Assembly (NCBI GenBank): GCA_021851875.1
Contig: JAJZQI010000001.1
Location: 83,511 to 147,510, forward strand
Length of the DNA: 64,000 nucleotides
Direction: 5' to 3'
Source of the DNA: Pseudomonadota bacterium
Lineage (GTDB): Bacteria > Pseudomonadota > Gammaproteobacteria > Burkholderiales > JAJZQI01
The position numbers and the translations under genes are program-made. Shown piece by piece: positions 1 through 64,000 of this stretch (position 1 is its first letter; every line of letters starts with the position of its first letter). The notes under the pieces are model-generated. The model was not told the DNA's origin and made no database searches. It saw only the letters and a list, made by a program, of their open reading frames with translations.

Positions 1-1
1 C

Positions 2-424
2 GTCATGAAAGCGGAGTTGATGAACAATCTGCTGCTGGGGTCCGCTGCGCGTTTGGCCGGCTACATTCGCAACGACGGTCCGGTGGAGATGGTGGTGCAC
101 GCAACCGAGGCATTGCAGCAGGGGGCGCATTTGTTGCTGTTTCCCGAGGGGTCGCGCACCAAACATTTCCCGCTCGATGCATGCAGCAGCAGTACCGGAT
201 TGATTTCCCGCCGCAGCCATGTGCCGGTGCAGACGCTGCTGATCGATTTTTCTGTGCCCTATCTGGGCAAGGCATGGCCCATCTGGCGCAAGCCGCGTCT
301 GCCCCTGTCCTTTAGCGTGCGCTTGGGCAAACGTTTCGATCCGCCGGAGGACGTGGCGGTATTTACGCGAGAGCTTGAGGCGTATTTACGTGAGGCATGC
401 GTTCATTGCGGGCATCTTTCATGA
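2..424 (+). CDS. PlsC-like acyltransferase, C-terminal part (cut by window start)
   Basis: The reading frame is open at the left edge and ends in TGA at 422-424, so the N-terminus lies outside the window. The visible part carries the VMKAEL segment and the FPEGSRT block typical of the PlsC/1-acylglycerol-phosphate acyltransferase superfamily; the upstream catalytic HxxxxD block is missing because of the cut. Such enzymes move an acyl chain from ACP or CoA to a lysophospholipid or similar acceptor at the inner membrane. The stop overlaps the next start as ATGA, so it is translationally coupled to the glycosyltransferase. PlsC-like and GT2 genes next to each other are usual members of aryl-polyene clusters, and the rest of such a cluster lies at 16134-24539. 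The acceptor is not known. Confidence 0.8.
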   Translation, partial: VMKAELMNNLLLGSAARLAGYIRNDGPVEMVVHATEALQQGAHLLLFPEGSRTKHFPLDACSSSTGLISRRSHVPVQTLLIDFSVPYLGKAWPIWRKPRLPLSFSVRLGKRFDPPEDVAVFTRELEAYLREACVHCGHLS

Positions 425-1197
425 AAGTTGATGGATCAGTCATGCAACAGTCGGCATCACATCTGGTTTTGATTCCCAGCTACAACCCCGGTGAAAAGGT
501 CTATGAAACTGTCCGCGCAGCGCGTGCGCAGTGGGCGCCGGTGTGGGTGGTGGTGGACGGCAGCACGGACGGCAGTGCCGAAAAACTGCAGGAAATGGCC
601 AGATCGGACAGCGATCTGCATGTGATGGTGTTGCCGCAAAACCAGGGCAAGGGGGCGGCGATTCTGGCCGGGATTGCGGCAGCGGCCAAACAGGGGTACA
701 CCCATGCGTTGACGATGGATTCGGACGGCCAGCATCCGGCGCAACTGATCCCGGAGTTTATGCGCGTATCACAGGCACAACCGGACAGGATGGTGCTGGG
801 CAAACCGGTATTCGATGCGGATGCGCCACGTTTACGCGTAAACGGCCGCAAGGTGTCAAACAGCTGGGCCGCGCTGGAAACGTTGTGGATGGGCGTGGGC
901 GACTCCTTGTACGGTTTTCGCGTGTACCCCATTGGCCCGTTGCGGAAAATCATGCTGCACAATCGCTGGATGCGCCGTTTTGACTTTGACCCCGAGGCTG
1001 TGGTGCGCTTGTGCTGGGCGGGGGTGAAGCCGGTGAATATCGATGCGCCGGTGCGCTACTACACGGCGGAAGAGGGCGGCGTGTCGCACTTCAAGTATGT
1101 GCGCGACAACGTGCTGCTGTCCTGGATGCATAGCCGCCTGTTGCTCGGTTTTTTGCTGCGCTTGCCCATGCTGATCTGGCGCCGCCTATTCCACTGA
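421..1197 (+). CDS. Family 2 glycosyltransferase (ApeJ-like)
   Basis: The 258-residue protein opens with a GT-A fold: LVLIPSYNPG, the VVVDGSTDGS nucleotide-binding segment, QNQGKGAAILAG and the metal-binding DSDGQH motif near residue 90. This matches the dolichyl-phosphate mannosyltransferase-like branch of GT2. The C-terminus ends in a hydrophobic, basic stretch that could sit at the membrane. The ATG at 421 overlaps the upstream TGA, which favours this start over the in-frame ATG at 442. GT2 enzymes of this kind are found in aryl-polyene lipid clusters, where they are thought to build the lipid anchor. That role is inferred from the PlsC neighbour and from the polyene genes 15 kb away. Confidence 0.8.
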   Translation: MKVDGSVMQQSASHLVLIPSYNPGEKVYETVRAARAQWAPVWVVVDGSTDGSAEKLQEMARSDSDLHVMVLPQNQGKGAAILAGIAAAAKQGYTHALTMDSDGQHPAQLIPEFMRVSQAQPDRMVLGKPVFDADAPRLRVNGRKVSNSWAALETLWMGVGDSLYGFRVYPIGPLRKIMLHNRWMRRFDFDPEAVVRLCWAGVKPVNIDAPVRYYTAEEGGVSHFKYVRDNVLLSWMHSRLLLGFLLRLPMLIWRRLFH

Positions 1198-1647
1198 CAG
1201 CCGTAACGGGATCATGCTGGAAGGCGTGAATCCGTGTTTGCCATAAAAATTCTGTGCGGCGGTGTTGTCCTTGTCCGTCAGCAGGGTGATGCGCTTGCAG
1301 CCCTGTTGCCGGGCGAAGTCGATAGCCGCCTGCAAGAGTTGCGATCCCGTTCCACGGCCGCGTTCTGCGGTCGTGACAACCATGTCTTCCAGCAATACTA
1401 CGCGCTCCCCCAGAGCGGTCGAAACGGTATAGAGCAGATTGACCATGCCGACGACCTGTCCTGCGTGGCGGGCAAGCAGTATGTGGCCGACCGACGGGTT
1501 TGCAATGATCATTCTGAGTCCTCGCGCCTGCGCCGCATGGTTAGGAGTGAACTCCGCCTCCTGTGAGAACAGGCTGTCCAGCAGCAAGCACAGCTCGGCA
1601 ACATCGGCTGCCTTGGCGATATCAATTTCAATTGCCTGCTGCATCAT
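1186..1647 (-). CDS. GNAT-family N-acetyltransferase
   Basis: This 153-residue protein has the GNAT core: a beta4 strand VVLLEDMVVT followed by the acetyl-CoA pyrophosphate loop RGRGTGSQLL and the C-terminal NFYGKHGF motif. Length is normal for a single-domain GNAT. It converges on the glycosyltransferase and their 3' ends overlap by 12 bases. It lies 7 bases from the end of the XRE-cupin gene, which reads in the same direction, so the two could be co-transcribed. The substrate (amine, amino acid or protein) cannot be told from sequence. Confidence 0.85.
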   Translation of the reverse strand: MMQQAIEIDIAKAADVAELCLLLDSLFSQEAEFTPNHAAQARGLRMIIANPSVGHILLARHAGQVVGMVNLLYTVSTALGERVVLLEDMVVTTAERGRGTGSQLLQAAIDFARQQGCKRITLLTDKDNTAAQNFYGKHGFTPSSMIPLRLSVE

Positions 1648-1654
1648 CCGCGCC

Positions 1655-2263
1655 TTATATGGAGCCGGGGGCTGGCGGGTACATCAGGATGGACAGGAAG
1701 CGGATCGGGCATTTGATCAGCTTTTCCGGTCCATGCGGGATTTCGCCGCGGAATGTGAGGGAGTCGCCCGGGCTGAGGACGTAGGTGTTTTGCCCGTGCC
1801 GGTATTCGATTTTGCCTTCCAGCATATAAATAAATTCAGTGCCCGGGTGTTCAAACGTGGGGAAAACTTCCGATTCCTTGTCGATCGTGATGAGAAAGGG
1901 CTCGAATTGCTTGGTCGGGCCCTGATCATACGACAGCAGGTGGTAGGTGTGCCCGCGTTTGGTGCCTTTTCTGACCACCTCCATGCCTTCGCCGTCTTTC
2001 ACCAGTTGGGCTCCGCCATCCGGCACGTCGTAGTGACGGAACAGGGTGGCGAGCGAAACGCCCAGCGCCTGCGACAGACGCGAGAGGGTTTCCAGGCTGG
2101 TGGCCGTCTGTGCATTTTCAATTTTGGATAGCATGCCGCGGCTGATATCGGCCCGGTCGGCGACTTCGGCAATGGTCAGACCGTGCTGTTGCCGCAATTC
2201 CCGAATGCTGTTCCCCAGATAACGTTCCAGATTGCCTGACTGGTTTTGTTCTTGCGATGACAT
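1655..2263 (-). CDS. XRE-family regulator with C-terminal cupin sensor domain
   Basis: The 202-residue protein has an XRE helix-turn-helix at about residues 14-70 (IRELRQQHGLTIAEVADRA, then ISRGMLSKIE) and a cupin_2 barrel at about 120-190 (HPGTEFIYMLEGKIEYR, SPGDSLTFRGEIPHGP). Cupin-linked XRE regulators often sense a small amine or carboxylate and control an adjacent catabolic operon. It is divergent from purU and the N-methylglutamate genes. The shared interval holds three copies of an 8-base motif, one of them inside this gene's own putative promoter. The start at 2263 was chosen because the HTH follows at the normal distance; an upstream in-frame ATG would add 16 unrelated residues. A role as regulator of the methylamine block is inference. 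Confidence 0.85.
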   Translation of the reverse strand: MSSQEQNQSGNLERYLGNSIRELRQQHGLTIAEVADRADISRGMLSKIENAQTATSLETLSRLSQALGVSLATLFRHYDVPDGGAQLVKDGEGMEVVRKGTKRGHTYHLLSYDQGPTKQFEPFLITIDKESEVFPTFEHPGTEFIYMLEGKIEYRHGQNTYVLSPGDSLTFRGEIPHGPEKLIKCPIRFLSILMYPPAPGSI

Positions 2264-2294
2264 TGTTGCGCCGTTTACTAAAGGACTTGAGGCG

Positions 2295-2390
2295 ATTATA
2301 GCATGATGCATGTTTCATGAAGATAAAAAATAATTGACAACATGAAACTGCGTGATGCACACTGTGAACCAATAATTCATCACATGAAAC
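2295..2390. promoter_or_regulatory. Divergent control region with three CATGAAAC motifs
   Basis: CATGAAAC occurs at 2341-2348 and 2383-2390, with starts 42 bases apart (four helical turns), and inverted as GTTTCATG at 2312-2319. On the minus strand an extended -10 (TGCTATAAT, TATAAT at 2300-2295) faces the XRE-cupin gene, and the inverted motif sits just upstream of it. A TTGACA hexamer lies on the plus strand at 2334-2339 without a clear -10. The arrangement looks like operators for the divergent XRE-cupin regulator, which would control itself and purU/mgd. The binding protein is inferred from position only. Confidence 0.5.
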
Positions 2391-2406
2391 GCTGGCGGGG
2401 AAGAAA

Positions 2407-2439
2407 ATGCCTGATATTGGGAATGTGTGCAGCAAATGA
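2407..2439 (+). other. Possible 10-codon leader ORF coupled to purU
   Basis: A short frame encoding MPDIGNVCSK begins at ATG 2407, preceded by the purine-rich GGGGAAG, and its TGA (2437-2439) overlaps the purU ATG (2436-2438) as ATGA. purU itself has only a weak, badly spaced ribosome site, so coupling through this leader would explain its translation. No other evidence for the peptide exists in the sequence. Confidence 0.3.
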
Positions 2440-3299
2440 AGACATCTGAACGTCGTTACACGCTTTCGCTCAGTTGCCCTGACCGGGTTGGCATTGTCGC
2501 CGCGGTGAGCTCTTTCCTGGCGTCTCATAACGGCTGGATCACGGAAGCAAACCATCATGCCGATCAGGAGGCGGAGCGCTTCTTCATGCGGCAGGAAATC
2601 CTGGCTGACTCGCTGACGATGGATCTGCCGACCTTGCGGGAGAAATTCGCTCCGCTGGCCGAGCAGTATGAAATGGACTGGCGCATTCATGACAGCGCCC
2701 GCAAGAAGCGGGTGGTGATCATGGTGTCTCGCCAGGAGCACTGTCTGTATGACCTGCTTTCACGCTGGCAAAGCCGTGAGCTGGACATCGAGATTCCCTG
2801 TGTGATTTCGAATCATGAGGATTTCCGCGGTTTTGTCGAATGGCACGGGATTCCTTTTCATCATGTGCCGGTCACGGCGGATAACAAGGCGGAAGCGTAT
2901 GGCCGCGTGATGGATTTGTTCGACGAGGTGCAAGCGGACGTAATGGTGCTGGCGCGTTATATGCAGATCCTTTCGCCGGAAATGTGCGCCCGCTACCCCG
3001 GCCGGATTATCAACATTCACCACAGTTTTCTGCCCAGCTTCGTCGGCGCCAAACCCTACCACCAGGCTTACCAGCGGGGCGTCAAGCTGATCGGGGCAAC
3101 CTGCCATTTCGTGACGGCGGATCTCGATCAGGGGCCGATCATCGAGCAGGACGTGATCCGCATCGACCATTCGGATGCGCCGGAAGATCTGGTGCGATAT
3201 GGCAAGGACATCGAGAAGGCGGTGCTGGCACGCGGCTTGCGATATCACCTGGAAGACCGGGTGCTGATTCACGGCAACAAGACCGTGGTCTTCCGTTAG
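2436..3299 (+). CDS. purU: Formyltetrahydrofolate deformylase
   Basis: PurU hydrolyses 10-formyl-THF to formate and THF in the cytoplasm. The 287-residue protein has an N-terminal ACT domain (YTLSLSCPDRVGIVAAVSSFL) and a formyltransferase domain with the catalytic asparagine and histidine in INIHHSFLPSF and the catalytic aspartate in HFVTADLDQGPI. Length is normal. The ATG at 2436 is preferred over GTG at 2427 because it makes an ATGA overlap with a short leader frame. It is the first gene on the plus strand of the methylamine block. With FolD it would allow one-carbon units released by N-methylglutamate dehydrogenase to leave as formate, a link that is inferred from gene order. Confidence 0.93.
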   Translation: MKTSERRYTLSLSCPDRVGIVAAVSSFLASHNGWITEANHHADQEAERFFMRQEILADSLTMDLPTLREKFAPLAEQYEMDWRIHDSARKKRVVIMVSRQEHCLYDLLSRWQSRELDIEIPCVISNHEDFRGFVEWHGIPFHHVPVTADNKAEAYGRVMDLFDEVQADVMVLARYMQILSPEMCARYPGRIINIHHSFLPSFVGAKPYHQAYQRGVKLIGATCHFVTADLDQGPIIEQDVIRIDHSDAPEDLVRYGKDIEKAVLARGLRYHLEDRVLIHGNKTVVFR

Positions 3300-3304
3300 G
3301 AAAA

Positions 3305-3406
3305 CAACAACTTTGTTGATGTTTTCCGGCCGGGAAAAGTTTGCACGGCCCGCTCAATGACGTGAGTCATTGAAAGCGTGAGGTTGCGCGGTTGTACCGC
3401 GTAACC
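3305..3406. promoter_or_regulatory. Cluster of inverted repeats between purU and mgdA
   Basis: The purU-mgdA gap holds several dyads. CAACAA/TTGTTG lies at 3305-3318. TTTTCC/GGAAAA lies at about 3323-3338. A perfect 8-base repeat TCAATGAC (3354-3361) / GTCATTGA (3366-3373) has a 4-base spacer. GGTTGCGCGG (3382-3391) pairs with CCGCGTAACC (3397-3406) at 9 of 10 positions around a 5-base loop. None is followed by a T-run, so they look more like operator or RNA-processing elements than terminators. The mgdA ribosome site AGGAGG follows at 3425-3430. Confidence 0.45.
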
Positions 3407-3436
3407 GACTGAATTGATTATTTTAGGAGGCGTGAA

Positions 3437-4678
3437 ATGCCCTTGAGGCTGCTGCGTTTTGGACTTTCCAAAAAACATCCCGAACCGCGGATGTTTACCA
3501 CACATGATCAGCTGAAACCCGCCTACGATGCGGTCATTATCGGTGCCGGTGGGCACGGGCTGGCGGCAGCCTATTACCTGGCGCGCGAGCATGGCATGAC
3601 GAATGTGGCCGTGCTGGAAAAGGGTTATATCGGCGGCGGCAATACCGGCCGCAACACCACCATCATCCGTTCCAATTACCTGACTCCGGAAGGGGTGCAG
3701 TTCTACGATGCGTCGGTCAAGTTGTGGCAGGACCTGTCGCAGGACTTCGACCTGAACCTGTTTTATGCCAACCGCGGGCATTTCACCCTGGCGCATACCG
3801 ATGCCGCCTTGCGCACCAGCCGCTGGCGCGCCGAAGTGAACAAGCACTACGGCATTGAATCGGAAGTGGTGGGGCCGGAGGAAGTAAAAAAGGCCGCACC
3901 CATGATCGACTTGTCGTGCGGCGGCCATGCACCGATTCTGGGCGCGCTTTACCATGCACCCGGTTCAGTGGCCCGCCATGATGCGGTGGCCTGGGGTTAC
4001 GGCCGCGGCGCCGATCAGCGCGGTGTGGAGATCCATCAGCGGACCGAGGTGCTGGGCATTGACGTGGCCGCCGGCAAGGTCAAGGGTTTGCAGACCAGCC
4101 GCGGCTATATTGCTACGCCGAAGATTCTCTGTGCCGTGGCCGGTTCGACCCCCCGTATCCTGAAAATGGCGGGGCTGGACAGCCCGATCTATGTGCATCC
4201 CCTGCAAGCGATGGTGAGCGAGCCGGTCAAACCCTGGCTGGACCCGATTCTGGTGTCCGGCAGCCTGCATGTCTACATCAGTCAGTCTGCCCGCGGTGAA
4301 CTGGTCATGGGCGCGTCGCTCGACCCCTACGAAGTGCATTCGACCCGTTCGACGCTGGATTTTCCGGAAGGCTTGAGCGCCCACATGCTGGACATGTTCC
4401 CCTTTCTTTCCAACGTCAAAGTGATGCGCCAATGGGCCGGCATGGCGGACATGACCCCGGATTTTGCGCCGATTATGGGCAAAACCCCGATTGAGGGTTT
4501 TTACCTGGATGCCGGCTGGGGCACCTGGGGTTTCAAGGCCACGCCCATTTGCGGCAAAACCATGGCGCATACATTGGCTACGGATACAGCTCATCCGCTG
4601 ATTACCGGATTTTCGCTGGACCGCTTCCGCGATTATGCGCTGACGGGGGAAAAGGGGGCCGCCAGTGTTGGTCACTAA
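3437..4678 (+). CDS. mgdA: N-methylglutamate dehydrogenase, SoxB-like FAD subunit
   Basis: A 413-residue homologue of heterotetrameric sarcosine oxidase beta subunit. It opens with a Rossmann FAD site (VIIGAGGHGLAAAYYLAREHG) and GRNTTIIRSNYL, a signature of the SoxB family, and has the C-terminal GWGTWGFKATP segment. In methylamine-using bacteria the related MgdA oxidises the N-methyl group of N-methylglutamate. MgdA is preferred over SoxB because gmaS and mgsABC follow directly, whereas sarcosine oxidase operons usually carry glyA and no GmaS. Translation starts at 3437 behind AGGAGG. The last seven codons and stop belong to a duplicated segment that continues into the gap before mgdB. Confidence 0.9.
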   Translation: MPLRLLRFGLSKKHPEPRMFTTHDQLKPAYDAVIIGAGGHGLAAAYYLAREHGMTNVAVLEKGYIGGGNTGRNTTIIRSNYLTPEGVQFYDASVKLWQDLSQDFDLNLFYANRGHFTLAHTDAALRTSRWRAEVNKHYGIESEVVGPEEVKKAAPMIDLSCGGHAPILGALYHAPGSVARHDAVAWGYGRGADQRGVEIHQRTEVLGIDVAAGKVKGLQTSRGYIATPKILCAVAGSTPRILKMAGLDSPIYVHPLQAMVSEPVKPWLDPILVSGSLHVYISQSARGELVMGASLDPYEVHSTRSTLDFPEGLSAHMLDMFPFLSNVKVMRQWAGMADMTPDFAPIMGKTPIEGFYLDAGWGTWGFKATPICGKTMAHTLATDTAHPLITGFSLDRFRDYALTGEKGAASVGH

Positions 4679-4972
4679 TTCTATTGCTGTTGGCAATGCC
4701 CGCTGCGCCATCGAAGGCAAGGGCGGTCCCCTTTCGGCGAAGGCTAACCGGTCGGCTGGCCGGTTAAGCCGATGCGAAGCATTGGCGGCCGCAGCCAAAA
4801 ACCCGCCGCCAGTGTCGGTCACTAAATCCCCTTCTGTTTGTATTACCCGCTGCGCCATCGAAGGCAAGGGCGGTCCCCTTTCGGCGAAGGCTAACCGGCC
4901 GGCTGGCCGGTTAAGCCGATGCGAAGCATTGGCGGCCGTAGCCAAAAACCTGCTGTTAGTGTTGGGCATTAA
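4658..4972 (+). repeat. 147-bp tandem duplication containing a hairpin, spanning the mgdA stop
   Basis: Bases 4699-4803 recur at 4846-4950 with two mismatches (4752/4899 and 4792/4939) in 105. The period is 147 bases. The flanks continue with lower identity: the mgdA end GCCAGTGTTGGTCACTAA recurs after copy 1 as GCCAGTGTCGGTCACTAA, and a decayed third trace follows copy 2. Each unit holds a strong dyad around AACCGG..GGCT..CCGGTT (perfect 8-base arms at 4893-4900 and 4905-4912 in copy 2). This is the only gap above 300 bases in the window and breaks an otherwise tightly packed operon. Confidence 0.9.
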
Positions 4973-4996
4973 TCATTATTTGCCGGAGTGTGGCGT

Positions 4997-5260
4997 ATGA
5001 AGCTGCTGACTTGCCCGATCAACGGTCCGCGTCCCGTTGCCGAATTTACCTACGGCGGTACGCTGCGGCCGATGCCGGATGCTGATGCCTGTAGCGACGA
5101 TGCATGGGCCGATTATGTATTCAACCGCAATGGGGCGCCTGCCGTGAAACGCGAGTGGTGGTGCCATACGCCGAGCAATACCTGGTTCATTGCCGAGCGC
5201 GATACGGAAAAGGACAGGGTGTTGCGGACGTACCTTTACCATGGCGAGGGGGAGCAATGA
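4997..5260 (+). CDS. mgdB: N-methylglutamate dehydrogenase, SoxD-like zinc subunit
   Basis: An 87-residue protein matching the delta subunit of heterotetrameric sarcosine oxidase. It has the N-terminal TCPINGPRPVAEFTYGG segment and the C-terminal EWWCHTPSNTWFIAERDT segment. Classical SoxD has two cysteines in CPxCG. Here the second is asparagine (CPING), the form I associate with the N-methylglutamate dehydrogenase branch. The ATG at 4997 is preceded by GGAG at a 9-base distance; a GTG at 4988 is possible. It overlaps mgdC by four bases (ATGA) and is separated from mgdA by the duplicated segment. Confidence 0.88.
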   Translation: MKLLTCPINGPRPVAEFTYGGTLRPMPDADACSDDAWADYVFNRNGAPAVKREWWCHTPSNTWFIAERDTEKDRVLRTYLYHGEGEQ

Positions 5261-8145
5261 TGCGCCGGCTTCCGCCTCAGTCGCACGAGTGGATCGACCG
5301 CTCGCGTACGGTGAATTTTGAATTCGAGGGCAAGCAGTACAGCGGTTTTGCCGGCGATACCATCAGCAGCGCCTTGCTGGCCGAAGGGCAGACGACGCTG
5401 GCACGCAGTTTCAAATATCACCGTCCGCGTTCGGTTTTGTCGTTTGCCAATCATGACGCCAGCGTGCTGATGCAGGCAGGCGACGTGCCCAATATGCGCG
5501 CCGATGTCACGCCTGTTGAAGACGGCATGCAGTTGACGGCCATCAATACCTTTGGCGGACTTGAGCAGGATAAGGCCCGCGTGTTGGGGGCGCTGTCGCG
5601 CTTTTTGCCGGTGGGTTTTTATTACAAGGCGTTTCACAGCAAGCGGCTGTTTCCCATGTGGGAGCGGATGTTCCGTTTTCTGACCGGGCTGGGCAAGGTG
5701 GATTTTGCTGCGCCGCATCTGCGCACGCCGAAGCAGTACGATTTTTGCGACGTACTGGTGATCGGCGCGGGGCCGTCCGGTTTGTCGGCCGCGCTGGCGG
5801 CGGCCGAAGCCGGTGCGGCTGTCGTGGTGGTGGATGAGCAGATGCGCGCCGGCGGCAGCAGCACTTATCAGCCAGGCAGTCGCATGGCGGTTTCGCTGCT
5901 GGAGAAGGTCCAGGCGCAACCGCGTATTCGCCTACTGACGGGTACGTGTGCGGTGGGCTATTACGCGGACCACTGGGTGCCGCTGGTCGATAAAGACAAA
6001 ATGACCAAGATGCGTGCCGGGACTGTCATTGTCGCCGCAGGCGCATTTGAGCAGCCGGCCGTGTTCCGCAACAACGATTTGCCTGGAATCATGCTGGCGA
6101 CAGCCGCTCAGCGCTTGCTGACGCACTACGCGGTACAGCCGATGCAGCGGGCGGTGGTGCTGACGGCAAATGCCGATGGCTACCGCGCTGCACTTGATCT
6201 GCTGGAGCACGACATTGAAGTGGCTGCCGTGGTGGATTTGCGCAAAGCCCATGCAGGCGGCATTGCGGAGTCGGCAGTGCATACTCGCGGGTTGGAGGTA
6301 TACAGCGGCGCATGCATTTATGAAGCCATTGCCACAGCCGACAAGCGTGGCGTGAAGGCGGTGAAGATCGCCCGCTTCGATGATGGTCAAGCCGGTCCAG
6401 AGCAGGTCGAAGTGGCATGCGATGGTGTGCTGATGAGCGTCGGCTGGGCGCCGGCGGCCAATTTGCTGTATCAGGCCGGCACACGCATGCGTTATGCGAA
6501 AGATCTCGAACAGTTCGTGCCCGACGCGTTGCCGGAGGGGGTGTTTGCCTGCGGCCGGGTAAACGGCGTGTACCGGCTGGATGCCCGCATACAGGACGGC
6601 CGGCGCGCGGGCCTGGCGGCTGCCGCCTACCTGGGCTTGGCGGCGGTAAACGAATCGCCGGTAGTGCAGGCGGAAAACGAGTCACCCACGCACCCGTGGC
6701 CGATTGTCGCTCATTCAAAAGGCAAGAATTTCGTCGACTTCGACGAGGATTTGCAGCTGTGCGATCTGCAAAACGCGGTGCAGGAGGGGTTCGACAATAT
6801 CGAGCTGCTCAAACGGTTTTCCACCATTGGCATGGGGCCGAGTCAGGGTAAGCATTCCAACATGAACGGCTTGCGCATTCTGGCCCGTTTGACCGGTAAA
6901 GAGCCGCAGGAGGTGGGTACCACGACGGCGCGGCCATTTTTCCATCCGGTACCGATGTCGCACCTGGCCGGGCGGGGCTTCAACCCGGAACGGCGTACTC
7001 CATTGCACGGCTGTCACGCGAAGCTGGGAGCGGTATGGATGCCGGCGGGGATGTGGCAGCGGCCTGAGTACTACGCGCAAAGCGGCAAGTCGCGCACGCA
7101 GTGCATCCAGGAAGAAGTCATGGCGGTCCGCACCGGCGTGGGCATCATCGATGTGGGGACGCTGGGCAAGCTGGAAGTGATCGGCCCGGATGCGGCCGAG
7201 TTTCTGGAACGGGTTTATGTCTCCAAATATGCCGCGCTCAAGGTCGGCATGACGCGCTATGCCGTGATGTGCGACGAAAGCGGCGTGGTGATCGATGACG
7301 GAGTGGTCGCCCGGCTGGCGGACGACCATTTCTATTTTACCACCACGACTTCCGGCGCGGCGGCTGTCTACCGCGAACTGAGCCGTCTGAACACGATGTG
7401 GCGGCTCGACTGCGGCATCGTCAATCACACCGGTGCGTTCGCCGCCATCAATCTGGCCGGGCCGAAGTCGCGCGCTGTGTTGCAACAGCTGACACAGATT
7501 GATCTGACGCCGGCAGCCTTTCCCTACCTGGCGATCCGCCAGGGTGAGGTGGCCGGTTTGCCGGCCCGCCTGATGCGGGTGGGTTTTGTCGGCGAATGGG
7601 GTTATGAAATTCACGTGCCGGCCGGTCAGGGCGTAGCGTTGTGGAATGCTTTGATGGCCGTTGGGGAGATTGAGGCAATCCGGCCGTTTGGCGTGGAAGC
7701 CCAACGGCTGCTGCGGCTGGAAAAAGGTCACATCATCATCGGTCAGGATACCGACGGGCTGACCACGCCGGCCGAAGCCGGTCTGGACTGGGCTGTGAAA
7801 CTGGACAAGGCGTTTTTTGTCGGCCAGCGCAGCCTGAAAATTCTCGCTGCCAAGGCACAAAAACAAAAACTCGTCGGTTTCATGCTGGCGGCGGGATTCA
7901 ACGGCACGGCGCCGCAGGAGTGTCATCTGGTGATCCGTGCCGGCGAGATTGCCGGGCGCGTCACCAGCATCGCCTGGAGCCCCAGCCTGCAGCGACATAT
8001 CGGTCTGGCCTATGTGCAGGTCGATATGGCCGAAGTCGGATCGGTGTTCACGGTACGCATCGGCAACGGCGACCTGGTCGATGCGACTGTCGTGCCCGTG
8101 CCGTTCTATGACCCGGCTAATTTGCGCCAGAAGGAGGCGGCTTGA
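5257..8145 (+). CDS. mgdC: N-methylglutamate dehydrogenase, large SoxA-like subunit
   Basis: A 962-residue subunit with the layout of sarcosine oxidase alpha. It has an N-terminal ferredoxin-like domain (about 10-110), a pyridine-nucleotide/FAD oxidoreductase core beginning VLVIGAGPSGLSAALAAAEA near residue 166, and a C-terminal GcvT-type tetrahydrofolate-binding domain (about 590-950). The GcvT domain would pass the oxidised methyl carbon to THF as methylene-THF. Length is near the family norm. Two adjacent ATGs (5257 and 5260) are possible starts, the first overlapping the mgdB stop. The 3' end overlaps the mgdD start as TGATG, with an AAGGAGG site inside the mgdC end. Confidence 0.93.
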   Translation: MMRRLPPQSHEWIDRSRTVNFEFEGKQYSGFAGDTISSALLAEGQTTLARSFKYHRPRSVLSFANHDASVLMQAGDVPNMRADVTPVEDGMQLTAINTFGGLEQDKARVLGALSRFLPVGFYYKAFHSKRLFPMWERMFRFLTGLGKVDFAAPHLRTPKQYDFCDVLVIGAGPSGLSAALAAAEAGAAVVVVDEQMRAGGSSTYQPGSRMAVSLLEKVQAQPRIRLLTGTCAVGYYADHWVPLVDKDKMTKMRAGTVIVAAGAFEQPAVFRNNDLPGIMLATAAQRLLTHYAVQPMQRAVVLTANADGYRAALDLLEHDIEVAAVVDLRKAHAGGIAESAVHTRGLEVYSGACIYEAIATADKRGVKAVKIARFDDGQAGPEQVEVACDGVLMSVGWAPAANLLYQAGTRMRYAKDLEQFVPDALPEGVFACGRVNGVYRLDARIQDGRRAGLAAAAYLGLAAVNESPVVQAENESPTHPWPIVAHSKGKNFVDFDEDLQLCDLQNAVQEGFDNIELLKRFSTIGMGPSQGKHSNMNGLRILARLTGKEPQEVGTTTARPFFHPVPMSHLAGRGFNPERRTPLHGCHAKLGAVWMPAGMWQRPEYYAQSGKSRTQCIQEEVMAVRTGVGIIDVGTLGKLEVIGPDAAEFLERVYVSKYAALKVGMTRYAVMCDESGVVIDDGVVARLADDHFYFTTTTSGAAAVYRELSRLNTMWRLDCGIVNHTGAFAAINLAGPKSRAVLQQLTQIDLTPAAFPYLAIRQGEVAGLPARLMRVGFVGEWGYEIHVPAGQGVALWNALMAVGEIEAIRPFGVEAQRLLRLEKGHIIIGQDTDGLTTPAEAGLDWAVKLDKAFFVGQRSLKILAAKAQKQKLVGFMLAAGFNGTAPQECHLVIRAGEIAGRVTSIAWSPSLQRHIGLAYVQVDMAEVGSVFTVRIGNGDLVDATVVPVPFYDPANLRQKEAA

Positions 8146-8735
8146 TGAGCACCTTACAGCTTTCCCCGCTCGACGATGTACTGAACACAGCGACGTTTGT
8201 GGCGCCGGGCATGGGTTTGCCTGTTGCGCTGGTGGATGTGTCACTGCGGCCGCGTTATGGCTGCAAGGGACCGGGTGCGGCGACCTGGTTGCAGAGCATG
8301 GGTTTGCCCGTGCCTGCTTTGCCCAACAGTGCGGTGGCGCTTGCGGGGGATGGACATGTGTTGCGCCTGGGCATGACCGAATTTCTGGTTGAAGCGCCGG
8401 CCCAGACGGTGCAGACACTGTCGTGCACTCCGCGCAGCGCGGGGGTTTATCCGGTGTTGCGGCAGGACTTGTGCCTGCACATGACGGGCCGCCGTTTGCC
8501 GCAACTGTTGCTGCAGACCTGCAGCTTCAATTTTGCCGCGCTGGATCTGACCCAGGCTCCCGTGGTGCTGACATCCATGGTTGGCGTGGCTGTCACGATA
8601 CTGCCCGGCGAGCGCAACGGCGTGCCGGATTACCGCATCTGGTGCGATGGTAGTTTCGGCATCTATCTGTGGCACACATTGAGCAGCATAGCGGTTGAAC
8701 TGGGCGGCGGTCCGGTGCGTGCAAGTTTTGAGTGA
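8145..8735 (+). CDS. mgdD: N-methylglutamate dehydrogenase, SoxG-like subunit
   Basis: A 196-residue protein placed and sized like sarcosine oxidase gamma. It has a weak GcvT-like fold with the segments RYGCKGPGAATWLQSMGLP and YRIWCDGSFGIYLWHTL. The gamma subunit is the least conserved member of the complex, so the call leans on position at the end of mgdABC. The start is ATG 8145, seven bases after AAGGAGG; a TTG one codon earlier is less likely. Confidence 0.85.
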   Translation: MSTLQLSPLDDVLNTATFVAPGMGLPVALVDVSLRPRYGCKGPGAATWLQSMGLPVPALPNSAVALAGDGHVLRLGMTEFLVEAPAQTVQTLSCTPRSAGVYPVLRQDLCLHMTGRRLPQLLLQTCSFNFAALDLTQAPVVLTSMVGVAVTILPGERNGVPDYRIWCDGSFGIYLWHTLSSIAVELGGGPVRASFE

Positions 8736-8814
8736 TTTTGAGCAAGCCGGAATGGCTTTGATTAACCCCAAGCGCCTTTGAAACCCTTGGTCCCCGCCTA
8801 TCCAGGAGGATGAG

Positions 8815-10149
8815 ATGAACGTAGCAGAAGCAAAGAAGCTGTTGCAAGACAATAAAGTGAAATTCGTGCTGGCCCAGTTCGTGGATATTCACGGTACAGC
8901 CAAGGCCAAGGCGGTACCGGCCGACCATTTCGACGACATCCTGACGGCCGGTGCCGGCTTTGCCGGGTTTGCCGTGTGGGGGCTGGGGATCGAGCCGCAT
9001 GGTCCGGATTTCATGGCCGTGGGGGACCCCTCTACCGTATCGCTGGTGCCCTGGCAGCCGGGGTTTGCCCGTATCGCCTGCGATGGGCATGTGCAGGGCC
9101 AGCCGTGGGAATACGACAGCCGCGTGACGCTGAAAAAGCAGATCAAGCGCCTGGCCGACAAGGGCATGGTGTTCTATACCGGCCTTGAGCCCGAGTTTTC
9201 CCTGCTCAAGCGCGACGACCAGGGCAAGATCGTGCCCTGCGACGAGACCGACTCGCTGGCCAAACCCTGTTATGACTACAAGGGTCTGTCACGTGTGCGT
9301 GACTATCTGGAGCGCCTGGTCGACAGCATGAAGGCGGTGAACATCGACGTGTACCAGATCGACCACGAAGACGCCAACGGCCAGTTCGAAATCAACTACA
9401 CCTATGCGGATTGTTTGACCTCCTGCGACAGCTACGTGTTCTTCAAGATGGCGGCGGCGGAAATCGCCAACGACATGGGGCTGATCTGCTCCTTCATGCC
9501 CAAGCCGTTTGCCAACCGACCCGGCAACGGCATGCACATGCACATGTCGGTGGGGCCGCTGGGAGGCAAGGGCAACCTGTTCGAAGACAAGAGCGATCCG
9601 CGCGGGCTGGGCCTGTCGAAAATGGCCTACCAGTTTCTTGCCGGCGTATTGAAACACGGCCCGGCGCTGGCGGCTCTGTGTGCGCCGACGGTGAATTCCT
9701 ACAAGCGCCTTGTCGTCGGGCGTTCGCTCACCGGCGCAACCTGGGCGCCGGCCTATATCAGCTACGGCGACAACAACCGCTCCAGCATGGTGCGCATACC
9801 CGGCGGACGGCTGGAACTGCGCTTGCCGGACGGCGGCTGCAACCCCTATCTGGCTACCGCGGCTGTCATTGCGGCCGGCATGGACGGCATTGAAAACGAG
9901 CTGGACCCGGGCGAACCGCAAAACATCAACCTGTACAACCTGTCGCCCGAGGAATTGAAAGCCAAAGGCATCGGCATCCTGCCGCAAAACCTGCACGAAG
10001 CCCTGCTGGCGCTGGAGCAGGACGAGGTGATCAAACAGGCCCTGGGCCCGGTGGCGGACGAGTTTCTCAAGCTCAAGCACATGGAATGGGTGGAGTACAT
10101 GCGCCATGTGTCGGATTGGGAAATCGACTCGTATCTGGAATTTTTCTGA
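8815..10149 (+). CDS. gmaS: Gamma-glutamylmethylamide synthetase (glutamine synthetase-like)
   Basis: A 444-residue member of the glutamine synthetase superfamily: beta-grasp N-terminus, then [39 protein letters not shown] and the [16 protein letters not shown] substrate/ATP segment. GmaS joins methylamine to the gamma-carboxyl of glutamate using ATP. This branch resembles GlnT-type enzymes, so true glutamine synthetase activity is an alternative; the position between mgdABCD and mgsABC makes GmaS much more likely. It has a strong AGGAGG ribosome site at 8803-8808 and is followed after 12 bases by mgsA. Confidence 0.92.
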
Positions 10150-10161
10150 GAGGAAAGCATT

Positions 10162-11070
10162 ATGTGTGGAATTGTCGGATTGCTGGTGAAAACGCCGGCT
10201 TTACGCGATCGGCTGGGCGAACTGATGGTGCCCATGCTCATCGGCATGACCGAACGGGGGCCCGATTCGGCCGGTCTGGCGGTGTTTACCGAGATGCTGG
10301 GCGAGAACAGCCGTAAAATCAGCGTGTATTCCGGCTTGACGGAAGAGGGCGACGATTTCAACTGGCAGGCGCTTGGCCATGCCATTAGTACTCATCTGGG
10401 TGTGGCGGCCAGTGTCGAAGCCAAGGGCAACCACGCCGTGATAACCGTGGCCGGTTCGGCCGAGCCGGTGAAGCACTGGATGCGCGAGACCTATCCCAAG
10501 CTGTATCTGCTTTCCACTGGTCGCAGCATCGACCTGTACAAGGACATCGGCACACCGGGCGAAGTGGCCCAGCGCTATGATTTCAAACATCTGAAGGGTA
10601 CCCACTTGGTCGGCCACACCCGGATGGCGACCGAATCGGCTGTAACACCGGAGCGCGCTCACCCCTTCACCGCCGGCGAGGATTTTTGTCTGGTGCACAA
10701 CGGCTCCCTGTCCAACCCCTACGGCATTCGCCGCATGCTGGAGCCGCTGGGCATCGGCTTTGAAACCGACAACGACACCGAAGCCGCCTGCCGTTTTCTG
10801 GAATGGCGGCTGCGTGAGGGCGACGATCTGGAAGTGGCGTTGCAAAAGGGTTTTGAAGAGCTCGATGGTTTCTTCACCTTCCTCATGGGCACGTCGGACA
10901 AGCTGGCGCTGATTCGCGACCCGTTTGCCTGCAAGCCGGCCGTGGTGGCCGAAACCGACGATTTTGTCGCCATCGCTTCGGAGTTCCGTTCGCTGGCGCA
11001 TTTGCCCGGTATCAAGAACGCCCATGTGTTTGAACCCGCACCGGAGGAGATGTACGTATGGAACATCTGA
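10162..11070 (+). CDS. mgsA: N-methylglutamate synthase subunit A, class II glutamine amidotransferase
   Basis: The 302-residue protein starts MCGIVGLL, so after Met removal the N-terminal nucleophile cysteine of class II amidotransferases is present. Further family motifs are TERGPDSAGLAVF, GHTRMATESAVTPERAHPF and LVHNGSLSNP. In N-methylglutamate synthase this subunit handles the gamma-glutamyl(methyl)amide and delivers methylamine to the FMN subunit. Its length fits a stand-alone GltB amidotransferase domain. It overlaps mgsB by 13 bases. Confidence 0.92.
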   Translation: MCGIVGLLVKTPALRDRLGELMVPMLIGMTERGPDSAGLAVFTEMLGENSRKISVYSGLTEEGDDFNWQALGHAISTHLGVAASVEAKGNHAVITVAGSAEPVKHWMRETYPKLYLLSTGRSIDLYKDIGTPGEVAQRYDFKHLKGTHLVGHTRMATESAVTPERAHPFTAGEDFCLVHNGSLSNPYGIRRMLEPLGIGFETDNDTEAACRFLEWRLREGDDLEVALQKGFEELDGFFTFLMGTSDKLALIRDPFACKPAVVAETDDFVAIASEFRSLAHLPGIKNAHVFEPAPEEMYVWNI

Positions 11071-11756
11071 CCTTTGATCTGGCGCAACGCCCGTTGCGTG
11101 AACTGAACCAGTTGCTGCACACCGATGCCGAGGCCGGCAAGATCGGCAAGGTGACGGTCAGCAACCCGGACGGCGCCCATAACATCGCCGTGGGGCTCAA
11201 TTGCCCGGTGGAAGTGGAGGTGATCGGTCATGCCGGTTATTACGTCGGCGGCATGAACAAGAGCGCCAGCATTACCGTGACCGGCAGCGCCGGTACCGGT
11301 GCGGCGGAAAACATGATGAGCGGCAAGGTGCACATCAAGGGCTTCGCCTCCAACGGCGCCGGCGCTTCGGCGCACGGCGGGCTGCTGGTGATCGACGGCG
11401 ATGCCGGTTTGCGGTGCGGTATTTCGCTCAAGGGCGGCGATATTGTGGTGGGCGGTTCCGTCGGCAGTTTTTCCGCCTTCATGGCGCAGGCCGGCCGCAT
11501 GGTGATCTGCGGCGATGCCGGCGATGCGCTGGGCGATTCGCTGTACGAAGCGGTGTTGTACGTCAAAGGCAACATCACGTCGCTCGGCGCAGACGCGCAA
11601 ATCGAACCGATGAGCGAGACGGACTATGCCGCCGTGGCCGCACTGCTGCAACAGTCCGGACCGGCTTTTGCGGCACACGACCCGCACGACTTCAAGCGCG
11701 TGGCTTCGGCCAGAACGCTTTATCACTGGAACGCCGACGCGGACCAGGAATACTGA
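11058..11756 (+). CDS. mgsB: N-methylglutamate synthase subunit B, GXGXG domain
   Basis: A 232-residue protein built on the GXGXG right-handed beta-helix found at the C-terminus of glutamate synthase large subunit. Regularly spaced glycine turns are visible (VIGHAGYYVGGMNKSASITV, GSAGTGAAENMMSG, KGFASNGAGASAHGGLLV, GGDIVVGGSVGSF). It is probably structural within the MgsABC complex. The N-terminal leader (about residues 1-35) precedes the helix. It is followed after 13 bases by mgsC, whose ribosome site GAGAGGA lies at the mgsB stop. Confidence 0.9.
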   Translation: MEHLTFDLAQRPLRELNQLLHTDAEAGKIGKVTVSNPDGAHNIAVGLNCPVEVEVIGHAGYYVGGMNKSASITVTGSAGTGAAENMMSGKVHIKGFASNGAGASAHGGLLVIDGDAGLRCGISLKGGDIVVGGSVGSFSAFMAQAGRMVICGDAGDALGDSLYEAVLYVKGNITSLGADAQIEPMSETDYAAVAALLQQSGPAFAAHDPHDFKRVASARTLYHWNADADQEY

Positions 11757-11769
11757 GAGGACAACGACC

Positions 11770-13134
11770 ATGGACAGCAAACCGGTTCATTTCAAGCGTA
11801 TCGCCAAAGAAGAGTCCTGGGGTTACAACCGCAGCACCATCGACTACATCCAGAATGCCGCCGCGCACGGCCTGTACGAAATTCGCGGCCTGGGGGCCAA
11901 GCGCAAGGTGCCGCATTTCGACGATCTGGTATTTCTCGGCGCCTCGCTGTCGCGTTATCCGCTGGAGGGGTATAGGGAAAAGTGCTCCACCAAGACCATC
12001 CTGGGCACCCGTTTCGCCAAAAAACCCATTGAACTGGCCATTCCCATTACCGTGGCGGGCATGAGTTTCGGCTCGCTGTCGGCCAACGTGAAAGAGTCGC
12101 TCGGGCGCGCCGCCTCCGAAATGGGCACGTCCACCACCACCGGCGACGGCGGCATGACGCAGGAAGAGCGCTTGTCTTCCAAGACGCTTATTTATCAGTG
12201 CCTGCCGTCGCGTTACGGCTTCAACCCGGACGACGTGCGCCGTGCCGACGCCATCGAGGTGGTGATCGGCCAGGGCGCCAAACCGGGCGGCGGCGGCATG
12301 CTGCTGGGACAGAAAATTTCCCCCCGTGTGGCAGCCATGCGCACGCTGCCGGAAGGCATCGACCAGCGTTCGGCCTGCCGTCACCCCGACTGGACCGGGC
12401 CGGATGATCTGGCCATCAAAATCCAGGAATTGCGTGAACTGACCGATTGGGAAAAGCCCATTTACGTCAAAGTGGGCGCCACCCGCACCTTCAACGACGT
12501 GAAGCTGGCGGTGCATTCCGGCGCCGATGTGGTGGTGGTGGACGGCATGCAGGGCGGTACGGCCGCCACTCAGAGCTGCTTTATCGAGCATGTCGGTATC
12601 CCGACGCTGGCAGCCGTGCGTCAGGCCGTGGATGCGCTGGAAGACCTGAACATGAAGGGCAAGGTACAGTTGATCGTTTCCGGCGGTATCCGTACCGGTG
12701 CAGACGTGGCCAAGGCGCTGGCGATGGGGGCCGATGCGGTGGCCATCGGCCAGGGTGTGCTGTATGCGCTGGGTTGTAATAGCGAAACGTATGTGCAGAA
12801 CGGCGCACATTTTTCCGCTGAAGACGGCTATACCGCTCTTGGCACGGCGGCCGGTTTCTGCCACCACTGTCATACCGGCAAATGCCCGGTCGGCATCACC
12901 ACGCAGGATGTCATACTCGAACAACGGCTGAATCCAGACGTGGGTGCCAAACGGCTGAAGAACTACCTGAAAACGCTTAACATGGAACTCACCACCATTG
13001 CCCGCGCCTGCGGCAAGCAGAATGTGCATCACCTCGAACCGGAGGATCTGGTGGCGCTGACGGTGGAGGCGGCCGCCATGGCGCGTCTGCCATTGGCTGG
13101 GACCAATTGGATTCCGGGCATAAGCGGCTACTGA
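11770..13134 (+). CDS. mgsC: N-methylglutamate synthase subunit C, FMN and Fe-S glutamate-synthase domain
   Basis: A 454-residue protein equivalent to the FMN-binding synthase domain of GltB. It has VAGMSFGSLSANVKESLGRAA, GDGGMTQEER, VVIGQGAKPGGGGML and VVDGMQGGTAATQ, plus a three-cysteine iron-sulfur motif within GFCHHCHTGKCPVG near residue 372. In N-methylglutamate synthase it condenses methylamine with 2-oxoglutarate. The start at 11770 follows a good ribosome site; an upstream in-frame extension lies within mgsB and is out of character. With mgsA and mgsB it reconstitutes a split glutamate-synthase large subunit. Confidence 0.92.
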   Translation: MDSKPVHFKRIAKEESWGYNRSTIDYIQNAAAHGLYEIRGLGAKRKVPHFDDLVFLGASLSRYPLEGYREKCSTKTILGTRFAKKPIELAIPITVAGMSFGSLSANVKESLGRAASEMGTSTTTGDGGMTQEERLSSKTLIYQCLPSRYGFNPDDVRRADAIEVVIGQGAKPGGGGMLLGQKISPRVAAMRTLPEGIDQRSACRHPDWTGPDDLAIKIQELRELTDWEKPIYVKVGATRTFNDVKLAVHSGADVVVVDGMQGGTAATQSCFIEHVGIPTLAAVRQAVDALEDLNMKGKVQLIVSGGIRTGADVAKALAMGADAVAIGQGVLYALGCNSETYVQNGAHFSAEDGYTALGTAAGFCHHCHTGKCPVGITTQDVILEQRLNPDVGAKRLKNYLKTLNMELTTIARACGKQNVHHLEPEDLVALTVEAAAMARLPLAGTNWIPGISGY

Positions 13135-13143
13135 GCATATACA

Positions 13144-14016
13144 ATGAGTGCACAGATACTCGACGGCAAGGGGCTTTCTGCCCGTTTACGGGCCAGGCTG
13201 CGCCAGCGCGCCGAAGCGCTGGCGGCGCAAGGCCGGCAGCCTGGTCTGGCGGTGGTGCTGGTGGGGGATAGCCCGGCGTCGCAACTGTATGTGAAGAACA
13301 AGATTCGGGCTTGCGAAGAATCCGGTATCCATTCCTTGCAACACTGCCTGCCGCAGGAAACGAGCGAAACGGCGCTGCTGGAACTGATCGGGCAGTTGAA
13401 TGTGGATGAGGCAGTGCATGGTATTTTGGTGCAATTGCCCTTGCCGCCTCATATCGATGTCAGGCGGGTGCTGGCGGCGATCGCGGTGGAAAAGGATGTG
13501 GACGGTTTCCATGTTCACAATGTCGGCCACCTGACGATAGGTAATCCCGGCTTACCGCCTTGCACGCCTGCTGGCGTGATGGCCTTGCTGGAGGACGCAG
13601 GCATTGATCTGGCGGGGAAGCATGCCGTGGTCATCGGCGCATCCAACATTGTTGGCAAACCGATGGCACTGATGTTGCTGGCTAAGGGGGCGACAGTGAC
13701 GATTTGCCATGCAAAAACCCGCAATTTGACGCAACACACGATTTTCGCGGATGTTGTGGTGGCGGCTGCAGGATGCCCCAAACTGGTGCGGAAACAAATG
13801 ATCCAAAATGGTGCTGTGATTGTCGATGTGGGAATTAATCGGCTGCCGGACGGCACCATTGCAGGTGATGTGGATTTTGATGAAGTGCAGCAGATCGCCG
13901 GCTGGATTTCGCCGGTTCCCGGCGGAGTGGGTCCGATGACGGTGACCATGTTGATGGAAAACACTCTGCGAGCGGCGGAACAGAGCATGTTTTGCTGCTC
14001 GCAGGGTGAAAAATAA
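13144..14016 (+). CDS. folD: Bifunctional methylene-THF dehydrogenase/cyclohydrolase
   Basis: FolD converts methylene-THF to methenyl-THF and then to 10-formyl-THF. The 290-residue protein has the family motifs LVGDSPASQLYVKNKIRACEE (catalytic Lys in YVKNK), GILVQLPLPPH, KDVDGFH and the C-terminal PVPGGVGPMTVTML. It starts nine bases after mgsC and is probably in the same transcript. Its place at the end of a methylamine operon points to handling of methylene-THF made by MgdABCD. It may also be the general housekeeping copy; no second copy is visible in the window. Confidence 0.95.
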   Translation: MSAQILDGKGLSARLRARLRQRAEALAAQGRQPGLAVVLVGDSPASQLYVKNKIRACEESGIHSLQHCLPQETSETALLELIGQLNVDEAVHGILVQLPLPPHIDVRRVLAAIAVEKDVDGFHVHNVGHLTIGNPGLPPCTPAGVMALLEDAGIDLAGKHAVVIGASNIVGKPMALMLLAKGATVTICHAKTRNLTQHTIFADVVVAAAGCPKLVRKQMIQNGAVIVDVGINRLPDGTIAGDVDFDEVQQIAGWISPVPGGVGPMTVTMLMENTLRAAEQSMFCCSQGEK

Positions 14017-14119
14017 AAAAACTGGCTGCAGTAACAACATACATCTGGCGAGTAATAAGAGCGTGCAGGGCGTGGCGAAGGATGCCTGCTTGAATGAATT
14101 TCAAGCGCTGGCGCTAAGT

Positions 14120-14135
14120 TGGCATCTTTCCTGCA
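14120..14135 (+). promoter_or_regulatory. Sigma-54-type promoter for glnK-amtB
   Basis: TGGCATCTTTCCTGCA has GG (14121-14122) and GC (14133-14134) separated by exactly 10 bases, as required for a -24/-12 promoter. It lies about 62 bases upstream of the glnK start codon, in the 180-base gap after folD. No strong sigma-70 boxes were seen there. NtrC-type enhancer sites were not clearly recognised upstream. Confidence 0.7.
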
Positions 14136-14196
14136 TTGAACTGGGTTTGTCTGTTGTTTTTCGAAGTTTTGCATTACCACCAACGAAGGAGTCAAC

Positions 14197-14535
14197 ATGA
14201 AGCTTGTTACTGCAGTCATCAAGCCGTTCAAGCTTGACGAAGTGCGGGAAGCTCTGGCAGCCGTAGGCGTACAGGGTATCACCGTCACCGAAGTCAAGGG
14301 GTTTGGTCGACAAAAGGGTCATACCGAGGTGTACCGCGGTGCGGAATACGAGGTAAATTTCCTGCCCAAGATCAAGATCGAGGCGGCCATCGACGATGCG
14401 CAGCTGAGTCCTGCACTTGAGGCAATCGAGAAATCGGCCAATACCGGCAAAATCGGCGACGGAAAAATCTTCGTCACCGGACTTGAACAAGTGATCCGTA
14501 TTCGCACCGGCGAAACCGGATCCGATGCGCTTTGA
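14197..14535 (+). CDS. glnK: Nitrogen regulatory protein PII (GlnK type)
   Basis: This 112-residue PII protein is full length. Tyr51 in the T-loop (YRGAEYEV) is the usual uridylylation site, and the GKIGDGKIFV ATP-binding segment is present. PII binds ATP/ADP and 2-oxoglutarate and, when unmodified, blocks AmtB. Adjacency to amtB (eight bases between the stop and the first possible amtB ATG region) favours the name glnK over glnB. The modifying enzyme GlnD is encoded at 40514-43072. A sigma-54-type promoter precedes it. Confidence 0.95.
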   Translation: MKLVTAVIKPFKLDEVREALAAVGVQGITVTEVKGFGRQKGHTEVYRGAEYEVNFLPKIKIEAAIDDAQLSPALEAIEKSANTGKIGDGKIFVTGLEQVIRIRTGETGSDAL

Positions 14536-14552
14536 TGGAAGGATGTGAAGAA

Positions 14553-16070
14553 ATGAAGAAACTGCTGACACTTCTCGTCCTGCTTGGGACGTTTTTTATG
14601 GCGATGCTGCCGGCTCAAGCCGATACCGCTTCCGCAGTCGCCGCTTCGGCTACGGCTCCGGCCGCCAGTGCGGCAAGCGTCGCTTCAGCTCCGGCTGTTG
14701 CAGCCTCTACTGCAGCTGTTGCTGCCGCGGCCTCCGCTCCTGCAACGGCAGCGCCGGTGGATACCGTCAACAAGGGCGATACCGCCTGGATGATCGTGGC
14801 TACCCTGCTGGTGATCATGATGGCCGTACCCGGCCTGGCATTGTTCTACGGCGGCATGGTGCGCTCCAAGAACATGCTGTCGGTCAGCATGCAGGTGTTC
14901 ATGACTTTCTCGTTGCTGGGTGTGCTCTGGTGCATCTACGGTTACAGCGTGGCATTCACCGAGGGCAATGCCTTCTTCGGCGGCTTGAGCAAAATGTTCC
15001 TCAACGGCGTAACGCCTGACAGCATTGCCGCCACCTTCAGCAAGGGCGTGGGCGTGCCGGAATTCATCTATATTGCTTTCCAGATGACTTTCGCTGCCAT
15101 TACCCCGGCTCTGATCGTCGGTTCTTTTGCCGAGCGCGCCAAATTTTCTGCCGTACTGGCTTTCATGGTGCTGTGGTTCACCTTCTCCTACCTGCCGATG
15201 GCGCATATGGTGTGGTACTGGGCCGGCCCGGATGCCTACACCAGCGCAGACGCTGCCAATGCTGCGGGCGCTACTGCCGGCTTCCTGTTCCAGAAAGGCG
15301 CGCTTGACTTCGCCGGCGGTACCGTCGTGCATATCAACGCCGCTATGGCCGGTCTGGTGGGTGCCTTCATGATCGGCAAGCGCGTCGGTCTGGGCAAGGA
15401 AAGCATGGCTCCGCACAGCCTGACCATGAGCATGATCGGCGCTTCCCTGCTGTGGGTGGGCTGGTTCGGTTTCAACGTGGGCTCCAACCTGGAAGCCAGC
15501 GGCACGGCAACCCTGGCCTTCATCAACACCTTCCTGGCGACCTGCGCGGCTGCCGTGTCCTGGACCTTTGCCGAATGGATGTATAAAGGCAAGCCGTCCA
15601 TGCTGGGTGCCATCTCCGGTGCGATTGCCGGTCTGGTAGCCATTACCCCGGCCTGCGGTTATGTCGGTCCGATGGGGGCGCTGGTAATTGGTCTGGCGGT
15701 CGGCGTAGTGTGCCTGTGGGGTGTCAACGGCCTGAAGAAAATGCTGGGCGCGGACGATACGCTGGACGTATTCGGCGTGCACGGCGTGGGCGGTATTCTG
15801 GGCGCGATCCTGACCGGTGTGTTCGTTTCTCCGGATCTGGGCGGTACCGGTGTATACGACTACGTGGCCAACAAGGTCGGCGATTTCGACATGACTGCGC
15901 AGGTGATCAGCCAGTTGTGGGGTGTCGGTACCGCCATCGTCTGGTCCGGTGTCGTATCCGCCATCGCCTACTTCATCGTCGACAAGACCATCGGTCTGCG
16001 TGTGACCGAAGAAGAAGAGCGCGAAGGTCTGGACACTGCCAGCCACGGCGAGTCGGCTTATCACAACTGA
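14553..16070 (+). CDS. amtB: Ammonium transporter with signal peptide and Ala/Ser-rich periplasmic linker
   Basis: A 505-residue Amt protein. A signal peptide (MKKLLTLLVLLG to about AQA, residue 23) is followed by about 45 residues that are almost all Ala, Ser, Pro, Thr and Val, and then by the 11-helix ammonium channel starting GDTAWMIVATLLVIMM. Family motifs include FYGGMVRSKN, GGTVVHINAAMAGL and DDTLDVFGVHGVGG (pore His). The ATG at 14553 follows GGAAGG; an in-frame upstream ATG at 14532 would disturb the signal peptide. It works with GlnK as a gated ammonium importer. The low-complexity linker is longer than in the E. coli protein. Confidence 0.95.
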   Translation: MKKLLTLLVLLGTFFMAMLPAQADTASAVAASATAPAASAASVASAPAVAASTAAVAAAASAPATAAPVDTVNKGDTAWMIVATLLVIMMAVPGLALFYGGMVRSKNMLSVSMQVFMTFSLLGVLWCIYGYSVAFTEGNAFFGGLSKMFLNGVTPDSIAATFSKGVGVPEFIYIAFQMTFAAITPALIVGSFAERAKFSAVLAFMVLWFTFSYLPMAHMVWYWAGPDAYTSADAANAAGATAGFLFQKGALDFAGGTVVHINAAMAGLVGAFMIGKRVGLGKESMAPHSLTMSMIGASLLWVGWFGFNVGSNLEASGTATLAFINTFLATCAAAVSWTFAEWMYKGKPSMLGAISGAIAGLVAITPACGYVGPMGALVIGLAVGVVCLWGVNGLKKMLGADDTLDVFGVHGVGGILGAILTGVFVSPDLGGTGVYDYVANKVGDFDMTAQVISQLWGVGTAIVWSGVVSAIAYFIVDKTIGLRVTEEEEREGLDTASHGESAYHN

Positions 16071-16090
16071 TAACCGTCACGCGGTTGAAC

Positions 16091-16121
16091 AAAAACGGGG
16101 GCCTTGGCCCCCGTTTTTTTA
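16091..16121 (+). terminator. Rho-independent terminator after amtB
   Basis: A 13-base perfect stem (AAAAACGGGGGCC at 16091-16103, complement at 16106-16118) with a TT loop ends in a run of seven T. It sits between the convergent amtB and polyene operons, and the A-run on the other side means it could work in both directions. Confidence 0.93.
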
Positions 16122-16133
16122 TTGGCTCTTTGC

Positions 16134-16571
16134 CTACAGCCGGTCGGCGTCCATCACCACGGCAGCCCGTCCGCGCAACAGCGGTTGCTGATCCTGTGTC
16201 GCCACAGTGAAGCGGTAGAGCACCATGTTGTCGTCGCCCGACAGGCGTTCGGCCAGAATGTGCAAATCGCCCGCCACATTGTCCAGTCTGACCGTCAGCA
16301 GCTCGACGTCGCGCACGCTGGTCAGGTAGCCCTTGCTCGGTCGTGTGTCTGCGTCGGCAAGCAGCGCGCCGTGCACGGCCATGGCCTGAGCCGCGTATTC
16401 GATACCGCAGGCGGCACCCAGACGACCCTCCAACCTCATCGGGTTGTCGGGCTGGCGATGCGTGCCGGTCTGACAGACGATGCGTTCGTCGTTCCAGTCG
16501 ATCACCTGCTCCAGCAGGCACATGCTGCCCTGGTGCGGGATGCGCTCAGCAATCCAGTTTTTGTCTAGCAT
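16134..16571 (-). CDS. Hotdog-fold 3-hydroxyacyl-ACP dehydratase (ApeP-like)
   Basis: A 145-residue hotdog protein beginning LDKNWIAERIPHQGSMCLLEQV, the FabA/FabZ-type start with the IPHQGSMCL segment holding the likely catalytic His. This matches the ApeP-like dehydratase of aryl-polyene clusters, which removes water from 3-hydroxyacyl-ACP to make the conjugated double bonds. It is the last gene of the minus-strand operon and overlaps the MMPL gene by 7 bases. In described clusters a ketoreductase and another ketosynthase usually accompany it; they are absent here. Confidence 0.8.
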   Translation of the reverse strand: MLDKNWIAERIPHQGSMCLLEQVIDWNDERIVCQTGTHRQPDNPMRLEGRLGAACGIEYAAQAMAVHGALLADADTRPSKGYLTSVRDVELLTVRLDNVAGDLHILAERLSGDDNMVLYRFTVATQDQQPLLRGRAAVVMDADRL

Positions 16572-18916
16572 GAAGTGTCCTTGCCGTCGTGGTCGGCAAA
16601 TGCGGCCGACAGCAGGAGCGCCAGCACGGCGCCGGGCGCCACGGTGACGCCAATCGCGTGCAGAATCGGCAGGTTGGAAAAAGCCAGCGCGCCGAAGCCG
16701 ATGACGGTGGTGAGGTTCGCCAGCACCAGTGAGGCCAAGGTTTGCGGGTCGGGTCGGCTTGTTTTATCTGTCGGGTTGAAGAACAGCGAGTAATTGGAGC
16801 CCACCGCCACAATCAGCAGCAGGCCCACCAGATGCAGCAGCGACAGGCGTTCGCCGGCCATGTTCAAACCCGCCATCACCAGCACGACGGCCAGCGCCAG
16901 CGGCAGCAGCACTTTGATCAGCAGCCCGGGCGCGCGCAGGGCCAGGCCCAGCAGCAGGACGATCGCGGCAACACCGGCCAGCGACAGCCAGATGGTTTCC
17001 GACAGATAGTTACTGTAAAGACGATTGGATTCGCTCAATAGGTCGACAAACATGATCCCTGGCTGGCCGCCGGCGGCCAGTGCCTGTTGCAAGGGGAGCG
17101 GATCAAACGTGTCTGTGTGCGGCGGAATGCGCAGCGGCAGCAGGGCGCTCCAGCCGTGCTGGCGTTTGAGCAGCAATGAATCGACCGCCAATGCCAGCGA
17201 ACTGCCGGCGAGCTGTTGCTCGGAAAGTAAAGGCAGGTGTCGGGAACGCTCGACGTCAGCAAGAAAACTGCCGAGTTTTTCCGCCCGCAGCGGCAGATCA
17301 TGGGTGGCCTGCTGCAGGTTTTCCTGCAATGGCCCACGTTCCGGCAGGGCTGCCTGACGGGCGCGCTGCGTCGCCTGGCTGGGCAGGAAACGCGCCGGCG
17401 TATCAAAGCCGGCGAGATAGCCTTTGTCCACCAGGGGGGCCAGCACCTTGCCGACATGTTCGGCCGCCTGCAAAGTCGTTTCTCTGGCGGGCGTGGTGAC
17501 CACGACAAAATAGCGCAGGTCGGGTGCGCCCAGGTCGGCGCGCAGGGACTTGTCCAGCGCCTGCTCCGTCGTTGATACCGGGCTCAGGCCGGACAACCCC
17601 TGTTGCCAGATCTGCCCATGCCGGACCAGCAACAAGGCAAACGCGAGCAGGGCAAGCAGATAAACCGGTTTGCGCCAGTGCGCCAGCGCGTACATGGCCG
17701 CTGCAAGGCGTTCGCCCAGCGGGTTGAGGTTGCGGGTGGAGTGCGTATTGCCAAGGTGCGGCAAGACGAAGCGGGTGACGCCGGCGGCGGTCAGCAGACC
17801 GGCAATGGAGTACAGGCCGATTTGCGCCAGGCCGGGGAAGCCGGAAAACAGCAGCGAGGCAAAACCGCAGATAGACGTCATGACCCCCAGCCGGATAGTG
17901 GGCCAGAAGCGCTTGATCCAGCTGCCATCCTGCCGGGTGTGCGACTGGATGAAATAATAGATGGTGTAATCCACCGCTTCACCGATGAGGGTGGTACCAA
18001 AACCGATGGTAATGCCGTGCACCGTGCCGAAAGCTAGACTGACGCCGGCAATCGCTACCAGAATGCCGGACATCACCGGCAGCAGCCCCAGCAGCAGGAG
18101 ACGGGCGGAACGGTAAATAAACAAGAGCAACAGCACAATGCCGACCGTGCTGATGAGGCTGAAACGTTTGACCTCGGCTTCGATGGTCATGCGCGAGTGC
18201 ACGGCAAAGGTCGGCGCGCCGGACACCAGCAGCCGGGCAGAGCTGATGCCGGTGGCGGACGAGGCAGCGGCAAACTGCTGCTGGATGGTTTGTATGGCCC
18301 TTTGCATGGCGTCGGTATCGGAGCCGTTTGCCGCTGTTTCGACCATGAGAATGGCGCGTTGCATGTCGGGTGACACCCATACGCCGTCAACCGTGCGGGG
18401 GCCGCCGCTGGCGCCGTAGCCGCCGAGCAGCTCGACCATTTCGCCGGTCGGATCGCGCAACAGCAGTTTTTTGATCAGCAGGCCGGCCGGCGAGGTCAGC
18501 AGGTCGATGCTGTTACCGATGGATTCCTTCAGTCCGCCTGCGGTGAAATGCTGCGGCGTGACCGCGGGGCTCAGCAGATAGCGGTAGTTGAACAGGATAT
18601 CCCGGTCGCGCGCTTCGCTGACGGCGTCGCCGTTGCGCACAATGCTGAACAAACCGCTCGCCCGCAGGCGCTGAGCCAGTTCCTGCGACAGCCGCGCACG
18701 CTCGACTGCACTGCTCCCCTCAACACCCAGCAGCAGCATGCGTGAGACGGCGCCGCCTTTAATCTGATCGACCAGGAACTGCTGCTCGACACTGGGGTGC
18801 TGCGGCAGGAAGGCCGACATGTCGGCAGTGAAATGCGTGCGCGCAATCACCGTGATGCTGGCCGCCAGAACAAGCAGCCAGAGCAGTACCGCGCGGGCAG
18901 CCGCCGGGAATTTCAT
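16565..18916 (-). CDS. MMPL/RND-type lipid exporter (ApeM-like)
   Basis: The 783-residue membrane protein has two repeated halves, each made of one helix, a large periplasmic domain and a group of five helices. Examples are FSLISTVGIVLLLLFIYRSA and TTLIGEAVDYTIYYF in half one, and LLHLVGLLLIVAVGSNYSLFF in half two. The charged residues in those helices (GEAVDYT) fit proton-driven RND/MMPL exporters. Next to a LolA-like protein and an acyltransferase it probably moves the polyene lipid out of the inner membrane. It overlaps both neighbours. Confidence 0.85.
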   Translation of the reverse strand: MKFPAAARAVLLWLLVLAASITVIARTHFTADMSAFLPQHPSVEQQFLVDQIKGGAVSRMLLLGVEGSSAVERARLSQELAQRLRASGLFSIVRNGDAVSEARDRDILFNYRYLLSPAVTPQHFTAGGLKESIGNSIDLLTSPAGLLIKKLLLRDPTGEMVELLGGYGASGGPRTVDGVWVSPDMQRAILMVETAANGSDTDAMQRAIQTIQQQFAAASSATGISSARLLVSGAPTFAVHSRMTIEAEVKRFSLISTVGIVLLLLFIYRSARLLLLGLLPVMSGILVAIAGVSLAFGTVHGITIGFGTTLIGEAVDYTIYYFIQSHTRQDGSWIKRFWPTIRLGVMTSICGFASLLFSGFPGLAQIGLYSIAGLLTAAGVTRFVLPHLGNTHSTRNLNPLGERLAAAMYALAHWRKPVYLLALLAFALLLVRHGQIWQQGLSGLSPVSTTEQALDKSLRADLGAPDLRYFVVVTTPARETTLQAAEHVGKVLAPLVDKGYLAGFDTPARFLPSQATQRARQAALPERGPLQENLQQATHDLPLRAEKLGSFLADVERSRHLPLLSEQQLAGSSLALAVDSLLLKRQHGWSALLPLRIPPHTDTFDPLPLQQALAAGGQPGIMFVDLLSESNRLYSNYLSETIWLSLAGVAAIVLLLGLALRAPGLLIKVLLPLALAVVLVMAGLNMAGERLSLLHLVGLLLIVAVGSNYSLFFNPTDKTSRPDPQTLASLVLANLTTVIGFGALAFSNLPILHAIGVTVAPGAVLALLLSAAFADHDGKDTSC

Positions 18917-19473
18917 CGGCTGTCCGTTTCCTTGATGGCCATGACCGAGCGGTCGCCGTCTTTCAGCGTGTATTCAATGGTCTGTACCCGGTTTTGGCTG
19001 CCGCTGACGCTGATGCGGCTGACCAGCGAGGCGATACGCGGGTCGTTCGGCTGCATTTGCAACATCCATTTGTTCCGGTCGCCCTGCAACTGGAGCGTGT
19101 AGGTTTGTTCCAGCACTTTCTGATTGCCTGACAGCGTGCCGCGGATGCTGTCGGCAAAGGCGATGGCCTCGGGCCGGTCCTGCAGCTTCAGGCTGTAAGT
19201 GCGCTTGCCGCGTTCCACCGTCAACGTGTCGCCATCCAGCGCCAGCCGCTCCGGTTTGGGTTGCAGGGTGTTTTTCTCCAGCTGAGCGGGGGCGGCATAG
19301 CTCAGTTCGCCAGAGGAAACGACGGGTTGATCCAGTATGCTGATATATTTTGTTTCCACAAAGGTGGCATGGCCGCCTTTGTTTTTGGCCAGCAGCTGCA
19401 TCAACTGAGCGAGGTCCCAGCCGGCCCAGGCCGGGCTTGAGGACAGGAGCAGGATGAGCAGTGGGGTTCTCAT
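18913..19473 (-). CDS. LolA-like outer-membrane lipid/lipoprotein carrier (ApeL-like)
   Basis: A 186-residue secreted protein with a signal peptide (MRTPLLILLLSSSPAWA, cleavage near residue 17) and a LolA-like fold (GHATFVETKYISILDQPVVSSGELSYAAPAQLEK; IEYTLKDGD at the end). In aryl-polyene clusters the LolA paralogue is thought to carry the product across the periplasm. It is not the housekeeping LolA, which is not normally linked to an MMPL gene. It overlaps MMPL and the acyltransferase by four bases each (ATGA). Confidence 0.82.
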   Translation of the reverse strand: MRTPLLILLLSSSPAWAGWDLAQLMQLLAKNKGGHATFVETKYISILDQPVVSSGELSYAAPAQLEKNTLQPKPERLALDGDTLTVERGKRTYSLKLQDRPEAIAFADSIRGTLSGNQKVLEQTYTLQLQGDRNKWMLQMQPNDPRIASLVSRISVSGSQNRVQTIEYTLKDGDRSVMAIKETDSR

Positions 19474-20396
19474 GTGTCAGTTTCCTCGGCAGATTTACCG
19501 GTGTGCCAGAAATCGAAAAAATTGAACCAGTTATACGGCGCGTGCCGGCAGAATGCTGCCAGCTTTTGTACGTAACGGTCCTGCGCTGCGTGGATGGCCG
19601 CTTCCCGCTCGGAACGGGGCGTGGCGGAAAAATCGGCCAGTGCTTCAAAATGAATTTCGTAACGGTTGCCGCCCAGATACAGGCCGGTCATGAAAATGAC
19701 CGGGTGTTTAAGCATGGCGGCCATGCGGAAAGGTCCCAGGGGAAGTTCGGCCGGTGCGCCGAGAAAGTTGCATGCGCGCGCTGTGTCGCCGCCCAGGGTG
19801 CGGTCGGCCAGCATGCCGACAAAGTGGCCGGTTTCCAGCCGATTGACCGCCTGCAGCATGGAATCCATTTTGCCCAGCGGAATGATGTCTGTTTCTGCCA
19901 GAGGGTTGATGGCGGCCAGCATGGAATTCACCATACGGGCATTTTCTTCATACATCAGCATGGCGACCTGCAGTTTGCGCTGGCGGGCAAGCGAACGCAT
20001 CACTTCAAAACTGCCCAGATGGGCGCCCATCAGCAGGGCGCCGCCCTGTGCAGGCAGGTGTTCGGCACCGACGATACGAATATCGAACAAGTCAAAACGG
20101 TCATTCAGCAGGTACAGGCGATCATGCACCGTCGAGGCAAAACTGAAGATATGTCTGAACCGGTCTGTCAGTCGCGGCGGATGAGGCAACACCCGCCGCA
20201 GATAGTCCCGCGAGGCCTGCCCGGCGCGCCGGGCAAACAGGAGGAAATAGAGGCTGACCGGGTACAGCAGCAAACGTCCCAGCGGTCTGCCCAGGCGCAG
20301 GGAGAGCCAGACCATGAGGCGCAGCAGCCAGACATTGCCGCGTTCCGGCTCGCGTGTCCAGTTGGCGGCGGATGTGTGCGAGTTTACCGGTGTCAT
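19470..20396 (-). CDS. LpxL/HtrB-family acyltransferase (ApeD-like)
   Basis: The 308-residue protein has an N-terminal hydrophobic anchor (about residues 22-55) and the LPLAT catalytic motif GAHLGSFEV (His and Glu of HxxxxE) near residue 140. Later segments LADRTLGGD and FLGAPAELPLGPFRMA match lipid A lauroyl-transferase relatives. In this setting it most likely joins the polyenoyl chain or a fatty acid to the lipid anchor. It overlaps the LolA-like and ApeI-like genes by ATGA. Confidence 0.82.
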   Translation of the reverse strand: MTPVNSHTSAANWTREPERGNVWLLRLMVWLSLRLGRPLGRLLLYPVSLYFLLFARRAGQASRDYLRRVLPHPPRLTDRFRHIFSFASTVHDRLYLLNDRFDLFDIRIVGAEHLPAQGGALLMGAHLGSFEVMRSLARQRKLQVAMLMYEENARMVNSMLAAINPLAETDIIPLGKMDSMLQAVNRLETGHFVGMLADRTLGGDTARACNFLGAPAELPLGPFRMAAMLKHPVIFMTGLYLGGNRYEIHFEALADFSATPRSEREAAIHAAQDRYVQKLAAFCRHAPYNWFNFFDFWHTGKSAEETDT

Positions 20397-20692
20397 GGTG
20401 CAAGAGCGGTCAATACGCCGGAAGCAACCGGTGTGTCGCCGCTGCGAACGGTAAAGTGGATGGCACCGCTTTCCTTACGGTCAAAGCCGAAAGTCAGGGT
20501 TTGCTCGGGACCGGCCGGGTGCAGAAACTTGGCATTAGCTATTTTGATGGAGCCATGGGGCAGGGCAAAGTGCTGAGTCGCCAGACGAACGGCCTGATCC
20601 AGCAGCAGAGCCCCGGGGATAATGGGGTGGCCGGGAAAATGACCGGCAAACACCGGGTGGTCGGTCGGCAAGGTCCAGTGCATCGTGTCCAT
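20393..20692 (-). CDS. FabZ-like small hotdog dehydratase (ApeI-like)
   Basis: A 99-residue protein with the FabZ/FabA signature TDHPVFAGHFPGHPIIPGALLLDQAVRLA, which is close to the 3-hydroxyacyl-ACP dehydratase active-site helix. It is shorter than housekeeping FabZ (about 145 residues). ApeI-like proteins of this size form a dehydratase with a partner in aryl-polyene synthases. Start and stop overlap the ligase (one base) and acyltransferase (four bases). Confidence 0.83.
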   Translation of the reverse strand: MDTMHWTLPTDHPVFAGHFPGHPIIPGALLLDQAVRLATQHFALPHGSIKIANAKFLHPAGPEQTLTFGFDRKESGAIHFTVRSGDTPVASGVLTALAP

Positions 20693-22053
20693 CAGGCGGG
20701 CTCGTTGGTCTGTACGGATTTCAGGTGTTCGTTTAGCAGGCTTTGCAGGCTGCTGCGGGTGAGTTTACCGGTGGCATTGTGCGGCAGCGAGTCGACAAAT
20801 ACCAGCGGGCGGGGCAGAAAAATCGGGTCGATGCGTTCACGCAACGCGTTCAGCAGCTGTTTGGCAGGCAATTCCGGCGCCACGACAAAGGCGCACAGGC
20901 GAGTGATGTGAGGGCCGTCGGATTCGTCGGGCATGAAAAATACCCCGCCGTGTACTCCAGGAACGGCCTGCAACTGGGTGTTGAGGTAACCCAGCGAGGT
21001 GCGTTTACCGGCAATGTTGATCAGGTCAGCCTGGCGCCCAAGCAGCTCAAATGTGCCGTCAGCCTGCAATTGAATGACGTCGGATAAAGCCGTGCGAACT
21101 TCAATATGGCCGCCGGAGGCAAAATGCCGATCGCCTTCCTGTTCCAGTCGAATGCCGGGCAGCAGTTGCCAACTGTTGCCATGGGTCGGACGTCTGCTGG
21201 CAATCTGGCCGGTTTCGGTGCAGCCGTAGATTTCATGCAAAGGCGCCTGCAGCCTTGTTTCGGCTGCGCGGGCCAGTTCTGTATTGAGCGGGGCGGTGGC
21301 GGACAACAGCAGATCCACCGCAGGGACATCCATACCAGCATCCAGCAGAGACTGAAGATGGAACGGCGTTGTCACAAGCAGGCGCGGCCGTGGGGTGCGG
21401 GCCAGTGCGTCGGCAATGTCGGCCGGATAAAAAGGGCGCCCGCTGCAGATACTGCAGTGGCCGTGCAGTGCCAATAACACGGTCGACTCGAAACCATACA
21501 TGTGTTGCGGCGGTACGGTGCCGACCAGGGAGAAATTCTGCGTGTCCGTACCCAGCTGCCGTGCTTCGGCCCGGGCATCCAGTACCAGTTTGCCCCAGGT
21601 TTTGCGATGCGGCACAGGCATGCCGGTGGAGCCGGAGGTGAAGACATAGGCAACCAGCTGTTCGGCCGGCACGGATGGATTGACCGTAGCATCAGGGAGC
21701 ACGGCCGGTTCATGCGGATAGGGCAGGCATGGCAGGTCGATGCCGTCTGCCGGCTGGTCGTGCAGGCAGAACAGATCGGGGGCGAATGCCTGCATCTGTC
21801 GCAGCGTGTCGGGCGTATGGGAGGAAGGCAACAGACTGGCTTTACCGGCCAGAATGCTGGCTGCCAGGCCAACCATGAAGTGATAACGGTCCTGACACAG
21901 ATTGAGAATGTGTCCACCTGCCGGGAATTGTTTTGCCAAGGCATCGGCCTGGGCGAGAAACTGGCCCGCATTGATCGTCTGATCCGGCGTGTATGCCAGC
22001 ACGCGGGTCAGATCGCTATAGGCGGTGAGCGGGTAGTGGCCTTCAAACTGCAT
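20692..22053 (-). CDS. Acyl/aryl-AMP ligase (ApeH-like)
   Basis: A 453-residue ANL-superfamily enzyme. It has AYVFTSGSTGMPVPHRKTW (phosphate-binding loop, near residue 125), LHEIYGCTETGQIASR (A5), the ELLGRQADLINIAGKR hinge and a C-terminal lysine (NATGKLTRSSL). Homologues in aryl-polyene clusters activate the aromatic starter acid and load it on ACP. The start at 22053 lies three bases after the COG4648 stop; a longer in-frame extension to 22398 runs entirely inside that gene and is rejected. Confidence 0.85.
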   Translation of the reverse strand: MQFEGHYPLTAYSDLTRVLAYTPDQTINAGQFLAQADALAKQFPAGGHILNLCQDRYHFMVGLAASILAGKASLLPSSHTPDTLRQMQAFAPDLFCLHDQPADGIDLPCLPYPHEPAVLPDATVNPSVPAEQLVAYVFTSGSTGMPVPHRKTWGKLVLDARAEARQLGTDTQNFSLVGTVPPQHMYGFESTVLLALHGHCSICSGRPFYPADIADALARTPRPRLLVTTPFHLQSLLDAGMDVPAVDLLLSATAPLNTELARAAETRLQAPLHEIYGCTETGQIASRRPTHGNSWQLLPGIRLEQEGDRHFASGGHIEVRTALSDVIQLQADGTFELLGRQADLINIAGKRTSLGYLNTQLQAVPGVHGGVFFMPDESDGPHITRLCAFVVAPELPAKQLLNALRERIDPIFLPRPLVFVDSLPHNATGKLTRSSLQSLLNEHLKSVQTNEPA

Positions 22054-22055
22054 GT

Positions 22056-22745
22056 TCAGCCCTGCTGCGAAGATTCGCGGCTGCTCGCGGCAGCTGTGCG
22101 ATTGCGTTCCATCGCCATGCGGTAGGCGCGAAAGGCGCTGGTGAGGCCGAGATGGTCTTCCGGGGGCAGGACGCGTATGCGCACGAGGTATTCCAGCGCA
22201 AACATCAAGCCGACCAGAGGCAGCGTCAGGATATTGGCAAACCAGGACCAGATCGGTGGGGGAGCAAGCCAGAACAGCAGCAGCGAAACCAGCGCCATGA
22301 GGCAGAAATACGCCGTCCATGCCTGGGTGACGCGGCGTGTGTAATGTTCCAGCTGCGGATGCATGACCGGGTGCAGCATACAGGCAAAACCGGTGCAAAG
22401 GGGTTGGCGACCGGCCAGCAGTGTTCGGCCGAAAAACAGCCCCAGCGTCAGATAAAAAGCGAGATTCTGTACCAGATAGACCCAGCGCAGTTCGTGATGC
22501 AGCAGCGGCCAGGCGGCCGCGAGGACAGTCAGGTAGGCCCCGGCTGCAAGTAAAAACATGCGGGTGTTGTGCAATTGCTGACGTGCAATACCCAGCACCA
22601 GCAGCGACAGCGGCAGCAGGGCGAGCAGAATGGCCCAGCTTTGCGCTTGCGGCTCGCTGCTCATGTGATGGGCAAAGGCCGTATAGAGCACAAATGCGCC
22701 TGCTGTCAGCACGGCTCCAGCTACACCGCCCAGGCGGAGCTTCAT
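22056..22745 (-). CDS. COG4648-type polytopic membrane protein (ApeG-like)
   Basis: The 229-residue protein shows about seven hydrophobic segments (for example VAGAVLTAGAFVLYTAFAH, WAILLALLPLSLLVLGIA, YFCLMALVSLLLFWLA), with RKNAFYL-like loops between them. COG4648 proteins are found almost only in aryl-polyene-type clusters; their task is unknown. It overlaps the ACP gene by four bases and ends just before the ligase start. Confidence 0.78.
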   Translation of the reverse strand: MKLRLGGVAGAVLTAGAFVLYTAFAHHMSSEPQAQSWAILLALLPLSLLVLGIARQQLHNTRMFLLAAGAYLTVLAAAWPLLHHELRWVYLVQNLAFYLTLGLFFGRTLLAGRQPLCTGFACMLHPVMHPQLEHYTRRVTQAWTAYFCLMALVSLLLFWLAPPPIWSWFANILTLPLVGLMFALEYLVRIRVLPPEDHLGLTSAFRAYRMAMERNRTAAASSRESSQQG

Positions 22746-23029
22746 GTCGTGCGATTGGCCGCGATGTGCTGGGTCAGGTTACGCAGGGAGGAGAAAATGC
22801 GCACATTGTCCTGGTTGTCGCTGCGCAACTGGAAACCGTATTTCTTGGAGATGACCAGCGCAATTTCCAGAATGTCGATGGAATCCAGGCCCAGGCCGTC
22901 GCCGAACAGCGGCGCATCGGGATCGATTTCGCCGGCGGCCATTTCCAGGTTCAGTGCCGCCACGATCTGTTCGGCCACTTCGGCAATCAGGGCGTCCAGT
23001 TCGGCGCCGGAGAGGGTTTGAGTTGTCAT
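22742..23029 (-). CDS. Acyl carrier protein (ApeF-like)
   Basis: A 95-residue ACP with the phosphopantetheine attachment motif GDGLGLDSIDILEIAL; the serine is near residue 44. It follows the ketosynthase after 16 bases, with AAGGAA as ribosome site. The start at 23029 is chosen since the frame upstream of it overlaps the ketosynthase and has no ACP character. The operon encodes two different ACPs, as usual for aryl-polyene clusters. Confidence 0.88.
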   Translation of the reverse strand: MTTQTLSGAELDALIAEVAEQIVAALNLEMAAGEIDPDAPLFGDGLGLDSIDILEIALVISKKYGFQLRSDNQDNVRIFSSLRNLTQHIAANRTT

Positions 23030-23045
23030 GATCCAGTTTCCTTGT

Positions 23046-24293
23046 TCAGGCGGCGCGGAATGCCAGCACAGCATTGCTGCCGCCAAATGCAAATGAATTC
23101 GAAAGCGCCGCGCGCAGGCCGGTGCCGCGCAACGCATTGCCGGTGACATGCCGCACGCCCTCGCAGGCCGGGTCGAGTTTGTCCAGGTTGGCCGTGGGCG
23201 GGATGGTATCCTGCTGCAGAGCCAGCACCGTAACCAGCGCCTCGATGGCGCCGGACGCGCCCATCAGGTGCCCGTGCATGGATTTGCTGGCGCTTACGGG
23301 CAGCTGCGCTGCCCGCTCGCCGAACAGCGAGCGCAAGGCGCTGATTTCGACCGGGTCGCCTTCGCGTGTTGCCGTGCCATGAGCGTTGATGTAGCCGATA
23401 TCTTCAACCCGCAGGCCGGCGCGATCAAGCGCCTGCTGCATGGCGCGCACCTGGCCTGCCGCTTCCGGGCGTACCAGGTGGCTGTGATCGCAGCTGGCGC
23501 CATAGCCGGCCAATTCTGCCAGGATGGGGACGCCGCGGGCAATGGCATGGTCCCATTCTTCCAGCACCAGTGCCGCGGCGCCTTCGCCCAGCACCAGGCC
23601 GGTCCGCTCGGCGTGGAACGGGCGGCATGCCGCCGGCGCCGTGTTTTCGTCGCCGCCGGCCATGACCCGCATGGCTTCCCAGGCCCGCACCACACCGTAA
23701 GAGAGGGTGGCATCCGAGCCGCCGGTCAGCATGACAGTGGCGCCGCCGTTGCGAATGCGTTCATAGGCCTCGCCAATGGCGGCCGCGGCCGAGGCGCATG
23801 CCACGGTATAACTCAGGCAGGAATTGCCCAAGCCAAGCTGGATGCCGATCTGGGCGGAAGCGGCATTGTTCATGCCGAACACCACGGAAAGCGGAGACAG
23901 GCGTTCCCGACCGTGCAGCCACAGATCGCGATAGCCGTGTTCGAAGGTTTGCGTGCCGCCCAGCGCCGTACCCCAGGAAACCCCGAAGTCCGGCCGGGAC
24001 TGTTTGTCGGTTACGGAGAAGCCGGCGTGCTCCCAGGCTTCAAAGGCGGCGGCCACGCCCAGCTGGGTAAACCGGTCCATGGTGCCGGCGAGGGCTTTGC
24101 CGAGCCGGCCGGCCGGGTCAAAGTGTGCACAATAGACGGCCGGCACAGCCAGCGGTCTGGGCTGGTCGTCCGTGCGATACAGGCGGATGGACGAATCGCC
24201 CCGGGCAATGTGGTCAAAGAAGTCGGCAGTCGAGCCGCCAAACGGGCTGACCATGCCGATTCCGGTAATGGCAACGCGGTGCGGCTTGCTCAT
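23046..24293 (-). CDS. Beta-ketoacyl-ACP synthase (ApeR/ApeO-like)
   Basis: The 415-residue ketosynthase of the FabF type has an intact Cys-His-His triad: Cys166 in YTVACASAAA, His in INAHGTATREGD and His in MHGHLMGASGAIEA. It therefore should condense malonyl units and is not a chain-length factor. It is the second gene of the operon, six bases after the first ACP gene. Only one ketosynthase is in the window, while described aryl-polyene clusters carry two or three. Confidence 0.88.
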   Translation of the reverse strand: MSKPHRVAITGIGMVSPFGGSTADFFDHIARGDSSIRLYRTDDQPRPLAVPAVYCAHFDPAGRLGKALAGTMDRFTQLGVAAAFEAWEHAGFSVTDKQSRPDFGVSWGTALGGTQTFEHGYRDLWLHGRERLSPLSVVFGMNNAASAQIGIQLGLGNSCLSYTVACASAAAAIGEAYERIRNGGATVMLTGGSDATLSYGVVRAWEAMRVMAGGDENTAPAACRPFHAERTGLVLGEGAAALVLEEWDHAIARGVPILAELAGYGASCDHSHLVRPEAAGQVRAMQQALDRAGLRVEDIGYINAHGTATREGDPVEISALRSLFGERAAQLPVSASKSMHGHLMGASGAIEALVTVLALQQDTIPPTANLDKLDPACEGVRHVTGNALRGTGLRAALSNSFAFGGSNAVLAFRAA

Positions 24294-24299
24294 GGCGTG

Positions 24300-24539
24300 T
24301 CAGTGCCCCGGCTGATTTTCCAGCGACTCGACCAGCGTCAGCAGCTCGCCAACGGTCCTGGGTGTGGTCACATCGCTGGGGAGTTTGATGTCGAGCTTTT
24401 CTTCAAACTCGAACATCAGCTCCAGCAGCATCAGCGAATCAACCCCCAGCTCCTCCAGTGTCATGTCGGGAGTGATGCTGGCGGGGGTTTTGTCTAATCT
24501 GTCTTGCAGAAACTGATGGATAATTTCGATGGAACTCAT
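24300..24539 (-). CDS. Acyl carrier protein (ApeE-like), first gene of the polyene operon
   Basis: A 79-residue ACP with the attachment motif LEELGVDSLMLLELMFEFEEKLDIKLP. The start at 24539 gives normal ACP length; its ribosome site is weak, and an ATG three codons upstream is an alternative. It heads ten minus-strand genes with overlaps or tiny gaps, a single likely transcript. Its motif differs enough from the second ACP to suggest a separate partner enzyme. Confidence 0.88.
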   Translation of the reverse strand: MSSIEIIHQFLQDRLDKTPASITPDMTLEELGVDSLMLLELMFEFEEKLDIKLPSDVTTPRTVGELLTLVESLENQPGH

Positions 24540-24782
24540 GTCGTGAATATGTCGGGCCGGCAGAAAGCGGGAGTTGACCTGCCAGTGTACAGAATTGGGT
24601 CGTTGTGAGCGTCTTGTTCCAAATAACAAGAAGCGCCGCGCATCTTGTGGCTGTTATGCGGAACGGCAGTCAGCCTTTCAGCAACAACCCCCTCTCGTTG
24701 GAAATTTCTTGCAGCAATTTAACTTCCTTAACCTGTTAATTATGCCTGCCTGGCATAATTTCGGTCAATATGGGGTGTTGGG
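24540..24782. promoter_or_regulatory. Gap upstream of the polyene operon with inverted repeats
   Basis: This AT-richer gap should contain the promoter of the minus-strand polyene operon. A perfect 9-base inverted repeat (AATTATGCC at 24738-24746, GGCATAATT at 24752-24760) and a smaller one (CTTGTT 24611-24616 / AACAAG 24623-24628) are present. Neither has a T-run. They are candidate operators; no convincing -35/-10 pair could be assigned. Confidence 0.35.
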
Positions 24783-26474
24783 TCAGTCCTGGCAGCGCCG
24801 TTGCACAAGAGCTTCAGGAGCGTGCAGGTGATAGCCCTGGGCAAAATCGATGCCCAGGCCGCGCACCGTAGCAAGCACACTTTCACTATGCACATGTTCG
24901 GCCACTGTCAGCATGCCGATTTCCTGGGCGATATGCCTGATCGAGCTGACCACGGCATGGCTGAATCGGTTGTTGCCCATTTCGAGGTCGCGAATGAGGG
25001 AACCGTCGATTTTAAGAATGTCGGCCGGCAGCGATTTCAGATAATTGAAAGAGGACATGCCGCTGCCAAAGTCGTCCAGCGCGCAGTGAAATCCCATGGA
25101 GCGCAATTGCAGCAGAAGGCGGGACGCTTCACCGATGTTGCGGATGGCTTCCGTTTCGGTAATTTCGAAACAGATATCGCGCGGGTTGATCTGGCTTTCT
25201 TCCAGGCATTGCTTGATGTAGTCGGACAGCTCATGATCGCACAAGGTGGTGCCCGACAGGTTGATAGTGTAGCAGGCGTCGGGATTGCCGCCCTGCTGCT
25301 TGAGGGACTGAAATAGCTCGCGAATGACCCAGCGATCGATGGCCGGCATCAGATTGTATTTTTCCGCAGCGGACAGAAAATGGCTGGGCGGGATGATGCG
25401 GCCCGGATTCTCTTCCAGCCGCAACAGGATTTCCCGGTGCGCACGGTGGTCGTCGCTTTCGTTGATCGGCACGATTTCCTGGAAGTAGAGGCGAAACAGA
25501 TTTTCGTCCAGCGCCCTTGTCAGTCGCGCGACCCAGGCCATTTCCTGGTGCGTGAGGGAGGAGAAGGCCTGTTCCTGGATCTGGATGTGTTGCGGCAAAT
25601 GTTTGGCGTCGTGGCAGGCTACGTCCGCTTGACTGAGTATGAGGCCGGCGCTTCCGTTGTCTTCCCGGATGGGGCAGCCGCCGATACGGACGCTGATCTC
25701 GAAGCGCTCCGTGTGCCAGACAAAGCGGTGCTGGGCCAATTCCTGGCGGATGCGTTGTGCCATTTCCCTGGCCGCCGCGTGTCCGCATTCGTGCAGGATG
25801 ATGCCAAACTCGTCGCTGCCAAGGCGGCCAATGGTATCCTGCGGTCGGGTTTGTCCACGCAGGCGCCGTGTCACTTCCTGCAGGAGTTGATCGCCGGCCA
25901 GATTGCCGCAGGTGTCGTTGATGACGCGGAACTGGTCCAGGTTCAGATGCAGCAGGGTGTGTTCCGCCTGGCGCATGCGGTTGTCGAGCAGATGGTTTTC
26001 CAGTTCCGTCAGAAAGGCCTGGCGATTGAGCAAGCCGGTCAGGCCGTCGTGGCGTGCCTGATAATGGATTTGTTCGAGCAGTTTATGCGACAGCGACATG
26101 TCCCGCATGATGGCGAGCACACGCGGACTGGGGCTGTCCGGCAATCTGCCGAAACGGATTTCCACTTGCCGGCTGACTTGCCGGGGCGGGTTGATGGAGC
26201 ATTCCAGCCGACAGGATTCGCCGTTCAGGGCAAAGTTGATTTGCTTGGCAAAATACTGGTTGTCATCCGCCAAGCCGAAGTCGGCCAGCGCCGGCATGCC
26301 GCTATCCAGGCCGAGCCACTGCTTGAGTGTGGCGTTGGCCGAATGGACGTTCATTTGATCGCAAACGACAAAGACCGCTTCATTGGACTCGGCAAAGAAG
26401 GTTTGCTGCACGACACGCTCAAGGGGGGGCGTGGTGGAAGGCGGACAGTCTTCAGCAATTTCAGAGGTTGTCAT
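24783..26474 (-). CDS. GGDEF-EAL protein with variant motifs
   Basis: The 563-residue cytosolic protein has a PAS-like N-terminus (about 20-130), a GGDEF domain (about 140-300) and an EAL domain (about 310-555). The cyclase signature reads RLGSDEFG instead of GGDEF, and the EAL signature reads EILLRL. Other EAL residues are present (ETEA, DDFGSGMSS, LKIDGSLI), but AEGVE is AEHVH. It may be a weak or regulatory enzyme, and cyclic-di-GMP hydrolysis is possible. It has no transmembrane helix. It is divergent from an HD-GYP gene. Confidence 0.88.
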   Translation of the reverse strand: MTTSEIAEDCPPSTTPPLERVVQQTFFAESNEAVFVVCDQMNVHSANATLKQWLGLDSGMPALADFGLADDNQYFAKQINFALNGESCRLECSINPPRQVSRQVEIRFGRLPDSPSPRVLAIMRDMSLSHKLLEQIHYQARHDGLTGLLNRQAFLTELENHLLDNRMRQAEHTLLHLNLDQFRVINDTCGNLAGDQLLQEVTRRLRGQTRPQDTIGRLGSDEFGIILHECGHAAAREMAQRIRQELAQHRFVWHTERFEISVRIGGCPIREDNGSAGLILSQADVACHDAKHLPQHIQIQEQAFSSLTHQEMAWVARLTRALDENLFRLYFQEIVPINESDDHRAHREILLRLEENPGRIIPPSHFLSAAEKYNLMPAIDRWVIRELFQSLKQQGGNPDACYTINLSGTTLCDHELSDYIKQCLEESQINPRDICFEITETEAIRNIGEASRLLLQLRSMGFHCALDDFGSGMSSFNYLKSLPADILKIDGSLIRDLEMGNNRFSHAVVSSIRHIAQEIGMLTVAEHVHSESVLATVRGLGIDFAQGYHLHAPEALVQRRCQD

Positions 26475-26728
26475 CTTGCTTGGTGTTGTTATTCAAGTAT
26501 GGATTCCAATAAACTTGGGGTCACTTTATCACAGGCCCCACCCAGGGTTGAACGAAAAATTTGTTACGGCATGTTACCTGTCCATGCTTGTTGTAAAAAC
26601 AACAACATACGCGATACTGTTGAAAGTATGTCAAAGGTATTGCATTTGTGCCATGGGGAGGCGGGAAGTATTTCTTGCTCTACCCGGTATTCTGATCCAG
26701 CATTACTGGGCGGCATGCTGAGGTTCAA
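26475..26728. promoter_or_regulatory. Divergent promoter gap between GGDEF-EAL and HD-GYP genes
   Basis: The 254-base gap serves two c-di-GMP genes. It holds a 7-base dyad TTGTTGT (26588-26594) / ACAACAA (26599-26605) with a 4-A spacer. No gene or clear promoter hexamers were recognised. Confidence 0.35.
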
Positions 26729-27949
26729 ATGATTAAAAAAATTGACGTAAACGATTTAACGCCGGGAATGTATATCCACGATCTGAACTGCGACTGGATG
26801 AATCATCCGTTCCTGCGCAACAGTTTCATGCTGAAGAACGGCGCGGAGTTGGGCAAAATTTTCGACGCCGGGGTGCATGAAGTCTATATCGACACCGACA
26901 AGGGATTGGATGTCGCGAATGCTCCGACCGAAGCGGAGATCCAGGCAAACCTGACGCAGGAAATGATCGCCCTTGCTGCATCCGAACCGGGCCGGATCGC
27001 ACAGGTTGCGCTGGAGGAAGAAATGGCTCGCGCCCGTAATATACGCGGGCAGGCGCACAAACTGGTACGTGACGTGATGAGCGATGTCCGGCTCGGCAAG
27101 GCAGTCCAGCTGGAGGCCGTTGAGGGCATGGTGGAAAACATCACCGGCTCCATCCTGCGCAACAGCGGGGCACTGGTTGGCCTATTGCGGATCAAGAGCA
27201 AGGATGATTACACCTTTTTGCATTCAGTCAGTGTCTGCGCCTTGATGGTGACTTTCGGCCGCTCCCTTGGACTGGATACCGCGCTCGTACGCCAAGCCGG
27301 ATTGGGTGGTTTGCTGCATGACGTGGGTAAAGCCAAGGTGCCCGACGAGATTCTCAATAAGCCCGGCCGGTTGACCGATGACGAGTTTGAAATCATTAAA
27401 CGGCATCCGGGCGATGGCCATGCTGTATTGCTGCAGACGCCCGGAGTGGGTGAGATTCCGCTGGACATCACCCGTCATCACCACGAGCGGATGGATGCGA
27501 GCGGCTATCCGGATAAATTGCCTGGCGATCAGATCAGCATGATGGCGCAAATGGCGGCGATTGTGGATGTTTACGATGCCATCACCGCGGACCGCTGTTA
27601 CCACAAAGGCATACCACCCACCGAAGCGCTGCGGAAAATCTGGGAGTGGAGCAAATTTCACTTCAATCCTCAGCTGGTGCAAGGCTTCATGCGTTGCGTG
27701 GGGATTTACCCCACGGGATCGCTGGTGCGTCTGGAGAGCGGTCGTCTGGCTGTGGTGATGCAGCAAAATGCGGTGAATATGCTGCAACCCAAAGTGAAGG
27801 CGATATTCAGCACCAAATCCAATGCCTACATTCCGCCTGTGATGATCGACCTATCCCGTTCCATGGGCGCGGGGGGAGCAGACGCCATCGTCGGCCACGA
27901 AGATCCGCTCAAGCTGGGCATCGATACCGAGCGCTTCTTCGCTGTCTGA
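26729..27949 (+). CDS. HD-GYP phosphodiesterase with N-terminal DUF3391
   Basis: The 406-residue protein carries an N-terminal DUF3391-like domain (KKIDVNDLTPGMYIHDLNCDWMNHPF) and a C-terminal HD-GYP domain (about 165-340). The metal and signature residues are intact: HDVGKAKVPDEIL, HHERMDASGYPDKLPG and DVYDAITADR. It is expected to hydrolyse c-di-GMP. The start has only a poor ribosome site (GAGGTTCAA) but gives the domain its complete N-terminus. It is divergent from the GGDEF-EAL gene. Confidence 0.93.
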   Translation: MIKKIDVNDLTPGMYIHDLNCDWMNHPFLRNSFMLKNGAELGKIFDAGVHEVYIDTDKGLDVANAPTEAEIQANLTQEMIALAASEPGRIAQVALEEEMARARNIRGQAHKLVRDVMSDVRLGKAVQLEAVEGMVENITGSILRNSGALVGLLRIKSKDDYTFLHSVSVCALMVTFGRSLGLDTALVRQAGLGGLLHDVGKAKVPDEILNKPGRLTDDEFEIIKRHPGDGHAVLLQTPGVGEIPLDITRHHHERMDASGYPDKLPGDQISMMAQMAAIVDVYDAITADRCYHKGIPPTEALRKIWEWSKFHFNPQLVQGFMRCVGIYPTGSLVRLESGRLAVVMQQNAVNMLQPKVKAIFSTKSNAYIPPVMIDLSRSMGAGGADAIVGHEDPLKLGIDTERFFAV

Positions 27950-27976
27950 ACCCGCGCGGCCAAGATCGCTGGACGC

Positions 27977-28204
27977 CTACAGGCCCACCATTTGCGCGGT
28001 AAAGCCGGCTTCCCTTACCTTTGCCAGCAGCACGGCGCTGCGGGCAACATCCGGGTCATAGGCCACCATCATCAGCTGGTTGCGTCCCGGATTGAAATGG
28101 GACGAGACGACGCCATCTATTGCGCGCACCCTGTCTTCGAGCACATGCTGAGCGTCCACGCTGAGTGGTTCATTGACATGAATCATGATATCGCTAAGGT
28201 TCAT
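27977..28204 (-). CDS. Small HMA-fold-like protein without CxxC
   Basis: A 75-residue protein whose pattern (IMIHVNEPLS..LEDRVRAIDGVVSSHFNPGRNQLMMVAYDPD..LLAKVREAGFTAQMVGL) follows the beta-alpha-beta-beta-alpha-beta order of heavy-metal-associated domains. The metal-binding CxxC is missing, so a copper role is doubtful. The start at 28204 is supported by AGGAGG. It is convergent with the HD-GYP gene, 27 bases away. Function unknown. Confidence 0.7.
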   Translation of the reverse strand: MNLSDIMIHVNEPLSVDAQHVLEDRVRAIDGVVSSHFNPGRNQLMMVAYDPDVARSAVLLAKVREAGFTAQMVGL

Positions 28205-28395
28205 GGTGTCCTCCTCGTTGTCCGGCAGGAATGAAAAGACACTCCAATTATAGTTCACGCTCAATGAATTCAAGTGATTGGACAGGTTAGTCTGCCGGCG
28301 GCTGTTTTATCTTGGTCCGGGTACTTGATTTTTGATGGCGGGAAAGGATAATTAAAGATGTAACTATCCTGTTTCTCACACTAAAAGGAAAATTT

Positions 28396-28782
28396 ATGTC
28401 GCACTACCATGCCGTGGCCTGGCTGGACCATGCTGAAGCCCACGTAATGCATATCAGTCCTGACGACGTGGAAGCATCCATTGTTCGTCCGGCGCAGGCT
28501 CACCGTCATTTACACAACAAGCGCGGCGCGGTTGGCGTGGGGCGTGTTGCGGAAGATGCCCAGTACTACCACGAGATCGTTGAGGCGCTGCAGGGCGCCC
28601 ATGAAATCCTGATTGTGGGCCCCTCGTCCGCCAAGCTGAGTCTGATCAAGCATATTCACAGCCATGATGCCCAGATGGCCGATAAGGTGATCGGGGTTGA
28701 AACGGTTGATCATCCGAGCGATGCGCAACTGGTGGCCTATGCCCGCAAGTATTTCGAGCAAGCAGACCGCATGCTGCCGTAA
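28396..28782 (+). CDS. Conserved small protein of the eRF1/pelota-like 'translational machinery' family
   Basis: The 128-residue protein reads like the family usually labelled translational machinery protein: SHYHAVAWLDHAEAHVMHI at the start, EIVEALQGAHEILIVGPSSAKLSLIKHI in the middle and GVETVDHPSDAQLVAYARKYF at the end. The GPSxAK segment resembles the central fold of eRF1 domain 3 and of host-attachment-type proteins. It is rich in histidine near the N-terminus. It has a good ribosome site (AAAAGGAAAA) and its own terminator, so it is monocistronic. The role is not established. Confidence 0.7.
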   Translation: MSHYHAVAWLDHAEAHVMHISPDDVEASIVRPAQAHRHLHNKRGAVGVGRVAEDAQYYHEIVEALQGAHEILIVGPSSAKLSLIKHIHSHDAQMADKVIGVETVDHPSDAQLVAYARKYFEQADRMLP

Positions 28783-28800
28783 GCGGAGCGCGCGCCCAAT

Positions 28801-28829
28801 AAAAAACCTGCCTTTAGGCGGGTTTTTTT
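28801..28829 (+). terminator. Rho-independent terminator
   Basis: AAAAAACCTGCC pairs with GGCGGGTTTTTT around a TTTA loop and is followed by T residues. It lies 18 bases after the stop of the small translational-machinery-type gene. Confidence 0.9.
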
Positions 28830-28866
28830 ATTGCCGATGAGCCGCATTCTGAGTCATTCGCTTGAG

Positions 28867-29211
28867 TCACTCAGTCAGTCGTGCGTCCGCCGTGGCGGTA
28901 TTTTTGTCGATAGTGAACGCCATTTCGCAGTATTCGTTCTGTTCCTCAAGCGGGGTTGGGTCATCGGCGCAACTGCAGCCGGCAATCAGGCTGGTGAAGA
29001 AGATACCCACCTTCAATTCAACATGCGTGGCGGATTCGCTGGCCGTAAGCAACATGGCTCCCAGCGGCTTTTCGACCACATGGCTGCCCAGTCTGAGCGC
29101 CTGCTGCAAGGGCAGTTGGTGCACATGCAACTGCTCCAGTTCGCTTTTGCATGTCTGGCGGAAATGCTTGCTGCCCCAGGCATCCAGCGTAAGAGGCAGG
29201 CGGAGGGTCAC
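28867..29211 (-). CDS. Conserved hypothetical protein with CxC-DDPTP motif
   Basis: A 114-residue protein starting at GTG 29211 after AAGGGAGA. The C-terminal half holds KVGIFFTSLIAGCSCADDPTPLEEQNEYCE, with three closely placed cysteines that could bind a metal, and an acidic tail. The N-terminal half is helical. I recall homologues as short uncharacterised proteins in proteobacteria but no function. It is the second gene of a minus-strand pair, 11 bases after a small membrane protein. Confidence 0.65.
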   Translation of the reverse strand: MTLRLPLTLDAWGSKHFRQTCKSELEQLHVHQLPLQQALRLGSHVVEKPLGAMLLTASESATHVELKVGIFFTSLIAGCSCADDPTPLEEQNEYCEMAFTIDKNTATADARLTE

Positions 29212-29222
29212 TGTATCTCCCT

Positions 29223-29426
29223 TTACAGCCGAACAAAATACGGTAAAGCCGTCAGGATGGCGCCAATTGCCACCAGAGGCAGGGTGGTCGAGACGAAATA
29301 GGGGTAGATCATCAGTGCCAGACCGCAAACCAAAGGAACCGGTTTTTGCTGTTTGCGGCCGTAAATGAAGAACCCCAGCCCGATTGAGCTGAACAGCACG
29401 CCGAGAAAGAGTGCGCTGGCATCCAT
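29223..29426 (-). CDS. Small two-helix membrane protein
   Basis: A 67-residue protein, mostly hydrophobic: LFLGVLFSSIGLGFFIYG, a basic loop RKQQK, PLVCGLALMIYPYF and LPLVAIGAILTALPYFV. This fits two to three membrane helices. The ATG at 29426 lies ten bases after the Old Yellow Enzyme stop, so the three minus-strand genes may be one operon. Function unknown. Confidence 0.6.
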   Translation of the reverse strand: MDASALFLGVLFSSIGLGFFIYGRKQQKPVPLVCGLALMIYPYFVSTTLPLVAIGAILTALPYFVRL

Positions 29427-29434
29427 CCGGCAGC

Positions 29435-30502
29435 TCAGCCGTTCATGCTGGGGTAATCGGTATAGCCTTGCGGTCCCGGCGTATAGAAGGTGGCCGGGTC
29501 TGCCGCATTGAGCGGCGCGCCGGCCTTGAATCGGGCGGGCAGGTCCGGGTTGGCCAGGAAGGCGGCGCCGAAGGCCACTGCATCCACTTGGCCGGCTGCA
29601 ATGGCGGCTTCGGCTTCGGTTTGCGTATAGCCCATATTGCCGATCAGGACGCCCTTGTAGTTGGCGCGCACGGGGGGGATGACGTCGCCGGTCTGCTGCT
29701 GGAAAAAATCGCCGCGCATCAGGTGCAGATAGGCCAGCTTGAAATCGTTGAGTTGGCCGGCCAGCCAGCTGTACAGTCCGACGGGATCGCTGTCGATCAT
29801 GCTGTTGTAGCTGTTGAGCGGCGAGAACCGCACACCCACCCGGTCGCTGCCCCACACGCCATTGACCGCCTCGAGCACTTCAAACAGCAGGCGAGCGCGG
29901 TTCTCGCGCGAACCGCCGTAGGGGCCTGTGCGCTTGTTTGAGCCATCGCGCAGGAACTCATCCAGCAAGTAGCCGTTCGCGCCGTGCACCTCGACACCGT
30001 CGAAGCCGGCGGCCTTGGCATTGACGGCGGCCTGACGGAAGCCGGCCACAATGCCGGGCAGTTCGTCGTCGCGCAGCTCATGCGGCACGACATAGGGTTG
30101 TTTGCCTGCCGGCGTATGCACTTCGGCATCGATGGCGATGGCACTGGGCGCGACCGGCTGTTTGCCGTTGTTCAGCAGCGGATGGCAGGCTCGTCCGCCG
30201 TGCCAGATTTGCAGGAAAATGCGACCGCCGGCGGCATGCACGGCGTCAGTGGTTTTTTTCCAGCCGGCGACTTGTGCCGCCGAATAAATGCCGGGTTCAC
30301 GCCAAAAGGCGGAGTTGCCCTCCATGGCCATGGTCGCCTCCGCGATAATCAGGCCGGCACTGGCGCGCTGGGCGTAATGCTGCGCAATCAGGTCGCCGGG
30401 CACGTGATCATCTTCGGCCCGGCAGCGGGTCAGCGGGGCCATCAAAATACGGTTGGGCAGGGTAAGAGCGCCCGCTTGCAGCGGGGTGAACAGCATGGAC
30501 AT
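29435..30502 (-). CDS. Old Yellow Enzyme family alkene reductase
   Basis: The 355-residue flavoprotein has a TIM-barrel typical of NemA-type FMN reductases: LPNRILMAPLTRCRA, LQIWHGGRACHP (substrate His), GFDGVEVHGANGYLLDEFLRD, and the C-terminal AFGAAFLANPDLPARF phosphate site. Such enzymes reduce activated alkenes, N-ethylmaleimide or nitro esters using NAD(P)H. The start at 30502 follows GGAGC. A 9-base inverted repeat overlies the region just upstream, a possible repressor site. The physiological substrate is unknown. Confidence 0.92.
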   Translation of the reverse strand: MSMLFTPLQAGALTLPNRILMAPLTRCRAEDDHVPGDLIAQHYAQRASAGLIIAEATMAMEGNSAFWREPGIYSAAQVAGWKKTTDAVHAAGGRIFLQIWHGGRACHPLLNNGKQPVAPSAIAIDAEVHTPAGKQPYVVPHELRDDELPGIVAGFRQAAVNAKAAGFDGVEVHGANGYLLDEFLRDGSNKRTGPYGGSRENRARLLFEVLEAVNGVWGSDRVGVRFSPLNSYNSMIDSDPVGLYSWLAGQLNDFKLAYLHLMRGDFFQQQTGDVIPPVRANYKGVLIGNMGYTQTEAEAAIAAGQVDAVAFGAAFLANPDLPARFKAGAPLNAADPATFYTPGPQGYTDYPSMNG

Positions 30503-30546
30503 ACGATGCTCCAGTACGGGGAAGAATGACAGTATTAGAGCATCGT
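30503..30546. promoter_or_regulatory. 9-base inverted repeat upstream of the Old Yellow Enzyme gene
   Basis: ACGATGCTC (30503-30511) and GAGCATCGT (30538-30546) form perfect arms separated by 26 bases, ending right at the start codon. The position would let a dimeric repressor cover the promoter or the ribosome site. No regulator gene is adjacent. Confidence 0.4.
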
Positions 30547-30587
30547 TGGGTAATTAGTTCCACTTGTCACTGCGGCGGTCGTCCCGT

Positions 30588-31709
30588 TCATGGGTGGTGT
30601 TCCGGATAGTGCGGGTGGATGGCGATGGGGATGCGGCGCGGGCCGAAGCAGCCATGGTATGCGCCGAAGCGTCCGGCGATGGGGTGCTGGCAGAATTCGC
30701 AGCGGCCCTCGGCAGTTACATGATAGGCGCGGATGTCATACCAGTCGCGCTGGATGACCATTTTCTTGCAACCGGGGCAGTAGGTGCTGCCGCCCGCTTC
30801 GTCGTGCACATTGCCGGTGTAGACATAGTTGAGGCCGGCATCCATGGCGATTTTGCGCGCGCGCGTCAGGGTCGCGGTCGGGGTGGCGGGCACGTCCAGC
30901 ATTTTGTAGTCGGGGTGGAAGGCGGAAAAGTGCAGGGGCACATCCGGTCCGAGTTCTTTGGCAACCCATTGCGTCAGACCGGTGATTTCCTGATCGCTGT
31001 CGTTGTGCCCGGGAATGAGCAGGGTGGTGATTTCCAGCCAGCAATCCGTTTCGTGGTGTACGTAGGCCAACGTGTCCAGTACCGGCTGCAGGTGGCCGCC
31101 GGACAGCTTGAAATAGAAATCCTCGGTAAAGGCCTTCAGGTCGATGTTGGCGGCATCCATCCTGGCGTAGAAGTCGCGCCGCGCCTGCTCGTGCATGTAG
31201 CCTGCGGTGACGGCCACGGTTTTGATGCCCAGCGCGTGGCAGGCATCCGCCGTGTCCATGGCGTATTCGGCAAAGATGACCGGGTCGTTGTAGGTGAAGG
31301 CGACGCTTTGACAATCGTGTTCCTTGGCGATGCGGGCGATGGTCTCGGGCGAGGCCTCGTCCATCAGGCGATCCATGTCGCGCGACTTGGAAATGTCCCA
31401 GTTCTGACAGAATTTGCAGGCCAGATTGCAGCCCGCCGTGCCGAAGGAGAACACGCTGCTGCCGGGGTAGAAGTGATTCAAGGGCTTTTTCTCGATCGGG
31501 TCGATACAAAAACCGGATGAGCGGCCATAGGTGGTCAGGATCATCTGCTCGCCGATACGCTGGCGCACAAAACAGGCACCGCGCTGGCCTTCATGCAGCT
31601 TGCAGTCGCGCGGGCACAGATCGCACTGCATGCGGCCGTCCGCCAGCATGTGCCAGTAACGGCCGGCGTAGTTGCTCTGGCCGGGGGTGATTTCGGTCAT
31701 TGGGTCCAT
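30588..31709 (-). CDS. amrS: AmmeMemoRadiSam system radical SAM enzyme
   Basis: A 373-residue radical SAM protein. The Fe-S/SAM motif is Cys94, Cys98 and Cys101 (TAGCNLACKFCQNW). Extra cysteines occur near the N-terminus (CDLCPRDCKL, Cys29/32/36, and Cys46) and in C-terminal knuckles (YCPGCKKM and CEFCQHP), as in the AmrS family related to pyruvate-formate-lyase activases. The ATG at 31709 follows GAGG; a second ATG at 31700 overlaps the upstream stop. It is the third gene of a Memo-AMMECR1-AmrS operon. The substrate is not known. Confidence 0.93.
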   Translation of the reverse strand: MDPMTEITPGQSNYAGRYWHMLADGRMQCDLCPRDCKLHEGQRGACFVRQRIGEQMILTTYGRSSGFCIDPIEKKPLNHFYPGSSVFSFGTAGCNLACKFCQNWDISKSRDMDRLMDEASPETIARIAKEHDCQSVAFTYNDPVIFAEYAMDTADACHALGIKTVAVTAGYMHEQARRDFYARMDAANIDLKAFTEDFYFKLSGGHLQPVLDTLAYVHHETDCWLEITTLLIPGHNDSDQEITGLTQWVAKELGPDVPLHFSAFHPDYKMLDVPATPTATLTRARKIAMDAGLNYVYTGNVHDEAGGSTYCPGCKKMVIQRDWYDIRAYHVTAEGRCEFCQHPIAGRFGAYHGCFGPRRIPIAIHPHYPEHHP

Positions 31710-32248
31710 TTTTGTACCTCGTAGTGCGACAATTTGAGTCCGTCGTTCCAGAAATTGGCCGGCAGGCCGGCCTTCAGCTTCAGGTGGCGCATGAACTGAT
31801 GCGGATCGGGCAGGCTGTCCCATACCTGCGGCAGGAATGTGCCCCGGTTCAGGCCGTATTCGAGCATAACACCGTCGATATGCGGGCGCAGTTGGGCGAT
31901 GGCATCCTCTTCGCCGGTAAAATGCATTTCCTGCGGGGGGGTGAGGAGGGAGACTTCCACCTTGATGCCGGGCCACTCGCTCAGGCTGACCGGGGCAAAG
32001 CGCGGATCGCTGAAGGCGGCGGCCAGCGCGTTGTGCACCACATCGTCCTGCAGGGGACGCCAGGCCTCCAGGCTGCCAATGCAGCCGCGCAGATTGCCCT
32101 GTTTGGTGAGCGTGACAAAGGTGGCGCCGGGCTGTTTCAGCCAGGCGGCCGTCAGATCGACATTCACCGCTTCCTGCTGATCCAGCGCACGGCTGATGGC
32201 CTGATGCGCCAGTTTGATCAGCTGTTGTCCCTGTTCAGTGCTCAGCAT
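31697..32248 (-). CDS. amrA: AMMECR1-domain protein (AmmeMemoRadiSam protein A)
   Basis: A 183-residue AMMECR1 protein with the hallmark LRGCIGSLEAW motif (KQGNLRGCIGS) and FSDPRFAPVSLSEWPGIKVEVSLLTPP. The conserved cysteine and arginine in LRGCIGS form the likely active cleft. The biochemical activity of the family is unknown. The start at 32248 follows GAGG at a six-base spacing and overlaps the Memo stop by 14 bases; ATG 32260 is an alternative. The stop overlaps AmrS. Confidence 0.92.
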   Translation of the reverse strand: MLSTEQGQQLIKLAHQAISRALDQQEAVNVDLTAAWLKQPGATFVTLTKQGNLRGCIGSLEAWRPLQDDVVHNALAAAFSDPRFAPVSLSEWPGIKVEVSLLTPPQEMHFTGEEDAIAQLRPHIDGVMLEYGLNRGTFLPQVWDSLPDPHQFMRHLKLKAGLPANFWNDGLKLSHYEVQKWTQ

Positions 32249-33059
32249 GGTCGGCCTCATAGAACGCCAGCGCGCTGTAGCCCACCACACGGTCCTGATC
32301 GCCTTCGGTGTCGCCGGAATTGCGCAGGTCGAGCAGGTAGGGTTGCAAGCGGTGCCGTTGGGCCAGTTCAAGCAGGCCGTTGACAGGCGTTGCGCCGCAG
32401 GCTTCGCGGTGACCGATATGATGATCCAGCTGCAGCATGCGCTGCACCGTCCGGCTGTCGCAGTGGCGGGCCTGTTCATAGGTCAGATAATGCGACAGGT
32501 CGGAGCTGATGACGATGAGCGTGTCATCCTCGCCCCACAGTTGTTCCAGCACTTCCGCCACTTCGTCGGGGGTGGCGTCGCCAACGGCCAGCGGCACCAG
32601 CGTGAAGTCGTGCAATACGCTTTGCAGAAAGGGCAGTTGCACTTCCAGCGAGTGCTCCCAGGCATGGGCCGCCACGCTGGTTGAAACTTGCGGCAGGGTG
32701 GCGATCCGGCTTATTGCTTCGCTGTCGACGGCAATGCTGCCCAGCGGCGTGCTGAATGCGTCGGCACCGGGCAGCGCCAGGCCGCGTACGGCGACGCGGT
32801 GTACCGGGCCGAGCAGAATAACCCGATGGATTACCTTGCGGTAAGGCTGCAGCAGGCGATAGGCCTGCGCGGCCACCACGCCGGAATAGATGTACCCGGC
32901 GTGCGGCACGACCAACGCCTTGGGAGCATGCGCCGGCAAGGCCTGCGGGCTGGCCTGCTTGGGCGGTTCGGTGAGAAAGTGCTGTATCAGGTGCGACAGC
33001 GACGAGCTCTCGGCCGGATAAAATGCCCCGGCAACGGCGGCAAGACGAGTATGGCCCAT
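32235..33059 (-). CDS. amrB: Memo-family protein (AmmeMemoRadiSam protein B)
   Basis: The 274-residue protein has Memo motifs: VVPHAGYIYSGVVAAQAY, ILLGPVHRV, AWEHSLEVQLPFLQ, VISSDLSHYLTYEQA and CGATPVNGLL. The fold is that of extradiol-type dioxygenases, with histidines and a cysteine clustered in the site; human MEMO1 binds metal. ATG 33059 after GGGAGTG starts the operon. It is divergent from the peptide-type ABC transporter with only 93 bases between. Confidence 0.92.
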   Translation of the reverse strand: MGHTRLAAVAGAFYPAESSSLSHLIQHFLTEPPKQASPQALPAHAPKALVVPHAGYIYSGVVAAQAYRLLQPYRKVIHRVILLGPVHRVAVRGLALPGADAFSTPLGSIAVDSEAISRIATLPQVSTSVAAHAWEHSLEVQLPFLQSVLHDFTLVPLAVGDATPDEVAEVLEQLWGEDDTLIVISSDLSHYLTYEQARHCDSRTVQRMLQLDHHIGHREACGATPVNGLLELAQRHRLQPYLLDLRNSGDTEGDQDRVVGYSALAFYEADHAEH

Positions 33060-33152
33060 GCTGATCACTCCCAAACCAGATAGATGTATCCAATTCAAAG
33101 TATAGACAGGAATGGTGCATTTCAAGGGAGAATATGCATAGAATAGCGGCTT

Positions 33153-35330
33153 ATGAGAACATTGTTTGCCTGCCTGGGAGTGCTGCTCGCCGTGCTGTTG
33201 TCCGGCTGCGGCGGCAACGCTTCCGGCGGCCTGCCCAATAGCCCTTATCCGTCGCACGATGCGCGGGCAAACATCTATTACTCCTCTTTCAGCGAACGGC
33301 CCAAACATCTTGATCCGGCCGTGGCCTACAGCTCCAATGAAATGACCCTCATTGCGCAGATTTATGCGCCGCCCTTGCAGTACCATTTTCTCAAACGCCC
33401 CTATGAGCTGATTCCCTTGTCGGCCGCCGCCGTGCCGCAAGCACGCTATTTCGATCAGTCCGGCAAGCCTTTGCCCGATACGGCGGCGGCAGATGACATC
33501 GCCTACAGCGTGTACGACGTCGCCATCCGCCCGGGCCAGTACTATGCGCCGCATCCTGCACTGGCACACGATGGCGAAGGCCGTTTGCGGTACATGCATC
33601 TGACGCAGCATGAGCTGGCCGGCATCCACTCCCTCTATGATTTTCCCCAGACCGGCACGCGCGAAGTGGTGGCGGCCGATTACGTTTACGGCATCAAACG
33701 TCTGGCGTCCCCGCGCAATACCTCGCCGGTGCTGGGTATCCTGGGCGATTACATCGTCGGCATGAAGGCATTTGCCGCCCAGTTGCGCGCCCACCCCGGC
33801 GGCGGCCTGCCGGATGAGCTGGAACGGACCGATCTGGCCGGGGTGAAGCTGCTCGATCGCTACCACTACCAGATACGCGTAAAGGGGAAGTACCCGCAAC
33901 TGCTGTACTGGCTGGCCATGCCGTTTTTTGCGCCGGTGCCGCCCGAGGCGGACCGGTTCTACGCCCAGCCCGGCATGGCCGAACGCAACATCACGCTGGA
34001 CTGGCAACCGCTGGGCAGCGGTCCGTATTATCTGAGCGAGAACAATCCCAATCTGCGCATGGTGTTGACCCGCAACCCCTACTACAAGGGCGAAACCTAT
34101 CCGACCGAGGGCGAGCCGGGCGATCGTGCGAAAGGCTTATTGGCCGACGCGGGCAAGCCGCTGCCGTTCATCGACAAAATCGTCTTCAGCCTGGAAAAGG
34201 AAAACATTCCCTATTGGAACAAGTTTCTCGAGGGCTATTACGACGGCAGCGGCATCAGCTCGGACAGCTTCGATCAGGCGGTGCGGGTCGGCAATCAGGG
34301 CGATGTGCAGGTGTCTGATGAAATGCGCAAGCAGGATATTCATCTGCTGACCTCGGTGGGCGCGGCCACATACTACATGGGCTTCAATATGCGCGATCCG
34401 GTGGTGGGCGGACTGGGCGAGCGGGCGCGCAAGCTGCGCCAGGCCATTTCCATCGCGGTGGATTACGAGGAATATGTGTCGATTTTCGCCAACGGCCGCG
34501 GCATTCCCGCCCAGGGGCCTCTGCCGCCGGGAATTTTCGGCTACCGAGATGGTCAGGCAGGTATGAATCCTGTGGTATATGACTGGGTGAGCGGCGCTGC
34601 CAAGCGTAAACCGATCAGCGAGGCCAGGCGGCTGTTGGCGGAAGCGGGCTACCCCGACGGGCGCGATGCGAAAAGCGGTAAACCGCTGTTGCTGAACCTC
34701 GATACCACGGCGCGAGGCCCGGACGACAAGGCGCGGCTGGACTGGCTGCGCAAGCAGTTTGCCAAGCTCAATCTGCAACTGCAGATACGCAATACCGATT
34801 ACAACCGTTTTCAGGACAAGATCCGCAACGGCACGCAGCAACTATTCTATTGGGGCTGGAATGCCGATTACCCTGATCCGGAGAATTTCCTTTTCCTGCT
34901 GTATGGCCCGAATGCACGCGGTGGTACGGAAGGTGGGGTCAATTCGTCCAACTATGACAACCCGGAATACAACCGCCTGTTCAAGCAAATGGAAAACATG
35001 GTCAACGGCTCGCAGCGTCAGGCGCTGATCGATAAGCTGGTGAGCATTGCCAGGCAGGACGCACCCTGGTTGTGGGGCATGCATCCGAAGGATTACGCCC
35101 TGTTCCATGGCTGGGTGCATAACGTCAAACCCTCGCAAATGGCCAACAACACGATCAAATACCTGCGTATCGATACCGCGCTGCGGGCAAAAGAGCGGCA
35201 GCACTGGAATCAGCCGATTTACTGGCCGTTGATCCTGCTCGGTGCGCTCGGGCTGCTGGTGTTGTGGCCGGCCTGGTCGCAATGGCGCAAGCATGAACAG
35301 GCGGTGGCACTGCAGGACGACGCATCATGA
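33153..35330 (+). CDS. Peptide-type ABC substrate-binding lipoprotein with C-terminal membrane helix
   Basis: A 725-residue SBP_bac_5-family protein. The N-terminus is a lipoprotein signal (MRTLFACLGVLLAVLLSGCGG; lipobox LLSGC with Cys19). Typical segments are YSSFSERPKHLDPAVAYSSNE, LGSGPYYL and the C-terminal PENFLFLLYGPNARGG. After about residue 685 a hydrophobic stretch (YWPLILLGALGLLVLWPAW) followed by a basic tail looks like a second membrane anchor, which is unusual for this family. It heads a four-gene operon; substrate probably oligopeptides, not certain. No good ribosome site precedes the ATG. Confidence 0.88.
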   Translation: MRTLFACLGVLLAVLLSGCGGNASGGLPNSPYPSHDARANIYYSSFSERPKHLDPAVAYSSNEMTLIAQIYAPPLQYHFLKRPYELIPLSAAAVPQARYFDQSGKPLPDTAAADDIAYSVYDVAIRPGQYYAPHPALAHDGEGRLRYMHLTQHELAGIHSLYDFPQTGTREVVAADYVYGIKRLASPRNTSPVLGILGDYIVGMKAFAAQLRAHPGGGLPDELERTDLAGVKLLDRYHYQIRVKGKYPQLLYWLAMPFFAPVPPEADRFYAQPGMAERNITLDWQPLGSGPYYLSENNPNLRMVLTRNPYYKGETYPTEGEPGDRAKGLLADAGKPLPFIDKIVFSLEKENIPYWNKFLEGYYDGSGISSDSFDQAVRVGNQGDVQVSDEMRKQDIHLLTSVGAATYYMGFNMRDPVVGGLGERARKLRQAISIAVDYEEYVSIFANGRGIPAQGPLPPGIFGYRDGQAGMNPVVYDWVSGAAKRKPISEARRLLAEAGYPDGRDAKSGKPLLLNLDTTARGPDDKARLDWLRKQFAKLNLQLQIRNTDYNRFQDKIRNGTQQLFYWGWNADYPDPENFLFLLYGPNARGGTEGGVNSSNYDNPEYNRLFKQMENMVNGSQRQALIDKLVSIARQDAPWLWGMHPKDYALFHGWVHNVKPSQMANNTIKYLRIDTALRAKERQHWNQPIYWPLILLGALGLLVLWPAWSQWRKHEQAVALQDDAS

Positions 35331-36307
35331 TGGCCTATCTGCTGCGACGTCTGTTCTACGCCGTTCCTATTCTGCTGGGCGTCAATTTGCTGACTTTTGC
35401 GCTGTTTTTCATGGTGAATACGCCGGATGACATGGCGCGGGCGCATCTGGGGGCCAAGCATGTGACGGCGGACGCCATCCGGCAATGGAAGGTCGAACGG
35501 GGCTACGACAAGCCGCTGTTTTTCAACAACAGCGAACAGGGTCTCGGCAAGCTGACCGATACCGTGTTTTACGACAAATCCGTCCGCATGTTGGTGCTGG
35601 ATTTCGGGGTCTCGGACGATGGCCGTTCGATTGGCGCCGAGATACGCCAGCGAGCCGGCCCCAGTCTGATGATCGCTCTGCCGACTTTCGTGGTCGGCCT
35701 GCTGGTCAACATCACCTGTGCGCTGCTGCTGGTGTTTTTCCGCGCCACCTGGCTGGACTTCTGGGGGGCGGTGGCCTGCGTTGCTCTGATGTCGATTTCC
35801 AGCCTGTTTTACATCATTGCCGGGCAGTTCTTCATGAGCAAGCTGTGGCACTGGTTCCCCATTTCCGGCTTCGCTTTTGGCGTCGATGGGTTGCGCTTTT
35901 TGTTTCTGCCGGTGCTCATCGGCGTGCTGTATGGCATCGGCAGCGGCGTGCGCTGGTATCGCACGCTGTTCCTGGAGGAAATCGCCCGTGAATATGTGCG
36001 CACGGCGCGCGCCAAGGGGCTGTCGGAGCGGCTGGTTCTGTTCCGCCACGTGTTGCGCAACGGCCTGATCCCCATCCTGACTGGTGTGGTGGTGGTCATT
36101 CCCACGTTGTTCATGGGCAGTCTGATCATGGAGTCGTTTTTCGGCATTCCGGGTCTGGGCAGCTACACCATCGATGCCATCAATTCGCAGGACTTTGCCG
36201 TGGTGCGGGCGATGGTGTTCATCGGTTCCGTGCTTTACATTGTCGGCCTGGTGCTGACCGATCTGTCCTATGTCTGGGCCGATCCGCGCGTGAGGTTGCA
36301 AGCATGA
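35327..36307 (+). CDS. Peptide-type ABC transporter permease 1 (DppB/YejB-like)
   Basis: The 326-residue permease starts LLRRLFYAVPILLGVNLLTFALFF and has six predicted helices. The cytoplasmic EAA-type loop EYVRTARAKGLSERLVLFRHVLRNGLIPIL contacts the ATPase. The extended periplasmic part after the first helix (about residues 30-110) is longer than in DppB. ATGA overlaps join it to both neighbours, so stoichiometric translation with the second permease is likely. Confidence 0.92.
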   Translation: MMAYLLRRLFYAVPILLGVNLLTFALFFMVNTPDDMARAHLGAKHVTADAIRQWKVERGYDKPLFFNNSEQGLGKLTDTVFYDKSVRMLVLDFGVSDDGRSIGAEIRQRAGPSLMIALPTFVVGLLVNITCALLLVFFRATWLDFWGAVACVALMSISSLFYIIAGQFFMSKLWHWFPISGFAFGVDGLRFLFLPVLIGVLYGIGSGVRWYRTLFLEEIAREYVRTARAKGLSERLVLFRHVLRNGLIPILTGVVVVIPTLFMGSLIMESFFGIPGLGSYTIDAINSQDFAVVRAMVFIGSVLYIVGLVLTDLSYVWADPRVRLQA

Positions 36308-37653
36308 GCATTCAGCCGGTCATTTTCCCCTCCGACATTCTGCTTGGCGTGTTGCTGGCGGGCGGCTTGCTGCTGGTCTGGCTGGCCCGCCGTCACGGTT
36401 ATTTTCTCGAGCCGTGGCTGCGGGTCGGGCAGAGCGCCACCGGCATGGCGACCGCTACCGTACTGCTGTTGTATCTGGCGGTCGGGGTGCTGGATTCGCT
36501 GCATTATCGCCCGGCGCTGCCGGCAGAGAATGCGGCCAAAACGGTCGAATATTCGCCCGAAGTGATGAGCGTGCTGGATGCCTTGCTGAGTCCGCTGAAG
36601 AACGGCACGGAAAAAACCTATTCGGCTCCGCTGGCGGTGCATTTATATGGCAAGGAGACCATGACCCGGGCCGACGGGCAGCAGGTGCGGGATTATCCGC
36701 CGGCGCTGTACGGCGGCGCGCAAAGGCCGGCAATCGGCAGTCTGCTGCTGCGCGGCCTGCTGCTGAGCCTGCCGGTCTGGCTGGTGCTGTGGGGCGGGTG
36801 GCGTCTTGCGCGCAGAAGGCGCAGCCCGTTGCGCTGGGATGCGGCGCTGCTGACAGCCGGCCTGCTGGCGTGGCTGGGGCTGTCGGTGTATGAGCTGGCG
36901 GCTCATTACCATGTGCTGGGCACCGACAAGGTGGGGCAGGATGTGCTCTATCAATCCATGAAAAGTGTCCGCACGGGGCTGCTCATCGGCACGCTGACGA
37001 CCTTGGTCATGCTGCCGTTTTCCCTGCTGATGGGCGCTTTTGCCGGCTATTTCAAGGGCTGGGTGGACGATCTCATCCAGTATATCTACACCACCTTGAG
37101 TTCCATTCCCGGCGTGCTGCTGATCGCCGCCGCCGTGCTGATCATGCAAAGCTGGATGGACCAGCACCCCGACTGGTTCGCCACGGTGGCCGAGCGGGCC
37201 GATGCCCGGCTGATGGCCTTGTGTTTCATTCTCGGGCTGACCAGCTGGACCTCGCTTGCCCGGCTGATTCGCGGCGAGACCATGAAGCTGGTGGAACTCG
37301 ATTACGTGGCGGCGGCAACGGCCTTTGGGGTGAGCCACCGGCGCATCATTCTGCGGCATATTCTGCCCAACCTCATGCACATCGTCATGATCAGCGTGGT
37401 GATGGACTTTTCCGGTCTGGTGCTGGCGGAAGCGGTGTTGTCCTATGTCGGTGTGGGGGTCGATCCCACCATGGCCAGCTGGGGCAACATGATCAACGGG
37501 GCGCGGCTGGAAATGGCGCGCGAGCCGGTGGTCTGGTGGCAGCTGGCAGCGGCCTTCGTGTTCATGTTTACGCTGGTGCTGGCGGCCAACCTGTTCTCCG
37601 ACACGGTGCAAACCGCGTTTGATCCGCGTACGCGCCAGCGGGAGGCTGCATGA
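36304..37653 (+). CDS. Peptide-type ABC transporter permease 2 (DppC/YejE-like)
   Basis: A 449-residue permease, about 150 residues longer than DppC. The extra part is N-terminal: helices near residues 10-20 and 45-65, then a soluble stretch to about 135. The core has LGTDKVGQDVLYQSMKSVRTGLLIGTL and the EAA loop ELDYVAAATAFGVSHRRIILRHILPNL. Sharing of this long N-terminus with YejE-type permeases suggests oligopeptide uptake. Start and stop overlap neighbours by ATGA. Confidence 0.9.
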   Translation: MSIQPVIFPSDILLGVLLAGGLLLVWLARRHGYFLEPWLRVGQSATGMATATVLLLYLAVGVLDSLHYRPALPAENAAKTVEYSPEVMSVLDALLSPLKNGTEKTYSAPLAVHLYGKETMTRADGQQVRDYPPALYGGAQRPAIGSLLLRGLLLSLPVWLVLWGGWRLARRRRSPLRWDAALLTAGLLAWLGLSVYELAAHYHVLGTDKVGQDVLYQSMKSVRTGLLIGTLTTLVMLPFSLLMGAFAGYFKGWVDDLIQYIYTTLSSIPGVLLIAAAVLIMQSWMDQHPDWFATVAERADARLMALCFILGLTSWTSLARLIRGETMKLVELDYVAAATAFGVSHRRIILRHILPNLMHIVMISVVMDFSGLVLAEAVLSYVGVGVDPTMASWGNMINGARLEMAREPVVWWQLAAAFVFMFTLVLAANLFSDTVQTAFDPRTRQREAA

Positions 37654-39611
37654 GTCTGCTGCAGGTATGTGATCTCACCGTTCGTATCGGTTCGACGGCC
37701 ATTGTCGACCGTGTTTCGTTCAGCATTGCCGAGCGTCAGACATTTGCCTTGCTGGGCGAGTCCGGTTGCGGCAAGAGCATGACCGCCCTGGCGCTGATGC
37801 GTTTGCTGCCAGCCGTGGCCAAGGTGACGGGCGGGGCGGTCGAGCTGAACCAGACCGATCTGCTGCGCTTGCCGGAATACGCCATGCGGCGGGTCCGCGG
37901 CGCGCAGGTGGGCATGGTATTCCAGGAGCCGATGGTCAGCCTCAATCCGGTAATGCGTGTGGGGCAGCAGATCATCGAGGTGCTCGCCTGCCACGCTGTC
38001 GCGCCGCCCGCGCAACAGCAGGCAGAGGCGGTGCGCCTGCTGCAGGCGGTGGGTATTCCCGAGGCGGAACGCCGGCTGGCGGCCTATCCTTTCGAGCTGT
38101 CGGGCGGTATGAAGCAGCGCATCATGATCGCCATGGCGCTGGCAGGGTCTCCGCGCCTGCTGGTGGCGGACGAGCCGACGACGGCGCTGGACGTGACCCT
38201 CCAGAAGCAGGTGCTGAACCTGTTAAGACAGCTGCAGCAGCAGCGCGGTATGGGCATGCTGCTCATCACCCACGACCTGGGGGTAGTGGCGGAAATGGCC
38301 GACCAGGTCGGCGTGATGTATGCCGGCGAACTGGTCGAGCTGGCCAGCCGTGAAGCGCTGTTTGCCAGGCCGCAGCATCCCTACACGCAGGCGCTGTTTG
38401 CCGCCCAGCCGCGTTCCGATCGCCGCGACCAATCCCTGCGCGCGCTGCCCGGCATGGTATCTCGCCCGCTGCAAGGCTGCCGGTTGGCGCCGCGTTGCCC
38501 CAAAGTCGAGGCGCTGTGCCTGCAAGCAGCGCCAGATTTGCTGGAAATGGCCGAGGGGCATAGCGTGCGTTGTCATTTTGCCGGTCCGGCTGTGCCAATC
38601 GGCAGCGCTGCCACATCCGTGCCGCCGACAGCGGAGGAAACCCCCTTGCTGCAGGTGCAGGATCTGGCCGTGCATTTCCCCATCCGGAGCGGGCTGCTGC
38701 AGCGGGTGACCGGGCATGTCAGGGCGGTTGACGGTGTGTCGCTGGCTATTCGTCGCGGCAGGACGCTGGCGCTGGTGGGCGAGTCCGGTTGCGGCAAAAC
38801 TACGGTGGGGCGCGCGATATTGCAGCTGCTCAAGGCCAGCTCCGGTAGCGTTCGTTTTGCCGGGGCCGAATTGAACGGGCTTGATCGTCGCGCCATGCAG
38901 CCTTATCGCCGGGCCATGCAGGTGATTTTTCAGGACCCGTACAGTTCGCTCAACCCGCGTATGCGGGTGGCGGACATCCTGGAGGAGGGCATGCTGGCCC
39001 TGGGTGTCGGCAAGACGGCAGCCGAGCGGCAGGCAGCCGGCTTGCGCCTGCTTGAACAAGTCGGTTTGCCGGCCGAGGCGGCCGAACGCTACCCGCATGA
39101 GTTTTCCGGCGGCCAGCGCCAGCGCATTGCCATTGCGCGGGCGCTGGCGGTCAAACCGCAAATCATCATCTGCGACGAACCGACTTCGGCCTTGGATGTG
39201 TCGGTGCAGGCGCAGATTCTCAATCTGTTGCGTCAACTGCAGCAGAAACAGGGCCTGGGTTATCTTTTCATCAGTCATAACCTGGCCGTGGTGGGCTATC
39301 TCGCAGACGAAGTGGCGGTCATGTACCTCGGCCGCATTGTCGAAAGCGGCCCGGTGCAGCAGATCATGCAATCTCCCGCGCATCCCTACACGCAACTGCT
39401 GTTGTCGGCCGTACCGTCGATGGACGGCACGGGTAAACATACGGGCCAGCTTGCTAGCGGCGAACTGCCGTCGCCCATCCACCCTCCGGCCGGCTGTCAT
39501 TTCCATCCACGCTGTCCACATGCCATGGATGAATGTGCCAAGACTTACCCTGAGGCCACGGCCCTGCCTGGCGAGCACATAGTCCGCTGCCATCTGTGCA
39601 AAGCCGGTTAA
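37650..39611 (+). CDS. Fused two-domain ABC ATPase (DppD-DppF/YejF-like)
   Basis: The 653-residue protein carries two complete ATPases in one chain. Walker A is [16 protein letters not shown] near residue 33 and [16 protein letters not shown] near 375; signature motifs are [17 protein letters not shown] and [16 protein letters not shown]. Each half ends with an OppD/OppF-type C-terminal cysteine motif (CRLAPRCP and [14 protein letters not shown]). Fusion of the two ATPases is typical of YejF-type systems. It is the last gene of the operon. Confidence 0.94.
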
Positions 39612-39682
39612 AGTGCGATAATGCCGTATCACGTCAACCCGAATCCGCGAGCGGCGTTTTATTTATGCAGTGAGGAATGTTT

Positions 39683-40060
39683 GTGGTCGTAACGCATTTT
39701 GAACGACTGGGCGGCGAGACAGGTGTGCGCCGTCTGGTGGACCGGTTCTACGATTTGATGGATCTGGAAGAGGCTTATCAGGGTATCCGGGCCATCCATC
39801 CGCGCGATTTATCCGGTTCGCGCGATAAGTTATTCTGGTTTCTGTGCGGCTGGACCGGCGGACCGCAGCACTTTGTCGACCGTTTCGGTCACCCCATGCT
39901 GCGTCGCCGCCATATGCCCTTCAGCATTGGCGAAAGCGAACGGGATCAATGGATGAACTGCATGCGTCAGGCCATGCAGGAGGAAGAAATCGGGCCTGAG
40001 TTACAAAAAGAGCTGGAAGCCGCATTCTGGAAAGTGGCGGACTTTATGCGCAATCGCTAA
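39683..40060 (+). CDS. Group II truncated haemoglobin
   Basis: The protein of about 125 residues contains FERLGGETGVRRLVDRFYDLM, FWFLCGWTGGPQHFVDRFGHP and LRRRHMPFSI, the TrHbII pattern with the proximal His in RRRHMPF and the conserved Trp in GWTGGP. It probably handles oxygen or nitric oxide. GTG 39683 is preferred: GAGGA lies seven bases ahead of it, whereas the in-frame ATG 39677 directly abuts that site. It precedes the glycine-zipper gene by 21 bases; a joint transcript is possible. Confidence 0.92.
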   Translation: MVVTHFERLGGETGVRRLVDRFYDLMDLEEAYQGIRAIHPRDLSGSRDKLFWFLCGWTGGPQHFVDRFGHPMLRRRHMPFSIGESERDQWMNCMRQAMQEEEIGPELQKELEAAFWKVADFMRNR

Positions 40061-40081
40061 CACAGTGAGAGGAAAGCTAAC

Positions 40082-40441
40082 ATGAAAAAAGTTGTATTGA
40101 GCGGAATGATGCTGCTTGCCTGTGCATCCGCCAATGCCGGCCAAACGACCGACGCCGTGATCGGCGGCGCTATCGGCGGGGCGGCAGGTGCTGCCATCGG
40201 TTCGCAGGTCGGCGGCAGGCAGGGTGCGATTATCGGTGCCGGTATCGGTGGCGCCACCGGCGCGGCCGTGGCGACCAGCGGCGATTCCCGTCAATCCTCG
40301 TCGTCCCGCCAGGTGGTGTATGCGCAGGACGATGACGGGCATCATCCTAACGGTCATGCCTACGGTTATTACAAGAACAAGCCGCGCGGCGATGATTATT
40401 ATAATAAAGGCAAAGGCCATGGTCATGGGCACGATGATTGA
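40082..40441 (+). CDS. Secreted glycine-zipper protein with His/Gly/Asp-rich tail
   Basis: The 119-residue protein has a signal peptide (MKKVVLSGMMLLACASANAG), then a glycine zipper (AVIGGAIGGAAGAAIGSQVGG repeated as AIIGAGIGGATGAAV, about 22-63) and a polar tail that ends KGKGHGHGHDD. Glycine-zipper domains insert in or span the outer membrane or form channels. The histidine-rich end could bind metal ions. It lies between a haemoglobin and the shared terminator. Function unknown. Confidence 0.75.
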   Translation: MKKVVLSGMMLLACASANAGQTTDAVIGGAIGGAAGAAIGSQVGGRQGAIIGAGIGGATGAAVATSGDSRQSSSSRQVVYAQDDDGHHPNGHAYGYYKNKPRGDDYYNKGKGHGHGHDD

Positions 40442-40457
40442 CAGTATCTGACGTCAA

Positions 40458-40493
40458 AACAAACAGGCCTCCGACGAGGCCTGTTTGTTTTTG
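40458..40493. terminator. Bidirectional Rho-independent terminator
   Basis: A 14-base perfect stem (AACAAACAGGCCTC at 40458-40471, complement at 40476-40489) has a CGAC loop and is followed by a T-run. An A-rich stretch (CAAAAC) precedes it, so it may also end glnD transcripts from the other strand. Confidence 0.92.
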
Positions 40494-40513
40494 TGCTTGA
40501 GGAATACAAGACA

Positions 40514-43072
40514 TCAGTTGAGGGCGGTGATCAGGGCGCGCTCGAATTCGAGGACGCGCTTCTCTTCATTGAGATTGCCGCCGGAAACCAGAAAGGTATC
40601 CTCGGCCCGCTCGCCCAGGGTGTTGATCTTGGCCGTCACCAGATTGATACCATGGTCGAGAAATACCCGGGCGATACGCGACAACAGCCCGGGGCGGTCT
40701 CCGGCAGTCACCTGCAGCACATGGTACTGGCCGCGCTCATCCTGCGTCAGGTGCACGTCCGGCCGCAGGGGATAATGCTTCATGTGGCGGCTGATCCGGC
40801 CATTGAGCGGAACGGGCAAGGGGGTATGGGCGTTGAGTTCCTGCGACAGCTCATACTCGACGTAATTGAGCACGTCGCGATAGTGCAGCCCGCGATCCGC
40901 ATCGTCGAGCACCTGGAAGCTGTCGAGCGCATAGCCATGCCGGGTGGTGGAGACTTTCGCTTCCGCCACCGTGTAGTTCGCCCGTTCGAAGAAACTGCAG
41001 ATACGGGCGAAGAGATCTTGCTGGTCGGGGGTATAGATCAGTACCTGCAGGCCTTGGCCGATCGGGCTCAGCCGCGCGCGCACGATGGCGGTCGGCGTAT
41101 CGGCACAGGCTTGCAGCTGACGCGCATGCCAGGCTATTTCCTGCGCATCGTGGCGCAGGAAATAGCCGGTGTCGAGTTTTTGCCAAAGCTGGCGGGTCAA
41201 TTCTGCCGGGAAGGCATACAGCCGCAGAACGGCCAACGCTTCCTGCTGTTTATGCTGCATCAGGCTGTCCGGGTCTTCCGCGCCGCCGCTCAGCGCCCGC
41301 TGCGTGGCATGGTAGAGCGATTCGAGCAGATTGGCCTTCCAGGCATTCCAGACTTTCGGGCTGGTGCCGCGTATGTCGGCCACCGTCAGCAGGTAAAGTG
41401 CCGCCAGCCGGCGCGGGGTGCCGGTCAGCGCGGCAAAGTGCTGGATGACCTGCGGATCGCTCAAATCCTGTTTCTGCGCCGTGGAGCTCATGATCAGGTG
41501 GTGTTCGACCAGCCAAACAACCAGTTCGGTGTCCTCATGGTCCAGTCCGTGTTGCAGACAGAACCGGCGGGCATCGGCTCGGCCCAGCTGCGAATGGTCG
41601 CCGCCGCGGCCTTTGGCAATATCGTGGAACAGGGCGGCCAGATACAGCAGCTCGGGTTTGTCGAATTCGCTGATTAGGCGGCTGGCAAGCGGGAATTCAT
41701 GCGCCAGTTCGGCCACGGAAAAACGGCGAATGTTCCGCAGCACGGTGAGTATGTGCTGATCGACGGTATACACATGAAACAGGTCGTGCTGCATCTGCCC
41801 GACGATGCGGCCGAATACCGGCAGATAGCGGCCCAGAATGCCGCTCTGATTCATGCGGCGCAGGGCGCGGGTGACGCCGGAGGCTAAACGGAAGATATCC
41901 AGAAACTGCTGGCGGTGCAGCGGCTGGGCGCGGAATGCCGCGTCGATGATCCGTCTCGCCTGCAGCAAGCCGCGCAGCGACACGGGGCCCAGCCCCGTCA
42001 GCTCGGGGTGGTGTCCAAGCAGCAGGAAGGTTTCGAAAATCATGTCCGGATGTCTGCGGTAGGTGTCCGGCGAATTGATTTCCAGCTGATTGTTGACGAT
42101 ATGAAAATGCGGGTGCGGCGGCGTCAGCTGCTCGCAAGCCTGCTCGAAAACCTGGCCTTCCAGCGCGCGGATCAGCATCTCATTGGCCTGCGCTATGGTG
42201 CGGGCCGCCCGGTAATAGCGCTGCATCAATTGTTCGGAAGCCCGCCGGCCGGGCTGGTCGTGCAGTCCGAACTGGGCCGCCAGTTCCTGCTGGTAATCGA
42301 ACAGCAGGCGATCTTCCTTGCGCCGGGCCAGCAGGTGCAGGCGGATACGCAGCTGCTGGATATAGCTTAGCTGGCGCAGGATGAATTTCGCCTCGTCAGC
42401 CCCCACCAGGCCGGCGGCAATCAGGTCTTTCCAGTCGCGGCCTATGCCGCAGCCCTGGCTTATCCACAGGATGGTCTGCATATCGCGCAGCCCGCCGGGA
42501 CTTTCCTTCAGGTTGGGTTCGAGACTGGACGCGCTGTCGAAGAAACGCGCGTGGCGGTTTTGCTGTTCGAGGTATTTGGCCTCGATGAACGTTTGGGGGG
42601 CGAGGTTCTCGCGCAAGGAACGCGTCATATCGCCAAACAGCTCCGCATCACCGGCCAGCAGGCGGGCTTCCAGCAAATTGGTCTGTACCGTGATGTCGAG
42701 GCGGGCTTCTTCGATGCACTCGGTCAGCGTGCGGACGCTGTGGCCGACTTCCATGCCGATATCCCACAGCAGCCCGATCAGGGTTTCCAGCCGGGATTGC
42801 TGGATAGGGGTCGGTTCGCTGCTCAGCAGGATCAGCAGGTCGATGTCGGAGTAGGGGTAGAGCTCCCCGCGGCCGTAACCGCCAACGGCGGCTAGCACGG
42901 CGCCGTCGGCGCAACCCATGGCATGCCAGATGTCGCACAGCAGCTTGTCGTGCAGGCGGGCATTGTGTTTTAACAGCCGGCTGGCGCGGCGGTGTTGGGT
43001 GAATTCGTTGCGCAGGGCGGCTTTTTCAGCCTGCAGTCGTTGCTTCCACGCGGCTACCGGCAGATCAGTCAT
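40514..43072 (-). CDS. glnD: PII uridylyltransferase/uridylyl-removing enzyme
   Basis: The 852-residue protein has all four expected parts: nucleotidyltransferase with GGYGRGELYPYSDIDLL (Gly64-Gly65, Asp76 and Asp78), the linking helical domain, an HD domain with FHDIAKGRGGDHS and two C-terminal ACT domains (ending DTFLVSGGNLNEEKRVLEFE). It uridylylates GlnK Tyr51 when glutamine is low and removes UMP when glutamine is high. It overlaps map by four bases. Its target GlnK is 26 kb away at 14197. Confidence 0.96.
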   Translation of the reverse strand: MTDLPVAAWKQRLQAEKAALRNEFTQHRRASRLLKHNARLHDKLLCDIWHAMGCADGAVLAAVGGYGRGELYPYSDIDLLILLSSEPTPIQQSRLETLIGLLWDIGMEVGHSVRTLTECIEEARLDITVQTNLLEARLLAGDAELFGDMTRSLRENLAPQTFIEAKYLEQQNRHARFFDSASSLEPNLKESPGGLRDMQTILWISQGCGIGRDWKDLIAAGLVGADEAKFILRQLSYIQQLRIRLHLLARRKEDRLLFDYQQELAAQFGLHDQPGRRASEQLMQRYYRAARTIAQANEMLIRALEGQVFEQACEQLTPPHPHFHIVNNQLEINSPDTYRRHPDMIFETFLLLGHHPELTGLGPVSLRGLLQARRIIDAAFRAQPLHRQQFLDIFRLASGVTRALRRMNQSGILGRYLPVFGRIVGQMQHDLFHVYTVDQHILTVLRNIRRFSVAELAHEFPLASRLISEFDKPELLYLAALFHDIAKGRGGDHSQLGRADARRFCLQHGLDHEDTELVVWLVEHHLIMSSTAQKQDLSDPQVIQHFAALTGTPRRLAALYLLTVADIRGTSPKVWNAWKANLLESLYHATQRALSGGAEDPDSLMQHKQQEALAVLRLYAFPAELTRQLWQKLDTGYFLRHDAQEIAWHARQLQACADTPTAIVRARLSPIGQGLQVLIYTPDQQDLFARICSFFERANYTVAEAKVSTTRHGYALDSFQVLDDADRGLHYRDVLNYVEYELSQELNAHTPLPVPLNGRISRHMKHYPLRPDVHLTQDERGQYHVLQVTAGDRPGLLSRIARVFLDHGINLVTAKINTLGERAEDTFLVSGGNLNEEKRVLEFERALITALN

Positions 43073-43872
43073 GCGTTGATAAAGGCGGGGGGCGGGGGCG
43101 AGCCTGCCGAAACCGTCAGCACCTCATAGCCGGTTTCGGTGACCAGAATGGTGTGTTCCCATTGGGCGGACAGCGAGTGGTCCTTGGTTACAATGGTCCA
43201 ACCGTCGCCCAGCTGGCGAATGTCCTTCTTGCCGGCGTTGATCATCGGTTCGATGGTGAAGGTCATGCCGGCTTCCAACACCGGCCCGGTGCCTGTCTTG
43301 CCGTAATGCAGCACCTGCGGATCTTCGTGGAATTCGCGGCCGATGCCATGGCCGCAAAATTCGCGCACGACGCTGTAGCCGTTGTCTTCGGCGTATTTCT
43401 GGATGGCGGCGCCGATATTGCCCAGATGCGTTCCGGCTTTCACCTTCTGGATGCCGATCCACATGCATTCGTAGGTGATCTGGGTGAGCCGTTTGGCCTG
43501 CAGCGAGGTCTCGCCGATCAGGAAGGTGCGTGAGGTGTCGCCGTGAAAGCCGTCCTTGATGACCGTGATATCCAGATTCACGATATCGCCGTTCTTGAGC
43601 TTCTTGTCGCCCGGCACGCCGTGGCATACCTGATGGTTGACCGAAGTGCAGATCGACTTGGGATACGGGATATGGCCGCCGGGCGCATAGTTGAGCGGCG
43701 CGGGAATGGTCTTTTGTACGTCGACCATATAGTCGTGGCACAGCTTGTCGAGTTCACCCGTGGTGATGCCCGCTTTGACATGAGGAGTGATGAAATCGAG
43801 TACTTCCGAGGCGAGCCGCCCCGCTACACGCATTTTTTCGATTTCTTCGGGGGTTTTGATGCTGATCGCCAT
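43069..43872 (-). CDS. map: Methionine aminopeptidase type I
   Basis: The 267-residue protein removes the initiator methionine. It starts MAISIKTPEEIEKMRVAG and shows GDIVNLDITVIKDGFHGDTSRTF (two metal Asp), GHGIGREFHEDP (metal His), and FTIEPMINAG (Glu). ATG 43872 is preferred over one four codons upstream since it matches the family start. In many proteobacteria map sits beside rpsB; here no rpsB is present and glnD follows, overlapping by ATGA. Confidence 0.95.
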   Translation of the reverse strand: MAISIKTPEEIEKMRVAGRLASEVLDFITPHVKAGITTGELDKLCHDYMVDVQKTIPAPLNYAPGGHIPYPKSICTSVNHQVCHGVPGDKKLKNGDIVNLDITVIKDGFHGDTSRTFLIGETSLQAKRLTQITYECMWIGIQKVKAGTHLGNIGAAIQKYAEDNGYSVVREFCGHGIGREFHEDPQVLHYGKTGTGPVLEAGMTFTIEPMINAGKKDIRQLGDGWTIVTKDHSLSAQWEHTILVTETGYEVLTVSAGSPPPPAFINA

Positions 43873-44156
43873 ACGCTGCCACAACTGTTCCGTAAAAGTT
43901 GAGAGGATAGACTAAGCGCCTGGCAAGATCAATGCAGTCTCCGGGGGAGTTGTCTTGTATACATTGGCACATGATATGCTTAAATGTAATAAAAAATTAA
44001 GGGTTTCTAAATGATAATTGAGCATGGCAATGGAATAAATGGTGAATTGCGATGCAATCATAATTTTTGTGCGCCGATCTGGTGCAGCTGAGGTGTCGCA
44101 AAGAACGGAAATGGGCAAAAATGGGGCATGCTGTAATTGGCGAGCGGGAGATTGAA

Positions 44157-44630
44157 ATGGATATGTCGGTGATAGAGAAGGCACGTATGGCTGCAGCATA
44201 TTTTGAAGATGGTGTAACGTTTAGCACCTTGGAAATTCCGCCGAAGGAAGCGGCGGCACTGCTGGAGGGCGGTGAGGGCGTTATTGTCGATGTCAGGTTG
44301 GCGGAGGAGCTGGAGTTTTTTGCCCAGGCGCCGGGGGCGATCGCTTTACCGCTGGGGGTGATTCAGTCGCTGGCCGGCACCCGTGTCGATCCGGCCTACA
44401 GCGACGACGTTTCGGCCCTGTCGCCGCAAGATCTGGCGCGCCTGAATGCGATGCTTATCCAGCACGCGTTCCGCAACACCACCTTGCTGGTGTTGTGCCG
44501 CAGCGGCAATCGCAGTCTGGCGGCCGTTAACCTCTTGCGTTCGCTCGGCTATTACATGTGTTATTCGGTGGCGGGCGGGATTCTCGAGTGGGAGGCTCAG
44601 GGACTGCCGCTGATCAATCTGTCCGACTGA
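44157..44630 (+). CDS. Rhodanese-like domain protein
   Basis: A 157-residue protein with one rhodanese domain: GVIVDVRLAEELEFFAQAPGAIALPLG and the active-site loop LLVLCRSGNRSLAAVNLL with the catalytic Cys near residue 118. The insertion between these parts (VDPAYSDDVSALSPQD) is like that of single-domain rhodaneses which read GVIQ instead of IP at the start of the loop. The start 44157 follows GGGAGA; the upstream in-frame ATGs lack such a site. Sulfur transfer is expected; partner unknown. Confidence 0.85.
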   Translation: MDMSVIEKARMAAAYFEDGVTFSTLEIPPKEAAALLEGGEGVIVDVRLAEELEFFAQAPGAIALPLGVIQSLAGTRVDPAYSDDVSALSPQDLARLNAMLIQHAFRNTTLLVLCRSGNRSLAAVNLLRSLGYYMCYSVAGGILEWEAQGLPLINLSD

Positions 44631-44772
44631 CGGACTGTATTCCACTTCCTTGGGCTGATAAAATGCTGCCGAACATTATGTGACTCGGCAGCTCCGCCTC
44701 ATTAGTCGTCCCTGCGGTTGAGAGCCGTTTCCCGTTTTCCCGTCTGAGTTCCGAACGAAAGTTTCTGTACCT

Positions 44773-46701
44773 ATGCCTTTGCTGCAACTCGTCCGTCTTG
44801 ACCTGGCATTTGGTCATGTTCCCTTGCTTGACCAGGTGGGACTGGTTGTCGAAGCCGGCGACCGTATCGGCCTGATCGGGCGCAATGGGGCGGGCAAATC
44901 CAGTCTGCTGAAAATCGCCGCCGGCCAGATCAAGCCCGATGACGGAACGGTATGGGTCCAACCGGGGACAAAACTGGCTTATGTGCCGCAGGAACCGCAG
45001 CTGAATGATGCCTTGCCGATTTTCGATGTGGTGTCGGACGGCTTGGGCGAGGCCAAGCGTGCACTGCTGGATTACCATGAAGCGGCCGTCAGGTTGGAGC
45101 AGGGCGATAGCGACCCCGCCTGGCTGGAACGGCTGCACCAGGCGGAAAACGCCCTGGCGGCCTGTGACGGCTGGAATGCCAAGTCGCGTGTTGAAACAGT
45201 GCTGACCCGCTTGGGCCTGGATGGCGACAAGGCGATCGCCGGTTTGTCGGGCGGGCAGAAAAAACGCGTTGCCCTGGCGCAGGCGCTGGTGGCGCAGCCG
45301 GACTTGCTGCTGCTGGACGAGCCGACCAACCATCTCGACATGGATTCCATTCAGTGGCTGGAAACATTGCTGCAGGAATTTCGCGGCAGTGTGCTGCTGA
45401 TCACTCATGACCGGCGCTTTCTCGATGCCGTCAGCAATCGGATTGTCGAGCTGGATCGGGGACAGTTGAGTGAATTTGCCGGCAATTTCTCCCAGTACCA
45501 GCAAAAGAAAGCCGAAATGCTCGCCGTCGAGGCGGATCATCAGGCCAAATTCGACAAGTTTCTGGCGCAGGAAGAGGTATGGATTCGTAAAGGGGTGGAA
45601 GCCCGGCGAACCCGTAACGAGGGACGGGTCAGACGACTCGAGCGGCTGCGGCTGGATCGGGCTGCCCGCCGTGAACTTGCTGGCGGGGTCAAGTTGGCGT
45701 TGGATGCGGGCGAACGTTCCGGCAAACTGGTGGCCGAGCTGACGCACGTGAGCATGAGTTATGCAGGCCGTCCGCTCATCCGGGATTTTTCCTGCCGTAT
45801 TCTGCGGGGCGACAAAATCGGTCTGATCGGCCCGAACGGTTCGGGCAAAAGCACGCTGCTCAAACTGATTCTGGGAGAAATTCGGCCCGAGAGCGGGATG
45901 GTTGAACAGGGGACCAAGCTGTCGATCGCCTATTTCGACCAGTTCCGCGCCCAGCTGGACGAGGAAGCCAGTTTGTCCGACGTGATCAGCCCGGGCTCGG
46001 AATGGGTGGAGATCAACGGCGAACGCAAACACGTCATCAGTTATCTGGAAGACTTCCTGTTTGCGCCCGCGCGGGCGCGTTCGCCGGTGAAGTCGCTGTC
46101 CGGCGGCGAACGCAACCGGCTGCTGCTGGCGCGGCTGTTCGCCAAACCGGCCAACGTGCTGGTGCTGGACGAACCGACCAACGATCTGGACATTGAAACG
46201 CTGGAAGTGCTCGAATCCCTGTTGCAGGACTACCACGGCACGGTGCTGATCGTGAGCCATGACCGGGCCTTTCTCGATAATGTCGTGACCCAGGTGTTTG
46301 CCTTCGAAGGCAATGGCAGCATCCGTGAATATGTCGGCGGCTACGATGACTGGATGAGGCAGCGTTCCGGCCAGCCCGAAGCGCCGGGAAAACCGGCTCA
46401 GGGCGCGAAAGTCGACAGCAAGGCGGCACGCGGCTCGCCGTCGCCGGCCAAAACCAGGCTCAGTTTCAACGAGACCCGCGAGTTGGCGGCGCTGCCGGAG
46501 CGAATTTCCGCGCTTGAGGCTGAACAGGCCGAGCTGACCGGTCGGTTGGGCGATCCCTTGCTGTACCAGAATGAAGCGGACAAGGTGGCCGGTCTGCAAG
46601 CGCGTTTTGAGGCAATTGAAATGGAATTGCTGACGTGCCTCGACCGCTGGGAGGTGCTGGAAGCAAAACAGTCGGCTGCCAAGGGCGGGAGCAGCAGTTA
46701 G
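44773..46701 (+). CDS. uup: ABC-F ATPase Uup-like
   Basis: The 642-residue soluble protein has two ATPase domains joined by a charged linker: Walker A LIGRNGAGKSSLLKI and LIGPNGSGKSTLLKL, signatures GLSGGQKKRVALAQA and SLSGGERNRLLLARL, and DEPTNHLDMDS/DEPTNDLDIET. The C-terminal 90 residues form a coiled coil (RISALEAEQAELTGRL) that binds DNA in E. coli Uup. ABC-F proteins act on ribosomes or on transposon excision. It converges on the GIDE gene; the stops overlap by four bases. Confidence 0.93.
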   Translation: MPLLQLVRLDLAFGHVPLLDQVGLVVEAGDRIGLIGRNGAGKSSLLKIAAGQIKPDDGTVWVQPGTKLAYVPQEPQLNDALPIFDVVSDGLGEAKRALLDYHEAAVRLEQGDSDPAWLERLHQAENALAACDGWNAKSRVETVLTRLGLDGDKAIAGLSGGQKKRVALAQALVAQPDLLLLDEPTNHLDMDSIQWLETLLQEFRGSVLLITHDRRFLDAVSNRIVELDRGQLSEFAGNFSQYQQKKAEMLAVEADHQAKFDKFLAQEEVWIRKGVEARRTRNEGRVRRLERLRLDRAARRELAGGVKLALDAGERSGKLVAELTHVSMSYAGRPLIRDFSCRILRGDKIGLIGPNGSGKSTLLKLILGEIRPESGMVEQGTKLSIAYFDQFRAQLDEEASLSDVISPGSEWVEINGERKHVISYLEDFLFAPARARSPVKSLSGGERNRLLLARLFAKPANVLVLDEPTNDLDIETLEVLESLLQDYHGTVLIVSHDRAFLDNVVTQVFAFEGNGSIREYVGGYDDWMRQRSGQPEAPGKPAQGAKVDSKAARGSPSPAKTRLSFNETRELAALPERISALEAEQAELTGRLGDPLLYQNEADKVAGLQARFEAIEMELLTCLDRWEVLEAKQSAAKGGSSS

Positions 46702-47588
46702 AACCATTCCCAGGCCGTGCCGACCAGCGCGATAAAAAACAGGCCAAGATGAATCCAGGCCCAGCGCCGGTAGCGTTTTGACAGGGCGTCGGGAGAGGTG
46801 TCGGCGATCAGGTACAGGCGCCCGTCCGCCGGTCGGCGTATTATTTCGACGCCGGTGTGCTGATACAGTTGCTGGTGTTGCTGCCGAACTTCATGGTAGG
46901 CGGCTTCGCGCGCGGCCTCCCATTCCTGCAGGTCGATCTGGCCATCGCCGTTGCGATCAAAGCGGTGCAGCAAGGAAGTGGAGTCGCGTTTCCATTCGGC
47001 CAGCAGCAGCGAGACATCCTGTTTGAGGTCGAGCTGCGTTGCCGCACCGCCCAGCGTACTGTGCTCGCCCAGAACATAGATTTTGTCGTTCGGCAGAAGC
47101 AGCCATTCCTGATAATGCAGATTGCCCTTTTGCCATTTTTCCTTGCGGCGGGTGAGCATTTCCGCTCCGCTCGGGTCAATCACTATACTGCCCGTGCCGT
47201 CGCGCAAAACGAACGTGTCGTCGCTCTGCCCCTGGTCTATCATGCGCTTCCGGTTGTTTTCCTCTTCCTCGATGCGGTAACGGAACCAAAGGCAGGGCAG
47301 GCCGGTGAGCTTGCTGTTGAGCGTCTCGCCGGGGAGAAACTCGCCGCGGCCGAATAATTCGACATAGCCCTGCGGGGCGGAGGCAACGCGGGAGGTCGGC
47401 AGATCGGCAACCAGCCGGTAGCGGCGGAAATTGGCATGCCAGGCCCACAGGCTGATAACGGTCAGCAGCCCGCCGGCGATGACCCAGCCTGAGCGGCTTT
47501 CCAGTCTGACGCCGATAAGCAGGATGAGCAGGCTGGCTGCCGAGGTGAGGATGTCGGACAGCTGCGAGCGTAGACCGAGCGCATTCAT
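46698..47588 (-). CDS. Membrane protein with GIDE-type domain and one EF-hand
   Basis: A 296-residue protein with two N-terminal helices (about 12-28, 34-50) and one near the C-terminus (WIHLGLFFIALVGTAW). The middle (about 65-190) looks like the GIDE domain known from mitochondrial E3 ligase MULAN: GYVELFGRGEFLPGETLNSKLTGLPCLWFRY, then VLRDGTGSIVIDP. Residues 211-222 form a canonical calcium EF-hand loop (DRNGDGQIDLQE). It is directly downstream of lemA (10 bases), a partnership seen in many bacteria. The GIDE call is inferred from pattern. Function unknown. Confidence 0.75.
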   Translation of the reverse strand: MNALGLRSQLSDILTSAASLLILLIGVRLESRSGWVIAGGLLTVISLWAWHANFRRYRLVADLPTSRVASAPQGYVELFGRGEFLPGETLNSKLTGLPCLWFRYRIEEEENNRKRMIDQGQSDDTFVLRDGTGSIVIDPSGAEMLTRRKEKWQKGNLHYQEWLLLPNDKIYVLGEHSTLGGAATQLDLKQDVSLLLAEWKRDSTSLLHRFDRNGDGQIDLQEWEAAREAAYHEVRQQHQQLYQHTGVEIIRRPADGRLYLIADTSPDALSKRYRRWAWIHLGLFFIALVGTAWEWF

Positions 47589-47598
47589 CAGTCAGCGG

Positions 47599-48171
47599 TC
47601 AGTTACCTTTGAACAGTTCGGCCAGATTCACATCGCGTTTCTCGGCGACGGAAAACTTCAGCAACGGCGCCGCCTGAAAATTCATCAGTCTGGCAACGAC
47701 GGCATCGGGAAATTGCTCTATCCGCACATTGTTGACGTTGACGCTTTCGTTGTAGAACTCGCGGCGATCTGCAATGGCGTTCTCCAGACCGGTGATACGG
47801 GATTGCAGGTGTTGCAGCGTCTCGTTGGATTTCAGTTCCGGATAGGCTTCCACCACCGCGAACAGCTGGCCGAGCCCGCTGCGCAAGAGGCCTTCCGCAT
47901 TGCCCAGTGCGGCAATGTCATGCGCCTCGCGCGCGGCAAAAACGGCGGAACGCGCCTGCATGACCTGTTCCAGCGTGGTTTTTTCAAATTGCATATGCTG
48001 CTTGCAGGTTTCCACCAGCTTCGGCAGCTCGTCGTGCCGCTGCTTCAGCAGCACATCAATATTTGCCCATGCCTTGGCCACGTTATGCTTGAGCGAAACC
48101 AGGTTGTTGTAGCTGACGATGGACCAGATCACGGCAACCAGCAGGACGGCCCCGAATACGATGTGCAACAT
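47599..48171 (-). CDS. lemA: LemA-family protein
   Basis: A 190-residue protein with one N-terminal membrane anchor (LHIVFGAVLLVAVIWSIVSY) and a long antiparallel helical bundle on the periplasmic or outer side: NNLVSLKHNVAKAWANIDVLLKQRHDELPKLVETC, then AYPELKSNETLQHLQSRITGLENAIADRREFYNESVNVNN. This matches LemA closely. The start 48171 follows GGAGATA. It precedes the GIDE/EF-hand gene, so both are likely one transcript. Confidence 0.93.
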   Translation of the reverse strand: MLHIVFGAVLLVAVIWSIVSYNNLVSLKHNVAKAWANIDVLLKQRHDELPKLVETCKQHMQFEKTTLEQVMQARSAVFAAREAHDIAALGNAEGLLRSGLGQLFAVVEAYPELKSNETLQHLQSRITGLENAIADRREFYNESVNVNNVRIEQFPDAVVARLMNFQAAPLLKFSVAEKRDVNLAELFKGN

Positions 48172-48228
48172 GCTATCTCCTTGTTTTGTTATGGCGGCAT
48201 GATGCCACACTTGTCCGCCCAGGTGGAG

Positions 48229-49416
48229 TTATAACCGGCGCTCGAGAATCCGGCTGATTTCGCTATCGCTCAACAGGATCGGATTGGTTTTTATGCTGTT
48301 CCCCCGGCTGTTGGCAACGATACGCGGAAAATCGCCGGGCTGGATGCCCAGCTCGCTCAGGCGCGGCAGGTGCAAGCGGTGCGTCAGCATGTCGAGGTTT
48401 TCCTGCAGCGCGTCCAGCGCTTCGTCCGTGTCGGCCAGCGGTCGATGCGTCAACAGGCGGCCTGCCTGGGCATATTTTTGCAGGGCGGGGCTGTGCGGTT
48501 CGCGTTGTTGCAGGCATTCGATATTGACCCGGGTGGCGGCCGCCAGCAGGGTGCCGCAGGCCACGCCGTGCCCAATGGGAAAGAACGCGCCCAGCGGGGC
48601 GGCCAGACCATGCACCGATCCCAGCCCCACATGGGCGAGGGTAATGCCGGAGAGCAGGGCGGCATAAGCCATTTTGTCTGCCGCCGGATTGGTTTGCCCG
48701 TCATGCCAGGCGAGCAAGCCGTCGCGCACGGCGGCCAGGCCCGCCTCGGCCAGCCCATCCATGAGAATGTTGGCGCGGCTGGATACATAGGATTCCAGCA
48801 GCTGGGTCAGCGCGTCCATGCCGTTGGCCGCGATCAGCGCCGGCGGGCAACTGTCCATCAGATCTGGGTCGATGACCACCTGGCGTGCCATCAGCTGTTC
48901 GTCGCGGAATGATTTCTTGAATTTGCCCGGCAGGCTCAAAACCGCATTGCGTGTCGCTTCCGAGCCGGTTCCGGCGGTTGTGGGTACGGCGACAAACGGT
49001 AACGCCGGGCCGCAGTAAGGGTGTTCCGGGCCGACGCCCTCCAGATGGTCCAGCACCGAATTGCCGGGAATGAGCAGCCCGGCGAGCGCCTTGCCGGCGT
49101 CCAGCACGCTGCCGCCGCCGATGGCCAGAACGCAGTCGATGGCCCGGCCGTGCCAGCGGGCGACCTGCTCATCGACCCATTCGGGCGAGGGTTCGCGATC
49201 CAGGGTAATGCGGGAGCAGTGAAAACCGTGCTGCCGAAGTTTTTCAAGCAATGCAATACCAGCCGGCTGATGGTCGAAGCTGTGCCGGCCGGTGACGAGC
49301 AGAATGGCGGGACCGTAAGGTTTGAGCAGGTCGGGCAGCTGCTTCAGCGCGCCGCGGGCAAAGTGGATTCTGGGTAGGGTGCCCAGGGTAAAGCGATGTT
49401 CTGTAAGCGGCTGCAT
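48229..49416 (-). CDS. Iron-containing alcohol dehydrogenase
   Basis: The 395-residue group III alcohol dehydrogenase has CVLAIGGGSVLDAGKALAGL (NAD-binding), FVAVPTTAGTGSEATRNAVL, NGMDALTQLLESYVS and GSVHGLAAPLGAFFPIGHGVACG (metal His residues). It may interconvert short alcohols and aldehydes. It stands alone on its transcript and is divergent from the STAS gene. The substrate cannot be decided. A methanol dehydrogenase role would be attractive beside a methylamine block but nothing here supports it. Confidence 0.9.
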   Translation of the reverse strand: MQPLTEHRFTLGTLPRIHFARGALKQLPDLLKPYGPAILLVTGRHSFDHQPAGIALLEKLRQHGFHCSRITLDREPSPEWVDEQVARWHGRAIDCVLAIGGGSVLDAGKALAGLLIPGNSVLDHLEGVGPEHPYCGPALPFVAVPTTAGTGSEATRNAVLSLPGKFKKSFRDEQLMARQVVIDPDLMDSCPPALIAANGMDALTQLLESYVSSRANILMDGLAEAGLAAVRDGLLAWHDGQTNPAADKMAYAALLSGITLAHVGLGSVHGLAAPLGAFFPIGHGVACGTLLAAATRVNIECLQQREPHSPALQKYAQAGRLLTHRPLADTDEALDALQENLDMLTHRLHLPRLSELGIQPGDFPRIVANSRGNSIKTNPILLSDSEISRILERRL

Positions 49417-49599
49417 GGGTGACGGCTCTTTAATTCCAGGGGGATGTGCATGAAAATTGAATTTTATTTTATTGCTGCGCCTTGAGTGCAGTTAAATTTA
49501 CTGGCCGGTTAAATTTGGAATTTTTATCGATGCTGCTATTCTTCAAAAGAAATTCGACTGGATCGGTTGGCATCACACAATTCAGAGGAGGCAATAACA

Positions 49600-49905
49600 A
49601 TGCGCGTAAGCAAACAGCTTTCCCCCGATGGCAAACATTTGACAATCAAAGTGACCGGTCGCTTCGATTTCAGCTTGCATGAGGAATTTCGCAAGGCCTA
49701 CGAGGGCATGGGGCCGAACGGAACCTCTTTCCAAATCGATCTGGGCGGTACGGAGTATATCGACAGTGCCGCATGCGGCATGTTGCTCGTGTTCCGTGAC
49801 GCGGTCGGCGGCGATCACGCCGACATCTCCATCGTCAATGCCAGTCCGGTTATCAAGAAGACGCTGCAATTGCTGCAGTTCCAGCGGCTATTCAAAATTA
49901 CCTGA
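49600..49905 (+). CDS. STAS-domain anti-sigma-factor antagonist (HsbA-like)
   Basis: The 101-residue protein is a single STAS domain. The phosphorylatable serine in YIDSAACGMLLVF is residue 56, the same place as in SpoIIAA-type antagonists. It starts behind AGAGGAGG at ATG 49600; the frame upstream is not family-like. It would be phosphorylated by a HATPase kinase and dephosphorylated by a PP2C phosphatase; both activities are in the next gene. The unphosphorylated form binds an anti-sigma factor or diguanylate cyclase partner. Confidence 0.92.
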   Translation: MRVSKQLSPDGKHLTIKVTGRFDFSLHEEFRKAYEGMGPNGTSFQIDLGGTEYIDSAACGMLLVFRDAVGGDHADISIVNASPVIKKTLQLLQFQRLFKIT

Positions 49906-49973
49906 AACCTTTTGGCTACCTGCCGAGCAGCCTGAGTCAGTTTCGAATTTCACCGTGTTGAGGTATTTCATCC

Positions 49974-51758
49974 ATGCCTGAAGCGCCAGCGGCTCCGGGA
50001 ATGAAAATTTTTGTTGTCGATGATCAAGAAGTAAACCGCTATCTTCTTACGGTCATCCTCGGACAGCTAGGGCATGAGGTGCACGTTGCCGCGAACGGTG
50101 CCGAAGCGGTCGAGCAATTCATGCAAATCTCGCCCGATATGGTGTTCATGGATGTCATGATGCCGGTCATGGATGGTTACGAGGCCGCGACGCAGATACG
50201 CGAGCTGGTGGGCGACAAGTTTGTGCCCATACTTTTCATCACGGCATTGCGCGACGAGGCATCGCTGGTCAAGGCGCTGCAGCATGGCGGTCAGGATTTC
50301 ATCACCAAGCCGTTCAGCCACGCGATCCTGCGGGCCAAGATCGAAGCCATGCAGCAGCAGATGCGGATGTACGAGACTGTGCGCCTGCAACGTGACCAGC
50401 TGGCCCAATACCAGCAACGCATCAGTCATGAACATCAGGTGGCCGAACGGCTGTTCCAGAAAATTCTGCATAGCGGAGCGCTGGGGCACCCGGGTATTCG
50501 CTATGTCATCTCACCGCAGGCGATTTTCAACGGCGATATCCTGATTGCCGGTTTTCGCCCGACCGGTCAGCTCAATATTTTGCTGGGCGATTTTACCGGG
50601 CACGGCTTGTCGGCAGCCATCGGCACCATTCCCGTATCGGACATCTTCCAGGGCATGACGGCCAAGGGCTTCGCGATCTCCGAAATCGCCGTGGAAATCA
50701 ACAAGAAAATGCAGATGGTCCTGCCGCGCGGTCTCTTCCTTGCCGCCTGTCTGGTTGAAGTGTCTTTCAGCGAGGGCTTGATCCGCGTATGGAACGGCGG
50801 GGTGCCGGAAGGCATCGTATATGATGCAGCAACAGGTCAGATCCGTGCGCGTCTGCATGCCCGGCATTTTCCGCTTGGCCTGGTGGGGACGGAACAGTTC
50901 GACAAGTCGCTGGATATTTATCCCATCGGCCCCGCTGACCGTCTGTTGATGTTCACCGACGGCGTAACCGAAGCGGCCAATCCGGCGGGCGAGGTATTCG
51001 GCGATGCGCGGCTGATGGATGTTTTTCATCATGACGGCGGCGGCCGGGCCGACGATTTGCTGGACCGGTTGATTGAGGAGCTGGCGGCTTTTCGTGGACA
51101 TCAGACGCAAAGCGATGATTTTACCTTGGCCGAATTCCGTCTGGCGGAACTGGAAAGACTACCCGATACATCCGCCATCAGGACATCGCACGGCCTGAGC
51201 CAGCGGGCCTTTCCCCATGCCCAGCGCGACTGGACGATGGATTTCGATTTTCAGCATCGGGTTCTGCGGGTTTTGGATCCTTTGCCCTTGCTCATGCAAA
51301 TGTTGATGGAGATTCAGCAGCTGCATAGCCATAAGGAGCAAATATACCTGATTCTGGCCGAGCTTTATTCCAATGCGCTTGAGCACGGCGTTCTGGCGTT
51401 GAAGTCCGCCGCCAAAAATGGGGCTGACGGGTTTGAGCGCTACTATTCTGCCCGCGAACACGCCTTGGCCAGCTTGCAAACGGGTTTTGTGCGTTTCCAC
51501 TTTGAGTCGCTGCAAAGCGACACGGTGTCGAAACTGATTGTCGAAATTGAGGACAGCGGAGAGGGGTTCGACGTGAACCGCTGTATTCAGTCGGAGGCGG
51601 ACCATACGGAATACCATGGACGCGGCCTGCCGCTGCTGCGAGCGTTGTGCGAGTCGGTACAGTTCAATGACAAGGGCAATAAGGTAACAGCCGTTTATTG
51701 CTGGCGTTGCGGTGATACCGGTAACGCCGGCCAGGCTGGTTCAGGTTTATTTCCTTGA
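49974..51758 (+). CDS. Response regulator with PP2C phosphatase and HATPase kinase domains (HsbR-like)
   Basis: The 594-residue protein has a receiver (residues 9-125; Asp60 in VFMDVMMPVMDG and Lys112 in FITKPF), a coiled linker (125-165), a SpoIIE-type PP2C phosphatase (about 180-385, with LLGDFTGHGLSAA and FTDGVTEAAN) and a C-terminal SpoIIAB/RsbW-like HATPase (about 430-580; N-box AELYSNALEHG, DSGEGFD). It can thus both phosphorylate and dephosphorylate the upstream STAS protein, as in HsbR of Pseudomonas. Input is a phosphoryl signal from an unknown histidine kinase. It lies 68 bases after the STAS gene. Confidence 0.9.
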   Translation: MPEAPAAPGMKIFVVDDQEVNRYLLTVILGQLGHEVHVAANGAEAVEQFMQISPDMVFMDVMMPVMDGYEAATQIRELVGDKFVPILFITALRDEASLVKALQHGGQDFITKPFSHAILRAKIEAMQQQMRMYETVRLQRDQLAQYQQRISHEHQVAERLFQKILHSGALGHPGIRYVISPQAIFNGDILIAGFRPTGQLNILLGDFTGHGLSAAIGTIPVSDIFQGMTAKGFAISEIAVEINKKMQMVLPRGLFLAACLVEVSFSEGLIRVWNGGVPEGIVYDAATGQIRARLHARHFPLGLVGTEQFDKSLDIYPIGPADRLLMFTDGVTEAANPAGEVFGDARLMDVFHHDGGGRADDLLDRLIEELAAFRGHQTQSDDFTLAEFRLAELERLPDTSAIRTSHGLSQRAFPHAQRDWTMDFDFQHRVLRVLDPLPLLMQMLMEIQQLHSHKEQIYLILAELYSNALEHGVLALKSAAKNGADGFERYYSAREHALASLQTGFVRFHFESLQSDTVSKLIVEIEDSGEGFDVNRCIQSEADHTEYHGRGLPLLRALCESVQFNDKGNKVTAVYCWRCGDTGNAGQAGSGLFP

Positions 51759-51926
51759 TGGATTTGGGTGCGATTTGAAAAGTTTTATGATGGAAGATAA
51801 ACGCATTTTGCATTAAAAAATTCTGGTCTATGATTATTGGAAACAAGCGGTGGATTGCAGAATATTATTACAATTCGGCCCTGATGCAGGCTGTAGGGGG
51901 CGAATGCCGCAACATGCAGGAGTTCT

Positions 51927-54500
51927 ATGCCGACACCATTGCGTGTGCTCATTGCCGTTGATGTTCCTGCCGACACGGAGCTGCTCAAGCAGAACCTGTC
52001 GTTGGGAACGTATGACCTGCGTTGCCAGCATGTAAACGATGCCGTCGAGCTGGAGCTGGCGCTGGAGCATATGTGGGATGTGTTGTTGCTGGAAGATCGT
52101 TTCGCTGGCAGAGACAGCCTGGATGTGCTGCAGGCCATCCGTCAGAAGGGGGTGCAAACCCCTGTCATCATGCTTTCCAATATCCCGAGCGAGGAACAGG
52201 CCGTCAGAGCCATGAAGTCCGGCGCGCAGGACTATGTGTCTTTGAGCAATACCATTCGTATCGTGGCGATCATCGAGCGGGAAATGCAGGAAGCCGCTGC
52301 ACGGCACGAGCGTCAGCTGGGGGCGGAGGTGGATCAGCTGATCCAGCGGGTGGACCTGGGCATTTTGCGCGGAGCCAGTCTGCGCAGCGTGCTGGTGGGG
52401 TTGTGCGAAGGGTTGTCGAGCATTTTTGATGCCGACATGGTATGGATCGTTCTGCAAGACCAGTATGACGTGCCGCAGGTGAAAGCCTGGTCCGGCCGGG
52501 GCGGTATGGGCGGTGGGACGCCGCAGCCGGCCATGTCCAAATGGATGGCGGACAAGGATTATCTCGCCAGCCTGCTGAATCACAACGAGCTGTCGCTGGT
52601 GCGCCTGAATGAGCCGGATTCCCCGGCCTGGGGCATCATGGCGACCGGTTCCGGCTTTGAGTCGGCCATCATCATTCCGCTTTCGGCGGACCATTCACTG
52701 GACGGAGCGGTGTGTCTGTTCAGTCAGAATGAAGAGATGATCAACTCGGCAACGGTGTTGCAGTTCGAGAAGATCGGCCGGCAGGCGTCATTGGCCATCC
52801 GCATGGCCGAGGATCAGATGAAGATGCGCTTGCAGGGCGCGGCCATGGATTCTGCCGTCAACGCGATTTTCATGACCGATCCGGGCGGCAGGATCTGCTG
52901 GGTGAATGAATCGCTGGTCAAGTTAAGCGGTTATGCGCGTGACGAGTTGATCAGTGCCGAGTCCCAGGTGATTCACGGTTCGCTGCGGCAGACGCACTGG
53001 AACGAAATGATCCGCCACCAATTGCTGCAGGGCGAAACCTGGAGAGGCCAGGTCAGCAACCGGCGTAAGAACGGCAGCTATTACAGCGTGAATGAGACAA
53101 TCACGCCCATTCGCAACGAGGCCGGCTCGGTCTCGCATCTGGTTTACATTCTCGAAGATATCACCAGCCAGCTCGAAGCCAAGCAGAAGCTCTATCAGAT
53201 CACCAATTTCGATGCGTTGACGGGTTTGCCAAACCGCAGCCTGTTTCGCGACCGGGTGGAGCAGGCGGTAGGCCATGCGGGGCCGGGTTGCCGGAAAATA
53301 GCCGTGCTGCTGCTCGATTTGGATCGCTTCAAAAATATCAACGACACGCTGGGGCATGAGGTCGGCGATTCGCTCCTGTGGGAAGTGTCCGAGCGTTTGC
53401 GCACCGTGGTGCAGGAGCCCAATGCCTTGAGTCGGCAGGGCGGGGACGAGTTCGGCGTGCTGTTGCCGTGTCCCAGCAACGCCGAGGCGGTGGCGATCAT
53501 GGCGCGCCGGCTGATCGAGGCAATGGCGGCACCGTTCGTGTTGTCCGCGCGCGAGGTGTTCGTCACCCCCAGTATTGGCATCGCCATGTATCCGGACGAT
53601 GGGCAGAATGCCGACGAGCTGATTCGTAATGCCGATACGGCCATGTACCGGGCCAAGGAAGAGGGGCGCAATACCTTCCAGTTTTTTACCGCGGACATGA
53701 ATGCGGTCATGTACGAGCGGCTGAATATTGAAACGCAGTTGCGGCGGGTGCTCGATCGCAATGAGCTGGCCCTGGCTTTTCAGCCTAAAGCCAGCCTCCT
53801 GAGCCGCCAGTTTTACGGCATGGAGGTGCTGGTCAGGTGGCAGTCGCATGAGCTGGGGCCGGTTTCGCCGGAACTGTTTATTCCTATTGCCGAGGAGACC
53901 GGCAGCATCATCCAGATTGGCGAGTGGGTACTGCTGGAGGCGTGCCGCGCCGGTCGCCGCTGGCTGGAGCAGGGCACGTTGCGGGGGCGGGTGGCGGTCA
54001 ACGTGTCCGGCCGCCAGTTCGATCAGCACGATCTGCCGCAAATGGTCGACCGGGCGCTCGCGGAAACGGGGTTTCCGGCTGACAAGCTGGAGCTGGAGGT
54101 AACCGAAAGCACCATTATTCGCGACCCGGAGCTGGCTATTGCCGTGCTGGAAGCGCTGGGACGCCGCGGAATCAGCATCGCGGTGGATGATTTCGGCACG
54201 GGCTACTCCAGCTTGAATTATCTCAAGCGCTTGCCGATCCATACGCTGAAAATCGACCGTTCCTTCGTCAATGACATCGGCGCGGATGCCGATGGCGAGT
54301 CAATTGTGCGGGCGATTGTGGCGATGGCCAAAAGCCTGGGGTTGGCCGTGGTGGCGGAAGGGGTCGAAACAGAGCAGCAGGCGGCCTTTTTGACCGAGCT
54401 GGGCTGCGAGTTCATTCAGGGGTATCTCTTCAGCAAGCCGCTGTTGCCAAAAGACATGAATGCGTGGCTCAAATCGCGTCAGCCGATTTTGCAAAACTGA
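51927..54500 (+). CDS. Degenerate receiver-GAF-PAS-GGDEF-EAL protein
   Basis: The 857-residue cytosolic protein has an N-terminal receiver-like domain (1-125), GAF (about 150-290), PAS (about 300-420), GGDEF (425-590) and EAL (600-850). GGDEF is intact (SRQGGDEFGVLLP). The EAL start reads EVLVRW, with the rest conserved (DDFGTGYSSLNYLKRLP, TLKIDRSF, VAEGVETEQQ). The receiver has Glu56 where the phosphoacceptor Asp should be and no lysine in the DYVSLSN segment. It starts behind AGGAG, 168 bases after the PP2C gene, and is the probable c-di-GMP output of the module. Confidence 0.9.
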   Translation: MPTPLRVLIAVDVPADTELLKQNLSLGTYDLRCQHVNDAVELELALEHMWDVLLLEDRFAGRDSLDVLQAIRQKGVQTPVIMLSNIPSEEQAVRAMKSGAQDYVSLSNTIRIVAIIEREMQEAAARHERQLGAEVDQLIQRVDLGILRGASLRSVLVGLCEGLSSIFDADMVWIVLQDQYDVPQVKAWSGRGGMGGGTPQPAMSKWMADKDYLASLLNHNELSLVRLNEPDSPAWGIMATGSGFESAIIIPLSADHSLDGAVCLFSQNEEMINSATVLQFEKIGRQASLAIRMAEDQMKMRLQGAAMDSAVNAIFMTDPGGRICWVNESLVKLSGYARDELISAESQVIHGSLRQTHWNEMIRHQLLQGETWRGQVSNRRKNGSYYSVNETITPIRNEAGSVSHLVYILEDITSQLEAKQKLYQITNFDALTGLPNRSLFRDRVEQAVGHAGPGCRKIAVLLLDLDRFKNINDTLGHEVGDSLLWEVSERLRTVVQEPNALSRQGGDEFGVLLPCPSNAEAVAIMARRLIEAMAAPFVLSAREVFVTPSIGIAMYPDDGQNADELIRNADTAMYRAKEEGRNTFQFFTADMNAVMYERLNIETQLRRVLDRNELALAFQPKASLLSRQFYGMEVLVRWQSHELGPVSPELFIPIAEETGSIIQIGEWVLLEACRAGRRWLEQGTLRGRVAVNVSGRQFDQHDLPQMVDRALAETGFPADKLELEVTESTIIRDPELAIAVLEALGRRGISIAVDDFGTGYSSLNYLKRLPIHTLKIDRSFVNDIGADADGESIVRAIVAMAKSLGLAVVAEGVETEQQAAFLTELGCEFIQGYLFSKPLLPKDMNAWLKSRQPILQN

Positions 54501-54561
54501 ATATTCCACGATTTCCAGCAGAAAATCCCGCCTTGCGCTTAGCAATTAAGTCTTCACCCGT

Positions 54562-54567
54562 TATAAT
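54562..54567 (+). promoter_or_regulatory. -10 element (TATAAT) upstream of pcnB
   Basis: A perfect TATAAT lies 77 bases before the pcnB start, in the 144-base gap after the GGDEF-EAL gene. No well-spaced -35 is visible. Confidence 0.45.
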
Positions 54568-54644
54568 CCCAGCTTTTGCATAAACACTTTGGTTTGCATG
54601 CACTTCATTCTGTGTCAAATACCTGATTTGCTGTCGAGTCCGGC

Positions 54645-55997
54645 ATGATTCGCAAGCTGATCAAGCGCGTCTTCGGTCGTGCAGACAATACTAAAATGGG
54701 CTTGCAGGTCATCCCGGCCGGCGAACACGGCATCAAAGTCGAGCAATTGACGGCGTGTGCCGTCAAGGTCACGCGCACCCTGCAGGAGGCCGGTTTCAAG
54801 GCCTATATCGTGGGTGGAGCGGTGCGCGACCTGTTGCTCGGGCAGCATCCCAAGGATTTCGATGTGGCGACTGACGCCACGCCGGAAGAAGTGACCCGCC
54901 TGTTCCGACGTTCGCGCATCATTGGCCGTCGTTTCCGCATCGTGCATGTCCTGTGCGGAGCGGAAACCATCGAGGTCACCACGTTCAGGGCCAACCAGAA
55001 TGCCGAGGATGAAGGCGTCGACAGGGTGACGGACGAAACCGGTCGCATCGTGCGGGACAATGTGTTCGGCTCGCAGGAAGACGATGCCAGTCGGCGCGAC
55101 TTCACCGTCAACGCGCTGTACTATGATCCGCAAGCGGGCGATATACTGGATTACTGCAACGGCGTGCACGATGTGCATAACCGTACGCTGCGCATGATTG
55201 GCGACCCGGAAACCCGTTACCGCGAAGATCCCGTGCGGATGCTCCGAGCAGTGCGTTTCGCCGCCAAGCTGGACTTCCGTATTGATCCGGAAACCCGGGC
55301 GCCGGTGGCCGAGTTGGCCGGCCTGATCGAAAACATACCGTCTTCGCGTCTGTTCGACGAAATGCTCAAGTTGCTGCTGTCCGGCCACGCCGCCCGCTCC
55401 CTGCACCAATTGCGCACCGAAGGGCTGCACCATGGACTGCTGCCGATGCTCGACGTGATATTGGAGCAGCCGCGCGGGGAGAAATTCGTCAACGCCGCCT
55501 TGCACAATACCGATCAGCGCATCCAGCAGGGCAAGCCCGTTTCCCCGGCGTTTCTGTTCGCCGCCCTGCTGTGGCACGAAGTGCTGGTGAACTGGGAGGT
55601 GCGCAAAAAAGCCGGCGAGAAGCCGTTCCCGGCCCTGCAAAAGGCCATGGATGAGGTGGGCGACCGGCAGGAGGAGCGGCTGGCCATTCCCAAACGTTTT
55701 TCTGTGCCCATGCGCGAAATCTGGGCCATGCAGCCGCGTTTCGAACAACGTTCCGGCGGGCGGCCTTACCGTTTGGTGGAACACCCGCGTTTCCGTGCGG
55801 CATACGATTTCCTGCTGCTGCGGGCTGAAAGCGGCGAGATTGACGTGGAGCTGGCTGATTGGTGGACGTGTTTTCCCAAGGCCGACGAAACCGAACGGGC
55901 GGCGATGCTGCTGCGTGAGCCGCCCGCGGCGGGCAAGGGACCGCGCCGGCGTCGACGGCGCAAACCCGCTGCGGCGGGCGGCGGCGAGTCGGCATGA
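54645..55997 (+). CDS. pcnB: Poly(A) polymerase I
   Basis: The 450-residue enzyme adds 3' poly(A) tails to RNA and promotes decay. It has the class II nucleotidyltransferase core: AYIVGGAVRDLLLGQHPKDFDVATDATPEEV (metal Asp pair), RRFRIVHVLCGAETIEVTTFRA and SRRDFTVNALYYDP. PAP (not CCA-adding) identity is supported by the size, an extended helical domain and the basic C-terminal tail (PRRRRRRKPAAAGG). It overlaps folK by ATGA. Confidence 0.95.
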   Translation: MIRKLIKRVFGRADNTKMGLQVIPAGEHGIKVEQLTACAVKVTRTLQEAGFKAYIVGGAVRDLLLGQHPKDFDVATDATPEEVTRLFRRSRIIGRRFRIVHVLCGAETIEVTTFRANQNAEDEGVDRVTDETGRIVRDNVFGSQEDDASRRDFTVNALYYDPQAGDILDYCNGVHDVHNRTLRMIGDPETRYREDPVRMLRAVRFAAKLDFRIDPETRAPVAELAGLIENIPSSRLFDEMLKLLLSGHAARSLHQLRTEGLHHGLLPMLDVILEQPRGEKFVNAALHNTDQRIQQGKPVSPAFLFAALLWHEVLVNWEVRKKAGEKPFPALQKAMDEVGDRQEERLAIPKRFSVPMREIWAMQPRFEQRSGGRPYRLVEHPRFRAAYDFLLLRAESGEIDVELADWWTCFPKADETERAAMLLREPPAAGKGPRRRRRRKPAAAGGGESA

Positions 55998-56536
55998 GCG
56001 CGCAAATCCAGTCTTTGCCGGCCACGGCTTTCGTGGCGTTGGGTGCGAATCTCGGTGAAGCGCAGAATACGGTGCGGCAGGCCATGCAGGCATTGGGGCA
56101 ATTGCCCGCCACCCGGCTGGTGCACTGCTCCTCGCTGTACCTGAGCGAGCCGGTTGACTGTGCCGAACAGCAGCCGGCCTATGTCAACGCGGTAGCCGAA
56201 GTCAGCACCGCGCTTGCGGCTGAGCAGTTGCTGCAGCAGCTGCTGCAGCTGGAACAGCACTACGGCCGTCAGCGGGCCTTTCACAATGCGCCGCGCACGC
56301 TCGATCTGGATCTCCTGCTGTATGGCGACATGCAGATGCATGTGCCCGGTTTGACGCTGCCGCACCCGCGCATGCACGAGCGGGCTTTTGTGCTGCTGCC
56401 CCTGCTGGAGATCGCCCCGCAGGCGGTCATCCCCGGTCTGGGGCCGGCCGCGGCCTGCCTGACAGCTCCGGTTGCGGCCCAGGGGATACGCCGTTTGGGT
56501 GCCGCTGCGGCCCGCACGGAGGCGAGCCATGCTTGA
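55994..56536 (+). CDS. folK: 6-hydroxymethyl-dihydropterin pyrophosphokinase
   Basis: A 180-residue HPPK with FVALGANLGEAQNTVRQAMQAL, SSLYLSEPVDCAEQQPAYVNAVAEV and NAPRTLDLDLLLYGD, the family substrate motif, and LPHPRMHERAFVLLPL. It makes the pyrophosphoryl pterin for folate synthesis. It overlaps pcnB and the kinase gene by 4 and 8 bases. The location pcnB-folK is common in proteobacteria. Confidence 0.96.
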   Translation: MSAQIQSLPATAFVALGANLGEAQNTVRQAMQALGQLPATRLVHCSSLYLSEPVDCAEQQPAYVNAVAEVSTALAAEQLLQQLLQLEQHYGRQRAFHNAPRTLDLDLLLYGDMQMHVPGLTLPHPRMHERAFVLLPLLEIAPQAVIPGLGPAAACLTAPVAAQGIRRLGAAAARTEASHA

Positions 56537-57167
56537 GCGGTTCGGGTACGTCGTGGTGGAAGGGCCTATCGGAGTGGGCAAGTCCTCGCTGGCGCGCCGC
56601 CTGGCAGACCGGTCCGGCGCCCGTCTGCTGCACGAGAACCCGGACGAAAATCCTTTCTTGCCGCGCTTTTACGACGACATCAAGCGCCATGCCCTGGCGA
56701 CGCAGCTGTTTTTCTTGTTTCAGCGCGCACAGCAAGTGCAGGAACTGGTGCAATACGACATGTTCGCCCAGCGTACCGTGGCCGATTTCCTGCTCGACAA
56801 GGATCTGCTGTTTGCGCGGATGACGCTGGATGACGACGAATTTCGTCTGTACCAGCAGATTTACGATCACCTGAAGCCGACTGCGCCCCGTCCCGATCTG
56901 GTCATCTACCTGCAGGCGCCGGCCGATGTGCTGGTCGAACGCGTCCGCCGGCGCGGCATCCGTTATGAGCAGGGGATTTCGGAAGCGTATTTGCGCCGGG
57001 TGGCTGACAGTTATGCGCGTTTCTTCTACGCTTACGATGCGGCTCCGCTGCTGATCGTCAACACGGAAAACCTCAATTTTGCCGAGAGCGATGCCGATTT
57101 TCAGTTGCTGCTCGATAAAATCGGCCACATGCGTAGCGCGCGGGAATTCTTCAATCGTGCCGGTTGA
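56529..57167 (+). CDS. Deoxynucleoside kinase (deoxyadenosine/deoxyguanosine type)
   Basis: The 212-residue kinase has the P-loop VVEGPIGVGKSSLARRLA, the DRS-like substrate block and the lid RVRRRGIRYEQGISEAYLRRV. It matches dNK-family deoxyadenosine kinases found between folK and panB in Neisseriales and related groups. It salvages deoxynucleosides with ATP. It starts at ATG 56529 within the folK end and is followed after 10 bases by panB. Confidence 0.88.
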   Translation: MLERFGYVVVEGPIGVGKSSLARRLADRSGARLLHENPDENPFLPRFYDDIKRHALATQLFFLFQRAQQVQELVQYDMFAQRTVADFLLDKDLLFARMTLDDDEFRLYQQIYDHLKPTAPRPDLVIYLQAPADVLVERVRRRGIRYEQGISEAYLRRVADSYARFFYAYDAAPLLIVNTENLNFAESDADFQLLLDKIGHMRSAREFFNRAG

Positions 57168-57177
57168 TGGAGGATAA

Positions 57178-57963
57178 ATGACGCTGACCGAGTTGCATGC
57201 GATGAAAAAGCGTGGCGAGAAAATCGCCGCCCTGACTTGCTATGATGCCAGTTTTGCCCGCCAGTGCGCCGACGCCGGCGTGGATGTGCTGCTGGTGGGC
57301 GATTCCCTCGGCATGGTGATTCAGGGGCAGGCAACAACTTTGCCGGTCACGCTGGAAGAAATGGAATACCACGTTCGCTGCGTGGCGCGCGGCGCGGGCG
57401 AGGCATTCATCATGGCCGACCTGCCGTTCGGCAGTTACCAGCAAAGCCCCCGGCAAGCCATGCACAGCGCGGTCCGGCTGATGGCGGCCGGCGCGCACAT
57501 GGTGAAGCTGGAGGGCGGCAGGGTGATGGCCGAGACGGTCGAGTTCCTGGTTGCCAGGGGCATACCTGTCTGCGGACACGTCGGACTCTTGCCGCAATCG
57601 GTGCATCTGCTCGGCGGCTACCGGGTGCAGGGACGCGGCGAGAATGGTCTGGTGGTGTTTGAGGATGCCCACAGCCTGGTTGAAGCCGGCGCGGACATGC
57701 TGCTGTTCGAAGCCATTCCGGATCATCTGGCCAACAAAATGACCGTGGCTTCGCCGGTGCCGACCATCGGTATCGGGGCGGGCCCGCACTGCGACGGGCA
57801 GGTGCTGGTGCTGTATGATGCATTGGGTGTGTATCCTGGTAAATTGCCGCGTTTCGCCCGCAATTTCATGTTGGAAGCGGGCAACATACAGGCTGCGCTC
57901 GCGGCCTACGTGGCAGCAGTGAAAAATGGCCGTTTCCCGGCGCCGGAGCATACGTTCAGTTAA
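57178..57963 (+). CDS. panB: 3-methyl-2-oxobutanoate hydroxymethyltransferase
   Basis: The 261-residue enzyme transfers a hydroxymethyl group from methylene-THF to 2-oxoisovalerate in pantothenate synthesis. It has CYDASFARQCADAGVDVLLVGDSLGMV (metal Asp), LPFGSYQQSP, KLEGG and HVGLLPQS. Methylene-THF use links it to the one-carbon pool, but that is general. Its TAA overlaps the panC ATG by one base. Confidence 0.97.
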   Translation: MTLTELHAMKKRGEKIAALTCYDASFARQCADAGVDVLLVGDSLGMVIQGQATTLPVTLEEMEYHVRCVARGAGEAFIMADLPFGSYQQSPRQAMHSAVRLMAAGAHMVKLEGGRVMAETVEFLVARGIPVCGHVGLLPQSVHLLGGYRVQGRGENGLVVFEDAHSLVEAGADMLLFEAIPDHLANKMTVASPVPTIGIGAGPHCDGQVLVLYDALGVYPGKLPRFARNFMLEAGNIQAALAAYVAAVKNGRFPAPEHTFS

Positions 57964-58793
57964 TGAAAATAGTGCATTCTCTCGAGTCTCTGCGCGAGTC
58001 GCTTGAAGGCGCCATGCGAGTGGCTTTGGTGCCGACCATGGGCAACCTGCATGCAGGGCATTTGCGCCTAGTCGAGCAAGCGCTGGAGCATGGCGACCTG
58101 GTGGTTGTCAGCATTTTCGTCAATCCCTTGCAATTCGGTCCCAACGAGGATTACGAGCGCTATCCGCGCACACTCGAGGCGGACTGCGATAAGCTGGCGC
58201 AAGTCGGCGCGCATATCGTATTTGCGCCGCCTGTCGATGTCATTTATCCCGTGCCGCAACAGGTGCATGTCGAACCGCCGCCGCTGGCCGCCGAGCTGTG
58301 CGGCGCTTTCCGTCCGGGGCATTTCAGCGGCGTGGCAACCGTGGTGGCCAAATTATTCAATCTGGTACAGCCGCAAGTGGCCCTGTTCGGCAAAAAGGAT
58401 TACCAGCAGCTGGCGGTGATCCGGGCTTTGGTGCAGCAGCTCAATTTTCCCATTGACATCGTCGGGGTCGAGACCCAGCGACTGCCCGATGGACTGGCGC
58501 TCAGTTCGCGTAACGGCTACCTGACCGAGCCGCAACGGGCCGAGGCGCCGCGTTTGTACGCGACCCTGCTGGATATACGCCACCAGGTGGAGGCGGGCCG
58601 GCGTGATTTTGCCGTACTCGCAGAAGAGGCGATTGGTTTGCTGCAGCAGCACGGTTGGCGGGTGGATTATGTCAGCGTGCGCTGCCGGTCCGATTTGTCG
58701 CCGGCGGCGGACGGACAGGCGCTGGTCGCGCTGGCGGCCGCCTGGCTGGGGGAGACGCGCCTGATCGATAATCTCGAAATCGGCAGCCGGTAG
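57963..58793 (+). CDS. panC: Pantothenate synthetase
   Basis: The 276-residue ligase joins pantoate and beta-alanine. It has PTMGNLHAGHLRLVEQA (the HIGH-type nucleotide site), VNPLQFGPNEDYERYPRT, FGKKDYQQLAVI and SSRNGYL, the KMSKS-like loop. It is directly coupled to panB. Confidence 0.97.
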   Translation: MKIVHSLESLRESLEGAMRVALVPTMGNLHAGHLRLVEQALEHGDLVVVSIFVNPLQFGPNEDYERYPRTLEADCDKLAQVGAHIVFAPPVDVIYPVPQQVHVEPPPLAAELCGAFRPGHFSGVATVVAKLFNLVQPQVALFGKKDYQQLAVIRALVQQLNFPIDIVGVETQRLPDGLALSSRNGYLTEPQRAEAPRLYATLLDIRHQVEAGRRDFAVLAEEAIGLLQQHGWRVDYVSVRCRSDLSPAADGQALVALAAAWLGETRLIDNLEIGSR

Positions 58794-58871
58794 GGTTGCG
58801 CGGCACTGTGCGGCAACTATTGCGGCACTCGTGAGAGTCGCGGCGGATGCGGCTTTTCACCCGTTGTTTGG

Positions 58872-58877
58872 TATAAT
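58872..58877 (+). promoter_or_regulatory. Extended -10 promoter of panD
   Basis: TGGTATAAT (TATAAT at 58872-58877) stands 31 bases before the panD ATG; the TGn extension can replace a weak -35. It lies in the 114-base gap after panC. Confidence 0.6.
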
Positions 58878-58907
58878 TAAACTCCTTTTGTTCGCTGGGA
58901 CCCAGTC

Positions 58908-59288
58908 ATGCAACGAACCATGCTCAAATCGAAACTGCATCGCGTGCACGTGACGCATTCCGAACTGCACTATGAAGGCTCTTGTGCGATCGACGACACT
59001 TTGCTGGAAGCGGCGGATATTCACGAATATCAGCAGATCGAAATTTACAACGTCACCAACGGTGAGCGTTTTTCCACCTATGCCATACGTGCCGAGCGCG
59101 ATTCCGGCATTATTTCCGTCAATGGTGCGGCCGCCCACAAGGCCAGTCCGGGCGACATCATCATCATTGCCAGTTATGCCATTTTCAATGAAATCGAGCT
59201 GACCAACTACAAACCCGATCTGGTTTATGTCGACGGGCAAAACCGCATCGTCAACAAACGGCAGCATATCCCCGTTCAGGCGGCCTGA
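58908..59288 (+). CDS. panD: Aspartate 1-decarboxylase proenzyme
   Basis: A 126-residue pyruvoyl enzyme that makes beta-alanine from aspartate. The self-cleavage site is Gly-Ser in [16 protein letters not shown] (Ser near residue 26), where the serine becomes the pyruvoyl cofactor. [14 protein letters not shown] and [20 protein letters not shown] follow, as usual. It has its own promoter after panBC. Confidence 0.97.
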
Positions 59289-59385
59289 TTTTTCCTCCTG
59301 ATCCCTCTTGGGGCCGACTCTATGCGGTGTCGGCGCCTTATGCCATAATGATCGGTTTCCGTGTTTACATGTTTGCGGCAGCTTA

Positions 59386-60792
59386 ATGAGCACACAGACC
59401 CTTTACGACAAATTGTGGCAATCCCATGTGGTGTATGAAGAACCGAATGGGGCCACGCTGCTTTACATTGACCGTCATCTGGTGCATGAAGTTACCAGTC
59501 CGCAGGCCTTCGAAGGCCTGAAAATCGCCAGGCGTCAGCCGTGGCGCGTGAAATCGGTGCTGGCTGTGCCCGACCACAACGTGCCGACCGATCACCGCGA
59601 CGAAGGCATCAAGGACCCCGTGTCCCGCCTGCAGGTGGAAACGCTGGACCAGAACTGCGCTGATTTCGGCATTACCGAATTCAAGATGAACGATCAGCGC
59701 CAGGGTATCGTGCACGTGATCGGGCCGGAGCAGGGCGCTACTCTGCCGGGCATGACCGTGGTATGCGGCGATTCGCATACCAGCACCCACGGCGCCTTCG
59801 GTGCGCTGGCGCACGGCATCGGCACCTCCGAGGTGGAGCACGTGCTCGCCACCCAGTGCCTGGTGCAAAAGAAATCCAAGGCCATGCTGGTGAAAGTGGA
59901 CGGCCAGCTGGGCGCGGGCGTGAGCGCCAAGGACGTGGCGCTGTCCATCATCGGCAAAATCGGCACGGCCGGCGGCACCGGCTACGCCATCGAGTTTGCC
60001 GGCAGCGCCATTCGCGGCCTGTCCATGGAAGGCCGCATGACCCTGTGCAACATGGCCATCGAGGGGGGGGCGCGGGCCGGCATGGTGGCGGTGGATGAGA
60101 CCACCATCGATTACGTTAAAGGCCGGCCCTATGCGCCGCAAGGTGAGCAGTGGGACAAGGCCGTGGCCTACTGGCGCACGCTGGTATCCGATGAAGGCGC
60201 CAGGTTCGATGCCGTGGTCGAATTAAAGGCCGGAGACATTCAGCCGCAAGTGACCTGGGGCACCTCGCCCGAGATGGTGGTGCCGGTCGGTGCCAAGGTG
60301 CCCGATCCAGCTGCGGAAGCCGATCCGGTCAAGCGCACCGGCATGGAGCACGCCCTCAAATATATGGGCCTGCAGGCCAACACCCCGATCAGCGAGATTG
60401 CCATCGACAAGGTGTTCATCGGCTCCTGCACCAACTCCCGCATTGAGGATCTGCGCGCGGCGGCTGCGGTAGCGAAAGGCCGCACGGTGGCGGCCAACGT
60501 CAAGCTGGCGATGGTGGTGCCGGGTTCCGGTCTGGTGAAGGCGCAGGCCGAGGCGGAAGGGCTGGACAAGGTTTTTCTCGACGCCGGTTTCGAGTGGCGC
60601 GATCCGGGCTGCTCCATGTGTCTGGCCATGAATGCCGACCGGCTGGAGCCGGGCGAGCGCTGTGCCTCTACCTCCAACCGCAACTTCGAGGGCCGTCAGG
60701 GGCCGGGTGGGCGCACCCATCTGGTGAGCCCGGCCATGGCGGCCGCGGCTGCCGTAACCGGCCATTTCGTTGATGTCAGAACGCTGGCGTAA
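59386..60792 (+). CDS. leuC: 3-isopropylmalate dehydratase large subunit
   Basis: A 468-residue aconitase-family protein for leucine synthesis. The [4Fe-4S] cysteines are seen in [13 protein letters not shown] and [33 protein letters not shown] is the substrate loop. ATG 59386 gives the common start [11 protein letters not shown]; a longer in-frame extension is not family-like. It works as a dimer with LeuD, 13 bases downstream. Confidence 0.97.
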
Positions 60793-60805
60793 GGAAGGGT
60801 CGAGC

Positions 60806-61444
60806 ATGGAAAAATTCGTCAAACTGACCGGTATCGCGGTGCCGCTTGACCGTCCCAATGTGGATACCGACGCCATCATTCCCAAGCAGTTCCTCAAATC
60901 CATCAAACGCAGCGGTTTCGGCCCCAATCTGTTTGATGAATGGCGCTATCTGGACGTGGGTGAGCCGGGCAAGGACAACAGCAATCGTCCGCTCAATCCG
61001 GATTTTGTGCTGAACCAGCCGCGCTATGCCGGCGCCAGCGTGCTGCTGGCACGGGAAAATTTCGGCTGCGGCTCCTCGCGCGAGCACGCACCGTGGGCGC
61101 TGGAAGACTACGGTTTCCGCGCCATCATCGCGCCGTCCTTCGCCGACATTTTCTACAACAACTGCTTCAAGAACGGCATGCTGCCCATCGTGCTGGATGC
61201 GGCCATCGTCGACCAGCTGTTCCGTGAAACCGGGAACAATGAAGGCTACAAGCTGACCGTTGATCTGGCAGCCAAACAGGTGGTGACACCGTCCGGTCAA
61301 GCCTTCCCGTTCGAGGTGGACGAATTCCGTCGCCATTGCCTGCTCAACGGACTGGACGATATCGGCCTGACCCTGCAGCACAGCGACAAGATCAAGGCGT
61401 ATGAAGAGCGCCGCCGCCAGGCTGAACCCTGGCTGTTCAACTGA
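60806..61444 (+). CDS. leuD: 3-isopropylmalate dehydratase small subunit
   Basis: The 212-residue subunit has [17 protein letters not shown] and the signature [20 protein letters not shown]. Start at ATG 60806 after GAAGGGTCGAG. It completes the LeuCD enzyme converting 2-isopropylmalate to 3-isopropylmalate. leuB follows after 34 bases. Confidence 0.97.
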
Positions 61445-61478
61445 GCGGCGCTTCAATCGAGTAAATTAGGACATCACT

Positions 61479-62534
61479 ATGAAAATTGCAGTATTGCCGG
61501 GTGACGGCATCGGTCCGGAAATCGTCGCGCAGGCGGTCAAGGTGATCAAGGCCATGAACATCGGCGCCGAAATGGAAGAAGCGCCCATCGGCGGCGCCGG
61601 CTACGAGGCCGCGGGCGACCCGCTGCCGGCGGCCACCCTCAAGCTGGCCAAGGAAGCCGATGCCGTGCTGCTGGGCGCGGTAGGCGACTGGAAATACGAT
61701 ACCCTGCCGCGTGACATGCGTCCGGAACGCGGTCTGCTGCGTATTCGCAAAGAACTGAACCTGTTCGCCAACCTGCGTCCGGCCGTACTGTACCCGGAAC
61801 TGGCCTCCGCCTCCACGCTGAAGCCGGAAGTCGTGTCCGGCCTGGATATCATGATCGTGCGCGAATTGACCGGCGATATCTATTTCGGCCAGCCGCGCGG
61901 TATCTCCACCCTGGAAAACGGCGAGCGCGAAGGCATCAACACCATGCGCTACAACGAGTCGGAAATCCGCCGCATCGGCCGCGTGGCGTTTGATATCGCC
62001 ATGAAACGCAACAAGAAAGTCTGCTCGGTGGACAAGGCCAACGTGCTGGAAACCACCGAACTGTGGCGCCAGGTCATGATCGAACTGGCGAAAGAATACC
62101 CGCAGGTCGAGCTGACCCACATGTACGTCGACAATGCCGCCATGCAGCTGGTACGTGCGCCCAAGCAGTTCGATGTGATGGTCACCGGCAACATTTTCGG
62201 CGACATCCTGTCCGACGAAGCCTCTATGCTGACCGGTTCCATCGGTATGTTGCCGTCCGCCTCGCTGGATGAAAACAACAAGGGCATGTACGAACCGAGT
62301 CACGGTTCCGCCCCGGATATCGCCGGCAAAAACATCGCCAATCCGCTGGCAACCATCCTGTCGGTGGCCATGATGCTGCGCTATACCTTCAATATGGCCG
62401 CACAAGCCGATCGTCTCGAACAGGCGGTGGGCCGGGTGCTGGCCAAGGGCGTGCGCACCGCCGATATTTATACCGAAGGCACCACCAAAGTGTCCTGCAG
62501 CGAGATGGGCGACGCCGTGGTGGCAGCGCTGTAA
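61479..62534 (+). CDS. leuB: 3-isopropylmalate dehydrogenase
   Basis: The 351-residue NAD-dependent enzyme makes 2-oxoisocaproate. It has [16 protein letters not shown], the substrate arginines in [32 protein letters not shown] (metal Asp) and [18 protein letters not shown] (NAD loop). It is normal in length and part of a leuCDB-asd run. Confidence 0.98.
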
Positions 62535-62561
62535 CGAATAGATAAATTTAGGAAAGCTAAC

Positions 62562-63677
62562 ATGCGTGTAGGGTTGATTGGCTGGCGTGGCATGGTCGGT
62601 TCCGTGCTGATGCAGCGCATGCGCGAAGAGCGCGATTTCGATTTGATCGAGCCGGTGTTTTTCACCACCTCCAGTGTCGGCGGAGCTGCGCCCAATGTGG
62701 GCAAAGACGTGCCGCCGCTGAAGGATGCGAAGAACCTGGATGAATTGATGGCCATGGAAGCCATCATCACCTGCCAGGGTGGCGATTACACCACCGAGAT
62801 CTTCCCCAGGCTGCGTGCAGCCGGTTGGAAAGGCTACTGGATCGATGCGGCCTCCACCCTGCGCATGGAAGACAACGCCATTCTGATTCTGGACCCGGTC
62901 AACCGCAACGTTATCGACGACGCGTTGGCAGCCGGCAAAAAGGATTTCATCGGCGGCAACTGTACCGTGTCGCTCATGCTGATGGCGCTGGGCGGCCTGT
63001 TCCGTGACGGGCTGGTGGAGTGGGTGACGTCCATGACCTACCAGGCCGCTTCCGGTGCCGGTGCGCAGAACATGCGCGAACTGCTCAACCAGATGGGCGA
63101 AGCCCACAGCGTGGCCAAGGACCTGCTGAATGACCCAGCTTCCGCCATTCTCGATATCGACCGCGAAGTGGCCGGCATCCTGCGCGATGAATCCTTCCCT
63201 ACCGCCAACTTCGGCGTGCCGCTGGCCGGCAGCCTGATTCCCTGGATCGACAAGGATCTGGGCAACGGTCAGAGCAAGGAAGAGTGGAAGGGGCAGGTGG
63301 AAACCAACAAGATCCTCGGCCGTTCCGGCAATCCGATTCCGGTTGATGGCCTGTGCGTGCGCATCGGCGCCATGCGTTGCCACAGCCAGGCGCTCACCAT
63401 CAAGCTGAAGAAAGATGTGCCGGTGGCCGATATTGAGGCCATTGCCGCTTCCGCCAACGACTGGGTGAAGGTGGTGCCGAACGAGCGCGAAGCCAGCATG
63501 CGCGAACTGACTCCGGCTGCCGTGACCGGTACGCTGACTGTGCCGGTTGGCCGTTTCCGCAAGATGTCCATGGGGCCGGAATACATGACCGCCTTCACCG
63601 TGGGCGACCAGCTGCTGTGGGGCGCGGCCGAGCCGCTGCGCCGCATGCTGCGCATCCTGCTGGAGCCGCGTGCCTGA
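62562..63677 (+). CDS. asd: Aspartate-semialdehyde dehydrogenase
   Basis: The 371-residue enzyme reduces aspartyl phosphate to the semialdehyde for lysine, methionine and threonine synthesis. It has [16 protein letters not shown] (NADP site), the catalytic Cys in [16 protein letters not shown], and [16 protein letters not shown]. It is of the longer Gram-negative Asd class. It lies 27 bases after leuB. Confidence 0.98.
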
Positions 63678-63711
63678 ATGCCGGCAGCCGGGCGAGGAGC
63701 TTGCCCCGCAA

Positions 63712-63853
63712 TGAAACGCCAATAAATCAGCGTTTCACCAGGCGAGTCCTTGATAACTATAATAAACTCGACTAACCACATGAATACGTCTGCAGCTTGC
63801 AACAAAATAAATGCTTGCATTGGCAAGCTAAGACTAAAGTTTAGCTTGCAAGC
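63712..63853. promoter_or_regulatory. AT-rich asd-fimV gap with hairpin and GCTTGCA repeats
   Basis: The gap after asd holds a hairpin TGAAACGC (63712-63719) / GCGTTTCA (63730-63737) without a T-run. GCTTGCA occurs at 63795-63801, 63813-63819 and 63844-63850. GCTTGC (63813-63818) pairs with GCAAGC (63823-63828), and GCTTGCAAGC at 63844-63853 is a palindrome. Local GC is lower than in the neighbouring genes. The repeats are probable regulator sites for fimV; none is identified. Confidence 0.45.
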
Positions 63854-63909
63854 CTAACTATTTGATGTTAGTTTAATTCTAGAGCCAAAGAAAAAAAGAG
63901 GGTGGCATC

Positions 63910-64000
63910 GTGCGTAAAAAGGCAATTTATGCAGGGCTGTTAGCGGCAGGGCTGGTAATGGTACCAGCTTGGGGACAGGCGGCAGGACTAGGTAAGTTGA
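63910..64000 (+). CDS. fimV: FimV-family protein, N-terminus (cut by window end)
   Basis: A GTG start after GAGGGTGG begins a signal peptide (VRKKAIYAGLLAAGLVMVPAWGQAAG) and then LGKL, the usual start of FimV/TspA-type proteins. Thirty codons are visible; the reading frame is open at the right edge. FimV is a peptidoglycan-binding membrane protein needed for type IV pilus assembly and polar targeting. Location directly after asd is typical in betaproteobacteria and Pseudomonas. Confidence 0.85.
   Translation, partial: MRKKAIYAGLLAAGLVMVPAWGQAAGLGKL

Follow-up and report, generated by a model that had tools for sequence, protein, structure and literature searches.

Gene organization of the locus

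The window, by which we mean the whole 64-kb stretch of DNA that was analysed, carries three genes on the + strand in a single order, encoding a STAS protein, a receiver-PP2C-HATPase protein (the regulator) and a GGDEF-EAL protein, with gaps of 68 and 168 bp. The features discussed below are the following:

49515..49542, + strand: promoter-like TTGGAA-16-TATTCT upstream of the STAS gene (by eye, alignment with locus L040)
49600..49905, + strand: STAS-domain phospho-acceptor protein, 101 aa, Ser56 (Pfam, alignment)
49974..51758, + strand: response regulator, receiver-PP2C/SpoIIE-HATPase_c_2, 594 aa (Pfam, alignment)
51810..51838, + strand: conserved island holding TATGAT, before the GGDEF-EAL gene (28 of 29 bases, by eye)
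51927..54500, + strand: putative pseudo-receiver - GAF-like - PAS - GGDEF - EAL protein, 857 aa (Pfam, alignment, model)

Upstream of the trio, genes for an iron alcohol dehydrogenase (Fe-ADH), LemA and a GIDE-like protein lie on the opposite strand, and the flanking genes scanned on this side also include ABC-F. Downstream we observed pcnB, folK and a deoxynucleoside-kinase (dNK) gene, followed by probable panB and panC genes (assigned by eye from the translations). The STAS/regulator pair itself sits between the Fe-ADH gene and pcnB. Among the flanking genes scanned around the trio we found no Hpt gene, no flagellar or cheR gene, no che gene and no sigma or anti-sigma gene. The source assembly comprises 2.68 Mb in 52 contigs. 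Of the relatives found, a congener (genome G001, locus L040) is the closest; it has the same trio and flanks, and the identity between the two genomes is 94% for the STAS protein, 83% for the regulator, 83% for the GGDEF-EAL protein and 93% for PcnB. Purifying selection acts on each of the three genes, with dN/dS values of 0.024, 0.089 and 0.085 for the STAS, regulator and GGDEF-EAL genes, respectively, which are crude values from a two-genome comparison with dS near saturation.

The STAS protein and its regulator

The STAS reading frame starts with the ATG at 49600 behind AGAGGAGG, a good ribosome-binding site, and its stop lies at 49905. Pfam, run on 49603-49905, matched STAS_2 (1.5e-10) and STAS (1.3e-08). 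Counted from the ATG at 49600, residue 56 is the serine of a D-S-A-A-C-G-M motif, in agreement with the Ser56 named in the first-pass annotation, and the corresponding column holds a serine in all 76 of the 76 aligned STAS partners. HsbA of Pseudomonas aeruginosa is described as using Ser56 as well (PMC6482189). The STAS protein is 71% identical to that of the related locus L041, and a search of solved structures returned a single weak match for it.

The regulator (49974-51758) matched Response_reg (1.1e-26), SpoIIE/PP2C (1.2e-36) and HATPase_c_2 (4.8e-09), all above the cut-offs, so that the domain composition expected for the second gene was recovered in full. By aligning 93 regulators we observed that the receiver keeps its acceptor D60, the PP2C domain its metal-site residues D188, D206, D329 and D381/D382, and the HATPase domain its ATP-site residues E463, N467, D527, G529, G531 and G551; these are the roles that the corresponding residues have in the families. 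Among the columns in which at least 84 of the 93 sequences agree, the regulator deviates only at F13, Q107, Q128 and A296. Its identity to the regulator of L041 is 48%. Among the 60 matches listed, no solved structure covered the whole protein, and the matches were confined to the receiver with the exception of 3eq2, which corresponds to residues 12-337. In a plasmid search no match covered 80% of the regulator. The matching stretch of a Vibrio record from this search carries no annotation.

The arrangement is that of the HsbR/CrsR type, with receiver, PP2C and HATPase domains in a single protein whose catalytic residues are intact and with a STAS gene, carrying the conserved serine, immediately upstream. 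Since both the phosphatase and the kinase motifs are complete, the second protein would hold both antagonistic activities toward the STAS protein, which supports what the first-pass annotation had proposed; the antagonism and its direction are transferred by analogy from HsbR and CrsR. Because the landmark residues of the regulator, the invariant Ser56 and the order with the STAS gene upstream are all kept, we consider a partner switch made up of these two proteins and acting on Ser56 very likely.

Homologous pairs and their genomic context

We searched genomes of the same class for homologues of the regulator and found them in 80 of 370 genomes (E <= 1e-60). The search gave 96 rows, of which 74 were taken with their flanks, 2 belong to the window's own genome and 20 were left out (19 stop short of the kinase domain, and one, in G268, has no receiver). 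Added to these were 20 regions from earlier searches, four extra regions (one of them already included as L041) and L059-L062, while L063-L065, which match the receiver only, were left out. From the total of 101 loci we dropped L059, which lies on the same contig as L040, and eight loci had no three-domain regulator reading frame (L044, L045, L133, L178, L187, L188, L189 and L191; L044 had been taken for a different STAS gene). The final alignment holds 93 three-domain regulators, one per locus, the window included.

In 75 of the 93 modules the regulator gene is immediately preceded by a STAS gene. We scored a che context where at least one of the four genes upstream is labelled CheB or MCP and shares the strand of the module, and this is the case for 57 of the 93 modules, often in the order cheB, an MCP-like gene of about 400 aa, STAS gene, regulator gene. 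In L115 a cheD gene precedes cheB, and in L041 the ~400-aa gene gave a match to MCPsignal. Stage 1 of the F7 chemosensory clusters has been described with the order cheR-cheD-cheB-mcpA-like-anti-sigma antagonist-serine phosphatase (PMC7184735). In a maximum-likelihood tree (quick method, SH-aLRT), which was built without HsbR, CrsR or V. cholerae sequences, the window and L040 group with L041 and L155, both of which show the order MCP-STAS-regulator, in a set of four rows (97). This set is nested in a set of ten (99), seven of which have a che context and three of which do not. Locus L136, which has the Hsb arrangement (fliG, flagellar-type ATPase, fliJ, cheR, STAS, regulator, Hpt), falls outside the set of ten.

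The window pair therefore groups in the tree with pairs from clusters of the F7 stage-1 order, a class which we assigned to the relatives' clusters by gene order and not by CheA, but it is not itself inside a che cluster. On the basis of this tree position and of the MCP-STAS-regulator order of the nearest relatives, the best description of it appears to be a pair of the F7 type located outside any chemosensory cluster. The own genome contains a second pair (L039), which is preceded by an MCP gene, two genes that were not identified and cheB. That the window pair is a recent copy of this second pair was ruled out, as the two are 35% identical and fall in separate parts of the tree. Two homologues of the ~400-aa MCP were also found elsewhere in the own genome, one with 36% identity over residues 75-403 (contig C21) and one with 32% over residues 31-348 (contig C11).

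The GGDEF-EAL protein carries a degenerate receiver

The third protein (51927-54500) matched EAL (8.4e-70), GGDEF (1.2e-47) and PAS_9 (1.4e-14), and so the GGDEF-EAL protein stated for this position was found as described. A match to GAF_2 stayed below the Pfam cut-off (20.5 versus 28.6 bits). The predicted structure shows helices and strands in a GAF-like succession at about residues 152-275, and the best fold matches of the model include bacteriophytochromes and a dual-sensor kinase, which we take to contain GAF and PAS domains; the model is modest (mean pLDDT 67.8, alignment of three sequences) and was applied to the GAF question only.

At the N-terminus we found a receiver (Response_reg, 1.6e-08, 35.1 bits, cut-off 30.2 bits). 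It was compared with 19 loci taken from the best matches of the N-terminal search, giving 20 aligned rows, 19 of which have a letter at positions 11 and 56. Residue 11 is V in the window and in L040, whereas all 19 related rows have E or D there; residue 56 is E in both but D in 19 of 19 rows, and residue 106 is L in the window and M in L040 but K in 20 of 20 rows; D12 and S84 are kept. The complete set of acidic pocket, acceptor Asp and Lys that marks a phosphorylatable receiver is thus not found in this protein. As neither genome retains the acceptor Asp or the conserved Lys, and one residue of the acidic pocket is substituted in both as well, the domain is, judged by its residues, a pseudo-receiver. 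A receiver that does not undergo the usual phosphorylation would leave the enzyme in need of another input. Of all parts of the protein, the receiver is also the one that is conserved least between the two genomes (receiver 74%, linker and GAF-like part 79%, PAS 81%, EAL 88%, GGDEF 89% identity). The first-pass annotation had stated that, compared with the Hsb pathway, the output protein adds GAF, PAS and EAL domains, which is correct with respect to HsbD but overlooked this degenerate receiver.

Signature motifs were found for both catalytic domains (GGDEF at 505, EVLVR at 633, NVSGRQF at 692, EVTE at 724 and DDFGTG at 754), and the L040 homologue also has GGDEF, EVLVRW, NVSGRQF and DDFGTGYS. 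By these motifs both domains look catalytically intact and are predicted to be active, and the enzyme probably both makes and breaks c-di-GMP. The RxxD inhibitory site was not found at the place expected from the usual spacing, which reads E-P-N-A. The top five curated models for the protein are all phosphodiesterases (DibA first, then PRK10060, DosP, the Tlr1612 family and GepA), each matched below its cut-off.

Searching 300 genomes from the same order with the full-length protein (E <= 1e-150, three scored candidates in each) gave matches in 37 of them, but no full-length relatives beyond the own genome and G001; the other matches never reach residues 1-128, and the best of them (G428) covers residues 129-845 at 40%. 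The first 300 residues matched in 58 of 369 genomes of the class (E <= 1e-12, with scores for six candidates from each genome). Among the matches listed, only the window's own gene was matched over the receiver and the GAF-like part together, whereas the others end by residue 176 and cover the receiver and little else.

Association of the pair with c-di-GMP enzymes

The module had been described in the first-pass annotation as built to drive c-di-GMP output. Our data do not support this: among the genomes examined, the GGDEF-EAL gene was found next to the pair in only two genomes of one genus, the 91 other pairs show no enrichment of GGDEF genes at their sides, and the nearest relatives of the pair lie in clusters of the F7 stage-1 order. 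When the window, L040 and L059 are left out, GGDEF genes make up 2 of 169 adjacent genes, 3 of 172 second neighbours and 8 of 920 genes farther away (Fisher P = 0.26), and adding the window's case gives P = 0.24 for adjacent genes. Among the 89 modules with a visible downstream gene, the next gene on the same strand encodes a GGDEF domain in three (the window, L040 and L179), of which L179 is an independent case whose REC-GGDEF gene overlaps by 7 bp. In 21 of the 89 modules the next gene on the same strand encodes Hpt or receiver domains without GGDEF. The trio as a conserved operon type was rejected on this comparison (3 versus 21 of 89) together with the Fisher P of 0.26. Since the own genome contains 40 GGDEF domains, and another GGDEF-EAL gene is located within the window, adjacency by chance is likely enough.

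The spacer before the third gene weakens the claim as well. In the otherwise diverged 168-bp spacer the TATGAT island before the GGDEF-EAL gene is conserved between the window and L040, which suggests that this gene may have its own promoter at 51810-51838. L040 does not share the -35 match TTTGCA (51807-51812), and the promoter scan gave 4 sites versus a mean of 3.4 in shuffles, i.e. no excess. As the terminator scan found no terminator-like site on the + strand of the 168-bp spacer, read-through from the pair into the GGDEF-EAL gene is possible too. Upstream of the STAS gene, the stretch with TTGGAA-16-TATTCT is conserved in the congener; it has 8 of 12 consensus bases and lies below the threshold of the promoter scan.

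Control of the GGDEF-EAL enzyme by the switch is nevertheless plausible. In its favour are the published cases in which STAS or STAS-related proteins control diguanylate cyclases (HsbA-HsbD, BgrV-BgrR and SiaC-SiaD; PMC5085249, PMC8457831) and the retention of the trio, on one strand, in the congener under purifying selection. Adjacency and the degenerate receiver are the two observations that point, tentatively, to the enzyme as the target, and c-di-GMP is our best single guess for the output, if one held with less than even confidence.

Alternative explanations

The pair might instead still serve a chemosensory system in trans, with CheA as input and an output on a receptor or another array protein, or it might act on a different partner, the GGDEF-EAL gene being an unrelated neighbour. 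The che context of most homologous modules, often with the ~400-aa MCP-like gene at their side, is consistent with this, as are the che cluster and the two MCP homologues of the own genome and the missing enrichment of GGDEF genes near such pairs. However, no che gene was found among the flanks scanned and the che cluster of the own genome already contains a pair itself, so we regard this explanation as possible but somewhat unlikely.

A switch acting on sigma factors, in which RpoS is sequestered by the HATPase domain or FlgM by the STAS protein and the enzyme is independent, is in our view rather unlikely. The anti-sigma domains of HsbR and CrsR have been reported to bind RpoS and HsbA to bind FlgM, and these regulators have the same three kinds of domain (PMC6482189, PMC5085249). 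The own genome encodes both RpoS (442 bits, cut-off 378.7) and FlgM (61 bits, cut-off 25). On the other hand, the flanks scanned contain no sigma or anti-sigma gene, the pair of L039 could fill the RpoS/FlgM role, and the closest relatives of the window pair are found in che clusters and not in the Hsb-like locus. That the regulator and the enzyme answer one phosphorelay through the receivers which both proteins carry, without contact to the STAS protein, is very improbable, given the replaced residues in the receiver of the enzyme.

Proposed mechanism and implications

For HsbR, the unphosphorylated form has been described as having its kinase switched on and the phosphorylated form its phosphatase (PMC5085249). 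In the same manner, the HATPase domain of the unphosphorylated regulator would phosphorylate Ser56 of the STAS protein, and a kinase or phosphotransfer protein encoded elsewhere in the genome would phosphorylate D60, upon which the PP2C domain would remove the phosphate from Ser56. One form of the STAS protein would then leave the regulator and bind an output protein, for which the neighbouring pseudo-receiver-GAF-PAS-GGDEF-EAL enzyme is the most likely single candidate. Because both catalytic domains look intact and the five best models all represent phosphodiesterases, a shift in phosphodiesterase activity would be a more likely effect of binding than a simple rise in cyclase activity. We thus tentatively favour an F7-type pair outside a che cluster with the GGDEF-EAL enzyme as its most likely output, although this reading falls short of an even chance. 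The more specific version, in which a switch of the F7 kind was re-wired to a bifunctional GGDEF-EAL enzyme whose pseudo-receiver serves as docking site for the STAS protein and not as phosphate acceptor, is speculative and, taken as a whole, unlikely.

STAS partner switches, including those acting on diguanylate cyclases, are already known (Hsb, Bgr and the related Sia). If the link holds, what would be new is the coupling of an F7-type pair to a GGDEF-EAL enzyme that carries a pseudo-receiver, an arrangement for which we found no description in the titles and abstract openings of the open PMC papers listed. A STAS/phosphatase-kinase pair is present in many chemosensory clusters of the class (57 of the 93 modules studied), and the available part of the paper on the F7 stages gives no output for it (PMC7184735). 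A free-standing pair beside an enzyme without phospho-input of its own offers an opening to probe one possible output, and a true re-wiring would hint at what the pairs in F7 clusters can do. If the link fails, what remains is a partner switch of the ordinary kind that has the enzyme gene beside it by chance.

Comparison with known systems

Compared with the stage-1 F7 clusters, the window shows the same pair in the same order, and its nearest relatives in the tree follow an MCP gene, but the window pair has no che genes beside it (PMC7184735). Chemotaxis cluster III of V. cholerae is listed, in the accessible part of its description, without STAS or phosphatase genes (PMC11940527).

The first-pass annotation had likened the locus to Hsb of P. 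aeruginosa, and this resemblance holds in part. As in HptB-HsbR-HsbA(-HsbD), receiver, phosphatase and kinase/anti-sigma domain are united in one protein directed at a STAS serine, Ser56, with a c-di-GMP enzyme nearby, and phosphorylated HsbA is reported to bind the diguanylate cyclase HsbD (PMC5085249, PMC6482189). Unlike Hsb, the flanks scanned hold no Hpt, flagellar or cheR gene, so that neither an hptB gene in the operon nor the flagellar context that L136 displays was found; moreover, the relatives of the pair lie in clusters of the F7 stage-1 order, and L136 is outside the supported set of the tree that holds the window pair. HsbD is reported, in the sections available, without a receiver, whereas the enzyme in the window appears to have a pseudo-receiver, a GAF-like domain, PAS and EAL (PMC5085249, PMC6482189).

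With CrsR-CrsA of S. oneidensis the pair shares a phosphatase and an anti-sigma/kinase domain in one protein and a STAS-type antagonist (PMC6482189), and RpoS is encoded in the window's genome too. In contrast to CrsR-CrsA, a c-di-GMP enzyme adjoins the pair, and binding of RpoS is only conjectural in the window. In SiaABCD of P. aeruginosa and BgrSTUWV-BgrR of Sinorhizobium meliloti a phosphorylation-controlled STAS or STAS-related protein likewise controls a diguanylate cyclase (SiaC/SiaD, BgrV/BgrR), but the Sia phosphatase and kinase are separate proteins, a DUF1987 protein replaces the STAS protein, and neither cyclase is described in the available text as a GGDEF-EAL protein with a pseudo-receiver (PMC8457831).

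GGDEF genes beside STAS/regulator pairs

The second pair of a STAS gene and a receiver-PP2C-HATPase regulator gene in the window's own genome closes a che cluster (L039:6528-10374, on contig C21) and is convergent with an Hpt-REC-REC-GGDEF gene. We observed the same neighbour beside the pair in a genome of a different family (G046, L045:2546-6308), where a stop lies in the frame of the regulator ahead of its kinase part. The c-di-GMP association of the pair through the Hpt-REC-REC-GGDEF gene thus spans two families, which the window's trio (STAS, regulator and GGDEF-EAL gene) does not. At a further locus (L179:8627-11582) a che cluster ends in the order STAS, regulator and REC-GGDEF, with a 7-bp overlap between the regulator and REC-GGDEF genes; here a GGDEF gene lies directly 3' of the pair, a case independent of the window's trio. 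Within the same family, L180 shows the order STAS, regulator, TerB and GGDEF-EAL.

Variant arrangements and a distant homologue

Three genomes of one family (L125, L128 and L130) carry a rearranged form of the pair, in which the regulator is followed by a second PP2C-like protein (565 aa) and then by the STAS gene. Outside the Proteobacteria, a receiver-PP2C-HATPase protein with 40% identity was found in Candidatus Polarisedimenticolaceae (L060, Acidobacteriota), and no STAS gene was recognised adjoining its gene.

Other genes in the window

24783-26474, minus strand, further GGDEF-EAL gene
26729-27949, plus strand, DUF3391-HD gene (HD-GYP-like)
46698-48210, minus strand, LemA gene adjoining a GIDE-domain (E3 ubiquitin ligase-like) gene

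The GIDE-domain gene also contains one EF-hand-like motif, scoring below the Pfam cut-off. As both the GGDEF-EAL and the DUF3391-HD gene listed here lie within the window, c-di-GMP genes are dense in it.
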